Part shown: piece by piece, positions 1-47,348 of the stretch
How the letters are laid out: each line of letters opens with the position of its first letter
How positions within the stretch are numbered: the stretch's first letter is position 1
Assembly (NCBI GenBank): GCA_902805665.1
Contig: CADCTB010000177.1
Location: 1-47,348, forward strand
Origin: an uncultured Acidimicrobiales bacterium
GTDB taxonomy: Bacteria; Actinomycetota; Acidimicrobiia; Acidimicrobiales; AC-14
Direction: 5' to 3'
DNA length: 47,348 nucleotides
Translations under genes and position numbers: made by a program
The notes under the pieces: generated by a model
Told to the model about the DNA's origin: nothing
The model's database searches: none
The model's input: only the letters and a program-made list of their open reading frames with translations

Positions 1-117
1 CTGATGGTCATGGGCGCGAAGATGCTGGTTTCCAACGTGTACCACCTGCCGGTGTGGGCGTCGCTGCGTGCCACGCGAGTTCCCGAGGAGGAACCTCTCG
101 ATGCAATGTCCCGTTGA
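1..117 (+). CDS. C-terminal fragment of a possible TerC-like membrane protein (partial)
   Basis: Reading from base 1 gives 38 codons and a TGA at 115-117. The start of the gene lies outside the window. The segment GAKMLVSNVYHLPVWASL resembles the last transmembrane stretch of TerC-family proteins, which usually carry a G-V-K-M-L motif followed by a short loop and a final helix. Here the last helix is missing and a polar tail follows, so the match is weak. The stop overlaps the start of the next gene by 17 bp, which would suit an operon. It could also be non-coding. Confidence 0.4.
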   Translation: MMVMGAKMLVSNVYHLPVWASLRATRVPEEEPLDAMSR

Positions 118-388
118 CGGCACCACGCTCCTGATGTCGGAGCGTCAGAACGTCGAGATCGACTACTGCCCGCAGTGTCGAGGCGTGTGGCTCGATCGCG
201 GCGAGCTCGACAAGCTCATCTCCCGCAGCGAGAGCGACGACGACCGCGACGACCGCGACGACCGCGACGACCGTCGTGAGCGGAGCGACTGGCGGGACGA
301 CGACCGCCGGCGGGAGCCGGGGTACCCGGCGGGGCAGTACCGCCCGAAGAAGAAGAAGTTCCTGAGCGAGATGTTCGACTTTGACTGA
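101..388 (+). CDS. TFIIB-type zinc-ribbon protein with Asp/Arg-rich tail
   Basis: This 95-residue protein starts at the ATG at 101, preceded by a strong Shine-Dalgarno sequence (gaggaggaa, 85-93). An upstream ATG at 68 lacks such a site. The N-terminus holds a zf-TFIIB-type ribbon: a CP pair near residue 3, then the CPQC knuckle followed by GVWLDRGEL, the standard signature of this family. The family is small and cytosolic and its molecular role is not established. The C-terminal half is a low-complexity run of D-D-R triplets encoded by a 9-bp tandem repeat, ending in a Lys-rich and Phe-rich segment. It may be co-transcribed with the partial gene before it. Confidence 0.8.
   Translation: MQCPVDGTTLLMSERQNVEIDYCPQCRGVWLDRGELDKLISRSESDDDRDDRDDRDDRRERSDWRDDDRRREPGYPAGQYRPKKKKFLSEMFDFD
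238..273. repeat. 9-bp tandem repeat (four copies) inside the zinc-ribbon gene
   Basis: Four perfect head-to-tail copies of cgacgaccg fill 238-273. The unit is a multiple of three, so length changes keep the frame and add or remove an Asp-Asp-Arg triplet in the tail of the zinc-ribbon protein. Confidence 0.85.
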
Positions 389-420
389 CAGGCCTTCGGC
401 CCTTCAGGCCTCGGCCACTC

Positions 421-659
421 AACGGCGCCGTGCGGCCTCCGGCCGCCCTCCCACCTGTTCCGCCGAACCAAGCGTCGCTTCGCTCCGACGGTTCGGCGGT
501 CAGTGGCAGTTCACACTGCCACTGAGGGACTGAGATGCCCTTCGGGGCTCCAACGGCGAGGTGCGGCCTCCGGCCGCCCTCCGACCTGTTCCGCCGAACC
601 AAGCGTCGCTTCGCTCCGACGGTTCGGCGGTCAGTGGCAGTTCACACTGCCACTGAGGG
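421..659. repeat. Tandem 108-bp repeat with three hairpins per unit
   Basis: Two nearly identical 108-bp units lie at 421-528 and 552-659 (period 131 bp). Each contains gcggcc-tcc-ggccgc (432-446 in copy 1), the pair CCGCCGAACC/GGTTCGGCGG (460-469 and 490-499) and the perfect 9-bp pair CAGTGGCAG/CTGCCACTG (501-509 and 516-524). They fill the gap between two convergent genes, where they could act as a bidirectional terminator. No coding sequence is supported here. Compare the similarly built repeat at 33731-33908. Confidence 0.85.
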
Positions 660-674
660 CGCTACCGGACTCAG

Positions 675-1739
675 CTACCGGGTGCCGGAGGTGGCGGCCA
701 CGAACCGGGCCATCCGGTCCAGGGCGTCGGTGTCGCGCTTGGTCGTGGCCACCGGCGGGGCGGCCCCATGGTCGTGGTTGGCGCTGGTCGGATCGGATCG
801 GTCCTCGGGCGTCGGCCCGGAGATGACCAGCGCCGACCCGCTGCCCACGGAGTTGACCACCTGGGCGCCGGGAATGGCCGCCGCCAGCCGCTGAGGGTCG
901 TACGGCGCCGGATCGGTGGGTACGACGATCATCGTCTGCGCCTTCACCCGTGCTGCGTCCGCCGCCGGGTCGTACCCGTACAGCTGGGCGAGGAAGCCGG
1001 CTTCCTGGGCGGGCAGCATCGGCCGCAGCTCGGTCCGCAGGGCCTCGAGCGGCGGCACCGTCCGGGTGGTCAGGAGGTTGGCGACCTCGGTGCGCAGCGC
1101 CTCCGCCGCCTCGGGGCCGTAGCGGGCCTGCACCTGGGCGGCCCTCACGTCGAGGAGAGACCGCCCGGGCGTCGATATCAGCACGACCCGCTTGACCCGG
1201 TCGTCGACGGCGGCCAGGCGCAGGGCCACCAGCCCGCCCTGGTCATAGCCGATGACGGAGAGATCCCGCCCCGTCGTCTCCCGGCGCTGGGCCAACAAGT
1301 CGAGCCCGGCTCGGGCGTCGGCGACGAGATCGTCGAGGGAGAGGCGGACGTCGGGCTCGAGCCTGCTCTCACCCGTGCCCCGCTGGTCGTACCGGTAGGC
1401 GGCGACGCCTGCCCCGGCGAACGTCGTCGCCAGGTCCTTGGTGAACGGGTCGGCAACGCCGGTCGGGGCCAGGAGCCCGCCGACGCCGGCCGTGGGCACG
1501 ACCAGGACTCCCGGCACGCTGCCGCCGGACTGGAGGGCGGGCATGGTGAGGGTGCCGAACAGCTTCACCTTGCCCGCCCCCTCGAACTGCACCGGCCGCT
1601 CGCTGGGGCCGGTCTGGCCTCCCACCGGAGCGGTGGCGTCCTCGCTGGAGGCGTCGCCACCACCTCCTCCGCTGCACGCAGTGGCCAGGAGGGTGAGGAG
1701 GGCGAGGACTGGGATCCATCTCGGTCGCCGGGTGCTCAT
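675..1739 (-). CDS. Alpha/beta-hydrolase lipoprotein
   Basis: A 354-residue protein with a lipoprotein signal peptide (lipobox ATAC, Cys22) followed by a Gly/Ser linker, so it is expected on the outer face of the membrane. The fold is alpha/beta hydrolase: YRYDQRGTGES near residue 115 and the nucleophile elbow GYDQGG at 164-169. The elbow has Asp166 where most esterases have Ser. Asp nucleophiles are known in epoxide hydrolases and haloalkane dehalogenases. A TDP acid turn (about 275) and His322 or His324 could complete the triad. It starts 30 bp after the cupredoxin gene and is probably the last gene of the copper operon. The substrate cannot be told. Confidence 0.8.
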   Translation of the reverse strand: MSTRRPRWIPVLALLTLLATACSGGGGGDASSEDATAPVGGQTGPSERPVQFEGAGKVKLFGTLTMPALQSGGSVPGVLVVPTAGVGGLLAPTGVADPFTKDLATTFAGAGVAAYRYDQRGTGESRLEPDVRLSLDDLVADARAGLDLLAQRRETTGRDLSVIGYDQGGLVALRLAAVDDRVKRVVLISTPGRSLLDVRAAQVQARYGPEAAEALRTEVANLLTTRTVPPLEALRTELRPMLPAQEAGFLAQLYGYDPAADAARVKAQTMIVVPTDPAPYDPQRLAAAIPGAQVVNSVGSGSALVISGPTPEDRSDPTSANHDHGAAPPVATTKRDTDALDRMARFVAATSGTR

Positions 1740-1769
1740 GGCGTTCCGCCTACCCGCAGCCCCGACGGC

Positions 1770-2201
1770 CTATGCGATGTTGACGGTGGCCTTCATGCCC
1801 CCGGTGTAGTGGCCGGGCTGGTGGCACCCGATGAGGATCTGTCCGGGCCGGTCAAAGGTGTAGGTGAGCTGCTCGGTCTTCCCCGGCTTCACGCTCACTG
1901 CGTTACCGCCCTTCCCGTGGTCGCCGTGGCCGCCACGCATCTCCTTCTCGTGCTCGTCCTGGGCGGCCTGGTCGCCGATGAAGGCGTCGTGGACGACCTG
2001 GCCGGTGTTCTTGAACACGAAGCGCACCTTCTCCCCGGCGCGGACGTCGACCGCAGTGGGGGCGAAAGCTATGTCGCGCATCTCCACCTCGACGACCCGG
2101 GCGTCGCCGGAGCCGGCGGTGGTGTTGCCGTCGTCGCTCGACCCGCAGGCGGCCAGGACGGCAAGGACGGGGATGGCGAGCAGGAACATGACGCGTCTCA
2201 T
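1770..2201 (-). CDS. Cupredoxin-domain lipoprotein (type 1 copper protein)
   Basis: A 143-residue protein with signal peptide and lipobox LAAC (Cys19), so it is exported and lipid-anchored. The cupredoxin domain keeps all type 1 copper ligands: His71 (VVHDAF), Cys126, His131 and Met136 in CHQPGHYTGGM. A His-rich insertion (MRGGHGDHGK, about 88-97) may add a metal site. A Shine-Dalgarno site (gaggag) precedes the start. It lies 37 bp behind copA, so it probably binds or oxidises copper outside the membrane after CopA exports it, or carries electrons. The copper role is an inference from ligands and position. Confidence 0.88.
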   Translation of the reverse strand: MRRVMFLLAIPVLAVLAACGSSDDGNTTAGSGDARVVEVEMRDIAFAPTAVDVRAGEKVRFVFKNTGQVVHDAFIGDQAAQDEHEKEMRGGHGDHGKGGNAVSVKPGKTEQLTYTFDRPGQILIGCHQPGHYTGGMKATVNIA

Positions 2202-2238
2202 GACGGTGGTCTCCTCGGTGAGCTCAGGCGGCTGATTG

Positions 2239-4491
2239 TCAGTGAGAGGTACGGAACGAACGGAGCCGCAGGCTGTTGCTGACGACGAAGATGCTGGAAA
2301 AGGCCATGGCGGCCCCGGCGATCATGGGGTTCAGGAACCCCAGCGCGGCGAGGGGCAGGGCGGCGACGTTGTAGGCGAAGGCCCAGAACAGGTTGCCCTT
2401 GATGGTGCGCAGGGTCCGGCGCGACAGGCGGATGGCGTCGGCGGCGGAGCGCAGGTCACCCCGGACCAGGGTGATGTCGCTGGCCTCGATGGCGACGTCG
2501 GTGCCGGTGCCCATGGCCAGTCCGAGGTCGGCCTGGGCCAGGGCGGCGGCGTCGTTGACACCGTCGCCCACCATGGCCACCACCTTTCCCTCGTCCTGCA
2601 GGCGGCGGACGACATCCAGTTTCTCCTCGGGCATGACCTCGGCGACGACCTGGTCGATCCCCAGCTCGGCGGCGACCGCCTGGGCGGTGGCGGTGTTGTC
2701 ACCGGTGAGCAGGACGGGCGTGAGGCCGAGCGCCCGCAGATGGGCGACGGCCTCGGCCGACGTGGGCTTGACCGTGTCGGCGACGACCAGCACGGCTCGA
2801 GCGTGGCCGTCCCAACCGGCAAGGACGGCTGTGCGGCCGGCGGCCTCGGCGGCATCCTTGGCCGCGGCCAGCTCGGGGCCCAGGGTGAGGCCCCAGTCGG
2901 CGAGGAAGCGCATGCGACCGGCCACCACGGCGTGGCCGTCGACCACGCCTTGGACACCGAGGCCCTGGGTGTTGTTGAAGGACTCCACCGGCGGGAGCGA
3001 ACCAAGCCGGGACTTGGCCGCGGCGGCGATGGCCCGGGCGATCGGGTGCTCGGAGGCGTCCTCCACCGCACCGACCAGGGCCAGCGCCTCCTCGGCGGTC
3101 GTGCCGGGCGCAGGGACGACCTCCATCAGCGACATCTGCCCGGTGGTGACCGTGCCGGTCTTGTCGAGGACGACGGTGTCGATCTTGCGGGTCGATTCGA
3201 GGATCTCCGGGCCCTTGATGAGGATGCCGAGCTGGGCGCCCCGGCCGGTGCCGACCAGCAGGGCGGTGGGGGTGGCCAGGCCCAGGGCGCACGGGCAGGC
3301 GATGATGAGGACGGCGACCGCGCTGGCGAAGGCCGCGGCCGAGCCTTCGCCGGAGACCAACCACACGCCCAGGGTGACGAGGGCCAGGACGATGACCACC
3401 GGCACGAACACCGACGAGATGCGGTCGGCCAGGCGCTGGACCGGCGCCTTGCCACTCTGGGCCTCGGTGACCAGCCGTCCCATCTGGGCCAGCTGGGTGT
3501 CGGCGCCGACGCGGGTGGCCCGCACGACGAGGCGACCGCCGGCGTTCACGGTGGCACCCACTACCGCGTCGCCCGGCCCGACCTCGACCGGGACGCTCTC
3601 GCCCGTGAGCAGGGAGGCGTCGATGGCCGACGTGCCCTCGTCGACGACACCGTCGGTTGCCACCTTCTCGCCGGGGCGGACCACGAAGAGGTCTCCGACC
3701 GCCAGCTGGTCCACGGGGATGCGGCGCTCCACGCCGTTGCGGAGCACGGCCACGTCCTTCGCCCCCAGCTCCAGCAGGGCCCGCAGCGCGGCGCCCGAGC
3801 GGCGCTTGGCCCGAGCCTCGAAGTACCGGCCGGCCAGGATGAACACGGTGACGCCGGCGGCCACCTCCAGGTAGATCTCGTGCGTGCCGGAGCCGCGAGA
3901 CACGGTGAGGTCGAACGGCATCTTCATCCCGGGCATGCCGGCGTGGCCCCAGAACAGGGCGTACAGCGACCAGCCGTAGGCGGCGAGCGTGCCCAGGGAG
4001 ATGAGGGTGTCCATGGTGGCGGCCCGATGGCGGAGGTTCACCCAGGCGGCGCGGTGGAAGGGGAGCGCTCCCCAGACCACCACGGGCGAGGCCAGCGTGA
4101 GTGACAGCCACTGCCAGTTCTCGAACTGCAGGGCGGGGATCATGGCCATGGCGATCACCGGGACGCTGAGGACCAGCGACACCAGGAGTCGGGTGCGGAG
4201 GGGCGCGGTCTCGTCCGGCTCGTCCGCAAGGGTCTCGCCGGCACCGGCCTCGGTGGCCCGCTCGACCCGAGGGAGGACGGCCGTGTAGCCGGCGGCCTCC
4301 ACGGCGGCGATCACGTCGGCCGGGGCGGTGCCCTCAGGAATCTGCACGGTGGCGTGCTCCGTGGCGTAGTTGACCGTGGCCGTCACCCCGTCGAGGCGGT
4401 TCAGGCGCTTCTCGATCCGGGCCGCGCAGGACGCGCAGGTCATCCCGCCGATGTCGAGCTCGACCCGTGTGGGTCCTGTGATCGCGCTCAA
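2239..4491 (-). CDS. copA: Copper-exporting P1B-type ATPase CopA
   Basis: A 750-residue ATPase that pumps Cu(I) out of the cytoplasm. The N-terminal HMA domain carries GMTCASC (Cys19, Cys22). The membrane core has the CPC ion site (399-401, IACPCALG). The actuator holds TGES (296-299), the phosphorylation loop DKTGT (Asp443), the nucleotide domain SEHPIARA, and the hinge GDGVND near residue 650. A Met-rich outer loop ([10 protein letters not shown], about 184-193) may help release copper. The start is a TTG that overlaps the stop of the chaperone gene by 4 nt (4488-4491), so the two are translationally coupled. Length and motifs are typical of the Cu(I) subgroup. Confidence 0.97.
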
Positions 4492-4697
4492 CGTCGCACC
4501 TCGTAGCCGGCTTCCTCGACCGCCTCCTGCAAGGCGGCGGGGTCGGGCGTGCTCTCGGCCACGACGGTGACCTGGCCACTCGACAGGTCGACCGCCACAT
4601 CGGTGACACCTTCGAGCTTGCCCACCTCGGTCTGGACGGCGTTCACGCAGTGGCCGCAGGTCATCCCGTCGACGGTGATGGTGGTGGTCGTGCTCAT
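4488..4697 (-). CDS. copZ: CopZ-like heavy-metal chaperone
   Basis: A 69-residue single HMA domain with the Cu(I) site GMTCGHC near the N-terminus, followed by the beta-alpha-beta-beta-alpha-beta pattern of CopZ/Atx1 chaperones. It is expected to hand Cu(I) to the HMA domain of CopA in the cytoplasm. I place the start at the ATG at 4697 because aggaggatc lies just upstream. A longer version from 4721 would include this ribosome site in the coding region. It is the first gene of the copper operon, directly behind the palindromic sites at 4751-4792. Confidence 0.9.
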
Positions 4698-4750
4698 GGT
4701 GGCGATCCTCCTGGGAATCATGCGGCTGACAGGTCTACGGAACGTACGTC

Positions 4751-4792
4751 TACCCCGTACGGGTACTCGTCAATATACCACCGGGGGGTATC
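4751..4792 (-). promoter_or_regulatory. Candidate copper-responsive operator pair upstream of copZ
   Basis: Two palindromic C/G-tract sites lie between the regulator stop and copZ. The first is taccccgtacgggta (4751-4765). The second, tataccaccggggggtat (4774-4791), has arms ATACC/GGTAT. Both resemble the TACCCC-GGGGTA type bound by CsoR repressors in Actinobacteria, but no csoR gene is seen here. They are suitably placed to control the copZ-copA operon. Confidence 0.5.
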
Positions 4793-4796
4793 TGGG

Positions 4797-5516
4797 TCAA
4801 GGGCCGTCCAGGACCAGCCGCACGCAGCAGGCGCCTTCGGTGGGGCGGAGCCGGGTGCTCATACCTCCTTCGGAGAGGGCGGCGGTGAATCCTTCGAGTA
4901 GGGCGAGGTTCATCGTGCACACCAGCTCCGGATGGTCGGCGACCACCGCGGAGAACGGGCAGTTCCCGAGCAGGATCTCGCCCGCCGAGGCCCGCGGCTC
5001 GTAGCCCTCGGCCGCCAGCGCCTCAGCTGCGGCGCGAGCCAGTGCCGCCCGGGTCGCCCGCCTGCCTGTGTGGCCGGCGACCGTGCCCGCCATCGCGGCT
5101 CCTCGCTCACGGGCCAGCCGCTCCAGTGCGGCGCCGACCGGCGCCCCGGTCCCGGTGGACTCCGTCACCGCGGCCGCAAGGAGGCCGGCGGCCAGCTCGT
5201 AGCGCCTGGCGGGCAGGCTGACGGCGATCTCCCGGGCCGCCCGCCGGTACAGCTTGGCCGGACGGCCCGCTCCCGGCCCCTGGCGGCCGGTCAGGCGGCG
5301 GAACTCGATGTCCAGCAGCCCGTCGTCGACCAGCCGGTCGAGGTGGAAGGCGGCTGTCGAGCGGGAGATGCCGACCCCCTCGGCGGCTTCGTCACGACCC
5401 ACGGGGTGGTCCTGCCCGCCGACGAAGCGGTACAACCGGCGCCGGAGCGGGTCACCCAGGGCGGCCAGCGCGGCCAGGTCGGCATCGGAGTCGCATCGGG
5501 CGTCGTGGTCGTCCAT
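4797..5516 (-). CDS. HTH transcriptional regulator with C-terminal cysteine cluster
   Basis: A 239-residue regulator. Residues about 14-90 form an ArsR/DeoR-type winged helix (LGDPLRRRLYRF; VGISRSTAAFHLDRL). The C-terminal half carries Cys186, Cys200, Cys230 and Cys231 (GNCPF, LVCTMN, GACCV), an arrangement like that of the COG2345/SufR group, where cysteines bind an Fe-S cluster. It is therefore probably a redox- or metal-sensing regulator. It lies just upstream of copZ on the same strand but is separated from it by the candidate operators. It faces folE across a 73-bp gap that holds a TCTAC/GTAGA palindrome. Control of the copper genes is possible but not shown. Confidence 0.82.
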   Translation of the reverse strand: MDDHDARCDSDADLAALAALGDPLRRRLYRFVGGQDHPVGRDEAAEGVGISRSTAAFHLDRLVDDGLLDIEFRRLTGRQGPGAGRPAKLYRRAAREIAVSLPARRYELAAGLLAAAVTESTGTGAPVGAALERLARERGAAMAGTVAGHTGRRATRAALARAAAEALAAEGYEPRASAGEILLGNCPFSAVVADHPELVCTMNLALLEGFTAALSEGGMSTRLRPTEGACCVRLVLDGP

Positions 5517-5530
5517 CTCGATGGTGTGAG

Positions 5531-5548
5531 TCTACCGTGTAAAGTAGA
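5531..5548. promoter_or_regulatory. Inverted repeat in the regulator/folE divergent promoter
   Basis: TCTAC (5531-5535) and GTAGA (5544-5548) form an inverted repeat around cgtgtaaa in the short gap between the divergent HTH regulator and folE. An AT-richer stretch here (gtgtaaagtag) stands out from its surroundings. It is a reasonable candidate for autoregulation by the adjacent regulator. Confidence 0.4.
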
Positions 5549-5589
5549 GATCAGTCCCCTTTAGAACGCTGGTGCCGTCAGGAGGCCCC

Positions 5590-6219
5590 ATGAGCAACGC
5601 AGTCGATGTGACGGTGGCCGATCACGTGACGCTCCCATCCCTTCGCGTGGTGCCGTCCCCGGTCACGTTCGACGTCGACGGTGCGACCTCGGCCGTGCGG
5701 GCGCTGCTGTCCGCCCTGGGTCAGGACCCGGACAGCGACCATCTCCGGGACACGCCCCGGCGGGTGGCGCTGGCCTACGAGGAGCTGCTCACCTCCCGGC
5801 CCTTCGTGCCCACCACCTTCCCCAACGACGAGGGCTACGACGAGCTGGTGCTGGTGCGGGACATCCCGTTCCACTCCCTGTGCGAGCACCACCTGCTTCC
5901 GTTCTCGGGCGTGGCGCACGTGGGGTACCTGCCGGGCGCGCGCATCCTCGGGCTCTCGAAGCTGGCGCGGGTGGTGGAGCACTTCTCCCGGCGCCTGCAG
6001 GTCCAGGAGCGCCTGACCAAGCAGATCGGTGACTGGCTCGAGGACCGGCTGGAGCCGAAGGGGGCGGGTGTGGTGCTCGAGGCCGAGCACCTGTGCATGT
6101 CGCTGCGCGGGGTGCAGGCGGTCGGGTCACGCACCGTCACCTCGTCGCTGCACGGGCTGATCCGCGACGACGCCCGGTCGCGCGCCGAGTTCCTCGACCT
6201 GGCCGGCATCCGCTCGTGA
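5590..6219 (+). CDS. folE: GTP cyclohydrolase I (FolE)
   Basis: A 209-residue enzyme that converts GTP to 7,8-dihydroneopterin triphosphate, the first step of folate synthesis (EC 3.5.4.16). The zinc ligands are present: Cys98 and His101 in SLCEHHLLPF, and Cys169 in AEHLCMSLRGVQ. GLSKLARVVEHFSRR and QERLTKQI are family signatures. The ATG at 5590 is chosen because aggaggcccc precedes it. An ATG 18 bp upstream has no such site. The stop overlaps the GTG of the next gene (GTGA, 6216-6219), so folE and the glycosyltransferase are translationally coupled. Confidence 0.96.
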   Translation: MSNAVDVTVADHVTLPSLRVVPSPVTFDVDGATSAVRALLSALGQDPDSDHLRDTPRRVALAYEELLTSRPFVPTTFPNDEGYDELVLVRDIPFHSLCEHHLLPFSGVAHVGYLPGARILGLSKLARVVEHFSRRLQVQERLTKQIGDWLEDRLEPKGAGVVLEAEHLCMSLRGVQAVGSRTVTSSLHGLIRDDARSRAEFLDLAGIRS

Positions 6220-6965
6220 CCATCACCGCCCCGGGCGTCCCCGAGGTCGCCGCGGCGAAGGTGGCGGCCGGGTTGCGGGTGTCGGTCTGCGTCCCGGCCC
6301 GCAACGAGGCCCCGACCGTGGCGGGCGTCGTGTCGCCGCTCGTTGCGGCCCTCGACGGGCCCGGTCCCCTGGTCGACGAGGTCGTCGTGGTCGACGACGG
6401 CTCCACGGACGGCACCGGATCGATCGCTCTGGCACTCGGGGCCCGGGTCCTGCGCTCGACCCGCAGCCCGGGGAAGGGCGCGGCCATGGCCGAGGCCGCC
6501 CGCGTGGCCACCGGCGACATCGTGGTCTTCGTCGACGCCGACGTGCGGAACTTCGGGATCCATTTCGTGAGCGCCCTGGTCGAGCCCCTGCTCACCGATC
6601 TCTCCGTGGTCCTGGTGAAGGGCACGTACCGCCGGGCCTGGAACGACGGCGCCGGCGGCGGACGCGTGACCGAGCTGCTGGCCCGTCCGCTGCTCCGCCG
6701 TCTCCTTCCCGAGCTGGCCTTCGTCCGCCAGCCTCTGGCCGGCGAGGTGGCGGTCCGCCGGCATGCGCTCGACGGCCTCGTGCTGGAGGCCGGCTACGGC
6801 GTGGAGATAGGCATGCTGATCGACGTGGCCCGCCGGTTCGGGCCGGCGGCCGTCGCCCAGGTCGACCTCGGTGAGCGGGTCCACCGCAACCGGCCGCTCG
6901 AGGAGCTGGCCGGGCAGGCGGACGAGGTGCTGGCCGCGGTGCTGTCGCGCACGGCCGTCGCCTGA
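6216..6965 (+). CDS. gpgS: Glucosyl-3-phosphoglycerate synthase (GpgS-like)
   Basis: A 249-residue GT-A fold enzyme. It has the opening VSVCVPARNEA, the VVVVDDGSTDGT loop, the metal motif DAD (107-109) in FVDADVRNFG, then GGRVTELLARPLL, FVRQPLAGE and MLIDVARRFG...QVDLGER. These blocks match GpgS, which joins glucose from a nucleotide sugar to 3-phosphoglycerate for glucosylglycerate or methylglucose lipopolysaccharide. The protein is shorter than the mycobacterial enzyme. The GTG at 6216 overlaps the folE stop. Upstream in-frame starts inside folE are rejected because they precede the GT fold with an unrelated Arg-rich stretch. Confidence 0.88.
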   Translation: MTITAPGVPEVAAAKVAAGLRVSVCVPARNEAPTVAGVVSPLVAALDGPGPLVDEVVVVDDGSTDGTGSIALALGARVLRSTRSPGKGAAMAEAARVATGDIVVFVDADVRNFGIHFVSALVEPLLTDLSVVLVKGTYRRAWNDGAGGGRVTELLARPLLRRLLPELAFVRQPLAGEVAVRRHALDGLVLEAGYGVEIGMLIDVARRFGPAAVAQVDLGERVHRNRPLEELAGQADEVLAAVLSRTAVA

Positions 6966-6971
6966 CGAGGC

Positions 6972-7370
6972 TCAGCCGGCGGCGAAGAGCTCGAGCTGGA
7001 TGTTGTCCGGGTCGCGGAACGTGATCATCCCGCCCGCGCCGCTGGCGGTGGGCTTCACCTCGGAGTGCTCGACACCCCTCGCCTGGAACTGCTCCTTGAG
7101 GTCATGCAGGTTCTCGATGCTCGGGACGGCGAAGGACACGTGGTCCATGCCGGTCCGGCGCTCGTCGAAAGCGTCGCCCGAACCCGCCTCATGGGCGGTG
7201 AGGGTGAGGGTGATCCCGGCGTCGGGGTGACGGAGACGGTTCCGGCGGAAGCCGTCACCCTCGACCCGTGAGTCCACGGTGAAGCCCAGCATCTCGCGGT
7301 ACCACTCGGTGCTCCGGTCCAGGTCGGTCACGGAAAGGCTCAGGTGGGAGAAACCGACGAGGGTGGTCAC
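6972..7370 (-). CDS. VOC-family (glyoxalase-fold) protein
   Basis: A 132-residue protein with paired beta-alpha-beta-beta-beta modules typical of the vicinal oxygen chelate superfamily. The expected metal ligands are present: His9 (FSHLSLSV), His77 (MDHVSFAV) and Glu127 (IQLELFA). The segment FRDPDNIQLELF is a family hallmark. Members include lactoylglutathione lyases, extradiol dioxygenases and resistance proteins, and the substrate cannot be deduced. It converges with gpgS (stops 7 bp apart) and is divergent from the DUF983 gene. Confidence 0.88.
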   Translation of the reverse strand: MTTLVGFSHLSLSVTDLDRSTEWYREMLGFTVDSRVEGDGFRRNRLRHPDAGITLTLTAHEAGSGDAFDERRTGMDHVSFAVPSIENLHDLKEQFQARGVEHSEVKPTASGAGGMITFRDPDNIQLELFAAG

Positions 7371-7515
7371 GGGAGGGGTATGCCCACCGCTCGCCCATGG
7401 CTCACGTCATCGACCGGCATGGTGGTGAAAACCCCACTCTGACAAGAGACCGGGCAGCACCCTTTCGACGAGGGGTGTGGCCGGTGTGAAATAGGCCTGG
7501 TTGCGGCGGCAACCG

Positions 7516-7582
7516 ACGTTGCAGGGCGACGGGCGGAGGTGCGGCGGCACACCGAACCGGCGGACCCGGCGCCCTGCAACGT
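7516..7582. repeat. Perfect 13-bp inverted repeat in a divergent intergenic region
   Basis: ACGTTGCAGGGCG (7516-7528) is repeated in inverse orientation as CGCCCTGCAACGT (7570-7582), with a 41-bp loop. It lies in the roughly 300-bp gap between the VOC gene and the DUF983 gene. No gene was recognised in this gap. The pair could form a leader structure or a spaced operator. Confidence 0.7.
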
Positions 7583-7667
7583 CTGCTCACCCCGGCCGCT
7601 GAGCCGGTCCTGTGGGCCTAGCCTCCTCCCCGTGGTGCCCGTCAGCCCGCCGCCCACCAGGACCCGA

Positions 7668-8039
7668 ATGCTGGGACGTGGCCTGCTGAAGCGCTGCGCC
7701 GTCTGCGGCAGCGGCAAGCTGTTCACCCGCTGGTTCCGCATGAAGGAGAGGTGCCCGCGCTGCGGGTACCGCTTCGAGCGGGAAGAGGGCTTCTTTCTCG
7801 GCGCCTACGTGATCAACCTGGCCGTCGCCCAGGGGATGGTCATCCTGCTCGCCGTCGTGCCGCTGATCGTCCGGCTGGCCGACGACCCCGATGCGAGCAT
7901 CCTGCCCTTCGTGGTCGGCGGCCTCGTCGGAGCGGTTGTGGCGCCGATCGTGTTCTATCCCTGGTCGAAGACGGTCTGGACCGCCTTCGACCTCATCCTG
8001 CGCCCCCTGGCGGCCAGGGAGCCCACCGATCGGACCTGA
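7668..8039 (+). CDS. DUF983 family membrane protein
   Basis: A 123-residue protein with two CxxC knuckles (Cys10/Cys13 in KRCAVCGSGKLF and Cys29/Cys32 in RCPRCGYRF), then two transmembrane helices (about 45-68 and 78-98). This zinc-ribbon-plus-two-helices layout is that of DUF983, a family without settled function. I use the ATG at 7668. In-frame GTGs at 7632 and 7635 are alternatives, the first of them 10 nt after a TAGCCT box. It is probably a single-gene unit followed by a strong hairpin at 8103-8151. Confidence 0.85.
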   Translation: MLGRGLLKRCAVCGSGKLFTRWFRMKERCPRCGYRFEREEGFFLGAYVINLAVAQGMVILLAVVPLIVRLADDPDASILPFVVGGLVGAVVAPIVFYPWSKTVWTAFDLILRPLAAREPTDRT

Positions 8040-8102
8040 CCTGTCGCTCGTTCGGCGGGATGCACCTCAACCAGGGGCACGTATCGGTCGACAACCTCAG
8101 TG

Positions 8103-8151
8103 GGGGTGCCGCCCCTTCCGGTTCCGCCGGCTGGGAGTGCGGCGGCACCCC
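8103..8151 (+). terminator. Candidate hairpin terminator after the DUF983 gene
   Basis: GGGGTGCCGCC (8103-8113) and GGCGGCACCCC (8141-8151) form a perfect 11-bp stem with a 27-nt loop, 63 bp behind the DUF983 stop. A U-tract is lacking, as is common for terminators in very GC-rich actinobacteria. Confidence 0.5.
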
Positions 8152-8206
8152 TCTCCTGTGGCCGGCGGCTGGTTCAGCCTTTGGGCCCGCCGGGTAACAC
8201 GGGTTC

Positions 8207-9202
8207 ATCTTCGACCTCGTCATTCCTACTGTCGGGCGCGAGTCACTCGTCACCCTGCTCGACACCATTGCCGCGTCCGACGGGCCACGACCGGACCGGG
8301 TGATCGTCGTCGACGACCGCCGCGACCGCTCCCGGCCCCTCGACGTGGCGTCGCGTGACGACGTCGACGTCCTGGAGGGCCGGGGCGCAGGCCCGGCGGC
8401 GGCGCGGAACATCGGCTGGCGGGCCAGTGACGCCGCGTGGGTGGTGTTCGTCGACGACGACGTCGTGCCCTCCGACTCGTGGCTCGCCGACCTCGACACC
8501 GACCTCTCGACCGCCGCACTCGACGTGGTGGCGGTGCAGGGGCGGGTCGCCGTGCCCCTGCCGGCCGGCCGTCGGCCCACGGACTGGGAGCGCAACGTCA
8601 CCGGGTTGACGTCGGCCCGGTGGATCACCGCCGACATGGCGGTGCGGCGCAGCGCCCTGGAGAAGGTCGACGGCTTCGACGAGCGCTTCCCGCGGGCCTA
8701 CCGGGAGGACGCCGACCTGGCCCTGCGCCTGCAGGCCGAGGGCGGCAAGCTGGCCATGGGCGGCCGCCGGGTGACCCACCCGGTACGACCGGCGCCCTGG
8801 TGGGTCAGCCTCCGCCTCCAGGCCGGCAATCGGGACGATGTGCTCATGGCGGCCCTGCACGGCCGCAACTGGCAGGGCGACGACGCACCCCCGGGACGCC
8901 GGCCGCGCCACCTGCTCACGACTGCGTGCGGCGTCGCCGGGCTGGCCGGTCTGGCCACGCGGCAGCCGGTGGTGTGGCGGGCCGGGCTGGCGGGGTGGGC
9001 CCTCGGCACCGCCGAGCTGGCGGTGGCGCGGATCATTCCCGGGCCCCGGACGCCGGGGGAGGTGGCGGCCATGGTGGCGACCAGCATCGCCCTGCCGCCG
9101 GTCGCCAGCTGGCACTGGCTGGCCGCCCGGGTCACCCGCCGGCGGCGCCTGAAGGCGCCCGGGCCTACGCCCGAGCTTTCCGCTTCGTCGCGGCTGGCTT
9201 GA
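8207..9202 (+). CDS. GT2-family glycosyltransferase with non-canonical start
   Basis: A glycosyltransferase of GT-A fold. Translation of the frame gives FDLVIPTVGRESL from about 8210, the conserved first strand, followed by VIVVDDR, GPAAARNIGWR, the metal motif VDDDV, and TADMAVRRSALEKVDGFDERF with REDADLALRL. The C-terminus has hydrophobic segments. Only H-G-F separate the upstream TAA (8195-8197) from the ATC at 8207, and no ATG, GTG or TTG lies before the first strand. The first canonical start is the GTG at 8300, which would remove that strand. I tentatively use ATC at 8207. A sequencing error is possible. Similar enzymes add sugars to lipids or proteins, and the acceptor is unknown. Confidence 0.75.
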   Translation: MFDLVIPTVGRESLVTLLDTIAASDGPRPDRVIVVDDRRDRSRPLDVASRDDVDVLEGRGAGPAAARNIGWRASDAAWVVFVDDDVVPSDSWLADLDTDLSTAALDVVAVQGRVAVPLPAGRRPTDWERNVTGLTSARWITADMAVRRSALEKVDGFDERFPRAYREDADLALRLQAEGGKLAMGGRRVTHPVRPAPWWVSLRLQAGNRDDVLMAALHGRNWQGDDAPPGRRPRHLLTTACGVAGLAGLATRQPVVWRAGLAGWALGTAELAVARIIPGPRTPGEVAAMVATSIALPPVASWHWLAARVTRRRRLKAPGPTPELSASSRLA

Positions 9203-9374
9203 GATAGCGGCCGTCGACCAGGCTCATCTCGATCCCGTTGTCGAAGTCGACGCGGTAGCGGATCCACGACAGGCCGGTCACCATGATGACCTCGCCAGGG
9301 GTGCCCTCCGGCACGCCGGGCAGGTCCTGGGCTGCCACCACCCTGTCCTTGCGCGTGAACTCGGTGTCAGCCAT
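9165..9374 (-). CDS. Small conserved-looking protein, function unknown
   Basis: A 69-residue protein beginning at the ATG at 9374. Residues 7-59 alternate short hydrophobic strands with G-P turns (VVAAQDLPGVPEGTPGEVIM, then WIRYRVDFDNG and VDGRYLKP), suggesting an SH3-like small barrel. The tail is Lys/Arg-rich. It runs against the glycosyltransferase gene and their 3' ends overlap by 38 bp (9165-9202). I do not recognise a named family with confidence. Confidence 0.65.
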   Translation of the reverse strand: MADTEFTRKDRVVAAQDLPGVPEGTPGEVIMVTGLSWIRYRVDFDNGIEMSLVDGRYLKPAATKRKARA

Positions 9375-9460
9375 CGGGGCCGAACCTAGCCCGCCGCCGG
9401 GGAACCGGCCCGGCCGGCCGCGGGAACAGCCCCGGTCCGTACGCTGTTCTACCTCTCACC

Positions 9461-11818
<2,358 letters not shown>

Positions 11819-11824
11819 CCGACT

Positions 11825-11876
11825 CGAACCGGGGACGATCCGACACGCCCTGGCGTGCTCGATCGTCCCCGGTTCG
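11825..11876. terminator. Bidirectional hairpin between lon and the convergent cupredoxin gene
   Basis: A perfect 16-bp inverted repeat joins 11825-11840 and 11861-11876 (CGAACCGGGGACGATC and its complement). A smaller CACGCC/GGCGTG stem sits inside the loop. It lies between the convergent stops at 11818 and 11884, so it can terminate both transcripts. Confidence 0.8.
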
Positions 11877-11883
11877 GGCTCCG

Positions 11884-12417
11884 CTACTTGACGGTGATCT
11901 GGCCGTACATGCCCTGCACCGCGTGCGGGGGGCCGCCGGCGACCTGCGGCGGGCCGTCGGTGGGTGGTCCCTGGGCGGCGGCAAGGTAGGCCTGGGGGTC
12001 GGCGCCGACCGGGATGAAGCACACGACGGCGTAGCGGCCCGCCTCGGTGAGCTTCCCGTCGCCGACCGCCTTGATCACGTCGCCGCCGCCTTTCGGCGGG
12101 GCGACCAGCACCATGGCGGGTGGGCCGGCGCCGAAGATCGCCTCCTGCTGGGATTCCGGCAGGTTCACGAGCTCCTGCACCGAGCGGCGTTCCCCGTCCG
12201 GAATGCGGAAGACGACCATCTCGTGCACCTCCTTGGTGGAGGCGTTGGTGAGCTTCAGCTCGGTGCCGGCGTCGACCTCCTTCGGTAGGTTCTGGAAGCT
12301 GTAGTCGGCGGCAGTGACGGTCTTGGCGCCGTCGCCGCCGCCGCAGGCGGCACCGAGCGCGGCGAGCGCGATCAACGCCCCGACGTGCGCCCATCGGCGG
12401 GAGTGGGTGTTGCTCAT
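11884..12417 (-). CDS. Cupredoxin-like lipoprotein
   Basis: A 177-residue protein with signal peptide and lipobox GAAC (Cys25). The start is the ATG at 12417, preceded by taggag. The rest has a beta-sandwich pattern: TAADYSFQNLPKEVDAGTELKLTN at the front, then VHEMVVFRI (His65), GRYAVVCFIPVG (Cys133), and HAVQGMYGQI (His165, Met170). These could be the four ligands of a type 1 copper site, but the Cys-to-His loop has 31 residues instead of the usual few and is rich in Pro and Gly. Copper binding is therefore uncertain. It is the gene downstream of, and on the same strand as, the HxlR regulator. Confidence 0.72.
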   Translation of the reverse strand: MSNTHSRRWAHVGALIALAALGAACGGGDGAKTVTAADYSFQNLPKEVDAGTELKLTNASTKEVHEMVVFRIPDGERRSVQELVNLPESQQEAIFGAGPPAMVLVAPPKGGGDVIKAVGDGKLTEAGRYAVVCFIPVGADPQAYLAAAQGPPTDGPPQVAGGPPHAVQGMYGQITVK

Positions 12418-12484
12418 GTTGCTCCTAACTGTCCCCAGCCCGACCCTCGCCGGGCAGCCGGCCCACGGTAGGCGGCATCGGCTT

Positions 12485-12940
12485 CTAGAGGAAGCGGACA
12501 CTCTCCTCGGCCGTGGGGTCCCCCTCGACGGAGTTGCAGGTGGGGCAGTACCAGCGGGCCTCGAACGGGGTCCCACACGCCTGATGGCGGAGGGGCTCGA
12601 CGGTGTCGGGTGACTGGCCCGCGCCCCATTGGGCCAGGAGACGAAGGGCCCCGGCCAGCTCCGCTCCTGCGGCGGTGAGCTGGTAGACGAACCGGGGCGG
12701 GCGCTCGGAGTACGGCGTGGCCACCACCACCCCGTGCTGCTCGAGGGTGCGCAGGCGCTGGCTCAGGACGTTGGGCGCGATACCCCCGACGTCGGCCTGC
12801 AGGTCGTTGAAGCGGCGGGGCCCGTCCAGGAGGGCGGAGACGATGAGCAGCGCCCACCGGTCGCCCACCCGCGCCACCGCCTCCTCGAGCGGGGACCCCT
12901 CTGCTGCCATGCGCCCATTCTCGCAGCATCCGGTTGGCAT
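12485..12940 (-). CDS. HxlR-family regulator with C-terminal zinc-ribbon-like segment
   Basis: A 151-residue winged-helix regulator. GDRWALLIVSALLDGPRRFNDLQ and NVLSQRLRTLEQHGVV are diagnostic of the HxlR family. The C-terminus has His119, Cys122, Cys132 and Cys135 (HQACGTPFEARWYCPTC), which could bind zinc. The ATG at 12940 is used. An internal ATG at 12910 is an alternative. A 28-bp near-palindrome lies 10 bp upstream, between this gene and the divergent protease, and is the likely operator. The inducing signal is not evident. Confidence 0.88.
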   Translation of the reverse strand: MPTGCCENGRMAAEGSPLEEAVARVGDRWALLIVSALLDGPRRFNDLQADVGGIAPNVLSQRLRTLEQHGVVVATPYSERPPRFVYQLTAAGAELAGALRLLAQWGAGQSPDTVEPLRHQACGTPFEARWYCPTCNSVEGDPTAEESVRFL

Positions 12941-12949
12941 AGCGGCTTG

Positions 12950-12977
12950 TGACTAGTAACTTGCAAATCACAAGTCA
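12950..12977. promoter_or_regulatory. 28-bp near-palindromic operator between HxlR regulator and protease gene
   Basis: The two halves TGACTAGTAACTTG and CAAATCACAAGTCA match as inverted repeats at 11 of 14 positions (outer arms TGACT/AGTCA, centre CTTG/CAA). The stretch is much AT-richer than its surroundings and occupies the divergent promoter, as expected for the binding site of a dimeric HxlR protein controlling itself and the protease. Confidence 0.7.
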
Positions 12978-12994
12978 CTGACCTGGAGGTCGTC

Positions 12995-13909
12995 ATGGGT
13001 GTGTTGGAGGAGCTGGAGTCGGCAACCGTCGAGGTCGCCGAGAGGATCGGGCCGGCCGTCGTCGGCATCGGCCACGGGTGGGGCCTCGGATCGGGCGTGG
13101 TGGTCGCCGACGGCGTGGTGCTGACCAACGCCCACAACGTCAGTGATCCCGGGGTGACCCTCATCTTCGCCGACGGGCGGACGGTGCAGGGCCAGGTGTC
13201 GGGCCACGACATCGACGGCGACGTGGCCACCATCGCGGCCGATACCACCGGCGTGACACCGCTCGAGTGGGCCTCCGCCCCCAGTCGGGTCGGAGCGTCG
13301 GTCTTCGCCGCGTCCAACCCCGGCGGCCGGGGCCTGCGGGTGACACTGGGGACGGTTGCGGCTGTCGGTCGCACGTTCCGTGGTCCCCGGGGCCGCCGCG
13401 TCACCGGCACCATCGAGCACACCGCGCCGATGGCCAAGGGGTCATCGGGTGGCCCCCTGCTCGACTCGTCGGGCCGCCTCGTCGGCCTCAACACCAACCG
13501 CCTGGGCGAGGGCTTCTACGCCGCGCTCCCGGCCGACGACGACCTCCGCCGCCGGGTCGACGCCTTGAGCCGGGGCGAGTCGCCCACCCGCCCGCGCCTG
13601 GGCGTGGGTCTCGTGCCCGGACGGGCCGCCCGTCACATCCGCCGGGCCGCCGGCCTGCCCGACCGCGACGGCGTCCTGATCCAGCAGGTCGAGGAGGCCA
13701 GCCCGGCCGCCAATGCCGGCCTGCGTCGGGGGGACCTGATCGTCGAGGCGGGCGGGTCACCGGTCACCAGCATCGACGACCTCTACCAGGCGGTCGACGG
13801 TCTGGGCGAAGGGCAGGCGCTGGTCCTCACGGTCGTCCGGGGCGCCGAGGAGCTGTCGGTCAGCGTGACGTTCGAGGTGGGCGGGGCCCGCGAGGAAGGC
13901 TCGGCATGA
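12995..13909 (+). CDS. Trypsin-like serine protease with PDZ domain (S1C, HtrA-like)
   Basis: A 304-residue protease with the full S1C triad: His47 (TNAHNV), Asp76 (DIDGDVATI) and Ser151 (GSSGGPL). A PDZ domain follows (about 200-290, GVLIQQVEEASPAANAGLRRGDLIVEAGG). No signal peptide or membrane helix is visible, so it should be cytosolic, unlike most HtrA proteins. It is divergent from the HxlR gene across the candidate operator and 61 bp ahead of a second protease of the same kind. Together they look like a regulated protein-quality pair. Confidence 0.87.
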   Translation: MGVLEELESATVEVAERIGPAVVGIGHGWGLGSGVVVADGVVLTNAHNVSDPGVTLIFADGRTVQGQVSGHDIDGDVATIAADTTGVTPLEWASAPSRVGASVFAASNPGGRGLRVTLGTVAAVGRTFRGPRGRRVTGTIEHTAPMAKGSSGGPLLDSSGRLVGLNTNRLGEGFYAALPADDDLRRRVDALSRGESPTRPRLGVGLVPGRAARHIRRAAGLPDRDGVLIQQVEEASPAANAGLRRGDLIVEAGGSPVTSIDDLYQAVDGLGEGQALVLTVVRGAEELSVSVTFEVGGAREEGSA

Positions 13910-13970
13910 CCGGCCCGGGAGGTCGGTCCAGGAGGCATTCGCCGGACCGCCCTCGTCAGAGGTCGGGCCG

Positions 13971-14942
13971 GTGACGATGGTCGAGGAGGAGGTCGACGTC
14001 CTCGACGCGTATTCCCGCGTGGTCATGTCGGTGGCCGAGCGGCTGATCCCGTCGGTCGCCAGCCTGCGGGTGATGGCCCGGGTGCCGGGTGGCCGGCGCC
14101 CGCAGGGCTCGGGCTCGGCGGTGGCCATCACGGCCGACGGATTCCTGCTCACCTCTGCCCACGTGGTGGAACGGAGCTCGGGAGGCGTGGCGGTGTTCGC
14201 CGACGGCGCCGAGGCCGAGTTCGACGTCGTGGGCGCCGACCCCCTGTCGGACCTGGCTGTCATCCGCACCAGCGCCGGGGCCGAGCTCACGACCGCGGCT
14301 CTGGGCGACGCGGACCGGCTGCGGGTCGGCCAGCTGGTCGTGGCCATCGGCAACCCCCTGGGATTCGCCGGCTCGGTGAGCGCCGGAGTGGTCAGCGCGC
14401 TGGGCCGGTCGTTCGCCGCCGCCGCCAGCCGGGCCGGGCGCATGGTGGAGAACGTCATCCAGACCGACGCCGCGCTGCATCCGGGCAACTCCGGGGGCGC
14501 CCTGGCCAACGGGGCGGGCGAGGTGGTGGGGATCAACACCGCGGTCGTCGGGCCGGGTGTCGGCCAGGGCCTGGGCCTGGCCGTGCCGATCAACGCCACC
14601 ACCCGCGGCATCGTCTCCGCCCTCATGAGCGACGGTCGGGTCCGTCGCGCCTACCTCGGCATCGCCGGCGGCTCCCGGCCGCTGCCGCCCAAGGCGGCTG
14701 CCGCCACCGGGCGGGAGCGGGGCATCGAGATCCTCACCGTGGTAGCCGGCAGCCCGGCGGCCGACGCCGGCCTACGGCCCGAGGACCTGCTGCTCGGGGT
14801 CGACGGCAGGCCGGTCGCCAACGTCGGAGACCTCCAGCGGCTGATGTCGGGCGACCGCATCGGCCGCACCGTCGGGGTCGAGGTGTTCCGCCGGGGCGCG
14901 GTGCAGACGGTGCCGGTGGTGCCGGTGGAGCTGCCGGACTGA
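13971..14942 (+). CDS. Trypsin-like serine protease with PDZ domain (S1C), second copy
   Basis: A 323-residue protease related to the preceding one. Triad: His64 (TSAHVV), Asp94 (PLSDLAVI) and Ser174 (HPGNSGGAL). The C-terminal PDZ domain is at about 235-315 (IEILTVVAGSPAADAGLRPEDLLLGVDG). The start is the GTG at 13971. An ATG two codons later is possible. The N-terminus lacks a signal peptide and membrane segment. The closeness of the two genes suggests an old tandem duplication, though their sequences have diverged widely. Confidence 0.87.
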   Translation: MTMVEEEVDVLDAYSRVVMSVAERLIPSVASLRVMARVPGGRRPQGSGSAVAITADGFLLTSAHVVERSSGGVAVFADGAEAEFDVVGADPLSDLAVIRTSAGAELTTAALGDADRLRVGQLVVAIGNPLGFAGSVSAGVVSALGRSFAAAASRAGRMVENVIQTDAALHPGNSGGALANGAGEVVGINTAVVGPGVGQGLGLAVPINATTRGIVSALMSDGRVRRAYLGIAGGSRPLPPKAAAATGRERGIEILTVVAGSPAADAGLRPEDLLLGVDGRPVANVGDLQRLMSGDRIGRTVGVEVFRRGAVQTVPVVPVELPD

Positions 14943-14960
14943 CGCTCCGATCGAGGGCGC

Positions 14961-15818
14961 TCAGACCAGGGCCAGGCAGGTGACGGGAGGGCCGGCGGCC
15001 ACCGTCGCCCACGAAGCTCCGGCGTCGTCGGACAGGTAGACCCGGCCGGCGAAGGTGCCGAGGGCGGCCACCGAGCCGGCGCCCACCAGGCAGAACGTGT
15101 CGATGTTGCCCGGGAAGGTGCCCGGCAGGCCGATCGCCGACCGCCGGAACGGCCCACCGCCGTGGAGGGGCCGCCGGTAGACGGCGGCCCGGCGACCGTC
15201 GGGCCCGGTGGAGACGGACAGAAGCACGGTGTCGCCGGCGACGGCCACCGCCCGGGCGTACGTGGCGGCCAGGCCTTCGTCGACCACGGTCCAGGTGTCG
15301 CCGCCATCGTCGCTCGTGGCCAGCCCGAGGGCGGTGGCCGCCAGCACGGTGCCGTCCTCGGCGACGGTGACCTGGTGGACGTCGAGGTCGATGTCCAGGG
15401 TGGGCTCCCAGCTGGCGCCACCGTCGGTGGAGCGCAGGATCCCGCCCACATGGACGTTGACGTAAAGCGTTCCGTCGGGGCCGGCGGCGAGCGAACGGAC
15501 GTCGGCTGGTCCACCCCAGGGCGTGTACCAGTCGTCGCGGCCGGGGGCCTCTTCGAAGGAGGCGAGCCGCTCACCGGTGGGGAGCCGGACGAGATGGCCC
15601 TCGACCGTTCCGACCAGCGCGCCACCGTCGACCGGAAGGACGCACGTGGCCAGCGGCCCGACGAGGGGGTCGCCGACCCACTCACCGTTGCGCCAGACGG
15701 CCCGCCCCTCGACCAGCGCGAGGTCGCCGCCCAGGGCGTTGACCTGGCGCCCGGCCAGCTCGGTCTGGCCGTCGTCGACCCGGTGCAGGCCGGCGGCGGT
15801 GCCGACCAGCAGGTTCAC
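14961..15818 (-). CDS. Asp-box (BNR-type) beta-propeller protein
   Basis: A 285-residue protein made of propeller-like blades with Asp boxes: STDGGASW (about 131), SDDGGDTW (about 167) and SDDAGASW (about 265). This is the sialidase/YCF48-like fold used by glycosidases and assembly factors. No export signal and no sialidase catalytic arginines were recognised, so it may be a binding scaffold rather than an enzyme. The start is the GTG at 15818 with gggag upstream. It lies 64 bp downstream of the pirin gene on the same strand and could be co-transcribed with it. Confidence 0.75.
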   Translation of the reverse strand: MNLLVGTAAGLHRVDDGQTELAGRQVNALGGDLALVEGRAVWRNGEWVGDPLVGPLATCVLPVDGGALVGTVEGHLVRLPTGERLASFEEAPGRDDWYTPWGGPADVRSLAAGPDGTLYVNVHVGGILRSTDGGASWEPTLDIDLDVHQVTVAEDGTVLAATALGLATSDDGGDTWTVVDEGLAATYARAVAVAGDTVLLSVSTGPDGRRAAVYRRPLHGGGPFRRSAIGLPGTFPGNIDTFCLVGAGSVAALGTFAGRVYLSDDAGASWATVAAGPPVTCLALV

Positions 15819-15882
15819 CGGCCCACGCTCCCTGCGGCCGCGCCGGCCAGTGTGTCCATGTCGGACCGGTCTCCCGGACCGG

Positions 15883-16617
15883 TCACCGGCCGAGCTCCCA
15901 GATCAGGACCTCGGCGCCCTCGGTCTCGTCGGCGACCAGCGTGGGCGCTCCGGCTGCGGTGAGCCGTACGGCGTCGCCCGCCTCGAGCCGGCCGACACCC
16001 TCGAAGGTGAGCCCGCCACGGGCGACGAAGAGGTGGGCCATGCGGGCGTCGGGCACCGACACCGTCTCCCCGGGCAGGAGGCGTCCGCCCCACAGGACTG
16101 CGTCGCGCTGGCGGATGGAGATGGCCGCATCATGACCGCGGCCGGAGGCGATCGGTACCAGCCCTCCGCGGGCCAGCTCCCCGTTGATGTCGAGCTGCTC
16201 GTAGCCCGGGTCGACCCGCTCGGTGTCGGGCAACACCCACATCTGGACGAAGTGGACGTCGGCATCGCCGCGGGGGTTCATCTCCGAGTGCCAGATGCCC
16301 CGGCCGGCGCTCATGCGCTGGGCCAGGCCCGGGTACAGCAGTCCCTTGTGCCCGGTCGAGTCCTTGTGCTCGAGCTCGCCGCCGAGGACCCAGGTCACGA
16401 TCTCCATGTCCTGGTGGGGATGGGTGGAGAACCCGGTGCCGGCACGGACGATGTCGTCGTTGTTGACCAGGAGCAGGCCATGGCCGGTGTTGGCCGGGTC
16501 GTAGTGGCGCGAGAAGCTGAAGGAATGATGCGACTCGAGCCAGGGGAGCGTGGTGTGGAAGCGGTCCGCGGCGCGCCGCACGTCGATGCGGCCGTCGATC
16601 ACCGAAGAAGTCGTCAT
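15883..16617 (-). CDS. Pirin family protein
   Basis: A 244-residue bicupin of the pirin family. The N-terminal cupin has the iron ligands His66 and His68 (STHPHQDMEI), His110 and Glu112 (IWHSEMN). HYDPANTGHGLLLVNNDD and GRGIWHSEMNP are typical. Some bacterial pirins oxidise quercetin and others are redox-sensing cofactors, and nothing here decides between these. I use the ATG at 16617. A longer frame to 16713 would run through the divergent promoter and into the neighbouring gene. Confidence 0.93.
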   Translation of the reverse strand: MTTSSVIDGRIDVRRAADRFHTTLPWLESHHSFSFSRHYDPANTGHGLLLVNNDDIVRAGTGFSTHPHQDMEIVTWVLGGELEHKDSTGHKGLLYPGLAQRMSAGRGIWHSEMNPRGDADVHFVQMWVLPDTERVDPGYEQLDINGELARGGLVPIASGRGHDAAISIRQRDAVLWGGRLLPGETVSVPDARMAHLFVARGGLTFEGVGRLEAGDAVRLTAAGAPTLVADETEGAEVLIWELGR

Positions 16618-16641
16618 ACTTTCAACCAACCCCTCGAGAAA

Positions 16642-16655
16642 CGGGGAATTCCCCG
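16642..16655. promoter_or_regulatory. 14-bp perfect palindrome in the pirin/SGNH divergent promoter
   Basis: CGGGGAATTCCCCG is a perfect palindrome between the divergent pirin and hydrolase genes. TAGGGT (16658-16663, plus strand) and TACCCT (16659-16664, minus strand) next to it can serve as -10 boxes in either direction. A shared operator is likely, but its protein is unknown. Confidence 0.5.
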
Positions 16656-16693
16656 CGTAGGGTACGCGGTGTCCCGGTACGGGAGGGCGTGAC

Positions 16694-17365
16694 GTGTCGG
16701 TGCTGGGCCGCATCGCCCGCGCCGTCCATCCCGGCCTGCGTTCGGTGCACGCCCAGGTGGCCCGCTACGCCGCCGACTGGGAGGAGGCGAACGGGGTGGC
16801 GCTCGGCGGTGCGGGCCCGCTGTGGGCCGTCCTGGGCGACTCCACCGCCCAGGGCATCGGAGCCCCGTCGTGGGACGAGGGCTACGTGGGGCAGCTGCTC
16901 CGGGCGCTCAACGAGGGCTCCGACCAGCGGTGGCGGGTGGTGAACTTCTCCCGCTCGGGAGCCCGCGCCGCCGACGTCGTCGACCGCCAGCTTCCCGCGC
17001 TGGAGGCGCTTCCTGTGCCGCCGGACCTCGTCACCTGCGCCATCGGGGCGAACGACATCGTGGGCCGCACGCCTGCCGGGCAGCTGGCCGACCAGTTGCG
17101 CCGGATCATCGGCCGGCTGCCGGAGGGGGCGATCATCGCCACGCTGCCCCAGGGCTTGAGCCGGGAACGGACCGAGGCGGCCAACCGGGTGGTCCGGGCG
17201 GAGGCTCCGGCCGCCGGACTCCTCGTGGCCGACGTGTGGGCCCGAACCGGGCCACCCTGGCGGGGCAAGATGGCCGCCGACGGCTTCCATCCCGGCGCCC
17301 TGGGCTACGCCGACTGGGCCGCCGCCTTCGCCTCGGTGCTCGACGTCGCTCTCGGGCCGGGATGA
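16694..17365 (+). CDS. SGNH/GDSL-type hydrolase
   Basis: A 223-residue esterase-type hydrolase. Block I is VLGDSTAQG with nucleophile Ser50, block III is GAND (Asn119), and block V is DGFHP (Asp196, His199), so the SGNH catalytic residues are complete. The domain is preceded by a 40-residue amphipathic stretch without a clear signal peptide. The start is the GTG at 16694 with gggaggg just upstream (16681-16687). It may deacylate lipids or sugars, and the substrate is unknown. Confidence 0.9.
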   Translation: MSVLGRIARAVHPGLRSVHAQVARYAADWEEANGVALGGAGPLWAVLGDSTAQGIGAPSWDEGYVGQLLRALNEGSDQRWRVVNFSRSGARAADVVDRQLPALEALPVPPDLVTCAIGANDIVGRTPAGQLADQLRRIIGRLPEGAIIATLPQGLSRERTEAANRVVRAEAPAAGLLVADVWARTGPPWRGKMAADGFHPGALGYADWAAAFASVLDVALGPG

Positions 17366-17375
17366 CGGTGCGGCC

Positions 17376-18296
17376 TCACTGCCCGGCGATCGACCGGAGC
17401 GGCATCCTCGGGCCGTGACGGGGCGCGGCGCCGGCGCCCGCTCCCAGCAGGCGGAGGACGCGGCCCCGGTGGCCCCGCCACGGTTCGAGGAGCTCGAGCA
17501 TGCGGGCGTCGTCGGCCCGGGGCTCGCCGGCCAGGGCCCACGCCACCTGGTCGGGCAGGTGGTAGTCGCCGACGCTCACCGCGTCGGCATCGCCGAGGGC
17601 GACAAGGGCGACCTCGGCCGCCGTCCACGCGCCGATGCCAGGCAGGGCGGAGAGGCGCTTGCGGGCGTCAGTGGGCGCCATGTCGACCGTCTCCTCGATC
17701 CGGGTGGCGTAGGAGCAGGCCAGGCGGATGGCGTCAGCCCGCTTCCGCTCGACGCCGAAGCGGTGAAACGTCCATGACGGCGTGGCGGCCAGCACGTCCG
17801 CCGGGGGCGGCACGGTGAGGGCGGCGCCCGCGGGCCCGGGCGCAGGCTCGCCCAGTGTGTGCACCAACCGGGCGTAGGAGCGCCGGGCCTCGAGCCCGAC
17901 GACCTTCTGCTCGAGGATGCTCGGGACCAGGGCCTCCATCACCGCGGCCGACCGGCCGATGCGGAGGCCGGGCAGGCGGTGATGCAGGTCGGCCACCACG
18001 CCGGTACCCGGATGGAAGCCGTCCAGGGAGTCGCCGGCGCCGACGAGTGCGGGGAGGGCGTCGAGCGCCCACTCGGCTCCCGGTCCCCAGGCCCGCATGG
18101 TCACGGTCCCGTCGGCCGGGACGGTCCGCAGGTGGGTGGTGACCGGTCCGGCCGGGGTGCGGGTGGCCCGCCACACTCCACCGGGCTGGTAGCGCACGGA
18201 CGGATCCAGCCGGCCCCGGCGCAGCGGGAAGAGCGTCAGCCGCAGGTCCACCGGAAGGACGGGCGTGATCGTGCGCGTGCGCTCGGCGACCGTCAC
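17376..18296 (-). CDS. DNA-3-methyladenine glycosylase (AlkA-like, HhH-GPD)
   Basis: A 306-residue base-excision enzyme. The helix-hairpin-helix is [17 protein letters not shown] (about 218-234), followed by the catalytic Asp244 in [11 protein letters not shown], the layout of Alk[13 protein letters not shown] (about 121-132) is the family's conserved helix. It should remove alkylated purines from DNA. The GTG at 18296 overlaps the stop of the aldehyde dehydrogenase gene (GTGA). A much longer open frame in front runs antiparallel to real dehydrogenase codons and is not used. Confidence 0.88.
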
Positions 18297-19714
18297 GGGA
18301 GCTGGAGCGATTTGGTCTCGAGGTAGGCCTCGAGGCCGTGGCGACCGAGCTCCCGGCCGTATCCCGACTGCTTGAAGCCACCGAACGGGGCGAGCAGGTT
18401 GAACCCGCCGCCGTTGACGTCGACCATGCCGGCCCGCAGCCGGCGGGCCACCCCTAGGGCCCGCTCCCGGTCCGCCGAGAACACCCCGGCCGAGAGCCCG
18501 TAGATGGTGTCGTTGGCCAGGCGGACGGCGTCGTCCTCGCCGTCGTAGGGAAGCACGGCCAGCACCGGCCCGAACACCTCCTCCCGGGCGACGGTCATCC
18601 CGGGCTCCACGCCCGCGAAGACGGTCGGGCTCACGAACCACCCGCGGTCGAGGCCGTCCGGCTGGTGGGATCCCCCCGCCACCAGCGTCGCCCCTTCGTC
18701 GACACCGCCCTGAATGGCGGCCCGCACCCGCTCCCGGTGCGCGCCCGTGGCCACGGGACCGAGGGTGGTCGAGGGGTTCAGCGGGTCTCCCAGGACGTAC
18801 GACGCGACCACATCGGCGGCGAGCTCGGCCGCCTGGTCGTGCATGTGGCGGGGGACCAGCAGCCGGCTCCAGGCGATGCAGGTCTGCCCCGAGTTCAGCA
18901 TGCACTGGCGCACCGCCGAGTTGACCGCCTCGGACAGGTCGGCGTCGTCGAGCACCACGCTCGGCGACTTGCCGCTGAGCTCGAGCGTCACCCGCTTGAT
19001 GCTCTGGGCCGCGAGCGCAGCCACTTTGCGGCCCGCGGTCGTGGAGCCGGTGAAGGAGACGACGTCGACCTCCGGGTGGGCCACCAGCGCCTCGCCGGCG
19101 GCCGACCCCCGCCCCGTGACCAGGTTGAGGACGCCGGGCGGCAGGCCGGCCTCCTCCGCCGCCTCGGCCAGCAGGAAGGCCGAGAGGGGAGCGACCTCGC
19201 TGGGCTTGAGCACGACGGTGCAGCCGGCGGCGAGGGCGGGGGCGACCTTGGCCACCGCCTGGTGCAGCGGGTAGTTCCAAGGCGTGATGGCGGCCACCAC
19301 CCCCGCCGCCTCCCGCACCACCAGCGAGCTGCCGATCCGCTCCTCGAACACCACCTCACGGAGGATCGACCCGTAGGAGCCCATCACCAAGGCCGGAAGG
19401 GCGCCCTGGATCACGGTGGCCATGGAGAGCGGCATGCCGACCTCCTGGGCCACCACAGTGCCCACCTCCGGCACCAGGGCGCTCAGGGCTTCGCCCAGCC
19501 GCTCCACCACCTTTGCCCGCTCGTCGACCGAGGTGCGCGACCACTCGTCGAACGCAGCCCGGGCCGCGGTCGCGGCGCGGTCGACGTCGACCGGACCGCC
19601 GTCGGGCACCGATCCCATGACCTCCTCGGTGGCCGCGTTGCCGACTTCGATCACCCCGTCGCCCGCCGGCGGCACCCAGGAGCCGCCGATGAAGAGGGCG
19701 TCGCGGACGATCAT
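18293..19714 (-). CDS. NAD(P)-dependent aldehyde dehydrogenase
   Basis: A 473-residue member of the aldehyde dehydrogenase superfamily that oxidises aldehydes to acids. Visible signatures are [37 protein letters not shown], the general base Glu245 (LELSGKSP) and the catalytic Cys279 (NSGQTC). Length is normal. The gene ends with a 4-nt overlap on the AlkA-like gene, so the two are made together. The aldehyde cannot be predicted. Confidence 0.95.
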
Positions 19715-19732
19715 GGCTCCGAGAGTACGGGG

Positions 19733-20788
19733 TCAGTCCGGGTAGACGTCGATCTCGGTGGCCTTGACCGATACCCAGACGGGCCCTCCCTCGGCCAGCC
19801 GCAGGTCGGCGGCGCCGGCGGGCGTGAGCTCGGCGACGATGCACGGCGTCCCGTGGACCTGGACGCGGACCCGGTCGCCCTCCAGGTGCAGGCCCGTGGC
19901 CTCCCCCGGCCACGCGTTGCGGGCACTGCCTTCCGGCCTGCTGCGGTGGACGGTCACGGCCCGGGGGTGGACGAGGGCAAACGCCGGTCCGCGCACAGCG
20001 GTGGCCACCGTGAGCTGCGAGCCGTCCCCGAGCACGAGGTGGCGACCCTCGGCCCGGCCGCGGAAGAGGTTGAGCCCCGCCAGCTGGGCCACCCACGCCG
20101 AGCGGGGTCGGGTGGTGACCTCGGCGATCGGACCCTCCTGGCTGACCCTTCCCTGCTCGATGACGACCAGGCGATCGGCGAGCGCCATCGCATCGACCGG
20201 GTCGTGGGTGACGAGGACTCGGACCGCGGGCGAGCCGGCCAGCTGCTCACGGAGCACCCGCCGCAGCGGTGCCTTGGCGCTCACGTCGACGGCGGACAGC
20301 GGCTCGTCGAGGAGCAGGAGCGCTGGTTCGGTGGCCAGCGCCCGGGCGAGGGCCACCCGCTGGGCCTGGCCCCCCGAGAGCGCGGCCGGACGGCTGTCCC
20401 GGTGGGTGCCGTCCAGGCCGACCCTCTCGAGCCAGGTATCGGCGCGGCGACGGGCGTCGGTCCGCCCGGTGCCTCGGGCCCGGATGCCGTAGGCGACGTT
20501 GTCCAGGGCGCTGAGGTGAGGGAACAGGAGCGTGTCCTGGAACATCACCGACACCGGGCGCTGCTCGGGCTCGACGTGGGCGCCGGCCGCGACGTCGTCG
20601 AGCACCACGTCGTTCAGCACGACCCGGCCCCGATCGAGACGGACAAGGCCCGCGAGCGCACGCAGCAGGGTCGACTTCCCCGACCCGTTGGGGCCGACGA
20701 CAGCGACGACCTCGTCGGGCGGGGTACGCATCGCCACGTCGAGCTCGAGCGAGCCCAGCCTCAGGCCCACGTCGGCCGTGAGGGTCAC
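19733..20788 (-). CDS. modC: Molybdate ABC transporter ATP-binding protein ModC
   Basis: A 351-residue ATPase subunit. Walker A GPNGSGKS (32-39), signature LSGGQAQRVALARAL, Walker B ALLLLDEPLSAVD and the H-loop LVTHD are all intact. The C-terminal part (about 230-351) includes a TOBE-like domain (AWPGEATGLHLEGDRVRVQVHG) found in ModC. It powers molybdate (or tungstate) uptake. The GTG at 20788 overlaps the modB stop (GTGA, 20785-20788). It is the last gene of the mod operon, 18 bp before the dehydrogenase gene. Confidence 0.92.
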   Translation of the reverse strand: MTLTADVGLRLGSLELDVAMRTPPDEVVAVVGPNGSGKSTLLRALAGLVRLDRGRVVLNDVVLDDVAAGAHVEPEQRPVSVMFQDTLLFPHLSALDNVAYGIRARGTGRTDARRRADTWLERVGLDGTHRDSRPAALSGGQAQRVALARALATEPALLLLDEPLSAVDVSAKAPLRRVLREQLAGSPAVRVLVTHDPVDAMALADRLVVIEQGRVSQEGPIAEVTTRPRSAWVAQLAGLNLFRGRAEGRHLVLGDGSQLTVATAVRGPAFALVHPRAVTVHRSRPEGSARNAWPGEATGLHLEGDRVRVQVHGTPCIVAELTPAGAADLRLAEGGPVWVSVKATEIDVYPD

Positions 20789-21564
20789 GGGCCTCCCGCG
20801 CCCAACCAGCGGCCGCGGAGCACCACGAGGACGGTGAGGGAGACGGCCAGCAGGACCACCGACAGGGCGACCGCAGCCTCCGGGCGGCTCTGCAGGCCCG
20901 CGTAGATGGCCGTCGGCAGCGTGCGGGTGCGGCCGGGCAGGCTGCCGGCGAAGGTGATCGTGGCCCCGAACTCGCCGAGGGCCCGGGCCCAGGACAGGGC
21001 GGCGCCGGCCACGAGCGACGGCCCGATCAGGGGCAGGGTGACCGTCCGGAAGCGGTGCCACGGGCGGGCGCCGAGGGTGGCTGCTGCGTCCTCGTAGCGC
21101 CGGTCCAGCTGGCGCAGCCCGGCCTCGGTGGCGACCACCAGGAACGGCATGGCCACGAAGGCCTGGGCCAGGACCACGCCCTGGATGGTGAAGGGCAGTG
21201 GGAAGCCGGGGAGGGACCCCAGCCGGGCGCCGAGCAGGCCCCGCCGGCCGAAGATCGCCAGGAGGCCGACCCCGCCCACCACCGGGGGCAGCACCATGGG
21301 GAGCGTCACCAGGGCGCGAAGCAGCGAGCGCCCGGGGAACGCCACCCGGGCCAGCACCCACGCCAGGGGCACGCCGAGCACGACGGCCACCGCGAGCGCG
21401 CCCAACGAGCACACGACCGAGAGGCGCAGAGCCTCTTGGGCCTCCGACGTGGCCAGCTCCGTGGCGAGCGTCGACCACGGAACCCGCACCAGCAGTCCGG
21501 CGAGCGGCAGCACCATGAGGGCCACGGCCGCAGTGGCGGCCAGCGGCACCGCGGCCTTCCTCAC
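20785..21564 (-). CDS. modB: Molybdate ABC transporter permease ModB
   Basis: A 259-residue permease with about five or six membrane helices. The EAA loop is EDAAATLGARPWHRFRTVTLPL, which contacts ModC, and ALGEFGATITFAG is the typical ModB segment after it. The start is a GTG at 21564 overlapping the modA stop (GTGA). A longer frame upstream is antiparallel shadow over modA and is rejected. Confidence 0.93.
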   Translation of the reverse strand: MRKAAVPLAATAAVALMVLPLAGLLVRVPWSTLATELATSEAQEALRLSVVCSLGALAVAVVLGVPLAWVLARVAFPGRSLLRALVTLPMVLPPVVGGVGLLAIFGRRGLLGARLGSLPGFPLPFTIQGVVLAQAFVAMPFLVVATEAGLRQLDRRYEDAAATLGARPWHRFRTVTLPLIGPSLVAGAALSWARALGEFGATITFAGSLPGRTRTLPTAIYAGLQSRPEAAVALSVVLLAVSLTVLVVLRGRWLGAGGP

Positions 21565-22274
21565 GGGAGTAGGAAGCCGCGGGCTGAGAGGGCGGCCCGG
21601 CCGGGCTGGCCCAGGAGCCGGTCGACGAACGCCTCGGCGGCGGCGCGGTCGGTCGAGGCGCGCACCACGGCCACGGGAAAGGTGGCCACCACGTTCGAGG
21701 CGTCGGGAATGGCCACTGCGGATCCGGCGGCCACGTCGGTCGTGTAGACGATGCCGGCATCTGCCTCGCCCGCAGCGACCTTGCGGGCCACGGCCTTGAC
21801 GTCGAGCTCGAGCGACACGGGCCGCACCCGGACCCCCGCCCGCTCCAGGACCTGGCGGGCGTACCGCCCGGCGGGCACCGCAGGGTCGGCGAGGACGACC
21901 TTGAGGCCGTCCCGGGCCAGGTCGGCGAGCCCCTGGATGCGCTCGGGGTTTCCGGAGCGGACGGCGATGGTCAGCCGGTTGGCGGCGAAGGTCCTCGGAG
22001 TGTTGACCAAGCCGGCTCGGGCCAGCCGGTCCATGGCGTCGGGGTCCGCGGTGGCCACCACGTCCACCGGTGCTCCCGCCCCGACCTGGGCCACCAGTTG
22101 CTGCGAGCCGGCGAAGCTGAAGGTCACGGCGGCGCCCCGTCCGAGGTCCTCGAACGCCTCGGTGAGGGAGGCGGCGGCGAGCACCGTGATCCGAGGGCCG
22201 GAGGGCGTCGACGCGCCGGCGCTGCACGCCGTCGCCAGCGTGGCGGCGAGGAGGGCGGCGACCGTCCTCCTCAC
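21561..22274 (-). CDS. modA: Molybdate-binding lipoprotein ModA
   Basis: A 237-residue substrate-binding protein with lipobox ATAC (Cys17), anchored outside the membrane. The ITVLAAASLTEAFEDLG opening, FSFAGSQQLVAQV and DVVATADPDAM are ModA signatures, and the serines of AAAS and AGSQ would bind the oxyanion. The GTG at 22274 overlaps the stop of the regulator (GTGA). The pattern GIVYTTDV is also typical. Confidence 0.93.
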   Translation of the reverse strand: MRRTVAALLAATLATACSAGASTPSGPRITVLAAASLTEAFEDLGRGAAVTFSFAGSQQLVAQVGAGAPVDVVATADPDAMDRLARAGLVNTPRTFAANRLTIAVRSGNPERIQGLADLARDGLKVVLADPAVPAGRYARQVLERAGVRVRPVSLELDVKAVARKVAAGEADAGIVYTTDVAAGSAVAIPDASNVVATFPVAVVRASTDRAAAEAFVDRLLGQPGRAALSARGFLLP

Positions 22275-22672
22275 GGCTTGGCCGGCAGCTCGACGACGAC
22301 GTTGGTGGCCTTGATCGACGCGACCGCGAGCATTCCGGGCGCCAGGCCGAGATCGTCGACCGCCTCCCGGCTCAGGAGCGAGACGATCCGGTGCGGCCCG
22401 GCCTGAAGCTCGACCTGGGCCATGACCGTGTCCTTGACCACCCGGGTGACGATGCCGGTGAAGCGGTTGCGGGCCGAGGCCGACACCACCCCGCCGGAGG
22501 GGGGCTCGACTGCGAGCGTGCGGGCGAGCTCGGCGAGGGCCACACCGTCGATCAGCCGCCGCCCGCCGGCGCTGCGGGTGGTGGCCAGCCGGCCGGCATC
22601 GGCCCAGCGGCGCAGCGTGTCGGTGCTGACGCCGAGCAGCTCGGCCGCCTGGCCCATCTGGAAGGTCGGCAC
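22271..22672 (-). CDS. HTH-TOBE regulator of the mod operon
   Basis: A 133-residue protein with an excisionase/MerR-type helix-turn-helix (QAAELLGVSTDTLRRWADAGRL, residues about 8-29, and GGRRLIDG) joined to a molybdenum-binding TOBE (Mop) domain (about 68-130, SARNRFTGIVTRVV...VASIKATNVVVEL). The combination indicates a molybdate-sensing regulator that also may store the ion. It is the first gene of the operon and overlaps modA by GTGA. The GTG at 22672 lies 6 nt behind the box TACCAT, so the mRNA is probably leaderless. Confidence 0.85.
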   Translation of the reverse strand: MPTFQMGQAAELLGVSTDTLRRWADAGRLATTRSAGGRRLIDGVALAELARTLAVEPPSGGVVSASARNRFTGIVTRVVKDTVMAQVELQAGPHRIVSLLSREAVDDLGLAPGMLAVASIKATNVVVELPAKP

Positions 22673-22678
22673 GGGCGG

Positions 22679-22684
22679 ATGGTA
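22679..22684 (-). promoter_or_regulatory. TANNNT -10 box of the mod operon (leaderless type)
   Basis: On the minus strand TACCAT is followed by 6 nt and then the GTG start of the HTH-TOBE gene. No Shine-Dalgarno sequence is present, so transcription probably starts at the start codon. Confidence 0.55.
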
Positions 22685-22779
22685 CCCCGCAAACGCAAGC
22701 TCCGCCGGCTATTAGATCCGCAGATGCGGCCTGTAGCGCGGTCGGCTGCGTACTGACGTCTTGCTGACGGTCGACTTCG

Positions 22780-22785
22780 TAGGAT
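22780..22785 (+). promoter_or_regulatory. TANNNT -10 box before the sialidase-fold gene
   Basis: TAGGAT lies 8 nt before the ATG at 22794. No Shine-Dalgarno sequence fits in the gap, which suggests a leaderless or nearly leaderless mRNA. Confidence 0.5.
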
Positions 22786-22793
22786 GACCGGCG

Positions 22794-24224
22794 ATGAGCT
22801 TCCTACGCCGCCCCGTCGTCCTCATGGTGCTCGGATTCGTCTTCCTCGCGCTGGGCGGGATCGCCTTCGCCTCACGCGACACGAAGAAGGTCGACTCGGC
22901 CGACGCCACGCGATGCGAGTTCCCACCGTGCCGGGCGTCGGCCAACCCGGTGCCGGCCCGGGGCTACGAGGGGGCCTACGTGGCCGCCGACCCGGCCGAT
23001 CCCGACCACGTCGTGGTGTCCGACGCCAACGTCCTCGAGACCCGCTGTGGGTTCCACACCACCTTCGACCGCGGCAAGGACTGGATCGACGGCTTCTACG
23101 ACCTCCCGCCCGGCTACACGGGCTGCCGGATCAACGGGCCCTCGGGTGGCCACGTGGCCAGCGGCAGCGTGGCGATGGGCAGCGGAGGGAAGGTCTACAG
23201 CGTCTTCGGGTCCGCCCACGCCGACGACGAGCGGCGGGAGAGCGTGCTGGTGGCCACGTCGAACGACGGCGGTCGGAGCTTCGGCCCGGCCAAGGTGGCG
23301 ATCCGGCCCACCGCTCCCGAGATCGGGCTCGGTCGGCCGCTCATGACCGTGGTGCCGGGGAACAACGGGCCCGACACCGTCCTGCTCTCAGCCTGGACGT
23401 GCCACCCGGCAGCTCAGCCCGGCGCCGCCGGAGGTACGCAGTGCGACGGGGCGATCTTCGCCCGCTCCGACGACGGAGGACAGACCTATTCGGACCCGGT
23501 CGTCGTGAACGACCCGCCCGCGGGGCAGAACCCCTCGCAGCCGGCGATGGACCGTGACGGCGTCGTCTACATGACCTTCCAGCGGCGGTTCAGCGACGGG
23601 CCGGTCGAGCTCTACCTGGCCAAGTCCACCGACGGCGGCAAGACCTTCGCCCACAGCGTGCTCGACCGCCAGATCCAGATCGGCCAGCAGTACGACCCGG
23701 CCAAGCTCATCGCCGACCCGCTCACCGGGAACCTCTACACCGTCTGGGCCGACTCCCGCACGGGGCGGTTCCAGATCTTCTTCCGGAAGTCTCTGGACAA
23801 GGGGGTCAGCTGGGGGGAGCGGTCGGTGCTGCTGGCACCCGACAGGGCGGCCACCGGGGCCAGCCGGTCGCCCTCGATGTCGCTGGCGCCCAACGGGCGC
23901 ATCGACATCGTCTACTACCACACGTCCCCCGACCCGGAGGCCCAGGTCTTCGACGAGGTCTACTGGACCTACTCCACCGACGCGGGCGAGAACTTCATCG
24001 CCCGCCAGGTCAACGAGGCCCCCATCGACCGGGGCAAGGGCTACTCCGGCCCGCTCGGTGCCCTTGGCCAGTTGGGCAACCACTATCCGCCGGGCGTCGC
24101 CTCGGTCGACGCGGCCGCCTACGTGGTGTGGAGCGACACCCGTGAGGCCAACCCCGTCACCAACTCCCAGGACGTCCTGCTCCGCAGGATGCCGGTCCTG
24201 GGGGCCGGGGCGTTGCCGCCGTAG
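22794..24224 (+). CDS. Secreted or membrane-anchored sialidase-fold (Asp-box) protein
   Basis: A 476-residue protein with an N-terminal hydrophobic helix (VVLMVLGFVFLALGGIAFA, 8-26) that acts as signal or anchor. The rest is a beta-propeller with repeated Asp boxes: TSNDGGRSF, RSDDGGQTY, KSTDGGKTF, KSLDKGVSW and YSTDAGENF. Blades include DPLTGNLYTVWADSRTG, the form seen in bacterial exo-alpha-sialidase-like proteins. Cys pairs near the front (RCEFPPC, ETRC...TGC) could form disulfides outside the cell. A sialidase activity is not established. Confidence 0.83.
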   Translation: MSFLRRPVVLMVLGFVFLALGGIAFASRDTKKVDSADATRCEFPPCRASANPVPARGYEGAYVAADPADPDHVVVSDANVLETRCGFHTTFDRGKDWIDGFYDLPPGYTGCRINGPSGGHVASGSVAMGSGGKVYSVFGSAHADDERRESVLVATSNDGGRSFGPAKVAIRPTAPEIGLGRPLMTVVPGNNGPDTVLLSAWTCHPAAQPGAAGGTQCDGAIFARSDDGGQTYSDPVVVNDPPAGQNPSQPAMDRDGVVYMTFQRRFSDGPVELYLAKSTDGGKTFAHSVLDRQIQIGQQYDPAKLIADPLTGNLYTVWADSRTGRFQIFFRKSLDKGVSWGERSVLLAPDRAATGASRSPSMSLAPNGRIDIVYYHTSPDPEAQVFDEVYWTYSTDAGENFIARQVNEAPIDRGKGYSGPLGALGQLGNHYPPGVASVDAAAYVVWSDTREANPVTNSQDVLLRRMPVLGAGALPP

Positions 24225-24231
24225 GGGCGAG

Positions 24232-25017
24232 CTATCGCTGATGTCCTGGGCAGCTCCAGGTGGTTCGTCCGCCGACCGTCCGCCGGACGAGGGGCGTGCC
24301 GTCTCTCGGGCACATGCCACCGGCGTGACGTTCGACCTGCAGGTCGCCCGTGTGCGAGCCGCCTTGGGCGATGAGGTCGGCGAGGGTGCCCACCAGGTGC
24401 TCGTGGAGCCGGGCCACCTCGCTGGGCGAGAGTGTGCCGGCTGGGCGGCTGGGGTCGAGGCCGGCCCGCCACAGGATCTCGTCGGCGGCCAGGTTGCCGA
24501 CCCCTGCGAGCCGGGCCTGGTCGAGCAGGCGCGCCTTCAGCGGCGCCTGGCTCCGGCCCAGCGCCTGGGTCAGGTCCTCGGCGGTGATCGTGAGGGCGTC
24601 GGGCCCCAGACGGTCCTCTGACGGCGCCAGCTCGACCCCGCCCAACCGGCGGGGGTCGCGGATACGCATGTCGCCACCATCGGCGAAGCGGACACCGAAC
24701 CGGTCCCAGCGCTCGAGGTCCTGGTTGGAGCTGTACAGCAGCTCGTCGACGCCCGCCGTCCCGTCCACCAGCAGACGCCCGCTCATGCCGAAGCGCAGCC
24801 CCAGCACCGGCCCGTCCTTGTCGGTGTCCAGAAGGAGGAGCTTGCCCAGGCGCCGGGCGTCGACGAACCGCCGGCCGACCAGCGCATCGGTGAGCGTGTC
24901 GGCGTCGAGCCCGCCCCGCAGGTACCAGGCGTCCGGCGCCACCACCTCCGCCACCCGCCGCCCGAGCGCACGCGTCGCCAACCGCCGGTAGGCGTCGACT
25001 TCAGCAAGCTCAGGCAC
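24232..25017 (-). CDS. Fpg/Nei-family DNA glycosylase
   Basis: A 261-residue base-excision enzyme. After removal of the initiator residue, Pro2 would be the catalytic nucleophile and Glu3 the acid (PELAEV), so I choose the GTG at 25017 rather than an ATG 30 bp upstream. Other signs are the conserved FGMSGRLL, RFGVRF and the H2TH motif ARLAGVGNLAADEILWRAG. The C-terminal zinc finger is altered: MCPRDG and WSCPGHQ give Cys-Asp and Cys-His in place of four cysteines. TACGGT sits 6 nt before the GTG, so the message is probably leaderless. Confidence 0.92.
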   Translation of the reverse strand: MPELAEVDAYRRLATRALGRRVAEVVAPDAWYLRGGLDADTLTDALVGRRFVDARRLGKLLLLDTDKDGPVLGLRFGMSGRLLVDGTAGVDELLYSSNQDLERWDRFGVRFADGGDMRIRDPRRLGGVELAPSEDRLGPDALTITAEDLTQALGRSQAPLKARLLDQARLAGVGNLAADEILWRAGLDPSRPAGTLSPSEVARLHEHLVGTLADLIAQGGSHTGDLQVERHAGGMCPRDGTPLVRRTVGGRTTWSCPGHQR

Positions 25018-25023
25018 CGGCCG

Positions 25024-25029
25024 ACCGTA
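25024..25029 (-). promoter_or_regulatory. TANNNT -10 box of the Fpg/Nei gene (leaderless type)
   Basis: On the minus strand TACGGT is separated by 6 nt from the GTG at 25017. The 5'-terminal position of the start codon also supports this start, which exposes the catalytic proline. Confidence 0.55.
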
Positions 25030-25118
25030 CCCCTGCGTTCTGGACACTCAGGAGCGCCAGAAACATACCGTTTCAGTACAGAGAACGGGCTGTCGCACCC
25101 TTCTGATGTACTGGGTCC

Positions 25119-26021
25119 GTGGATCTCGACCGGAACCTGCGAGCGCTGGCCGAACGCCAGCACGGTGTGATCACCCGGCGCCAAGCGCAGGAGCTGGGCG
25201 CGAGCCGCCATCACCTTCGACGACGGACCGCGTCTTCCGACTGGGAGCCGGTGACATCGAAGGTGATCCGGTTGGTCGGCACCCAGCGGACATTCCGCCA
25301 GCGCGCCATGGCGGCCGCGTTGGATGCCGGTCCGGGCGCTGCCGTGTCCCACGAGACGGCGGCCGCCCTCTGGCGTCTGCCGGGATTCCTGCCCGGTCCA
25401 CTCCACGTCAGCCGGGCGGTGGGCCGGTCGGGAAGCATGTGCTCGCTCGCAACAGTCCACCGCACGTGTCACCTGCCCGACGGCCACCTCTGCACGGTCC
25501 AAGGCGTGGCCGTCACCACGGTCGCTCGCACGATCTTCGACCTTGCAGGCGTGCTCCATCCCGGGCGGACGGAGCGGGCGTTCGACAACGCCCTGGCCCG
25601 GGGCCTCACCACCGTCCGGGCGGTCCGAGAGGTGGTTGCGGTGTTGTCCACCCGCGGGCGGGCGGGGAGCGCAGTCATGCGGCAGCTGCTGGCCGCCCGC
25701 GTGGACGGGTACGTCGCCCCCGAGAGCGGGCTCGAGGCCAGGTTCCTTTCGATCGTGCAGGCGGCCGGTCTCCCGCTGCCCGTGCGCCAGCGCGATGTCG
25801 GCGGCGAGGAGTGGATCGGTCGGGTCGACTTCCTGTACCCGGACGAAAGGCTGGTCGTCGAGATCGACAGCGACCTGCACCACAGCACGCTCTCGGACGA
25901 GGCGGCCGACGCCATTCGGGACAGGGCACTGCACGAGGCGGGGTACCGGGTGGTCCGCATCGGCGAGCAGCTGGTCTGGCACCGGCCGCAGGAGGTGGTG
26001 AGGCGAGTTCTAGCGTCCTGA
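25119..26021 (+). CDS. AbiEi-type HTH plus DUF559 endonuclease-like protein
   Basis: A 300-residue protein. Residues 5-52 form a winged helix like that of type IV toxin-antitoxin AbiEi antitoxins (LAERQHGVITRRQAQELG, then a V-x-R-L-V-G strand). The C-terminal domain (about 200-300) looks like the DUF559/Vsr restriction-endonuclease fold, with Glu206, Asp237 (GRVDFLYPD) and Glu248-x-Asp250 (VVEIDSD) as a likely metal site and YRVVRI as the closing strand. Such proteins are frequent and usually solitary in Actinobacteria. No AbiEii toxin is adjacent. Start GTG at 25119. Its biological role is unknown. Confidence 0.82.
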   Translation: MDLDRNLRALAERQHGVITRRQAQELGASRHHLRRRTASSDWEPVTSKVIRLVGTQRTFRQRAMAAALDAGPGAAVSHETAAALWRLPGFLPGPLHVSRAVGRSGSMCSLATVHRTCHLPDGHLCTVQGVAVTTVARTIFDLAGVLHPGRTERAFDNALARGLTTVRAVREVVAVLSTRGRAGSAVMRQLLAARVDGYVAPESGLEARFLSIVQAAGLPLPVRQRDVGGEEWIGRVDFLYPDERLVVEIDSDLHHSTLSDEAADAIRDRALHEAGYRVVRIGEQLVWHRPQEVVRRVLAS

Positions 26022-26028
26022 GCGCCCC

Positions 26029-26034
26029 TACAGT
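26029..26034 (+). promoter_or_regulatory. TANNNT -10 box of the FrhB-like/selenoprotein operon
   Basis: TACAGT lies 7 nt before the ATG at 26042. It begins only 8 bp after the stop of the previous gene, and no Shine-Dalgarno sequence is visible, so a leaderless message is likely. Confidence 0.55.
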
Positions 26035-26041
26035 GGTCGGG

Positions 26042-27172
26042 ATGCCCCGGGAAGTCCTGCAGTGGAAGCACCTCTACTCCGAGGTGGTCACGTCCGGCCT
26101 GTGCACAGGCTGTGCCGGGTGTGTCGTGGCCTGCCCCCACGACGTCCTCGGCTACGACGACAGGGAGGGGGTCTACAAGCCCTTCCACCTGGAGGAGGAG
26201 CTCGGGCCGGACAACTGCATCCACGGCGAGAAGGGCTGCACCTCGTGCACCCGGGCCTGCCCGCGCTTCCGCGGCTGGGAGACCGAGATCGACACCCACC
26301 TCTTCGGCCGGCCCCGCAACGCCGAGGAGGTCGACGGGGTCTCCAAGGACATCATCCTGGCCCGGGCGGCCGACCCCAAGATCAACGAGATCGGCCAGGA
26401 CGGCGGGCTGGTGTCGGCCATCCTCATCTGGGCCCTGGAGCACGGCTACATCGACGCCGCCCTCGTCTCCTACCTGGAGGGCGACGGCACGTCGTGGAAG
26501 GCCATCCCCGGCGTGGCCAAGACCCCCGAAGAGATCCTCGCCGCCGCAGGTAGCCGTTACACGTACTCGGCCAACACCATGGCCTACGCCCAGGCGGTGG
26601 AGGGCGGGGCCGAGAAGCTGGCCCTGGTCGGCATGAGCTGCATGTCGTCGGTCCCCCCCGTCATGACCGTCCGCAAGGCGGGGAAGCCGGCCCGGCGGTT
26701 CGTGCTCAACATCGGTCTCCTGTGCTCCAAGACCTTCGACGACGCCATCTTCGAGGAGCTCTTCGAGGCCAAGTACGGCCTCCGCAAGCAGGACATGGTC
26801 AAGATGAACATCAAGGGCGTCTTCCAGATCTGGATGCGCGACGGCAGCTACCACGAGGTGCCGCTCAAGGAGTGCCACGCCTGGACCCGCGAGGGCTGCA
26901 AGCTCTGCCCGGACTTCGCAGCCGAGCACGCCGACATCTCCACCGGCGGTATCGGGGCGTTCAACGACTGGACGCTGACGATCATCCGCACCGACATCGG
27001 CAGGGAGATCATGGTGAAGATGCTGCAGGACGGCACCATCGAAGGCCGCCCGGGCGACGACGACCCCGGCGCCATCGCCCTGCTGCGGAAGCTGTCGGTG
27101 AAGTCCCGGAAGCGCTGGCCGGAGACAGCCGTGCCCGCCCCCCGCCTCATGCCTGCTCCAGTAAAGAAATGA
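26042..27172 (+). CDS. F420 hydrogenase/dehydrogenase beta-subunit family protein (FrhB-like)
   Basis: A 376-residue iron-sulfur flavoprotein. The front has two cysteine clusters: Cys21, 24, 27, 31 (LCTGCAGCVVAC) and Cys59, 66, 69, 73 (C-x6-C-x2-C-x3-C in IHGEKGCTSCTRACP), enough for two [4Fe-4S] centres. The FrhB core follows: GQDGGLVSAILIWALEHGYID, VGMSCMSSVPP, LNIGLLCSKTF and CKLCPDFAAEHADISTGGIG. FrhB proteins bind FAD and exchange electrons with coenzyme F420, so the cell probably makes F420. No hydrogenase subunits are nearby. Its TGA overlaps the ATG of the DsbA-like gene (27169-27172). Confidence 0.92.
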   Translation: MPREVLQWKHLYSEVVTSGLCTGCAGCVVACPHDVLGYDDREGVYKPFHLEEELGPDNCIHGEKGCTSCTRACPRFRGWETEIDTHLFGRPRNAEEVDGVSKDIILARAADPKINEIGQDGGLVSAILIWALEHGYIDAALVSYLEGDGTSWKAIPGVAKTPEEILAAAGSRYTYSANTMAYAQAVEGGAEKLALVGMSCMSSVPPVMTVRKAGKPARRFVLNIGLLCSKTFDDAIFEELFEAKYGLRKQDMVKMNIKGVFQIWMRDGSYHEVPLKECHAWTREGCKLCPDFAAEHADISTGGIGAFNDWTLTIIRTDIGREIMVKMLQDGTIEGRPGDDDPGAIALLRKLSVKSRKRWPETAVPAPRLMPAPVKK

Positions 27173-27777
27173 GTGCCCGGGAGTTCGCGGTCACCTGGGA
27201 CTACCGCTGACCATTCGCCAGGAACTTCGCCGAGCACGTGCTGCTCGGCCAGCAGGCAGCAGGCGACGCGTGGCACGTGCGGTGGCTCGGGTTCTCGCTG
27301 AACCAGACAAGGCTCTCCGAGGGGGAGACCGCCGTCTGGGACGACCCGGAGATGGCGGCCACCCGGATGGCCGTCGAGGTGGGGATCGCCGTGCGGGACG
27401 GTTGGCCCGACGCATTCCCCGACGTGCACCGTGACCTCTTCGCCGCCCGTCACGACCGCGGGCAGGACCTCCGTGACCACAACGTCGTCGCCGACGTGCT
27501 GGTCAAGCGGGGGCTGGACCCCGATCAGGTCTTCGACGAGGTGCTGAGCTGCCGGCCCCGCGACGTCTTCCGCATCGAGCACCAGACGGCAGCAAGCGTC
27601 CACAAGGTCTTCGGGGTGCCCACCGTCATCGCCGCAGGTCAGGCGGTGTTCATCCGCCTCATCGACCGTCCGGGCACCGACGCCGGCAAGGCCCGTGACA
27701 CAGTCGAGCGCTGCGTCGACCTGGTCACCGGCTGGCCCAACCTCAACGAGTTCAAGCACACGACGATCCCGCACTGA
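27169..27777 (+). CDS. DsbA-family thiol oxidoreductase with in-frame TGA at the active-site Cys (candidate selenoprotein)
   Basis: The ATG at 27169 overlaps the FrhB stop (ATGA). The frame reads MSAREFAVTWDYR, then TGA at 27208-27210 (codon 14), then PFARNFAEHVLLG and on to a stop at 27777, 202 residues in all. From what I recall of actinobacterial DsbA-like thioredoxin-fold proteins, this position is the Cys of CPFAR. The rest is intact: FGVPTVIAAGQAVFIRL with the cis-Pro loop, and WPNLNEFKHTTIP at the end. A SECIS-like hairpin follows the TGA. The likeliest reading is selenocysteine at residue 14. The alternatives are a nonsense mutation or a base-call error. A start at the GTG at 27238 would remove the active site. 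It is probably a redox partner made together with the FrhB-like protein. Confidence 0.8.
27229..27249 (+). promoter_or_regulatory. Candidate bacterial SECIS hairpin
   Basis: GCCGAGCA (27229-27236) pairs perfectly with TGCTCGGC (27242-27249) around the 5-nt loop CGTGC, which contains two G residues. The loop starts 26 nt after the TGA at 27208-27210, inside the 16-37 nt range described for bacterial SECIS elements. The hairpin lies within the coding sequence, as bacterial SECIS elements do. GC-rich coding DNA can form such a stem by chance. Confidence 0.6.
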
Positions 27778-27800
27778 GCCGGGACACTTCGACCGCCTAC

Positions 27801-27806
27801 TAGGGT
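27801..27806 (+). promoter_or_regulatory. -10 box before ndk
   Basis: TAGGGT, within TACTAGGGT, lies 10 nt before the ATG of ndk. No ribosome-binding sequence follows it. Confidence 0.45.
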
Positions 27807-27816
27807 CGCTCCCTCA

Positions 27817-28239
27817 ATGGATCGAACTCTTGTCATCTGCAAGCCCGACGCGGTGGAGCGGGGGCTGGCCGGCCAGATCGTCGCCCGCCTGGAGGCCAAG
27901 GGCCTCAGGTTGGCCGCGGCCGAGCTACGCACCATCGACGCCGAGACCGCCGGCACGCATTACGGCGAGCACCAGGGCAAGCCCTTCTTCGACAGCCTGG
28001 TCAGCTTCATCACCCGGAGCCCGGCGCTGCTGATGGTGGTCGAGGGCCCCGAGGACACCTACGCAGTGGTGCGTACGCTGATGGGCGCGACCGACCCGAA
28101 GAAGGCGGCGCCCGGCACCATCCGTGGCGACCTCGCCATCGAGATGACGGAGAACCTGGTACACGGCTCGGACTCGCCCGAGTCGGCCCAGCGCGAGATC
28201 GCGCTCTTCTTCCCGGGATTGGGCTCCCCGGGGTTGTGA
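27817..28239 (+). CDS. ndk: Nucleoside diphosphate kinase
   Basis: A 140-residue enzyme that transfers the gamma-phosphate between nucleoside triphosphates and diphosphates (EC 2.7.4.6). [17 protein letters not shown] is the family start, TIRGDLAI binds nucleotide, and NLVHGSDS contains the phosphorylated His116. Full length. It sits upstream of mreB on the same strand, and the mreB promoter overlaps its stop codon, so mreB can be expressed separately. Confidence 0.97.
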
Positions 28240-28262
28240 CCCCCTCGAACAACGCCTAGCCT
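28234..28262 (+). promoter_or_regulatory. Candidate promoter of the mreBCD-mrdA-rodA operon
   Basis: TTGTGA (28234-28239) and TAGCCT (28257-28262) are separated by 17 bp, a good housekeeping sigma factor promoter. The -35 box overlaps the ndk stop codon. About 25-30 nt remain to the mreB start, leaving room for a short leader containing cggagcc. Confidence 0.65.
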
Positions 28263-28292
28263 CACGGTCGACCCCTGGCGCGGAGCCTGAAC

Positions 28293-29330
28293 ATGTCCGA
28301 CAACTTCTTTTCTGCATTTCTGGGTCGCGACATGGCTGTCGACCTCGGTACTGCCAACACCCTCGTCTACGTGCGCGGGCGGGGCATCGTCCTGAACGAG
28401 CCGTCCGTGGTGGCGGTCAACATCAAGGACGGGCGCCCCCTGGCCGTGGGCGCCGAGGCCAAGCGGATGATCGGGCGCACGCCCGGCCACATCCAGGCGG
28501 TGCGGCCCCTGCGCGACGGCGTGATCAACAACTTCGAGATCACCGAGAAGATGCTGCGGTACTTCATCACCCGGGTGCACCAGCGGCGCTGGGCCAAGCC
28601 CCGCATGGTGATCTGCGTGCCGTCGGGCGTCACCGGGGTGGAGAAGCGGGCGGTGCAGGAGGCGGCCGAGTACGCCGGCGCCCGGAAGACCCCGTTCATC
28701 ATCGAGGAGCCGATGGCCGCGGCCATCGGGGCCGGGCTGCCCGTCCACGAGCCCACCGGCAACATGGTGGTCGACATCGGCGGTGGCACCACCGAGGTGG
28801 CGGTCATCTCCCTGGGCGGCATCGTCACCAGCCAGTCGGTCCGCATCGGCGGCGACGAGCTCGACGACGCCATCATCCAGTTCATCAAGAAGGAGTACAG
28901 CCTCGCCCTGGGCGAGCGCACCGCCGAGGAGATCAAGATCGCCCTCGGCTCGGCGTACCCCTTGGAGCAGGAGCTGCGGGCCGAGATCCGGGGTCGCGAC
29001 CTCGTCACCGGCCTGCCGAAGACCATCGTCACGTCCACCGAAGAGGTCCGGCGGGCCATCGAGGAGCCGGTCACGGCCATCGTGGACTCCGTCAAGGTCA
29101 CCCTCGACAAGACCCCGCCCGAGCTGGCCGCCGACATCATGGAGGCGGGCATCGTCCTCACCGGTGGTGGGGCGTTGCTGCACGGGCTCGACGTCCGCCT
29201 GAAGGCCGAGACCGGGATGCCCATCGTCATCGCCAACAACCCCCTCTACTCGGTGGCGCTCGGCGCAGGGCAGTGCCTCGAGGAGTTCAACGTCCTACGG
29301 CAGGTGCTTTCCGGCAACAACGACAGGTAG
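28293..29330 (+). CDS. mreB: Rod-shape determining protein MreB
   Basis: A 345-residue bacterial actin that forms membrane-bound filaments guiding side-wall peptidoglycan synthesis. AVDLGTANTLVYVRGRGIVLNEPS is the first phosphate loop, MVVDIGGGTTEVAVISLGG the second, and GIVLTGGGALLHGL the adenosine site. A short N-terminal amphipathic stretch (DNFFSAFLG) can dock on the membrane. It opens the mreB-mreC-mreD-mrdA-rodA cluster. Its presence suggests a rod-shaped cell with lateral wall growth. Confidence 0.97.
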   Translation: MSDNFFSAFLGRDMAVDLGTANTLVYVRGRGIVLNEPSVVAVNIKDGRPLAVGAEAKRMIGRTPGHIQAVRPLRDGVINNFEITEKMLRYFITRVHQRRWAKPRMVICVPSGVTGVEKRAVQEAAEYAGARKTPFIIEEPMAAAIGAGLPVHEPTGNMVVDIGGGTTEVAVISLGGIVTSQSVRIGGDELDDAIIQFIKKEYSLALGERTAEEIKIALGSAYPLEQELRAEIRGRDLVTGLPKTIVTSTEEVRRAIEEPVTAIVDSVKVTLDKTPPELAADIMEAGIVLTGGGALLHGLDVRLKAETGMPIVIANNPLYSVALGAGQCLEEFNVLRQVLSGNNDR

Positions 29331-29332
29331 CG

Positions 29333-30169
29333 GTGGCGGTCTACCGGCGTTCCCGGCGACACCGCTTTTTCCTGGTCCTGCTGGCTCTCACGTCGGTCAC
29401 CGTCCTCACCCTGGACTACCGCGGCGGAGGCGACGGTGCCCTGGAATCGGTGCGGGGGACGGCGCGCGACGCCTTCGCCCCGCTGCAGTCGGCCGCCGAG
29501 TGGGCCTTCTCGCCGATCGCGGGCTTCTTCGGCTCCATCGGCGACTTCGGGGACCTGAGGTCGGAGAACGCCCGGCTCCGTCGACAGCTCGACGAGGCCC
29601 GGGCCGAAGCCATCCGCGGCGCGGATGCCGACCGGGAGCGCCAGGGGCTGCTGCAGCTGCAGGGCCTCGACTACGCAGGCGGGCTGGACTCGGTACCGGC
29701 TCGGGTCGTCTCCAACGCGCCCACCAACTTCCAGCTGACGGTCACGATCGACCGGGGCACTGACGCCAGGATCGACGTCGGGATGCCGGTCGTCACGTCA
29801 GCCGGCCTGGTCGGACGGGTCACCGAGGCGTCGAAGGTCCGGTCGACCGTGCTCCTCATCACCGACCCGCAGTCGAACGTGGGCGTGCGGCTGGCGAACT
29901 CCGGCGAGCCGGGCGTGGTCCGGGGCGGCGGCACCCGCAACCCACTGGCCGTCGACCTCATCACCACCGAGGTGCCGGTCACGATCGGAGAGCCGGTGGT
30001 CACCAGTGGCCTCGAACGCGGGCTCTTCCCGGCTCAGATCCCGGTCGGGCGGGTGCTCAGCACCTCCGCCCCGCCCGGCGCTCTGCAGAAGGAGATCCAG
30101 GTCGACCCCAGCGTCGACCTGGTCCGCCTCGAGTTCGTCCGCGTCCTCCTGTGGACGCCCAATCCGTGA
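29333..30169 (+). CDS. mreC: Rod-shape determining protein MreC
   Basis: A 278-residue bitopic protein: one membrane helix near the N-terminus (FFLVLLALTSVTVLTL), a coiled coil (LRSENARLRRQLDEARAEAIR, about 80-100) and the extracytoplasmic beta-barrel domain (VVSNAPTNFQLTVTIDRG, GMPVVTSAGLVGRV, LITDPQSNVGVRL). It links MreB to the PBP2/RodA synthase. The GTG at 29333, two bases behind the mreB stop, is used. Its own stop overlaps the mreD start. Confidence 0.92.
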   Translation: MAVYRRSRRHRFFLVLLALTSVTVLTLDYRGGGDGALESVRGTARDAFAPLQSAAEWAFSPIAGFFGSIGDFGDLRSENARLRRQLDEARAEAIRGADADRERQGLLQLQGLDYAGGLDSVPARVVSNAPTNFQLTVTIDRGTDARIDVGMPVVTSAGLVGRVTEASKVRSTVLLITDPQSNVGVRLANSGEPGVVRGGGTRNPLAVDLITTEVPVTIGEPVVTSGLERGLFPAQIPVGRVLSTSAPPGALQKEIQVDPSVDLVRLEFVRVLLWTPNP

Positions 30170-30675
30170 GATCCGACCCGCGGCTGCGGTTGCCGATCAT
30201 GTTCGTGGCCGCCCTGCTGCTGCAGACCACCGTGCTGGCCCGGATCCGGGTGTTCGGCGTGATGCCCGACTTCATGCTGCTCGTGGCCGTGGCCGGGGGC
30301 ATCACAGCCGGCGCCACGCGGGGCGCCACGCTGGGCTTCGCATCGGGCATGCTCATCGACCTCTTCCTGCCCACGCCGCTCGGCCTCTCGGCCCTGGTGT
30401 TCACCCTGGTCGGCTACGGGGTGGGCGTGGCCAACACGGGCGTGCTGCGCTCGGCCTGGTACATCCCGGTCCTCACCGCCGGCGCGGCAAGCGTGACCGG
30501 GGTCGTCCTCTACGCACTGGTCGGGTCGATGCTCGGTGAACGGATGATCGACGGCCACCTGGTTACGATCGCGGTAGTGGTGGGGTTGTCCAATGCCGTA
30601 CTGGCACCCGTTGCGGTGAAGTTCGTCGACTGGTCCCTGGGCTCCCTCAAGACCGGCGCGCCCATCAATTCATGA
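30166..30675 (+). CDS. mreD: Rod-shape determining protein MreD
   Basis: A 169-residue integral membrane protein with about five helices (LPIMFVAALLLQTTVLARI, PDFMLLVAVAGGITAGA and others) and the F-x-x-G-M-L-I-D-L-F-L-P loop typical of MreD. The GTG at 30166 overlaps the mreC stop (GTGA). A GTG at 30151 is an alternative. It ends with an ATGA overlap into mrdA. Confidence 0.88.
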   Translation: MRSDPRLRLPIMFVAALLLQTTVLARIRVFGVMPDFMLLVAVAGGITAGATRGATLGFASGMLIDLFLPTPLGLSALVFTLVGYGVGVANTGVLRSAWYIPVLTAGAASVTGVVLYALVGSMLGERMIDGHLVTIAVVVGLSNAVLAPVAVKFVDWSLGSLKTGAPINS

Positions 30676-32600
30676 CCCAGGACTCCTCCCGCCTACGCCT
30701 CGGTGTCCTCGGCATGGTCGTCCTGTCGCTGTTCTGCGCCCTGTCCGCCCGGCTGTGGTACCTGCAGGTCCTGGCCTCTCCGACGCTCGCGGTCGAGGCC
30801 CAGCACAACAGCGTGGCCGTGGTCTACACCGAGGCGCCCCGGGGGCGCATCCTCGATCGAAACGGCAAGGTGCTGGCCGACAACCGGGTCGTGCTGGCCC
30901 TGGTGGCCAACCGGGAGGAGGTCGGCAAGAGGCCCGAGGTCCTGGACCGCCTCTCCGCACTCATCGGCGTCCCCGTCAACGTGCTCAACGAGCGCATGGC
31001 TGACGAGCGCTACAGCCTGTTCAAGCCGGTCCCCGTGGCCGTCGACGTGCCCAAGGACAAGCTGATCTACGTCCGTGAGCACCAGGGCGACTTCCCCGGG
31101 ATCCAGGGGGTGCAGGTGACCGAGCGCGTGTACCCGCACGGCGCGCTGGCCGCCCATGTGCTGGGGACGGTGGGGGAGATCAACGACGAGGAGCTCGGCC
31201 CCCGGAAGGCGGCGGGCTACAAGGCCGGAGACACGATCGGCAAGTCGGGCATCGAGCTGACGTACGAGACCGACTTGCGGGGTGAGCCTGAGATCTCCAA
31301 GCTCGAGGTCGACTCGGTCGGGCGGGTCCAGCGGTCGCTCGGCGGTCAGCCCGCGGTCCAGGGCAACGACGTGCGCCTCACCATCGACCTCGACATCCAG
31401 CGGGCCGCAGAGGACTCCCTCGCCCAGGGCATCGTGCTGGCCCGCAAGTCCACGGACTTCCTGACCGGCAAACCCTTCCTCGCCCCGGGAGGGTCCGTGG
31501 TCGTCACCGACCCTCGGAACGGTTCGGTGCTGGCCATGGCGTCGAACCCCGCGTTCAACCCCAACGAGTTCACCAACGGCATCTCGGTGAGGCGGTTCGC
31601 CGAGCTCAACGACCCGGCGGGGCACTACCCGCTGAACAACCGGGCCATCCAGGGCCTGTACGCGCCCGGGTCCACGTTCAAGCTGGCGACGTCGATCGCA
31701 GGTCTGCGGGCCGGGCTGATCACGCCCCGTGACACCTACAACGACCAGGGCGCATACACGGTGGTCGGCCAGCGGTCGGCCACCTTCACCAACGCCCGAG
31801 GCGCCCGCAACGGCCTGGTCGACGTGGCCAAGGCGCTCACCGTGTCGAGCGACGTCTTCTACTACTGGCTCGGAGAGCGGTTCTGGGACGGACGGGGCAG
31901 CCTCGGCCAGGCGGCCATCCAGGACGTGGGCCGATCGCTGGGCATGGGCGAGTACACCGACATCGACCTCCCGTTCGAGTCCAACGGCCGGGTCTCCGAC
32001 CCCGCCGGCCGGCAGAAGCTCCACAAGGACAATCCCGAGGCCTTCCCGTATCCCGAGTGGTACACGGGTGACAACCTCAACATCGCGGTGGGCCAGGGCG
32101 ACACGGCGATCACTCCCCTCCAGCTGACCAACGCCTACGCCTCGTTCATCAACGGCGGCACCGTCTATGCACCACACGTGGGCGACGCCGTGCTCGACCG
32201 CCAGGGTCAGGAGATCCGCAGGGTCGAGGCCAAGGTGCTGCGCCGCGTCGAGATCCCGGCGAGCATCCGTGAGCCGTTGCTGGCCGGCTTCAGAGGGGTA
32301 GTCGCCGACCCCCTCGGCACCGGGTTCGGCGTGTTCTCGGGCTTCCCGCTGGCCGCCTTTCCGGTGGCCGGGAAGACGGGCACGGCGGAGGTCGGCGGCA
32401 AGCAGGACACCTCCCTCTTCACGGCCTATGCCCCGGCTGACAGCCCGCGGTACGCGGTGAGCGCGGTGCTGGAGGAGTCGGGTCTGGGCGCGTCGGCCGC
32501 CGGACCGGTGGTTCGGCGGGTCTTCGAGGCCATCGCGGTGAAGGAGGGCATCTCCACCGCCCCGCCCGCAGACGTCAACCGGGTCGACGGGCGCGACTGA
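30672..32600 (+). CDS. mrdA: Penicillin-binding protein 2 (MrdA), elongation transpeptidase
   Basis: A 642-residue class B PBP. One N-terminal membrane helix (LGMVVLSLFCALSARLWYLQVL) is followed by the dimerisation region (APRGRILDRNGKVLADN) and the transpeptidase domain with STFK (Ser334, Lys337), SSD (392-394) and KTG (568-570). It cross-links peptidoglycan outside the membrane with RodA. ATGA overlap with mreD. TTG of rodA follows after one base. Confidence 0.95.
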   Translation: MTQDSSRLRLGVLGMVVLSLFCALSARLWYLQVLASPTLAVEAQHNSVAVVYTEAPRGRILDRNGKVLADNRVVLALVANREEVGKRPEVLDRLSALIGVPVNVLNERMADERYSLFKPVPVAVDVPKDKLIYVREHQGDFPGIQGVQVTERVYPHGALAAHVLGTVGEINDEELGPRKAAGYKAGDTIGKSGIELTYETDLRGEPEISKLEVDSVGRVQRSLGGQPAVQGNDVRLTIDLDIQRAAEDSLAQGIVLARKSTDFLTGKPFLAPGGSVVVTDPRNGSVLAMASNPAFNPNEFTNGISVRRFAELNDPAGHYPLNNRAIQGLYAPGSTFKLATSIAGLRAGLITPRDTYNDQGAYTVVGQRSATFTNARGARNGLVDVAKALTVSSDVFYYWLGERFWDGRGSLGQAAIQDVGRSLGMGEYTDIDLPFESNGRVSDPAGRQKLHKDNPEAFPYPEWYTGDNLNIAVGQGDTAITPLQLTNAYASFINGGTVYAPHVGDAVLDRQGQEIRRVEAKVLRRVEIPASIREPLLAGFRGVVADPLGTGFGVFSGFPLAAFPVAGKTGTAEVGGKQDTSLFTAYAPADSPRYAVSAVLEESGLGASAAGPVVRRVFEAIAVKEGISTAPPADVNRVDGRD

Positions 32601-32601
32601 A

Positions 32602-33726
32602 TTGGATCTCTCCCCCCGCAATCCCGCCTCGCCGCTCCGCAATCTCGACCTGACCCTGCTCCTGTCCACCGTCGGCGTCTCCCTCGTGGGCGTGCTCATG
32701 GTGTACTCCGCCACCCGGCAGAAGCAGGAGACCGCCGGTCTCGACCCGACGTTCTTCTTGAAGCGCCAGGCCGTCTTCCTGGTCCTGGGGCTGGTGGCCA
32801 TGGGCCTCGTCCTCCTCGTCGACTACCGCCGCATCCGCGACTTCGCGCCGATGCTCTACGGAGGGGCGATCCTGGCCCTGCTCCTCGTCGTCTCCCCGAT
32901 CGGGACGTCGAGGCGGGGCACGCAGGCCTGGTTCCAGATCGGCGCATTCCAGTTTCAGCCGTCCGAGGTGGCGAAGGTGGTGCTGATCCTCACCCTTGCT
33001 GCGGTCTGTGCCGCCGTCCGTGGCTCACTCGACACCCCCACCCTGCTCGCCGCGCTCGGCCTTGCCTTCCTGCCTATGGCGCTCATCTACGTCCAGCCCG
33101 ACCTCGGGACGAACATGGTGTTCGTGGCCATCGTGATCGCCGTCCTGCTCGTCGGGGGCGCCCAGCCCCGCCACATCTCCCTGCTCGCCCTCCTCGGCAT
33201 CAGCGCCATCGTGCTGGTGGTGGAGCTGGGCATGCTCCAGGACTACCAGCGCGACAGGCTGACCGCCTTCCTCGACCCGCAGACCGACAGCCAGCGCTCG
33301 TCCTACAACCTCCGTCAGTCCCAGATCGCCATCGCCGCCGGAGGCGTCGCCGGCCGGGGACTGTTCCAGGGCACCCAGACGAACCTCTCCTTCGTCCCTG
33401 AGCAGCACACCGACTTCATCTTCACCGCAGTAGGCGAGGAGCTCGGGTTCATCGGCGGGGTGTCGCTGCTCAGCTTCTTCGGGGTGATGATGTGGCGCAT
33501 CTGGAGGGCGGCGGTCCTGGCCCGTGATCAGTTCGGCCGGCTCGTCTGCGTGGGCGTCCTGGCCATGCTCGTGTTCCAGATCTTCGAGAACGTCGGCATG
33601 ACCATGGGCATCACTCCCATCACAGGTATCCCATTGCCCTTCATGTCCTACGGTGGCTCCGCCACCATCGCCAGCTTCATCGGCATCGGTCTCGTGCTGA
33701 ACGTCCACATGCGCCGCTTCAGCTGA
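32602..33726 (+). CDS. rodA: Peptidoglycan glycosyltransferase RodA (SEDS family)
   Basis: A 374-residue SEDS protein with about ten membrane helices that polymerises lipid II together with MrdA. LLSTVGVSLVGVLMVYSATR, QIGAFQFQPSEVAKV, IYVQPDLGTNMVF and PITGIPLPFMSYGGSATIAS are SEDS signatures, including the catalytic-Asp segment PDLG. The start is a TTG one base behind the mrdA stop. It ends the shape operon. Confidence 0.95.
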   Translation: MDLSPRNPASPLRNLDLTLLLSTVGVSLVGVLMVYSATRQKQETAGLDPTFFLKRQAVFLVLGLVAMGLVLLVDYRRIRDFAPMLYGGAILALLLVVSPIGTSRRGTQAWFQIGAFQFQPSEVAKVVLILTLAAVCAAVRGSLDTPTLLAALGLAFLPMALIYVQPDLGTNMVFVAIVIAVLLVGGAQPRHISLLALLGISAIVLVVELGMLQDYQRDRLTAFLDPQTDSQRSSYNLRQSQIAIAAGGVAGRGLFQGTQTNLSFVPEQHTDFIFTAVGEELGFIGGVSLLSFFGVMMWRIWRAAVLARDQFGRLVCVGVLAMLVFQIFENVGMTMGITPITGIPLPFMSYGGSATIASFIGIGLVLNVHMRRFS

Positions 33727-33730
33727 TATC

Positions 33731-33908
33731 CGGCGACGGGCACCCGGGCCCTACGGGCCACGCCCGTCGCGTGCCGGCGGGGCCCCTGCCCCGCCGGCGA
33801 GCCGGACCAGTACCGGTCAACCGACTCAGTTCGGCGACGGGCACCCGGGCCCTACGGGCCACGCCCGTCGCGTGCCGGCGGGGGCCCCTGCCCCGCCGGC
33901 GAGCCGGA
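33731..33908. repeat. Tandem 76-bp GC-rich repeat with two hairpins per unit
   Basis: Two nearly identical units lie at 33731-33806 and 33832-33908 (the second has one extra G). Each holds GCGACGGGC/GCCCGTCGC (33733-33741 and 33762-33770 in copy 1) and GCCGGCGGGGC/GCCCCGCCGGC, an 11-bp stem. They follow the rodA stop and precede the rne promoter, so they may end transcription of the shape operon. No gene is seen here. Confidence 0.85.
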
Positions 33909-33956
33909 GCGGTACCGTCAGCGGACCAGTCCCGCCGGGATGCTCGATCTTCCCTG

Positions 33957-33983
33957 TTGTGAATCTGGTCGGGCGGTTAGGAT
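33957..33983 (+). promoter_or_regulatory. Candidate rne promoter, with a leader of about 255 nt
   Basis: TTGTGA (33957-33962) and TAGGAT (33978-33983) are 15 bp apart, the same -35 as at mreB. The rne start is at 34248, which leaves a leader of about 255 nt. An open frame starting with an ATG at 33995 runs to 34342 and overlaps the rne start. Its codon use does not prove it real. Confidence 0.5.
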
Positions 33984-34247
33984 GCGGCCGACTGATGCCC
34001 CTCTCGAGCCCCCGCATCCGACCGCTCCTCGCCCTCATGCAGGGGCTGCTGCGCACGGTCATTGCCGGGCGGGGTCGCCCGAACGGCCCAGCGGTCGACG
34101 GCCGTCATCAGCACCACTTCTCCGTCCCGCCCTCCGGTGTGACGCCCATGATCGAGCGCCTCGGCGCGCGCGGGGGGACGCCCCCCGCCGCCCGCGACGG
34201 GCGCGTCGCACGCCACTGCGCGTGCGCCTCCAGAAGGGACCTCTCCG

Positions 34248-36275
34248 ATGTCCGACGCCATCCCGAGCCCCCCGGCCGACTCCGCCGACCGGGCTCCTTC
34301 CGTCCCCTCTCCGCCGCCTCGAGGCCCACGAAACACTCCTGAGCAGGCCGCCGGAGACTCCCCGGTGGCGTCCGACGAGGAGTCCCGCAGCTCCGCCAAC
34401 CGCCGCCGTCGAGGCTCCCGTGGCGGCCGTACCACCCGGCGCCCGGGCGACGGCGAGCCGGGCGACGCAGCCGAGAACGACGGCCCGGTCCGGCCGGAAC
34501 GGGCCCGTGCGCCGAAAGCCGCCATCCTCGGGCCCGACGCCCCCGACCTGCCCGATCCTCCGAGCGAGGGGCGCGCCGCGCCGGAGGCAGGCGCACGGGC
34601 GCTGGTCCGCCGGCCCGACCTCGGAGCCAGCCGGCCGAAGATCGGTGACACCCGCCCGGCCCCCCCACCGACTGCGGGCGACGACGGATCGGCGGCTGCG
34701 ACGCCCACCCGGTCGCCGGGGCGGCGGGGGCCCGGTGGGCAGCCGCCCAAGGCCCGCACTGCGGCAGCCGAGCGGATGGCGGATGACTCCGACGGCGAAG
34801 TCGACGGCGACGACGACAGCCCGGCCCGCAAGCGCCGGCGCCGGGGCGGCCGCGGCCGGGGCACCACCGTCGGCGGCAAGGCGCTCGGCGGCACCCCCGA
34901 GCCCGAGGCTCCCGTGGAGCTCGACGAGGAGACACTGGAGCGGCGGCGGGGCAGGGAACGCAAGGGCAAGCCGGTCGGGCGCTACCAGATGTGCGTCCAC
35001 GTCCGGCCGGAGGCCACCCAGATCGCCGTGCTCGAGGGCCGGTCGCTCATCGAGCACTACGTGTCCCGCCCGTCCGACGACGCCAGCCAGATCCACGGCA
35101 ACATCTACATCGGGCGCGTGCAGAACGTGCTGCCGGGCATGGAGGCGGCGTTCGTCGACATCGGCACGCCGAAGAACGCCGTGCTCTACCGGGGCGACGT
35201 GCAGTACGACTCGGAGGACGTCGACGAGAAGGGCCCGGGCGGCAAGGGCGGAGGCGGCGGTGGAGGCGGCAAGGACAACGACGTCCGCATCGAGCAGCTT
35301 CTGCGCCCCGGCCAGACCGTGCTCTGCCAGGTCACCAAGAACCCGATCGGCACCAAGGGCGCCCGGCTGACGCAGGAGGTGTCCCTGGCCGGGCGGTTCG
35401 TCGTCCTCATCCCGAACTCGACCACCTACGGCATCTCCAAGCGCCTGTCCGACGAGGAGCGCAAGCGCCTCCGCCGCATCCTCGACGAGGTCCGGCCCCC
35501 GGGGCAGGGCCTGATCGTCAGGACCGCGGCCGAGGGGGCGACGCCCGAGGAGCTGCGGCGCGACGTCGAGCGGCTGTTGAAGCAGTGGGGGCAGATCGAG
35601 GCGCTCGCCGCCCGGTCGAACGCTCCCACCCTGCTGTACCGCGAACCGCCGCTGGCCGTGCGGGTCATCCGGGAGGAGTTCAACAAGGACTACCGGGGCG
35701 TGCTCATCGACGACGTCGAGCTCCACCGCGAGGTCCACGAGTACGTCGCCGCCCTCATCCCGGAGCTGGCCGACCGCATCGAGCTCTACGACGATCCGGC
35801 GCTGCCGATCTTCGAGCGCCAGCACGTCCACGAGCAGCTCCACAAGGCGCTCGACCGCAAGGTGTGGCTGCCGTCGGGCGGGTCGCTGATCATCGAGCGC
35901 ACCGAGGCGCTGACCGTGATCGACGTCAACACCGGCAAGAACGTGGGCACCAAGAACCTCGAGGAGACGGTCTTCCGCAACAACCTCGAAGCGGCCGAGG
36001 AGATCGCCCGCCAGCTCCGCCTGCGGGACATCGGCGGCATCATCGTCATCGACTTCATCGACATGGAGATCCGCAAGAACCGCGAGCAGGTGCTCAAGCT
36101 GTTCAAGGACTGCCTGGCCCGCGACAAGACCCGCACCCAGGTGTTCGACATCTCCGAGCTCGGCCTGGTGGAGATGACCCGCAAGCGGGTGTCGGAGGGC
36201 CTGGTGGAGTCGTTCTCGGCCATCTGCCCCAACTGCAACGGCCGCGGCATCATCCTCGACGAAAGCCTGCTGTAG
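34248..36275 (+). CDS. rne: Ribonuclease E/G family endoribonuclease
   Basis: A 675-residue RNase that cuts single-stranded RNA in mRNA decay and rRNA maturation. The first 240 residues are disordered and Arg/Pro-rich. The S1 domain follows (GNIYIGRVQNVLPGMEAAF, 284-302) with a Gly-rich insert (about 325-343). The catalytic part has VIDVNTGKNVG (about 557-567) and DFIDME (about 601-606), whose acidic residues bind Mg2+. The zinc link CPNCNGRG lies near 660. The short C-terminus lacks an RNase E scaffold, and the N-terminal extension is typical of actinobacterial forms. aaggga precedes the ATG weakly. Confidence 0.95.
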   Translation: MSDAIPSPPADSADRAPSVPSPPPRGPRNTPEQAAGDSPVASDEESRSSANRRRRGSRGGRTTRRPGDGEPGDAAENDGPVRPERARAPKAAILGPDAPDLPDPPSEGRAAPEAGARALVRRPDLGASRPKIGDTRPAPPPTAGDDGSAAATPTRSPGRRGPGGQPPKARTAAAERMADDSDGEVDGDDDSPARKRRRRGGRGRGTTVGGKALGGTPEPEAPVELDEETLERRRGRERKGKPVGRYQMCVHVRPEATQIAVLEGRSLIEHYVSRPSDDASQIHGNIYIGRVQNVLPGMEAAFVDIGTPKNAVLYRGDVQYDSEDVDEKGPGGKGGGGGGGGKDNDVRIEQLLRPGQTVLCQVTKNPIGTKGARLTQEVSLAGRFVVLIPNSTTYGISKRLSDEERKRLRRILDEVRPPGQGLIVRTAAEGATPEELRRDVERLLKQWGQIEALAARSNAPTLLYREPPLAVRVIREEFNKDYRGVLIDDVELHREVHEYVAALIPELADRIELYDDPALPIFERQHVHEQLHKALDRKVWLPSGGSLIIERTEALTVIDVNTGKNVGTKNLEETVFRNNLEAAEEIARQLRLRDIGGIIVIDFIDMEIRKNREQVLKLFKDCLARDKTRTQVFDISELGLVEMTRKRVSEGLVESFSAICPNCNGRGIILDESLL

Positions 36276-36306
36276 AGGTCCGGCGCGACCGGGACGATTC
36301 CGGCTC

Positions 36307-36334
36307 GCCGATGGGGCAGGGGCCCCCCATCGGC
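36307..36334 (+). terminator. Hairpin between rne and rplU
   Basis: GCCGATGGGG (36307-36316) and CCCCATCGGC (36325-36334) form a perfect 10-bp stem with an 8-nt loop, 31 bp behind the rne stop. It is a likely terminator or attenuator ahead of the separate rplU start site. Confidence 0.6.
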
Positions 36335-36402
36335 ACTCGGCGGCTGCCTACGTGGCCAACGGAGTTGTCGTGTCCGCAGGACCCGGGTGCCCGCCGAGCG
36401 GG

Positions 36403-36408
36403 TAGGAT
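36403..36408 (+). promoter_or_regulatory. TANNNT -10 box of rplU (leaderless type)
   Basis: TAGGAT is followed by 7 nt and then the ATG of rplU. No Shine-Dalgarno sequence fits, so rplU mRNA probably starts at the start codon. Confidence 0.55.
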
Positions 36409-36415
36409 GCTGCCT

Positions 36416-36739
36416 ATGTACGCCGTGATCAAGACCGGGGGCAAGCAGTACAAGGTTGCCCAGGGCCAGCGCCTCGACGTCGAGCGCGTCTCGCCCGAGG
36501 GCGACGAACTGAGCTTCGAGCCTCTGATGCTGGTCGACGGTGAGGCGGTTACGGCCGGCACCGGCTCTCTCACGGGCGCCAAGGTGACGGCCCGGGTGGT
36601 CGGGGAGACCCTCGGCCCCAAGGTGGTCGGTTTCCGGTACAAGAACAAGAGCAACCAGCGCCGGCACTGGGGCCACCGCCAGCAGTACACGACGATCGAG
36701 ATCACCGGCATCACCTCGCCGGGCTCCCAGGAGGGCTGA
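36416..36739 (+). CDS. rplU: 50S ribosomal protein L21
   Basis: A 107-residue ribosomal protein. [14 protein letters not shown] is the diagnostic opening, and [27 protein letters not shown] the RNA-binding end. It binds 23S rRNA. It forms the usual unit with rpmA and obg, and the rpmA ATG follows 4 bp after its stop. Confidence 0.97.
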
Positions 36740-36743
36740 AGCC

Positions 36744-36995
36744 ATGTCCAAGACCAAGGGTGGCGGCTCCACCCGCAACGGGCGTGACTCCGCCGCGCAG
36801 CGGCTGGGCGTCAAGGTGTACGACGGTCAGGTCGTCAGCCCGGGCACGATCATCGTCCGCCAGCGCGGCACCCACTTCCATCCCGGCGAGCAGGTCGGCC
36901 GCGGCGGCGACGACACCCTCTTCGCCCTGGCCGACGGCAAGGTGAAGTTCGGCTCCCGCAAGGGCCGTCGCCTGGTCGACGTCCTCCCCTCCTAG
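36744..36995 (+). CDS. rpmA: 50S ribosomal protein L27
   Basis: An 83-residue protein whose N-terminal tail reaches the peptidyl-transferase centre. [22 protein letters not shown] and [13 protein letters not shown] are family signatures. The gene starts with SKTKGGG and has no cleavable N-terminal extension. Shine-Dalgarno gaggg-ctgaagcc precedes it. The next gene, obg, follows 44 bp later. Confidence 0.97.
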
Positions 36996-37039
36996 AGACG
37001 CTTCGGCCCTCTCTGGGCCGGCATGAGGAAGAAACCAGC

Positions 37040-38323
37040 GTGTCCGGGTTCGTCGACGAGGCCCAGCTCAACGTACGGGGAGGCGACGGCGGCGCAGGCG
37101 CGGTGTCGTTCCGCCGTGAGGCGCACGTCCCGCGCGGCGGCCCCGACGGCGGCGACGGCGGCAAGGGCGGCGACCTCTGGCTGTACGCCGATCGCGAGGT
37201 GGCCTCGCTGCTGGCCTTCCGTGACCGTCCCCACCGCCGCGCCACCAACGGCGCCCACGGCACCGGCGGGGCGCGCCACGGTGCGAGCGGCACCGACCTG
37301 CGGGTGCAGGTACCCGAGGGCACGATCGTGAAGGACGCCCAGGGCAATGTCCTGGCCGACCTCGTGCACGAGGGCGACGCGTGGCTGGCCGCCCGGGGCG
37401 GGCGGGGCGGGCGAGGCAACGCCCGTTTTCTGTCAAACCGTCGCCGGGCACCCTCCTTCGCCGAGCAGGGCGAGGTCGGTGAGGAGCAGTGGCTCCACCT
37501 GGAGCTCAAGCTCATGGCCGACGTCGCCCTCGTCGGCTTCCCGAACTCAGGCAAGAGCACGCTGATCTCCCGCGTCTCGGCGGCCAAGCCCAAGATCGCC
37601 GACTACCCCTTCACCACCCTCGAGCCCCACCTCGGCGTGGTCGTCGTCGACGGTATCGAGATGATCATGGCCGACATCCCCGGCCTCATCGAGGGCGCCA
37701 GCGAGGGGCGGGGGCTCGGCCACCAGTTCCTCCGCCACATCGAGCGGGCCCGGGCGCTGCTGGTCCTCGTCGACCTGGTCCCGTCGTCGCACGATTCCTC
37801 GCCGGCCGAGCAGGAAGAGGTCCTCCTCCGGGAGCTGGTCCGCTACCGGCCCGAGCTGCTGGAGCGGCCCCGCATGGTGGTCGGCACCAAGGCCGACGCG
37901 GCGTCCGACATCCACACGAACGGCAGGGAGTGGAACGGCCTGCGCATCTCCGCGGTCACCGGCGAGGGCATCCCCGACCTGCTGCACCGCACCGCCACGC
38001 TCGTGTCCCAGGCCCGGGCCGAGAAGCCCGCCCCCGACACCTACATCGTCCACCGGCCCGAGCCCGAGGGCGTGCAGGTCGAGCGGGCCGACGACGGCGC
38101 CTACGTGGTCCTCGGGAAGCCGGCGGAGCGGGCGGTGGCCGTGAACGACCTCACCAACCCCCAGGCCCTGGAGTACGTGCGCCACCGCCTGTCCCGGCTC
38201 GGCGTCGACAAGGCCCTGGCCCGGGCCGGCGCCCGGCCCGGCGACATCGTGCGGGTGGGCGGCTTCACCTTCGAGTATGTCGACCAGGAGATCGAGGTCC
38301 AGGGGCGCCGGCGCTCCCGATGA
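37040..38323 (+). CDS. obg: GTPase Obg (CgtA)
   Basis: A 427-residue GTPase involved in 50S ribosome assembly and stress control. The Gly-rich Obg domain is at 1-158 (GGDGGAGAVSFRRE, RGGRGGRGNARF). The G domain has G1 GFPNSGKS (166-173), G2 and switch segment YPFTTLEPHLG, G3 DIPGLIEGA, and G4 TKAD (283-286), with Thr in place of the common Asn. The C-terminal OCT domain follows (about 340-425). GTG start. Ends in an ATGA overlap with proB. Confidence 0.96.
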   Translation: MSGFVDEAQLNVRGGDGGAGAVSFRREAHVPRGGPDGGDGGKGGDLWLYADREVASLLAFRDRPHRRATNGAHGTGGARHGASGTDLRVQVPEGTIVKDAQGNVLADLVHEGDAWLAARGGRGGRGNARFLSNRRRAPSFAEQGEVGEEQWLHLELKLMADVALVGFPNSGKSTLISRVSAAKPKIADYPFTTLEPHLGVVVVDGIEMIMADIPGLIEGASEGRGLGHQFLRHIERARALLVLVDLVPSSHDSSPAEQEEVLLRELVRYRPELLERPRMVVGTKADAASDIHTNGREWNGLRISAVTGEGIPDLLHRTATLVSQARAEKPAPDTYIVHRPEPEGVQVERADDGAYVVLGKPAERAVAVNDLTNPQALEYVRHRLSRLGVDKALARAGARPGDIVRVGGFTFEYVDQEIEVQGRRRSR

Positions 38324-39414
38324 ATGTGGTCGCCAAGATCGGCACCTCGTCGATCACCGACGACCGGGGGGAGATCTCCCAGCCCGCCATCGACAAGCTC
38401 ACCTCCGAGGTCGCCGCCCTGCGCAGCCAGGGTCACCGGGTGGTCGTCGTCACCTCGGGCGCCATTGCCGCCGGCCTTCCCGCCCTCGGCCTCTCGGGGG
38501 CCCGCCCCACCGATATCGCCACCCTGCAGGCCATCTCGGCGGTGGGCCAGAGCCGGCTGATGGGCGCCTACGACGCCGCCCTGGGCCGCCACGGCCTGGT
38601 GGCCGGCCAGGTCCTCCTGGCCCCCCTCGACTTCATGGACCGCTCCCAGTACCTCCACGCCCGGGACACGTTCGGCCGCCTGCTCGACCTGGGGGTCGTC
38701 CCCGTGGTCAACGAGAACGACGCTGTCGCCGACGACGAGATCCGCTACGGCGACAACGACCACCTGGCCGCCCTCGTCGCCCACCTGATCTACGCCGATC
38801 TGCTCGTCCTGCTCACCGACACCACCGGGCTCCACAGCGCCGATCCCCGCCTGGTGGCCGACGCCCCTCTCATCGAGGAGATCGTGGAGTTCGACCACGT
38901 GCTGGAGCGGATGGCCGGCGGCCGGGGCACGGTGCGGGGCAGCGGGGGCATGGCCTCGAAGCTGCGGGCGGCCAAGATGGCCTCGTGGTCGGGGATCCGC
39001 ACGGTCATCGCCGCCGCGGAACGACCGGGGGTGCTGTCCTCCGCCGTGGCGGCCGAGGCCGGCGTCGGCACCGTGGTTCGGCCCCGCGACCGCCGGCTTG
39101 GAGCCCGCAAGCTGTGGATCGCCTTCGCCAAGCCCTACCAAGGCGTGCTGCAGGTGGACGACGGGGCGCGGCGGGCCCTGCTGGAGCGGGGCACGTCGCT
39201 GCTGGCGGTGGGGGTGGCCGGCGTGGCGGGCGAGTTCGACGCCGGGGACGCGGTGGAAATCGCCGACCAGGGCGGCACGGTCTTCGCCAAGGGCCTGGTC
39301 CGGATGGCCGCCCGGGAGCTGCGGGCCGCCGCCGGCCGGCGCAGCGCCGACCTGCCCGACGGCGCGGCCCGGGAGGTCGTCCACCGCGACGACCTCGTCC
39401 TCACGGTTTCATGA
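38320..39414 (+). CDS. proB: Glutamate 5-kinase (ProB)
   Basis: A 364-residue kinase that phosphorylates glutamate for proline synthesis (EC 2.7.2.11). The amino-acid kinase domain has VVAKIGTSSI, VVVTSGAIAAG, VPVVNENDAV and LLTDTTGLHSADPR, and GSGGMASKLRAAKMA is the feedback/substrate loop. A PUA domain follows (about 272-350). The ATG at 38320 overlaps the obg stop. proA is not in the window after it. Confidence 0.95.
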   Translation: MNVVAKIGTSSITDDRGEISQPAIDKLTSEVAALRSQGHRVVVVTSGAIAAGLPALGLSGARPTDIATLQAISAVGQSRLMGAYDAALGRHGLVAGQVLLAPLDFMDRSQYLHARDTFGRLLDLGVVPVVNENDAVADDEIRYGDNDHLAALVAHLIYADLLVLLTDTTGLHSADPRLVADAPLIEEIVEFDHVLERMAGGRGTVRGSGGMASKLRAAKMASWSGIRTVIAAAERPGVLSSAVAAEAGVGTVVRPRDRRLGARKLWIAFAKPYQGVLQVDDGARRALLERGTSLLAVGVAGVAGEFDAGDAVEIADQGGTVFAKGLVRMAARELRAAAGRRSADLPDGAAREVVHRDDLVLTVS

Positions 39415-39920
39415 CGGCCGCCGGCGGCCGAGCCTTCGTGAAGCGGCTCGCTGCCCTTCTCGCGGTCGTGCTGATGCTGGCCGGCTGCGGGAGGGCCCAG
39501 GGCGTGGCCGACACGCGGCGGGAGCTCGAAGGAGCGGGCTACCGCGACGTCGAGGTGATCCTCCGCACCGGCGGGGGTATCGGCGTGGCCCGGGTGGAGG
39601 CCGCCCCCGGCGCGCCCCCGGCCGAGACCGCGGCCCGGGTGGCGTGGACGACCCTGCCGGTCCGGTTCGACCAGCTGGTCGTAGCCCTCGGCGACCAGAC
39701 TGCAGCGTTCAGCTACGAGGACCTGGCCGGCCGCTTCGGACCCCGGGACCCGTCTCTCGACGGGCGTCAGATCGACGAGGAGGTGGTCAGGAGCGGTCTC
39801 AAGCTGATGCTCCTGCTCTCGGGCGCCGCCCTGTTGTCCGTCGGCGCCGTGGTGGTCACCGGGCTCCTGGCCCTCAAGGCGGCCCGCCGGGCGCGGGCGG
39901 CGGGAGCGTCCCCCCGCTAG
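39411..39920 (+). CDS. Lipoprotein with C-terminal membrane helix, function unknown
   Basis: A 169-residue protein with signal peptide and lipobox LAGC (Cys near 26). The middle (about 30-115) is a small alpha-beta domain with GYRDVEVILRTGGG and VALGDQTAAFSYEDLAGRFG. A hydrophobic helix (LKLMLLLSGAALLSVGAVVVTG, about 129-150) follows. The ATG at 39411 overlaps the proB stop (ATGA), so it is coupled to proB. I do not recognise the family. It converges with pspA and shares the palindromic CTAG of the two stops. Confidence 0.75.
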   Translation: MTAAGGRAFVKRLAALLAVVLMLAGCGRAQGVADTRRELEGAGYRDVEVILRTGGGIGVARVEAAPGAPPAETAARVAWTTLPVRFDQLVVALGDQTAAFSYEDLAGRFGPRDPSLDGRQIDEEVVRSGLKLMLLLSGAALLSVGAVVVTGLLALKAARRARAAGASPR

Positions 39921-40714
39921 GCGGAGGGCCCCACCTCGGGGCTGGGGGCGGCGTCGCTCACGGCTGACGTCCCCCCATCGGCCGACGGGGCCGCGGCGAT
40001 GCCGAGCTGGCTGCGGATGGCGTCGAGGCGGGCGGTGGCCTCGGTGTTCATGGCCGCCTGCTCGACCTCGAGCATCCGGACCTCCACCGACTCACCGGCG
40101 ATCTCGGCGCCCCCGAGCGCCTTGGCGTACCGGGACTCGATCTTGTCGCGGACCTCGTCGAAGGTGGGGACGTCCTGGCCGACGGTCTCGCTGAGCGAGG
40201 CCATCGCCCGGTTCATCTGCTCCTGCATCTTGGCCTGGTCGAGCTGGCCCATGAGCTTCTGCTTCTCGGACAGCTTCTTCTGCATGACCATGGAGTTCTG
40301 CTGGACCGCGGCCTTGGCCTGCTGGGCGGCCTGGGTGGACTGCAGGAGGAGCTGCTTGAGGCTCTCCGTCTCCTTCTCGGTGGCGATGAGGCGGTTGGCG
40401 TAGGCCTCTGCGGCCGAGGTGTAGTCCAGCGCCTTGGTCGTGTCACCCCGGCGGGTGGCCTCGTCGGCCATCTGCACCGCCTGGCGAGCGGAGGCGTTGA
40501 GCTTGCCCATCTCCTCCATCGCCCGGTTCAGCCGCATCTCGGTCTGCTTCTGGTTGGCGACCACGTTGGCCGCCTGCTCGATGAGCCGCCGGTGCTGGTC
40601 CTGGGCCTCCTGTATGGCCTGCTCGAGTTGGACTTTGGGATCGGCGACCTCGTTGAACTTGCCGGTGAGAGCAGCCGTCAGGTATCGCCATGCACGCTGG
40701 AGCAGTTTTCCCAT
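39917..40714 (-). CDS. PspA/IM30 family membrane-stress protein
   Basis: A 265-residue protein made mostly of long coiled coils. MGKLLQRAWRYLTAALTGKF is the amphipathic helix that binds stressed membranes. The conserved PspA motif DPKVQLEQAIQEAQDQ follows. EKQKLMGQLDQAKMQEQMN and TFDEVRDKIESRYAKA are typical. The C-terminal 35 residues are a Ser/Ala/Pro tail. It protects the inner membrane and may be an ESCRT-III-like polymer. TATCCT lies 7 nt before the ATG. The two stop codons with the preceding gene overlap at 39917-39920. Confidence 0.9.
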   Translation of the reverse strand: MGKLLQRAWRYLTAALTGKFNEVADPKVQLEQAIQEAQDQHRRLIEQAANVVANQKQTEMRLNRAMEEMGKLNASARQAVQMADEATRRGDTTKALDYTSAAEAYANRLIATEKETESLKQLLLQSTQAAQQAKAAVQQNSMVMQKKLSEKQKLMGQLDQAKMQEQMNRAMASLSETVGQDVPTFDEVRDKIESRYAKALGGAEIAGESVEVRMLEVEQAAMNTEATARLDAIRSQLGIAAAPSADGGTSAVSDAAPSPEVGPSA

Positions 40715-40721
40715 GGACGCG

Positions 40722-40727
40722 AGGATA
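40722..40727 (-). promoter_or_regulatory. TANNNT -10 box of the PspA gene (leaderless type)
   Basis: On the minus strand TATCCT is followed by 7 nt and then the ATG at 40714. No ribosome-binding site is visible. Confidence 0.55.
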
Positions 40728-40771
40728 GTGAGGGTGGCGGCGCCTCGATACCATCGGGGTAGACCGACAAC

Positions 40772-41908
40772 GTGCACATCCAGTTCAACGCCTCCGAGCG
40801 CTCGAGCCTCGGCGTGGAAGTCGAGCTCGAGATCGTCGACCGCCGGAGCCGGCAGCTGGCGAGCGCGGCCACGTCCATCCTCGACGAGCTGGGCGCCGGG
40901 CATCCCGGGGGCGAGCACCCCAAGGCCAAGCACGAGCTCCTCGAGTGCACTGTCGAGATCATCACCGGCATCTGCACCACCGTGGCCGAGGCCCGCGACG
41001 ACCTCGGAACCACCCTGAAGGAGGTGGGTGGCGCCGCCGAACGCAGGGGCCTGGCCCTGCTGTGCTCGGGCACCCATCCCTTCTCGGACTGGCACGAGCA
41101 GGAGGTCAGCCCGGACCCCCGCTACGCCCGGTTGATGGAGGAGATGCAGTGGACGGCCCGGCGGATGCAGATCTTCGGCGTCCACTTCCACGTGGGTGTC
41201 CGCTCGGCCGAGAAGTCCATCGCCATCGCCAACGCGCTGACCGCCTACATACCCCACTTCCTCGCCCTGTCGGCCTCGAGCCCGTTCTGGCAGGGCCGTG
41301 ACACCGGCCTGGCCTCGTGCCGCAGCAAGGTCTTCGAGAACCTGCCCACGGCCGGCCTGCCCTACCGCCTCGAGGGCTGGGCGCAGTTCGAACAGTTCAT
41401 GGAGACCCTGGTCAACGCCCAGGCCATCACCAGCATCCGTGAGGTGTGGTGGGACATCCGTCCCCATCCCGACTTCGGCACCGTGGAGCTGCGCATCTGC
41501 GACGGCATCCCCACCCTCGGCGAGGTCGCGGCGCTGGCCGCTTTGGCCCAGAGCCTGGTCGAGTGGCTCGACACCCTCATCGACCGGGGGTACACCCTCC
41601 CCGTCCCCCGGGAGTGGGTCATGCGGGTGAACAAGTGGCGCGCCGCCCGCTACGGGATCGACGCCGAGATCATCGGCGACGACCAGGGCACCCGGGTGCC
41701 GGTGGCCCGCTCCATCAGGGAGCTGGTCGAGGAGCTGTCTCCCGTCGCCTCCCGGCTCGGGTGTCTCGACGAGCTCACGTCGAATTTGGACACGCTCGAT
41801 CGGGGGCCCAGCTACCTCCGTCAGCGCCGGGTGGTCGAGGGCGGGGGGAGCACGGTCGACGTCGTCGACTCCCTCGTGCGGGAGATGGAGACCGACCGGC
41901 CCGGCTGA
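40772..41908 (+). CDS. Carboxylate-amine ligase, GCS2 family (YbdK/EgtA-like)
   Basis: A 378-residue enzyme of the second glutamate-cysteine ligase family. LGVEVELEIVDRRSRQLA is the ATP/Mg front, KHELLECTVEIITGIC the next block, and VHFHVGV, DIRPHPDFGTVELRICDG and WRAARYGIDAEI are conserved in YbdK and EgtA. It likely joins glutamate to an amino acid. EgtA makes gamma-glutamylcysteine for ergothioneine, but no other egt gene is here. Start GTG at 40772. Confidence 0.9.
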   Translation: MHIQFNASERSSLGVEVELEIVDRRSRQLASAATSILDELGAGHPGGEHPKAKHELLECTVEIITGICTTVAEARDDLGTTLKEVGGAAERRGLALLCSGTHPFSDWHEQEVSPDPRYARLMEEMQWTARRMQIFGVHFHVGVRSAEKSIAIANALTAYIPHFLALSASSPFWQGRDTGLASCRSKVFENLPTAGLPYRLEGWAQFEQFMETLVNAQAITSIREVWWDIRPHPDFGTVELRICDGIPTLGEVAALAALAQSLVEWLDTLIDRGYTLPVPREWVMRVNKWRAARYGIDAEIIGDDQGTRVPVARSIRELVEELSPVASRLGCLDELTSNLDTLDRGPSYLRQRRVVEGGGSTVDVVDSLVREMETDRPG

Positions 41909-41951
41909 CGGCTGGCGCGCAATTCGATACCGCCCCCAGCCGTCTCGCGCC

Positions 41952-41957
41952 TACCGT
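41952..41957 (+). promoter_or_regulatory. TANNNT -10 box of the ABC exporter operon (leaderless type)
   Basis: TACCGT is followed by 6 nt and the GTG at 41964. No Shine-Dalgarno sequence is present. Confidence 0.55.
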
Positions 41958-41963
41958 TGCCAG

Positions 41964-43724
41964 GTGCGCGGCGAGAACACCCGAGCGCTCTGGCGCGTGC
42001 GGCCCTACCTCCGGCCGTATGTCCCGCAGCTGGTGGCCATGGTGGTCATCTCGCTGGCGGGCATCGGCGCCGCGCTCCTCGTTCCCCTGGTGATCAGGCG
42101 GATCGTCGACGGGCCCATCGCCCGTGGCGACCGGGGCGCGGTGCTCCCACTGGCCGCCCTCGTCCTCCTCCTCGGACTCATCGAGACCGGCCTGTCATTC
42201 GTGCGCCGATGGATCCAGGGCGGCGCCGCCAACGGGTTCGAGCGCGATCTCCGCAACAAGCTGTACGCCCACCTGCAGTCCCTCCCGGCGTCGTTCCACG
42301 ACCGGTGGCACTCCGGACAGCTGTTGAGCCGGGCCATGGCCGACCTCTCGATCATCCGCCGGTTCGTGGGCTTCGGGCTCGTGTTCCTCGTCGTCAACAC
42401 CCTCACCTTCGTCGTGGTGATCGGCCTGCTGTTCCGGCTGTACGCCCCCTTGGCCCTGGTGACGGCGGCCTCCGTCCTCCCCCTGGCGTTCCTGTCGTCG
42501 AGGTTCAAGCGGCGCTACACCGCGGTGTCGCGGCGGGTCCAGGACGAGCAGGGCGACCTGACCACGCTCGTCGAGGAGGCGGCCACGGGAATCCGGGTGG
42601 TCAAGGCCTTCGGTCGGGGCCCGCTGGTGGGCAGCCAGTACGCGTCGTCGGCCGCCCAGCTGCGGGACTCGGCGATCGAGAGCAGCAACCTGCGGGCCAC
42701 GTTCTGGTCGCTGATCGACCTGGTGCCGAACGTCACCATGGCCGGCGTGCTGGTGGTCGGGGCCCTGGCGGTCGGCAACGGTTCGCTGACCCTGGGTGGC
42801 CTGGTGGCCTTTACGTCGCTCGTCCTCATGCTGGTGTGGCCCATGGAGTCCCTGGGCGGCATCATCGCCAACGCCCGGGAGGCCGACACCGCCGCCGGGC
42901 GGATCTTCGAGGTCCTGGACACCGTCCCGGCCATCGCCGACCGGCCCGCTGCCGTCGACCTGGTTTCCTCCTCCGGGTTCCTGCGCTTCGAAGGCGTCGG
43001 CTTCCGGTATCCGGACGCAGAGGGATGGGCCGTGCACGACGTCGACCTCGACGTCAGCCCCGGGGAGACGCTGGCGCTGGTGGGCACCACCGGCTCAGGC
43101 AAGACGTCATTGCTGAACCTGGTTCCCCGCCTCCTCGACGTCTCCGAGGGGCGGATCACGCTCGACGGCCACGACGTCCGGGACATCAGGCTCTCGTCGC
43201 TGCGACGGGCGGTGGCGGTGGCCTTCGACGACCCGCTGCTGTTCTCGGCGAGCGTGCGGGAGAACCTGCTCCTCGGCTGGCCCGACGCCGGCGACGAGGA
43301 CCTCGAGATCGCCGTCGCCACCGCCCAGGCCCAGTTCGTCCACGACCTGCCCTGGGGGCTCGACACGCGGGTGGGGGAGCAGGGCCTGACGCTCTCCGGT
43401 GGCCAGCGTCAGCGCCTGGCCCTGGCCCGGGCCATCGTCGGACGCCCGGCGGTGCTCGTGCTGGACGACCCGCTCTCGTCGCTCGACGTCCACACCGAGA
43501 CCCTGGTGGAGCGGGCGCTGGCCCAGGTGCTCGCGGCCAGCACCGCCCTCGTCGCCGTCCACCGGCCCTCGACGCTGGCCCTGGCCGACCGGGTCGCGTT
43601 CCTGGACGACGGCCGCCTCCTCGCGGTGGGCACCCACTCCGAACTGGCAGCCGAGCTGGCCTCGTACCGGGCCGTCCTGGGCCTCGACCGCCGCCCCGCG
43701 GGCGGCATCGAGGAGGTCGCATGA
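41964..43724 (+). CDS. ABC exporter half-transporter with degenerate ATPase site
   Basis: A 586-residue fusion of a six-helix membrane domain (about 15-310) and an ATPase domain. Walker A GTTGSGKT (374-381), signature LSGGQ (477-481) and Walker B VLVLDD (497-502) are present, but the catalytic Glu is Asp502, and the usual Gln of the Q-loop is Asp in AFDDPLLF. The His-loop VAVHRP is kept. This is the non-catalytic half of heterodimeric exporters. GTG start behind a TACCGT box. ATGA overlap with its partner. Confidence 0.92.
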   Translation: MRGENTRALWRVRPYLRPYVPQLVAMVVISLAGIGAALLVPLVIRRIVDGPIARGDRGAVLPLAALVLLLGLIETGLSFVRRWIQGGAANGFERDLRNKLYAHLQSLPASFHDRWHSGQLLSRAMADLSIIRRFVGFGLVFLVVNTLTFVVVIGLLFRLYAPLALVTAASVLPLAFLSSRFKRRYTAVSRRVQDEQGDLTTLVEEAATGIRVVKAFGRGPLVGSQYASSAAQLRDSAIESSNLRATFWSLIDLVPNVTMAGVLVVGALAVGNGSLTLGGLVAFTSLVLMLVWPMESLGGIIANAREADTAAGRIFEVLDTVPAIADRPAAVDLVSSSGFLRFEGVGFRYPDAEGWAVHDVDLDVSPGETLALVGTTGSGKTSLLNLVPRLLDVSEGRITLDGHDVRDIRLSSLRRAVAVAFDDPLLFSASVRENLLLGWPDAGDEDLEIAVATAQAQFVHDLPWGLDTRVGEQGLTLSGGQRQRLALARAIVGRPAVLVLDDPLSSLDVHTETLVERALAQVLAASTALVAVHRPSTLALADRVAFLDDGRLLAVGTHSELAAELASYRAVLGLDRRPAGGIEEVA

Positions 43725-45559
43725 CGGCGACGAGCACGGCCCACGGCGACTGGAGAGGCGTCGCAGCCGAGACCCTCGACGACGCCAGAGGTGGACTGGC
43801 TGCCTTCCTGCGGGCCCGTAGCCGGCGCCTGCTCGGCTCCCTCCTGCGCCCGCACCGGCGGACGGTCGGCGGGCTGGGCGTGGTCGTCGTGCTGGAGACG
43901 GCGGCCGAGATGGCGGGGCCCTACCTGGTCAAGGTGGCGATCGACCGCGGGATCCCGCCACTGATCGCCGGCGACGGCCCCCGCATCCTGCTCCTGGTGG
44001 TGGCCGCCTACCTGGTCGCCGCCCTCGCCCAGGCCGCGCTCACTTCCTACTTCGTCCGCACGTCGGGCCGGGTGGGCCAGGACGTCCTGTACGACCTGCG
44101 CACCCGCCTCTTCGGGCACTTCCAGCGCCTGAGCCTCTCCTTCCACGAGCGGTACACGTCGGGGCGGGTGGTCGCCCGGCTGACCTCCGACGTCGAGGCC
44201 ATCGCCGAGCTGCTGGAGACCGGTGTCTCCCAGCTGGTGTTCGCGGTGCTGTCGCTGGTGAGCACGGTGGCCGTCATGCTCGTCCTCGACGCCCCCCTCG
44301 CCCTGATCGCCGTCGCATCCATGCCGTTCCTCTTCGCGCTCACCGCGTGGTTCCGTCGCCAGTCCTCCCGCACGTACCGGGAGAGGAGCGCGGCGGTGGC
44401 CCTGGTGATCGTGCAGTTCGTCGAGACCCTCGGCGGCATCCGGGCCGTGCAGGCGTTTCGCCGGGAGGCCCGGAACCAGGCGATCTTCGAGGAGGTCAAC
44501 AGCCGGTACGCCCGGGCCAACATCCGCTCGACCCATCTGGCGGCCACCTTCGGCCCCGGCACCCGGGGGATCGGCTCGATCACCGTCGCCGTGACCCTCC
44601 TCGTCGGCGCCCACCGGGTGATCGACGGGGCCACGACGGTGGGAGTCCTCGTCGCCCTGCTCCTCTACCTCCGCCGGTTGTTCGAGCCCATGCAGGACCT
44701 TGCCCAGTTCTTCAACAGCTTCCAGTCGGCGGCGGCCGCGCTGGAGAAGCTGTCCGGGGTGCTGGAGGAGGCCCCGGCGGTGCCGGAGCCGGCGCCCGGC
44801 ACGGCCGAGAGGCTGCGGGCCGGCCCGCTCGACGTCCGCTTCGAGCAGGTCGCCTTCTCCTACCGGCCCGACCGCCCCGTGCTGATCGGGCTCGACCTGG
44901 TCATCCCCGCCGGCCAGACCGTGGCCCTGGTGGGCGAGACCGGCGCGGGCAAGAGCACGATCGCCCGGCTCCTCGCCCGCTTCTACGACCCCACCGAGGG
45001 CCGGGTGCTGCTGGGCGACGTGGACCTGCGCGGCCTCACCACCCCGGACCTCCGGGCCGCGGTGGTGATGGTCACCCAGGAGGCGTTCCTCTTCACCGGG
45101 AGCGTGGCCGAGAACATCGGCTTCGGGCGGCCGGACGCGAGCAGGGCCGAGATCGAGGCCGCCGCCCGCGCCGTGGGCGCCCACCAGCTCTTCGCCGGGC
45201 TCCCGGAGGGCTACGACACCATCGTCGGGAAGCGCGGTGGGCGGCTCTCGTCGGGGCAGCGCCAATTGGTGGCGTTCGCCCGGGCCTTCCTGGCCGCCCC
45301 GCAGGTCCTGATCCTCGACGAGGCCTCGTCGTCCCTCGACGCGCCCCACGAGCGCCTGGTCCAGGACGCCCTGCACACCCTGCTCGCCGGCCGGACCGCG
45401 GTGATCATCGCCCACCGCCTGTCCACCCTCGACGTCGCCGATCGGGTCCTGGTGGTCGACGGCGGCCGTATCGTCGAGGACGGTGCGCCCGAGGAGCTCA
45501 GGGCCGCCCCCGGCGCCTTCCGCCGCCTGAACGAGGCCTGGGCCGACACCCTCGGCTGA
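43721..45559 (+). CDS. ABC exporter half-transporter, catalytic partner
   Basis: A 612-residue half-transporter with a membrane domain and an intact ATPase: Walker A GETGAGKS (405-412), Q-loop MVTQEAFLF, Walker B VLILDE (529-534) and IIAHRLST. Its signature is LSSGQ (509-513) instead of LSGGQ. Paired with the previous protein it leaves one complete and one degenerate ATP site, as in known heterodimeric exporters. The substrate (lipid, peptide or drug) is unknown. aggagg (43711-43716) precedes the ATG. Confidence 0.93.
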   Translation: MTATSTAHGDWRGVAAETLDDARGGLAAFLRARSRRLLGSLLRPHRRTVGGLGVVVVLETAAEMAGPYLVKVAIDRGIPPLIAGDGPRILLLVVAAYLVAALAQAALTSYFVRTSGRVGQDVLYDLRTRLFGHFQRLSLSFHERYTSGRVVARLTSDVEAIAELLETGVSQLVFAVLSLVSTVAVMLVLDAPLALIAVASMPFLFALTAWFRRQSSRTYRERSAAVALVIVQFVETLGGIRAVQAFRREARNQAIFEEVNSRYARANIRSTHLAATFGPGTRGIGSITVAVTLLVGAHRVIDGATTVGVLVALLLYLRRLFEPMQDLAQFFNSFQSAAAALEKLSGVLEEAPAVPEPAPGTAERLRAGPLDVRFEQVAFSYRPDRPVLIGLDLVIPAGQTVALVGETGAGKSTIARLLARFYDPTEGRVLLGDVDLRGLTTPDLRAAVVMVTQEAFLFTGSVAENIGFGRPDASRAEIEAAARAVGAHQLFAGLPEGYDTIVGKRGGRLSSGQRQLVAFARAFLAAPQVLILDEASSSLDAPHERLVQDALHTLLAGRTAVIIAHRLSTLDVADRVLVVDGGRIVEDGAPEELRAAPGAFRRLNEAWADTLG

Positions 45560-45574
45560 GGGCGCGGCTGGGCC

Positions 45575-46495
45575 TCAGGCGATCTGGATCGGGGTGCCGA
45601 TCTCCACCGTGTTGGCCAGGCGGGTGATGTCGGCGTTGCTCATGCGCAGGCAGCCGTTGCTGGCCGCGGAGCCGATGAGGCTCGGCGCGTCGGTGCCGTG
45701 CAGGGCGATCTGGCCGACGCCGCTGCCGAAGCTCATCAGCACCTCCGAGAAGGCGGCCACCGACACCTGGAACGGCCCGTACACGCCGCTCGGGTCGGGC
45801 GTTCGGACGGCGCCGTCGATGTAGTAGTTGCCCCGCGGCGTCGGGGTCGACGGGGTGCCGATGGCCACCTCCGCCTCCATGACCGGCGTCTGGCCGTTGT
45901 AGACGGTGAGCGAGCGCGAGGCGAGGCTGACGACGACCCGGTGGGTGACCTGGCGGAGGCTGACGTCGGCGGCGCGGACCCAGGCCGTCGTCTGGTTGGG
46001 ACGGGTGTTGAGCTGGACCTCGAGCCAGTCCCCCTGGCGCTGCTGGACGAGGAAGACCAGCGGCAGCCCCTCCCACGTGGGATTGCTGAAGCTGTCGTCG
46101 GCCTCGGCCTGGCCCGGCGTGCTGTAGAGGCCGATCCGCGATCCGTTCACGTCGGCCACCGTGGCCGGCGACGAGATCGGGCGGGCCACGCCCCGGCGCA
46201 GGCGGCTGCCCGCCACGGTGACCACCTCGGGCACGGTGGTCGGCGGCGTGGTGACGACGGGCTCTGGAGCGAGGGTGGTGGTGGTGGTGGCCACGATGGT
46301 GGGCGGCGGCTCGACGCCGGTTCGAATCACGTTGGGATCGAAGCGCCCGGCGGCCGCGCTGGGAGCCGGAGCGTTGAACCGCAGCCAGCCGACGACGGCC
46401 AAAGGGGCGGCCAGGACGGCGACGAGCACCGCGCCGATGACGAACCGACGGCTCGGCCCCTTGGACCACTGGGGCTGGCGTCGCCGACCGAGCAT
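45575..46495 (-). CDS. L,D-transpeptidase (YkuD domain)
   Basis: A 306-residue wall enzyme. One N-terminal membrane helix (FVIGAVLVAVLAAPLAVVGW), then a Thr/Pro-rich linker, then an SH3-like stretch (IGLYSTPGQ, WLEVQL, AWVRAADV; about 122-180) and the YkuD catalytic domain (about 185-306) with His266 and Cys282 (IALHGTD, SNGCLRM). It makes 3-3 cross-links or attaches proteins to peptidoglycan. TACCCT sits 6 nt before the ATG. It converges with the ABC gene (stops 15 bp apart). Confidence 0.94.
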   Translation of the reverse strand: MLGRRRQPQWSKGPSRRFVIGAVLVAVLAAPLAVVGWLRFNAPAPSAAAGRFDPNVIRTGVEPPPTIVATTTTTLAPEPVVTTPPTTVPEVVTVAGSRLRRGVARPISSPATVADVNGSRIGLYSTPGQAEADDSFSNPTWEGLPLVFLVQQRQGDWLEVQLNTRPNQTTAWVRAADVSLRQVTHRVVVSLASRSLTVYNGQTPVMEAEVAIGTPSTPTPRGNYYIDGAVRTPDPSGVYGPFQVSVAAFSEVLMSFGSGVGQIALHGTDAPSLIGSAASNGCLRMSNADITRLANTVEIGTPIQIA

Positions 46496-46501
46496 CCCGA
46501 A

Positions 46502-46507
46502 AGGGTA
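46502..46507 (-). promoter_or_regulatory. TANNNT -10 box of the L,D-transpeptidase gene (leaderless type)
   Basis: On the minus strand TACCCT is followed by 6 nt and then the ATG at 46495. It overlaps the end of the gap behind the inhibitor gene. Confidence 0.55.
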
Positions 46508-46508
46508 G

Positions 46509-46817
46509 CTACTCCGGTTCGGCCCGCGGCAACAGCACGTCGAGCAGGGTCTGCAGCCCCGGATCGGCGATCGGCTCGTGGACGGTCAGGGAGCGTCGAC
46601 CGCGGCCGAGCACCTCCAGGTCGTACTGGTAGGTGTCGGCCGCTCCAGGCACGGGAGCGGCGTGCCCAGGGTCGGAATGGCCGTCGAAGTTCACCTGGGA
46701 GAGAGCGGCGCGCACCTGGCTCGCCTCGCTCTCGGGGAGCTCGTCGAGGTCGACGGAGGCCACCATCGAGAGGCCGGCGAAGCCGCCGCTGCGGGTGAGT
46801 CGTACGCGAGTGCCCAT
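46509..46817 (-). CDS. Emfourin-like protease inhibitor
   Basis: A 102-residue protein that begins MGTRVRLTRSGGFAGLS and continues with alternating strands (ASVDLDELPESEASQVRAAL, YQYDLEVLGRGRRSLTV). This resembles emfourin, the protealysin inhibitor, which is encoded next to M4 metalloproteases and blocks them. The neighbour 2 bp upstream on the same strand is an M4 protease, which supports the call. No signal peptide is seen, so it may act inside the cell on the precursor. Confidence 0.78.
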   Translation of the reverse strand: MGTRVRLTRSGGFAGLSMVASVDLDELPESEASQVRAALSQVNFDGHSDPGHAAPVPGAADTYQYDLEVLGRGRRSLTVHEPIADPGLQTLLDVLLPRAEPE

Positions 46818-46819
46818 CG

Positions 46820-47348
46820 CTACATCTTCACCTTGGCCTTGTCCCAGCCGGCGCGCACGGCGTCGACCTCCGCCGACGTGTCGCCGAAGCGCATCTGGGC
46901 CTGGCGGACTGTGGCCCGGGCGAACGCCTTGAACCCACTCGTGGGCCTGATCCTGGAGTCACGCAGAGAGTCGTACCAGATCCGCCCCGCCTTCTCCCAG
47001 GCCTTGCCCCCCATGGTGGTGGCCGCCACGTAGAACGCGTGGTTCGGGATGCCGGAGTTGATGTGCACGCCACCGTTGTCGGCCGCGGTGTAGACGAACT
47101 TGTCCATGTTGGCCGGCTGCTTGTCGTAGGCGTTGGCCGTCCCCGGCGCCTTCATCGACCGCAGGGCCGGCTTGAGCGTCGGCCCCACGACGTCCTTGCC
47201 GATGAGCCAGTCCGCCTGCTTGGCCGTCTGGTCCTTCGCGTACTGCTTGACCAGGGAGCCGAATACGTCCGACATCGACTCGTTGAGGGCGCCGGACTGG
47301 CCCTGGTACACGAGGTTGGCCTCGTACTGGGTGACCCCGTGGGCCAGC
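46820..47348 (-). CDS. M4 family metallopeptidase (partial, C-terminal part)
   Basis: The gene enters from the right edge and its N-terminus is missing. From the edge the frame reads LAHGVTQYEANLVYQGQSG (the second His of the HExxH region), then ALNESMSDVFG with the zinc-ligand Glu, and GGVHINSGIPNHAFY with the catalytic His, all classical for thermolysin and protealysin. AAGWDKA-type ends occur in the C-terminal helical domain. It degrades proteins with zinc. The emfourin-like gene 2 bp downstream is its probable inhibitor. Confidence 0.93.
   Translation of the reverse strand, partial: LAHGVTQYEANLVYQGQSGALNESMSDVFGSLVKQYAKDQTAKQADWLIGKDVVGPTLKPALRSMKAPGTANAYDKQPANMDKFVYTAADNGGVHINSGIPNHAFYVAATTMGGKAWEKAGRIWYDSLRDSRIRPTSGFKAFARATVRQAQMRFGDTSAEVDAVRAGWDKAKVKM

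Follow-up and report, generated by a model that had tools for sequence, protein, structure and literature searches.

The in-frame TGA at positions 27208-27210 (+ strand) of the window, the 47,348-nucleotide stretch of DNA analysed here, is proposed to be read as selenocysteine (Sec), codon 14 of a DsbA-like protein, with a probability put at about 0.92 on the basis of sequence analysis. This codon stands where homologs carry their invariant active-site Cys. Sec at a DsbA-like active site, as put forward in the original prediction, is supported by the pairing of Cys and TGA at one codon, by the recurrence of the TGA, by the Sec machinery of the genome and by a low dN/dS.

Gene structure and genomic context

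The dsbA-like gene was delimited by direct reading, translation, Pfam and homologs, and occupies 27169-27777 on the + strand (202 amino acids plus stop, with the internal TGA read through). Its ATG (27169-27171) shares the letters ATGA with the stop of the preceding gene. A complete DsbA-family frame broken by a single TGA had been described originally; reading and translation confirmed it with its coordinates unchanged, the frame being open up to the TGA at 27775-27777 and interrupted at 27208-27210 alone. With the internal TGA taken as a residue, the whole protein scored 40.2 bits against Pfam DSBA (PF01323; cut-off 25.6), and NCBIfam returned no model for it. A GTG at 27238-27240 (+), also named in the original prediction as a possible start for automatic annotation, was confirmed to be present; it lies inside the loop of the hairpin described below and opens an ORF of 179 amino acids that lacks the active site.

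The upstream neighbour is an F420-reducing hydrogenase beta-subunit-like gene (26042-27172, start approximate, +). Downstream lie a nucleoside diphosphate kinase-like (ndk-like) gene (27817-28239, +; name inferred from sequence) and, after it, an mreB-like gene (28293-29330). This order of four genes is retained in the same-genus relatives, as is the ATGA overlap. The genes adjoining the window copy differ from those of the three other TGA-containing dsbA genes found (L114, L115 and L116, in genomes G197, G112 and G037, respectively), all of which have a PD-(D/E)XK nuclease gene nearby. Neither set of neighbours (F420-hydrogenase-beta-like and ndk-like in the window, nuclease at the other TGA copies) gives a clue to function.

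Codon 14 in homologs

Homologs were taken from public-genome loci and from whole-genome searches of the family, the class, a relative's order, the phylum and the organism's own order (395 genomes for the class, 396 for the phylum and 397 for the own order, in overlapping sets). The 75 homologs extracted represent 72 different sequences, some rows being one genome under two names. Codon 14 encodes Cys in 71 of them (57 TGC, 14 TGT) and is TGA in the other 4, with no other codon seen, as expected if the TGA replaces the Cys of a CPFAR active site. The surrounding DYR[C/U]PFA is conserved with its flanks kept on both sides, and the protein sequence of codons 1-13, 5' of the TGA, is conserved as well.

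A search for the same TGA in related genomes, suggested at the outset, yielded three further copies, in three other families of the same class. The motif WDYR-U-PFARN of the window protein recurs in G112 and appears as FDYR-U-PFARN in G197 and FDYR-U-PFAYN in G037; a tRNA-Sec was detected in all three genomes (E 3e-13 or better). On a maximum-likelihood tree the 4 TGA rows correspond to 4 separate changes, the separation being forced by well-supported branches, which argues for repeated Cys/Sec exchange and against one inherited error. All 4 TGAs hit one codon out of about 200, and no further in-frame stop in the dsbA-like gene was listed in the searches of the 395, 396 and 397 overlapping genomes, so that only the catalytic codon is affected. 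Among the 396 phylum genomes no TGA form turned up beyond the class, and among the 397 genomes none turned up elsewhere in the order. Since the same-genus relatives of the window genome have Cys (TGC) at codon 14, the TGA codon rests on one assembly within the genus.

Selenocysteine machinery

The genome was searched for selA, selB, selC (tRNA-Sec) and selD, and all were found. The tRNA-Sec scored 65.2 bits and was called SeC by ARAGORN, with anticodon TCA; selA (405.5 bits; cut-off 267.9) lies directly upstream of selB (262.4 bits; cut-off 242.25), and selD scored 359 bits (cut-off 125). Because a tRNA-Sec is also present in many genomes whose gene has the Cys form, the machinery is taken to be necessary without forcing the Sec form. 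Two other genes of the genome carry an in-frame TGA, selD (HGAG-U-ACK; C210:32208-33122, locus L077, TGA at 2239) and a formate-dehydrogenase-alpha-like gene (ENQARI-U-HSS; C173:41738-42469, locus L122), which indicates that UGA is used as Sec elsewhere in this genome. One TGA is likewise seen in the selD of each of the two same-genus relatives, and a GTCCCC-GGTCT-GGGGAC hairpin follows the TGA of the formate-dehydrogenase-alpha-like gene.

SECIS-like hairpin

A SECIS-like hairpin is present at 27229-27249 (+), with an 8-bp stem GCCGAGCA/TGCTCGGC, a CGTGC loop and G at loop position 2. It begins 18 nt past the TGA, with a TGA-to-loop spacing of 26 nt and an energy of -13.6 kcal/mol, and falls within all the bSECIS rules given in the available text of PMC13188914 (loop 3-9 nt, stem 4-16 bp, G in the first two loop positions, spacing 16-37 nt, energy <= -7.5 kcal/mol). 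SECIS-like hairpins were found downstream of all 4 TGAs; in L073 and L074 the loop is GGTC, at a spacing of 29 nt (-9.3 each), and in L075 it is AGTTC, at 38 nt (-16.0), which exceeds the published range by one nt. Hairpins were stronger in TGA than in Cys genes (Mann-Whitney p 0.002, an optimistic value as the sequences are related), and the -7.5 kcal threshold was also passed by 25% of Cys homologs, including a same-genus Cys copy. For the four TGA genes, 7, 9, 10 and 15% of synonymous-codon shuffles gave a hairpin matching that of the real sequence, the fold of the whole segment did not surpass those of dinucleotide shuffles (z -0.46), and Rfam gave no SECIS match. The hairpin was accordingly dropped as strong support, the synonymous and dinucleotide shuffles showing that in this GC-rich DNA its support is mild; it is consistent with Sec insertion and no proof of it.

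In the same-genus genome G002, the Cys ortholog (L009/L020) has a perfect 8-bp SECIS-like hairpin after codon 14. It may have been left over from an ancestor with Sec, or may result from the shared AEHVLLG codons.

Selection and alternative readings of the TGA

Comparison of the TGA gene with the Cys orthologs of the same genus gave a dN/dS of 0.20-0.27, against about 0.23 for the Cys-Cys pair. The gene has no second lesion, and these two observations together indicate that it is not decaying. Disabling mutations in the homologs, which had been named as evidence against the proposal, were looked for and none was seen.

If the protein were an ordinary Cys enzyme whose real codon, TGC or TGT, had been misread in sequencing or assembly, a single base (TGC to TGA) in a fragmented draft assembly of 227 contigs would suffice, and TGC is what the same-genus relatives have. 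Against this, three further, distant genomes carry TGA at the identical codon and no other in-frame stop was listed in this gene of the homologs; random errors would not choose one codon in 4 genomes that all encode a tRNA-Sec, and an error is considered very unlikely. Recurrence also bears on the possibility of a pseudogene or truncated gene, in which the TGA would be a true stop and any translation would restart at the GTG at 27238, without the active site. The 179-amino-acid ORF from that GTG does exist, and on the tree the branch of the window gene somewhat exceeds those of its Cys relatives in length; nevertheless the protein sequence of codons 1-13 is conserved, dN/dS is as low as for intact Cys orthologs with no second lesion, and the stop at the catalytic codon arose independently more than once, making loss of function highly improbable.

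Decoding of the TGA as another residue, whether by near-cognate Trp or Cys insertion or through an alternative code, draws on the open frame only. Both the dsbA-like gene and the gene before it end in TGA, a Sec-specific tRNA with a TCA anticodon is encoded in the genome, and the aligned residue in the homologs is invariantly Cys, so that this reading is given almost no weight. All three alternatives were rejected on the recurrence at codon 14, the low dN/dS, the conserved codons 1-13 and the tRNA-Sec, leaving Sec as the preferred reading.

Predicted fold and proposed mechanism

Cys is conserved across the family at column 14 and nowhere else; position 17 holds Ala in at least 95% of homologs, and UPFA lacks a resolving Cys. 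A PDB sequence search from one sequence was uninformative, and a profile reached DsbA weakly. An AlphaFold model built from eight sequences with Cys placed at position 14 (pLDDT 81.5, pTM 0.77) predicts a DsbA fold plus a helical insert. Its closest solved structures are Deinococcus DR2335 (Z 18.3) and then M. tuberculosis Rv2466c (VIA-align Z 16.5, 180 aligned, rmsd 3.1; alignment start 2 to 7), with kappa-class glutathione transferases ranking after them. By the alignment starts, U14 falls at DR2335 C24 and Rv2466c C19 if the first ten residues are ungapped.

The UGA at codon 14 would be decoded by tRNA-Sec brought by SelB, as suggested by the machinery present, with the hairpin just 3' of the UGA guiding the SelB-delivered tRNA. 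Sec would then be the single active-site residue of a cytosolic DsbA-fold oxidoreductase that has Cys in most relatives. The U14 selenol is predicted at the N-terminal end of helix 1, beside the cis-Pro loop (GVPT, 149-152), and its target could be an oxidised substrate, for instance a disulfide, a mixed disulfide or a peroxide-like electrophile. UPFA is not CxxC and the family conserves no second Cys, so the selenenyl intermediate would depend on outside resolution, by a small thiol, plausibly mycothiol, or by a partner protein. An MshC-like gene (G000:C172:9905-10984), separate from a cysteinyl-ligase-like gene at C143, scored 413 bits, under the cut-off of 485, and suggests a mycothiol-type thiol in these bacteria. 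This catalytic scheme of monoselenol attack and outside resolution is offered tentatively, at somewhat short of even odds. In broader terms, the single conserved chalcogen, the fold matches to DR2335 and Rv2466c and the monothiol activity of NCgl2478 (see below) suggest a cytosolic reductase or transferase of monoselenol type that would rely on a small thiol for resolution.

Comparison with known proteins

Sec-containing DsbA-like proteins are already known (PMC1088965, PMC2398784 and, in its available text, PMC13188914). Those of the Sargasso Sea have UxxC (PMC1088965), and the GOS 'DsbA' selenoproteins have UxxC with a small UxxV group, 'DsbA 3' (PMC2398784). The window protein shares with these and with form 1 the DsbA family and the replacement of the N-terminal active-site Cys by Sec; whereas those proteins have UxxC, or UxxV in the small group, the window protein has UPFA and lacks a resolving Cys three residues after the proposed Sec.

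Closer is the 'DsbA-like protein form 2' of a 2026 catalogue, described in its available text as a PF01323 selenoprotein with the motif DxxUP (PMC13188914, citing PMC5029168). The entry as available there consists of the accession MDP6049977.1 only, with the odd alternative name crotonase family, and no crotonase neighbour to account for that name was present among the genes scanned. Both proteins belong to the same Pfam family and have a single Sec, and D11-Y12-R13-U14-P15 of the window protein fits DxxUP exactly. The two may be the same family, the comparison with the available entry being one of motif and Pfam family only. As Sec DsbA-like proteins are known and the motif matches form 2 as given in the available catalogue text, the window protein is placed, with good support, among the known Sec DsbA-like proteins and is no new kind of system. 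The term Acidimicrobi- is absent from the main text of the catalogue (PMC13188914), and no paper linking Acidimicrobiia with selenoproteins was found in the literature search.

Among proteins with Cys, the best structural match, DR2335 of Deinococcus radiodurans (7dk9/7dka), is DsbA-like and predicted cytoplasmic, with a single conserved Cys and no known function (PMC8945050). Both are single-chalcogen proteins, with Cys in DR2335 and Sec proposed here, at 18% identity. Rv2466c (Mrx2) and Corynebacterium NCgl2478 are actinobacterial mycothiol-dependent DsbA-like reductases. C19 is the nucleophile of Rv2466c, and NCgl2478 is active on mycothiol mixed disulfides with its nucleophilic Cys alone (PMC8280269). 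Rv2466c resembles the window protein in predicted fold and in the placement of the chalcogen at the C19 position, with about 16-20% identity in structural alignments; the active sites of the two reductases are CPWC/CPFC with a resolving Cys, unlike UPFA with its proposed Sec.

Implications

It is possible, at rather less than an even chance, that the UPFA proteins are an actinobacterial family not described before, made up of monoselenol enzymes with a DsbA fold and without any resolving Cys, with at least 4 independent exchanges between Cys and Sec inside one class that give natural Cys/Sec pairs, 78% identical in one genus. No function was recorded for the WDYRCPFAR enzyme family in the literature searched, and the Sec form, which would be trackable by 75Se, offers a handle on it. 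In an automatic annotation the active site of the window protein would be lost from view, as would probably that of similar genes in other Sec-using Acidimicrobiia. Four independent Cys/Sec exchanges in one class would mean that swaps happen readily where the Sec machinery is kept, and the same-genus Cys and Sec orthologs would constitute a natural experiment on what selenium contributes to a one-chalcogen DsbA-fold enzyme.
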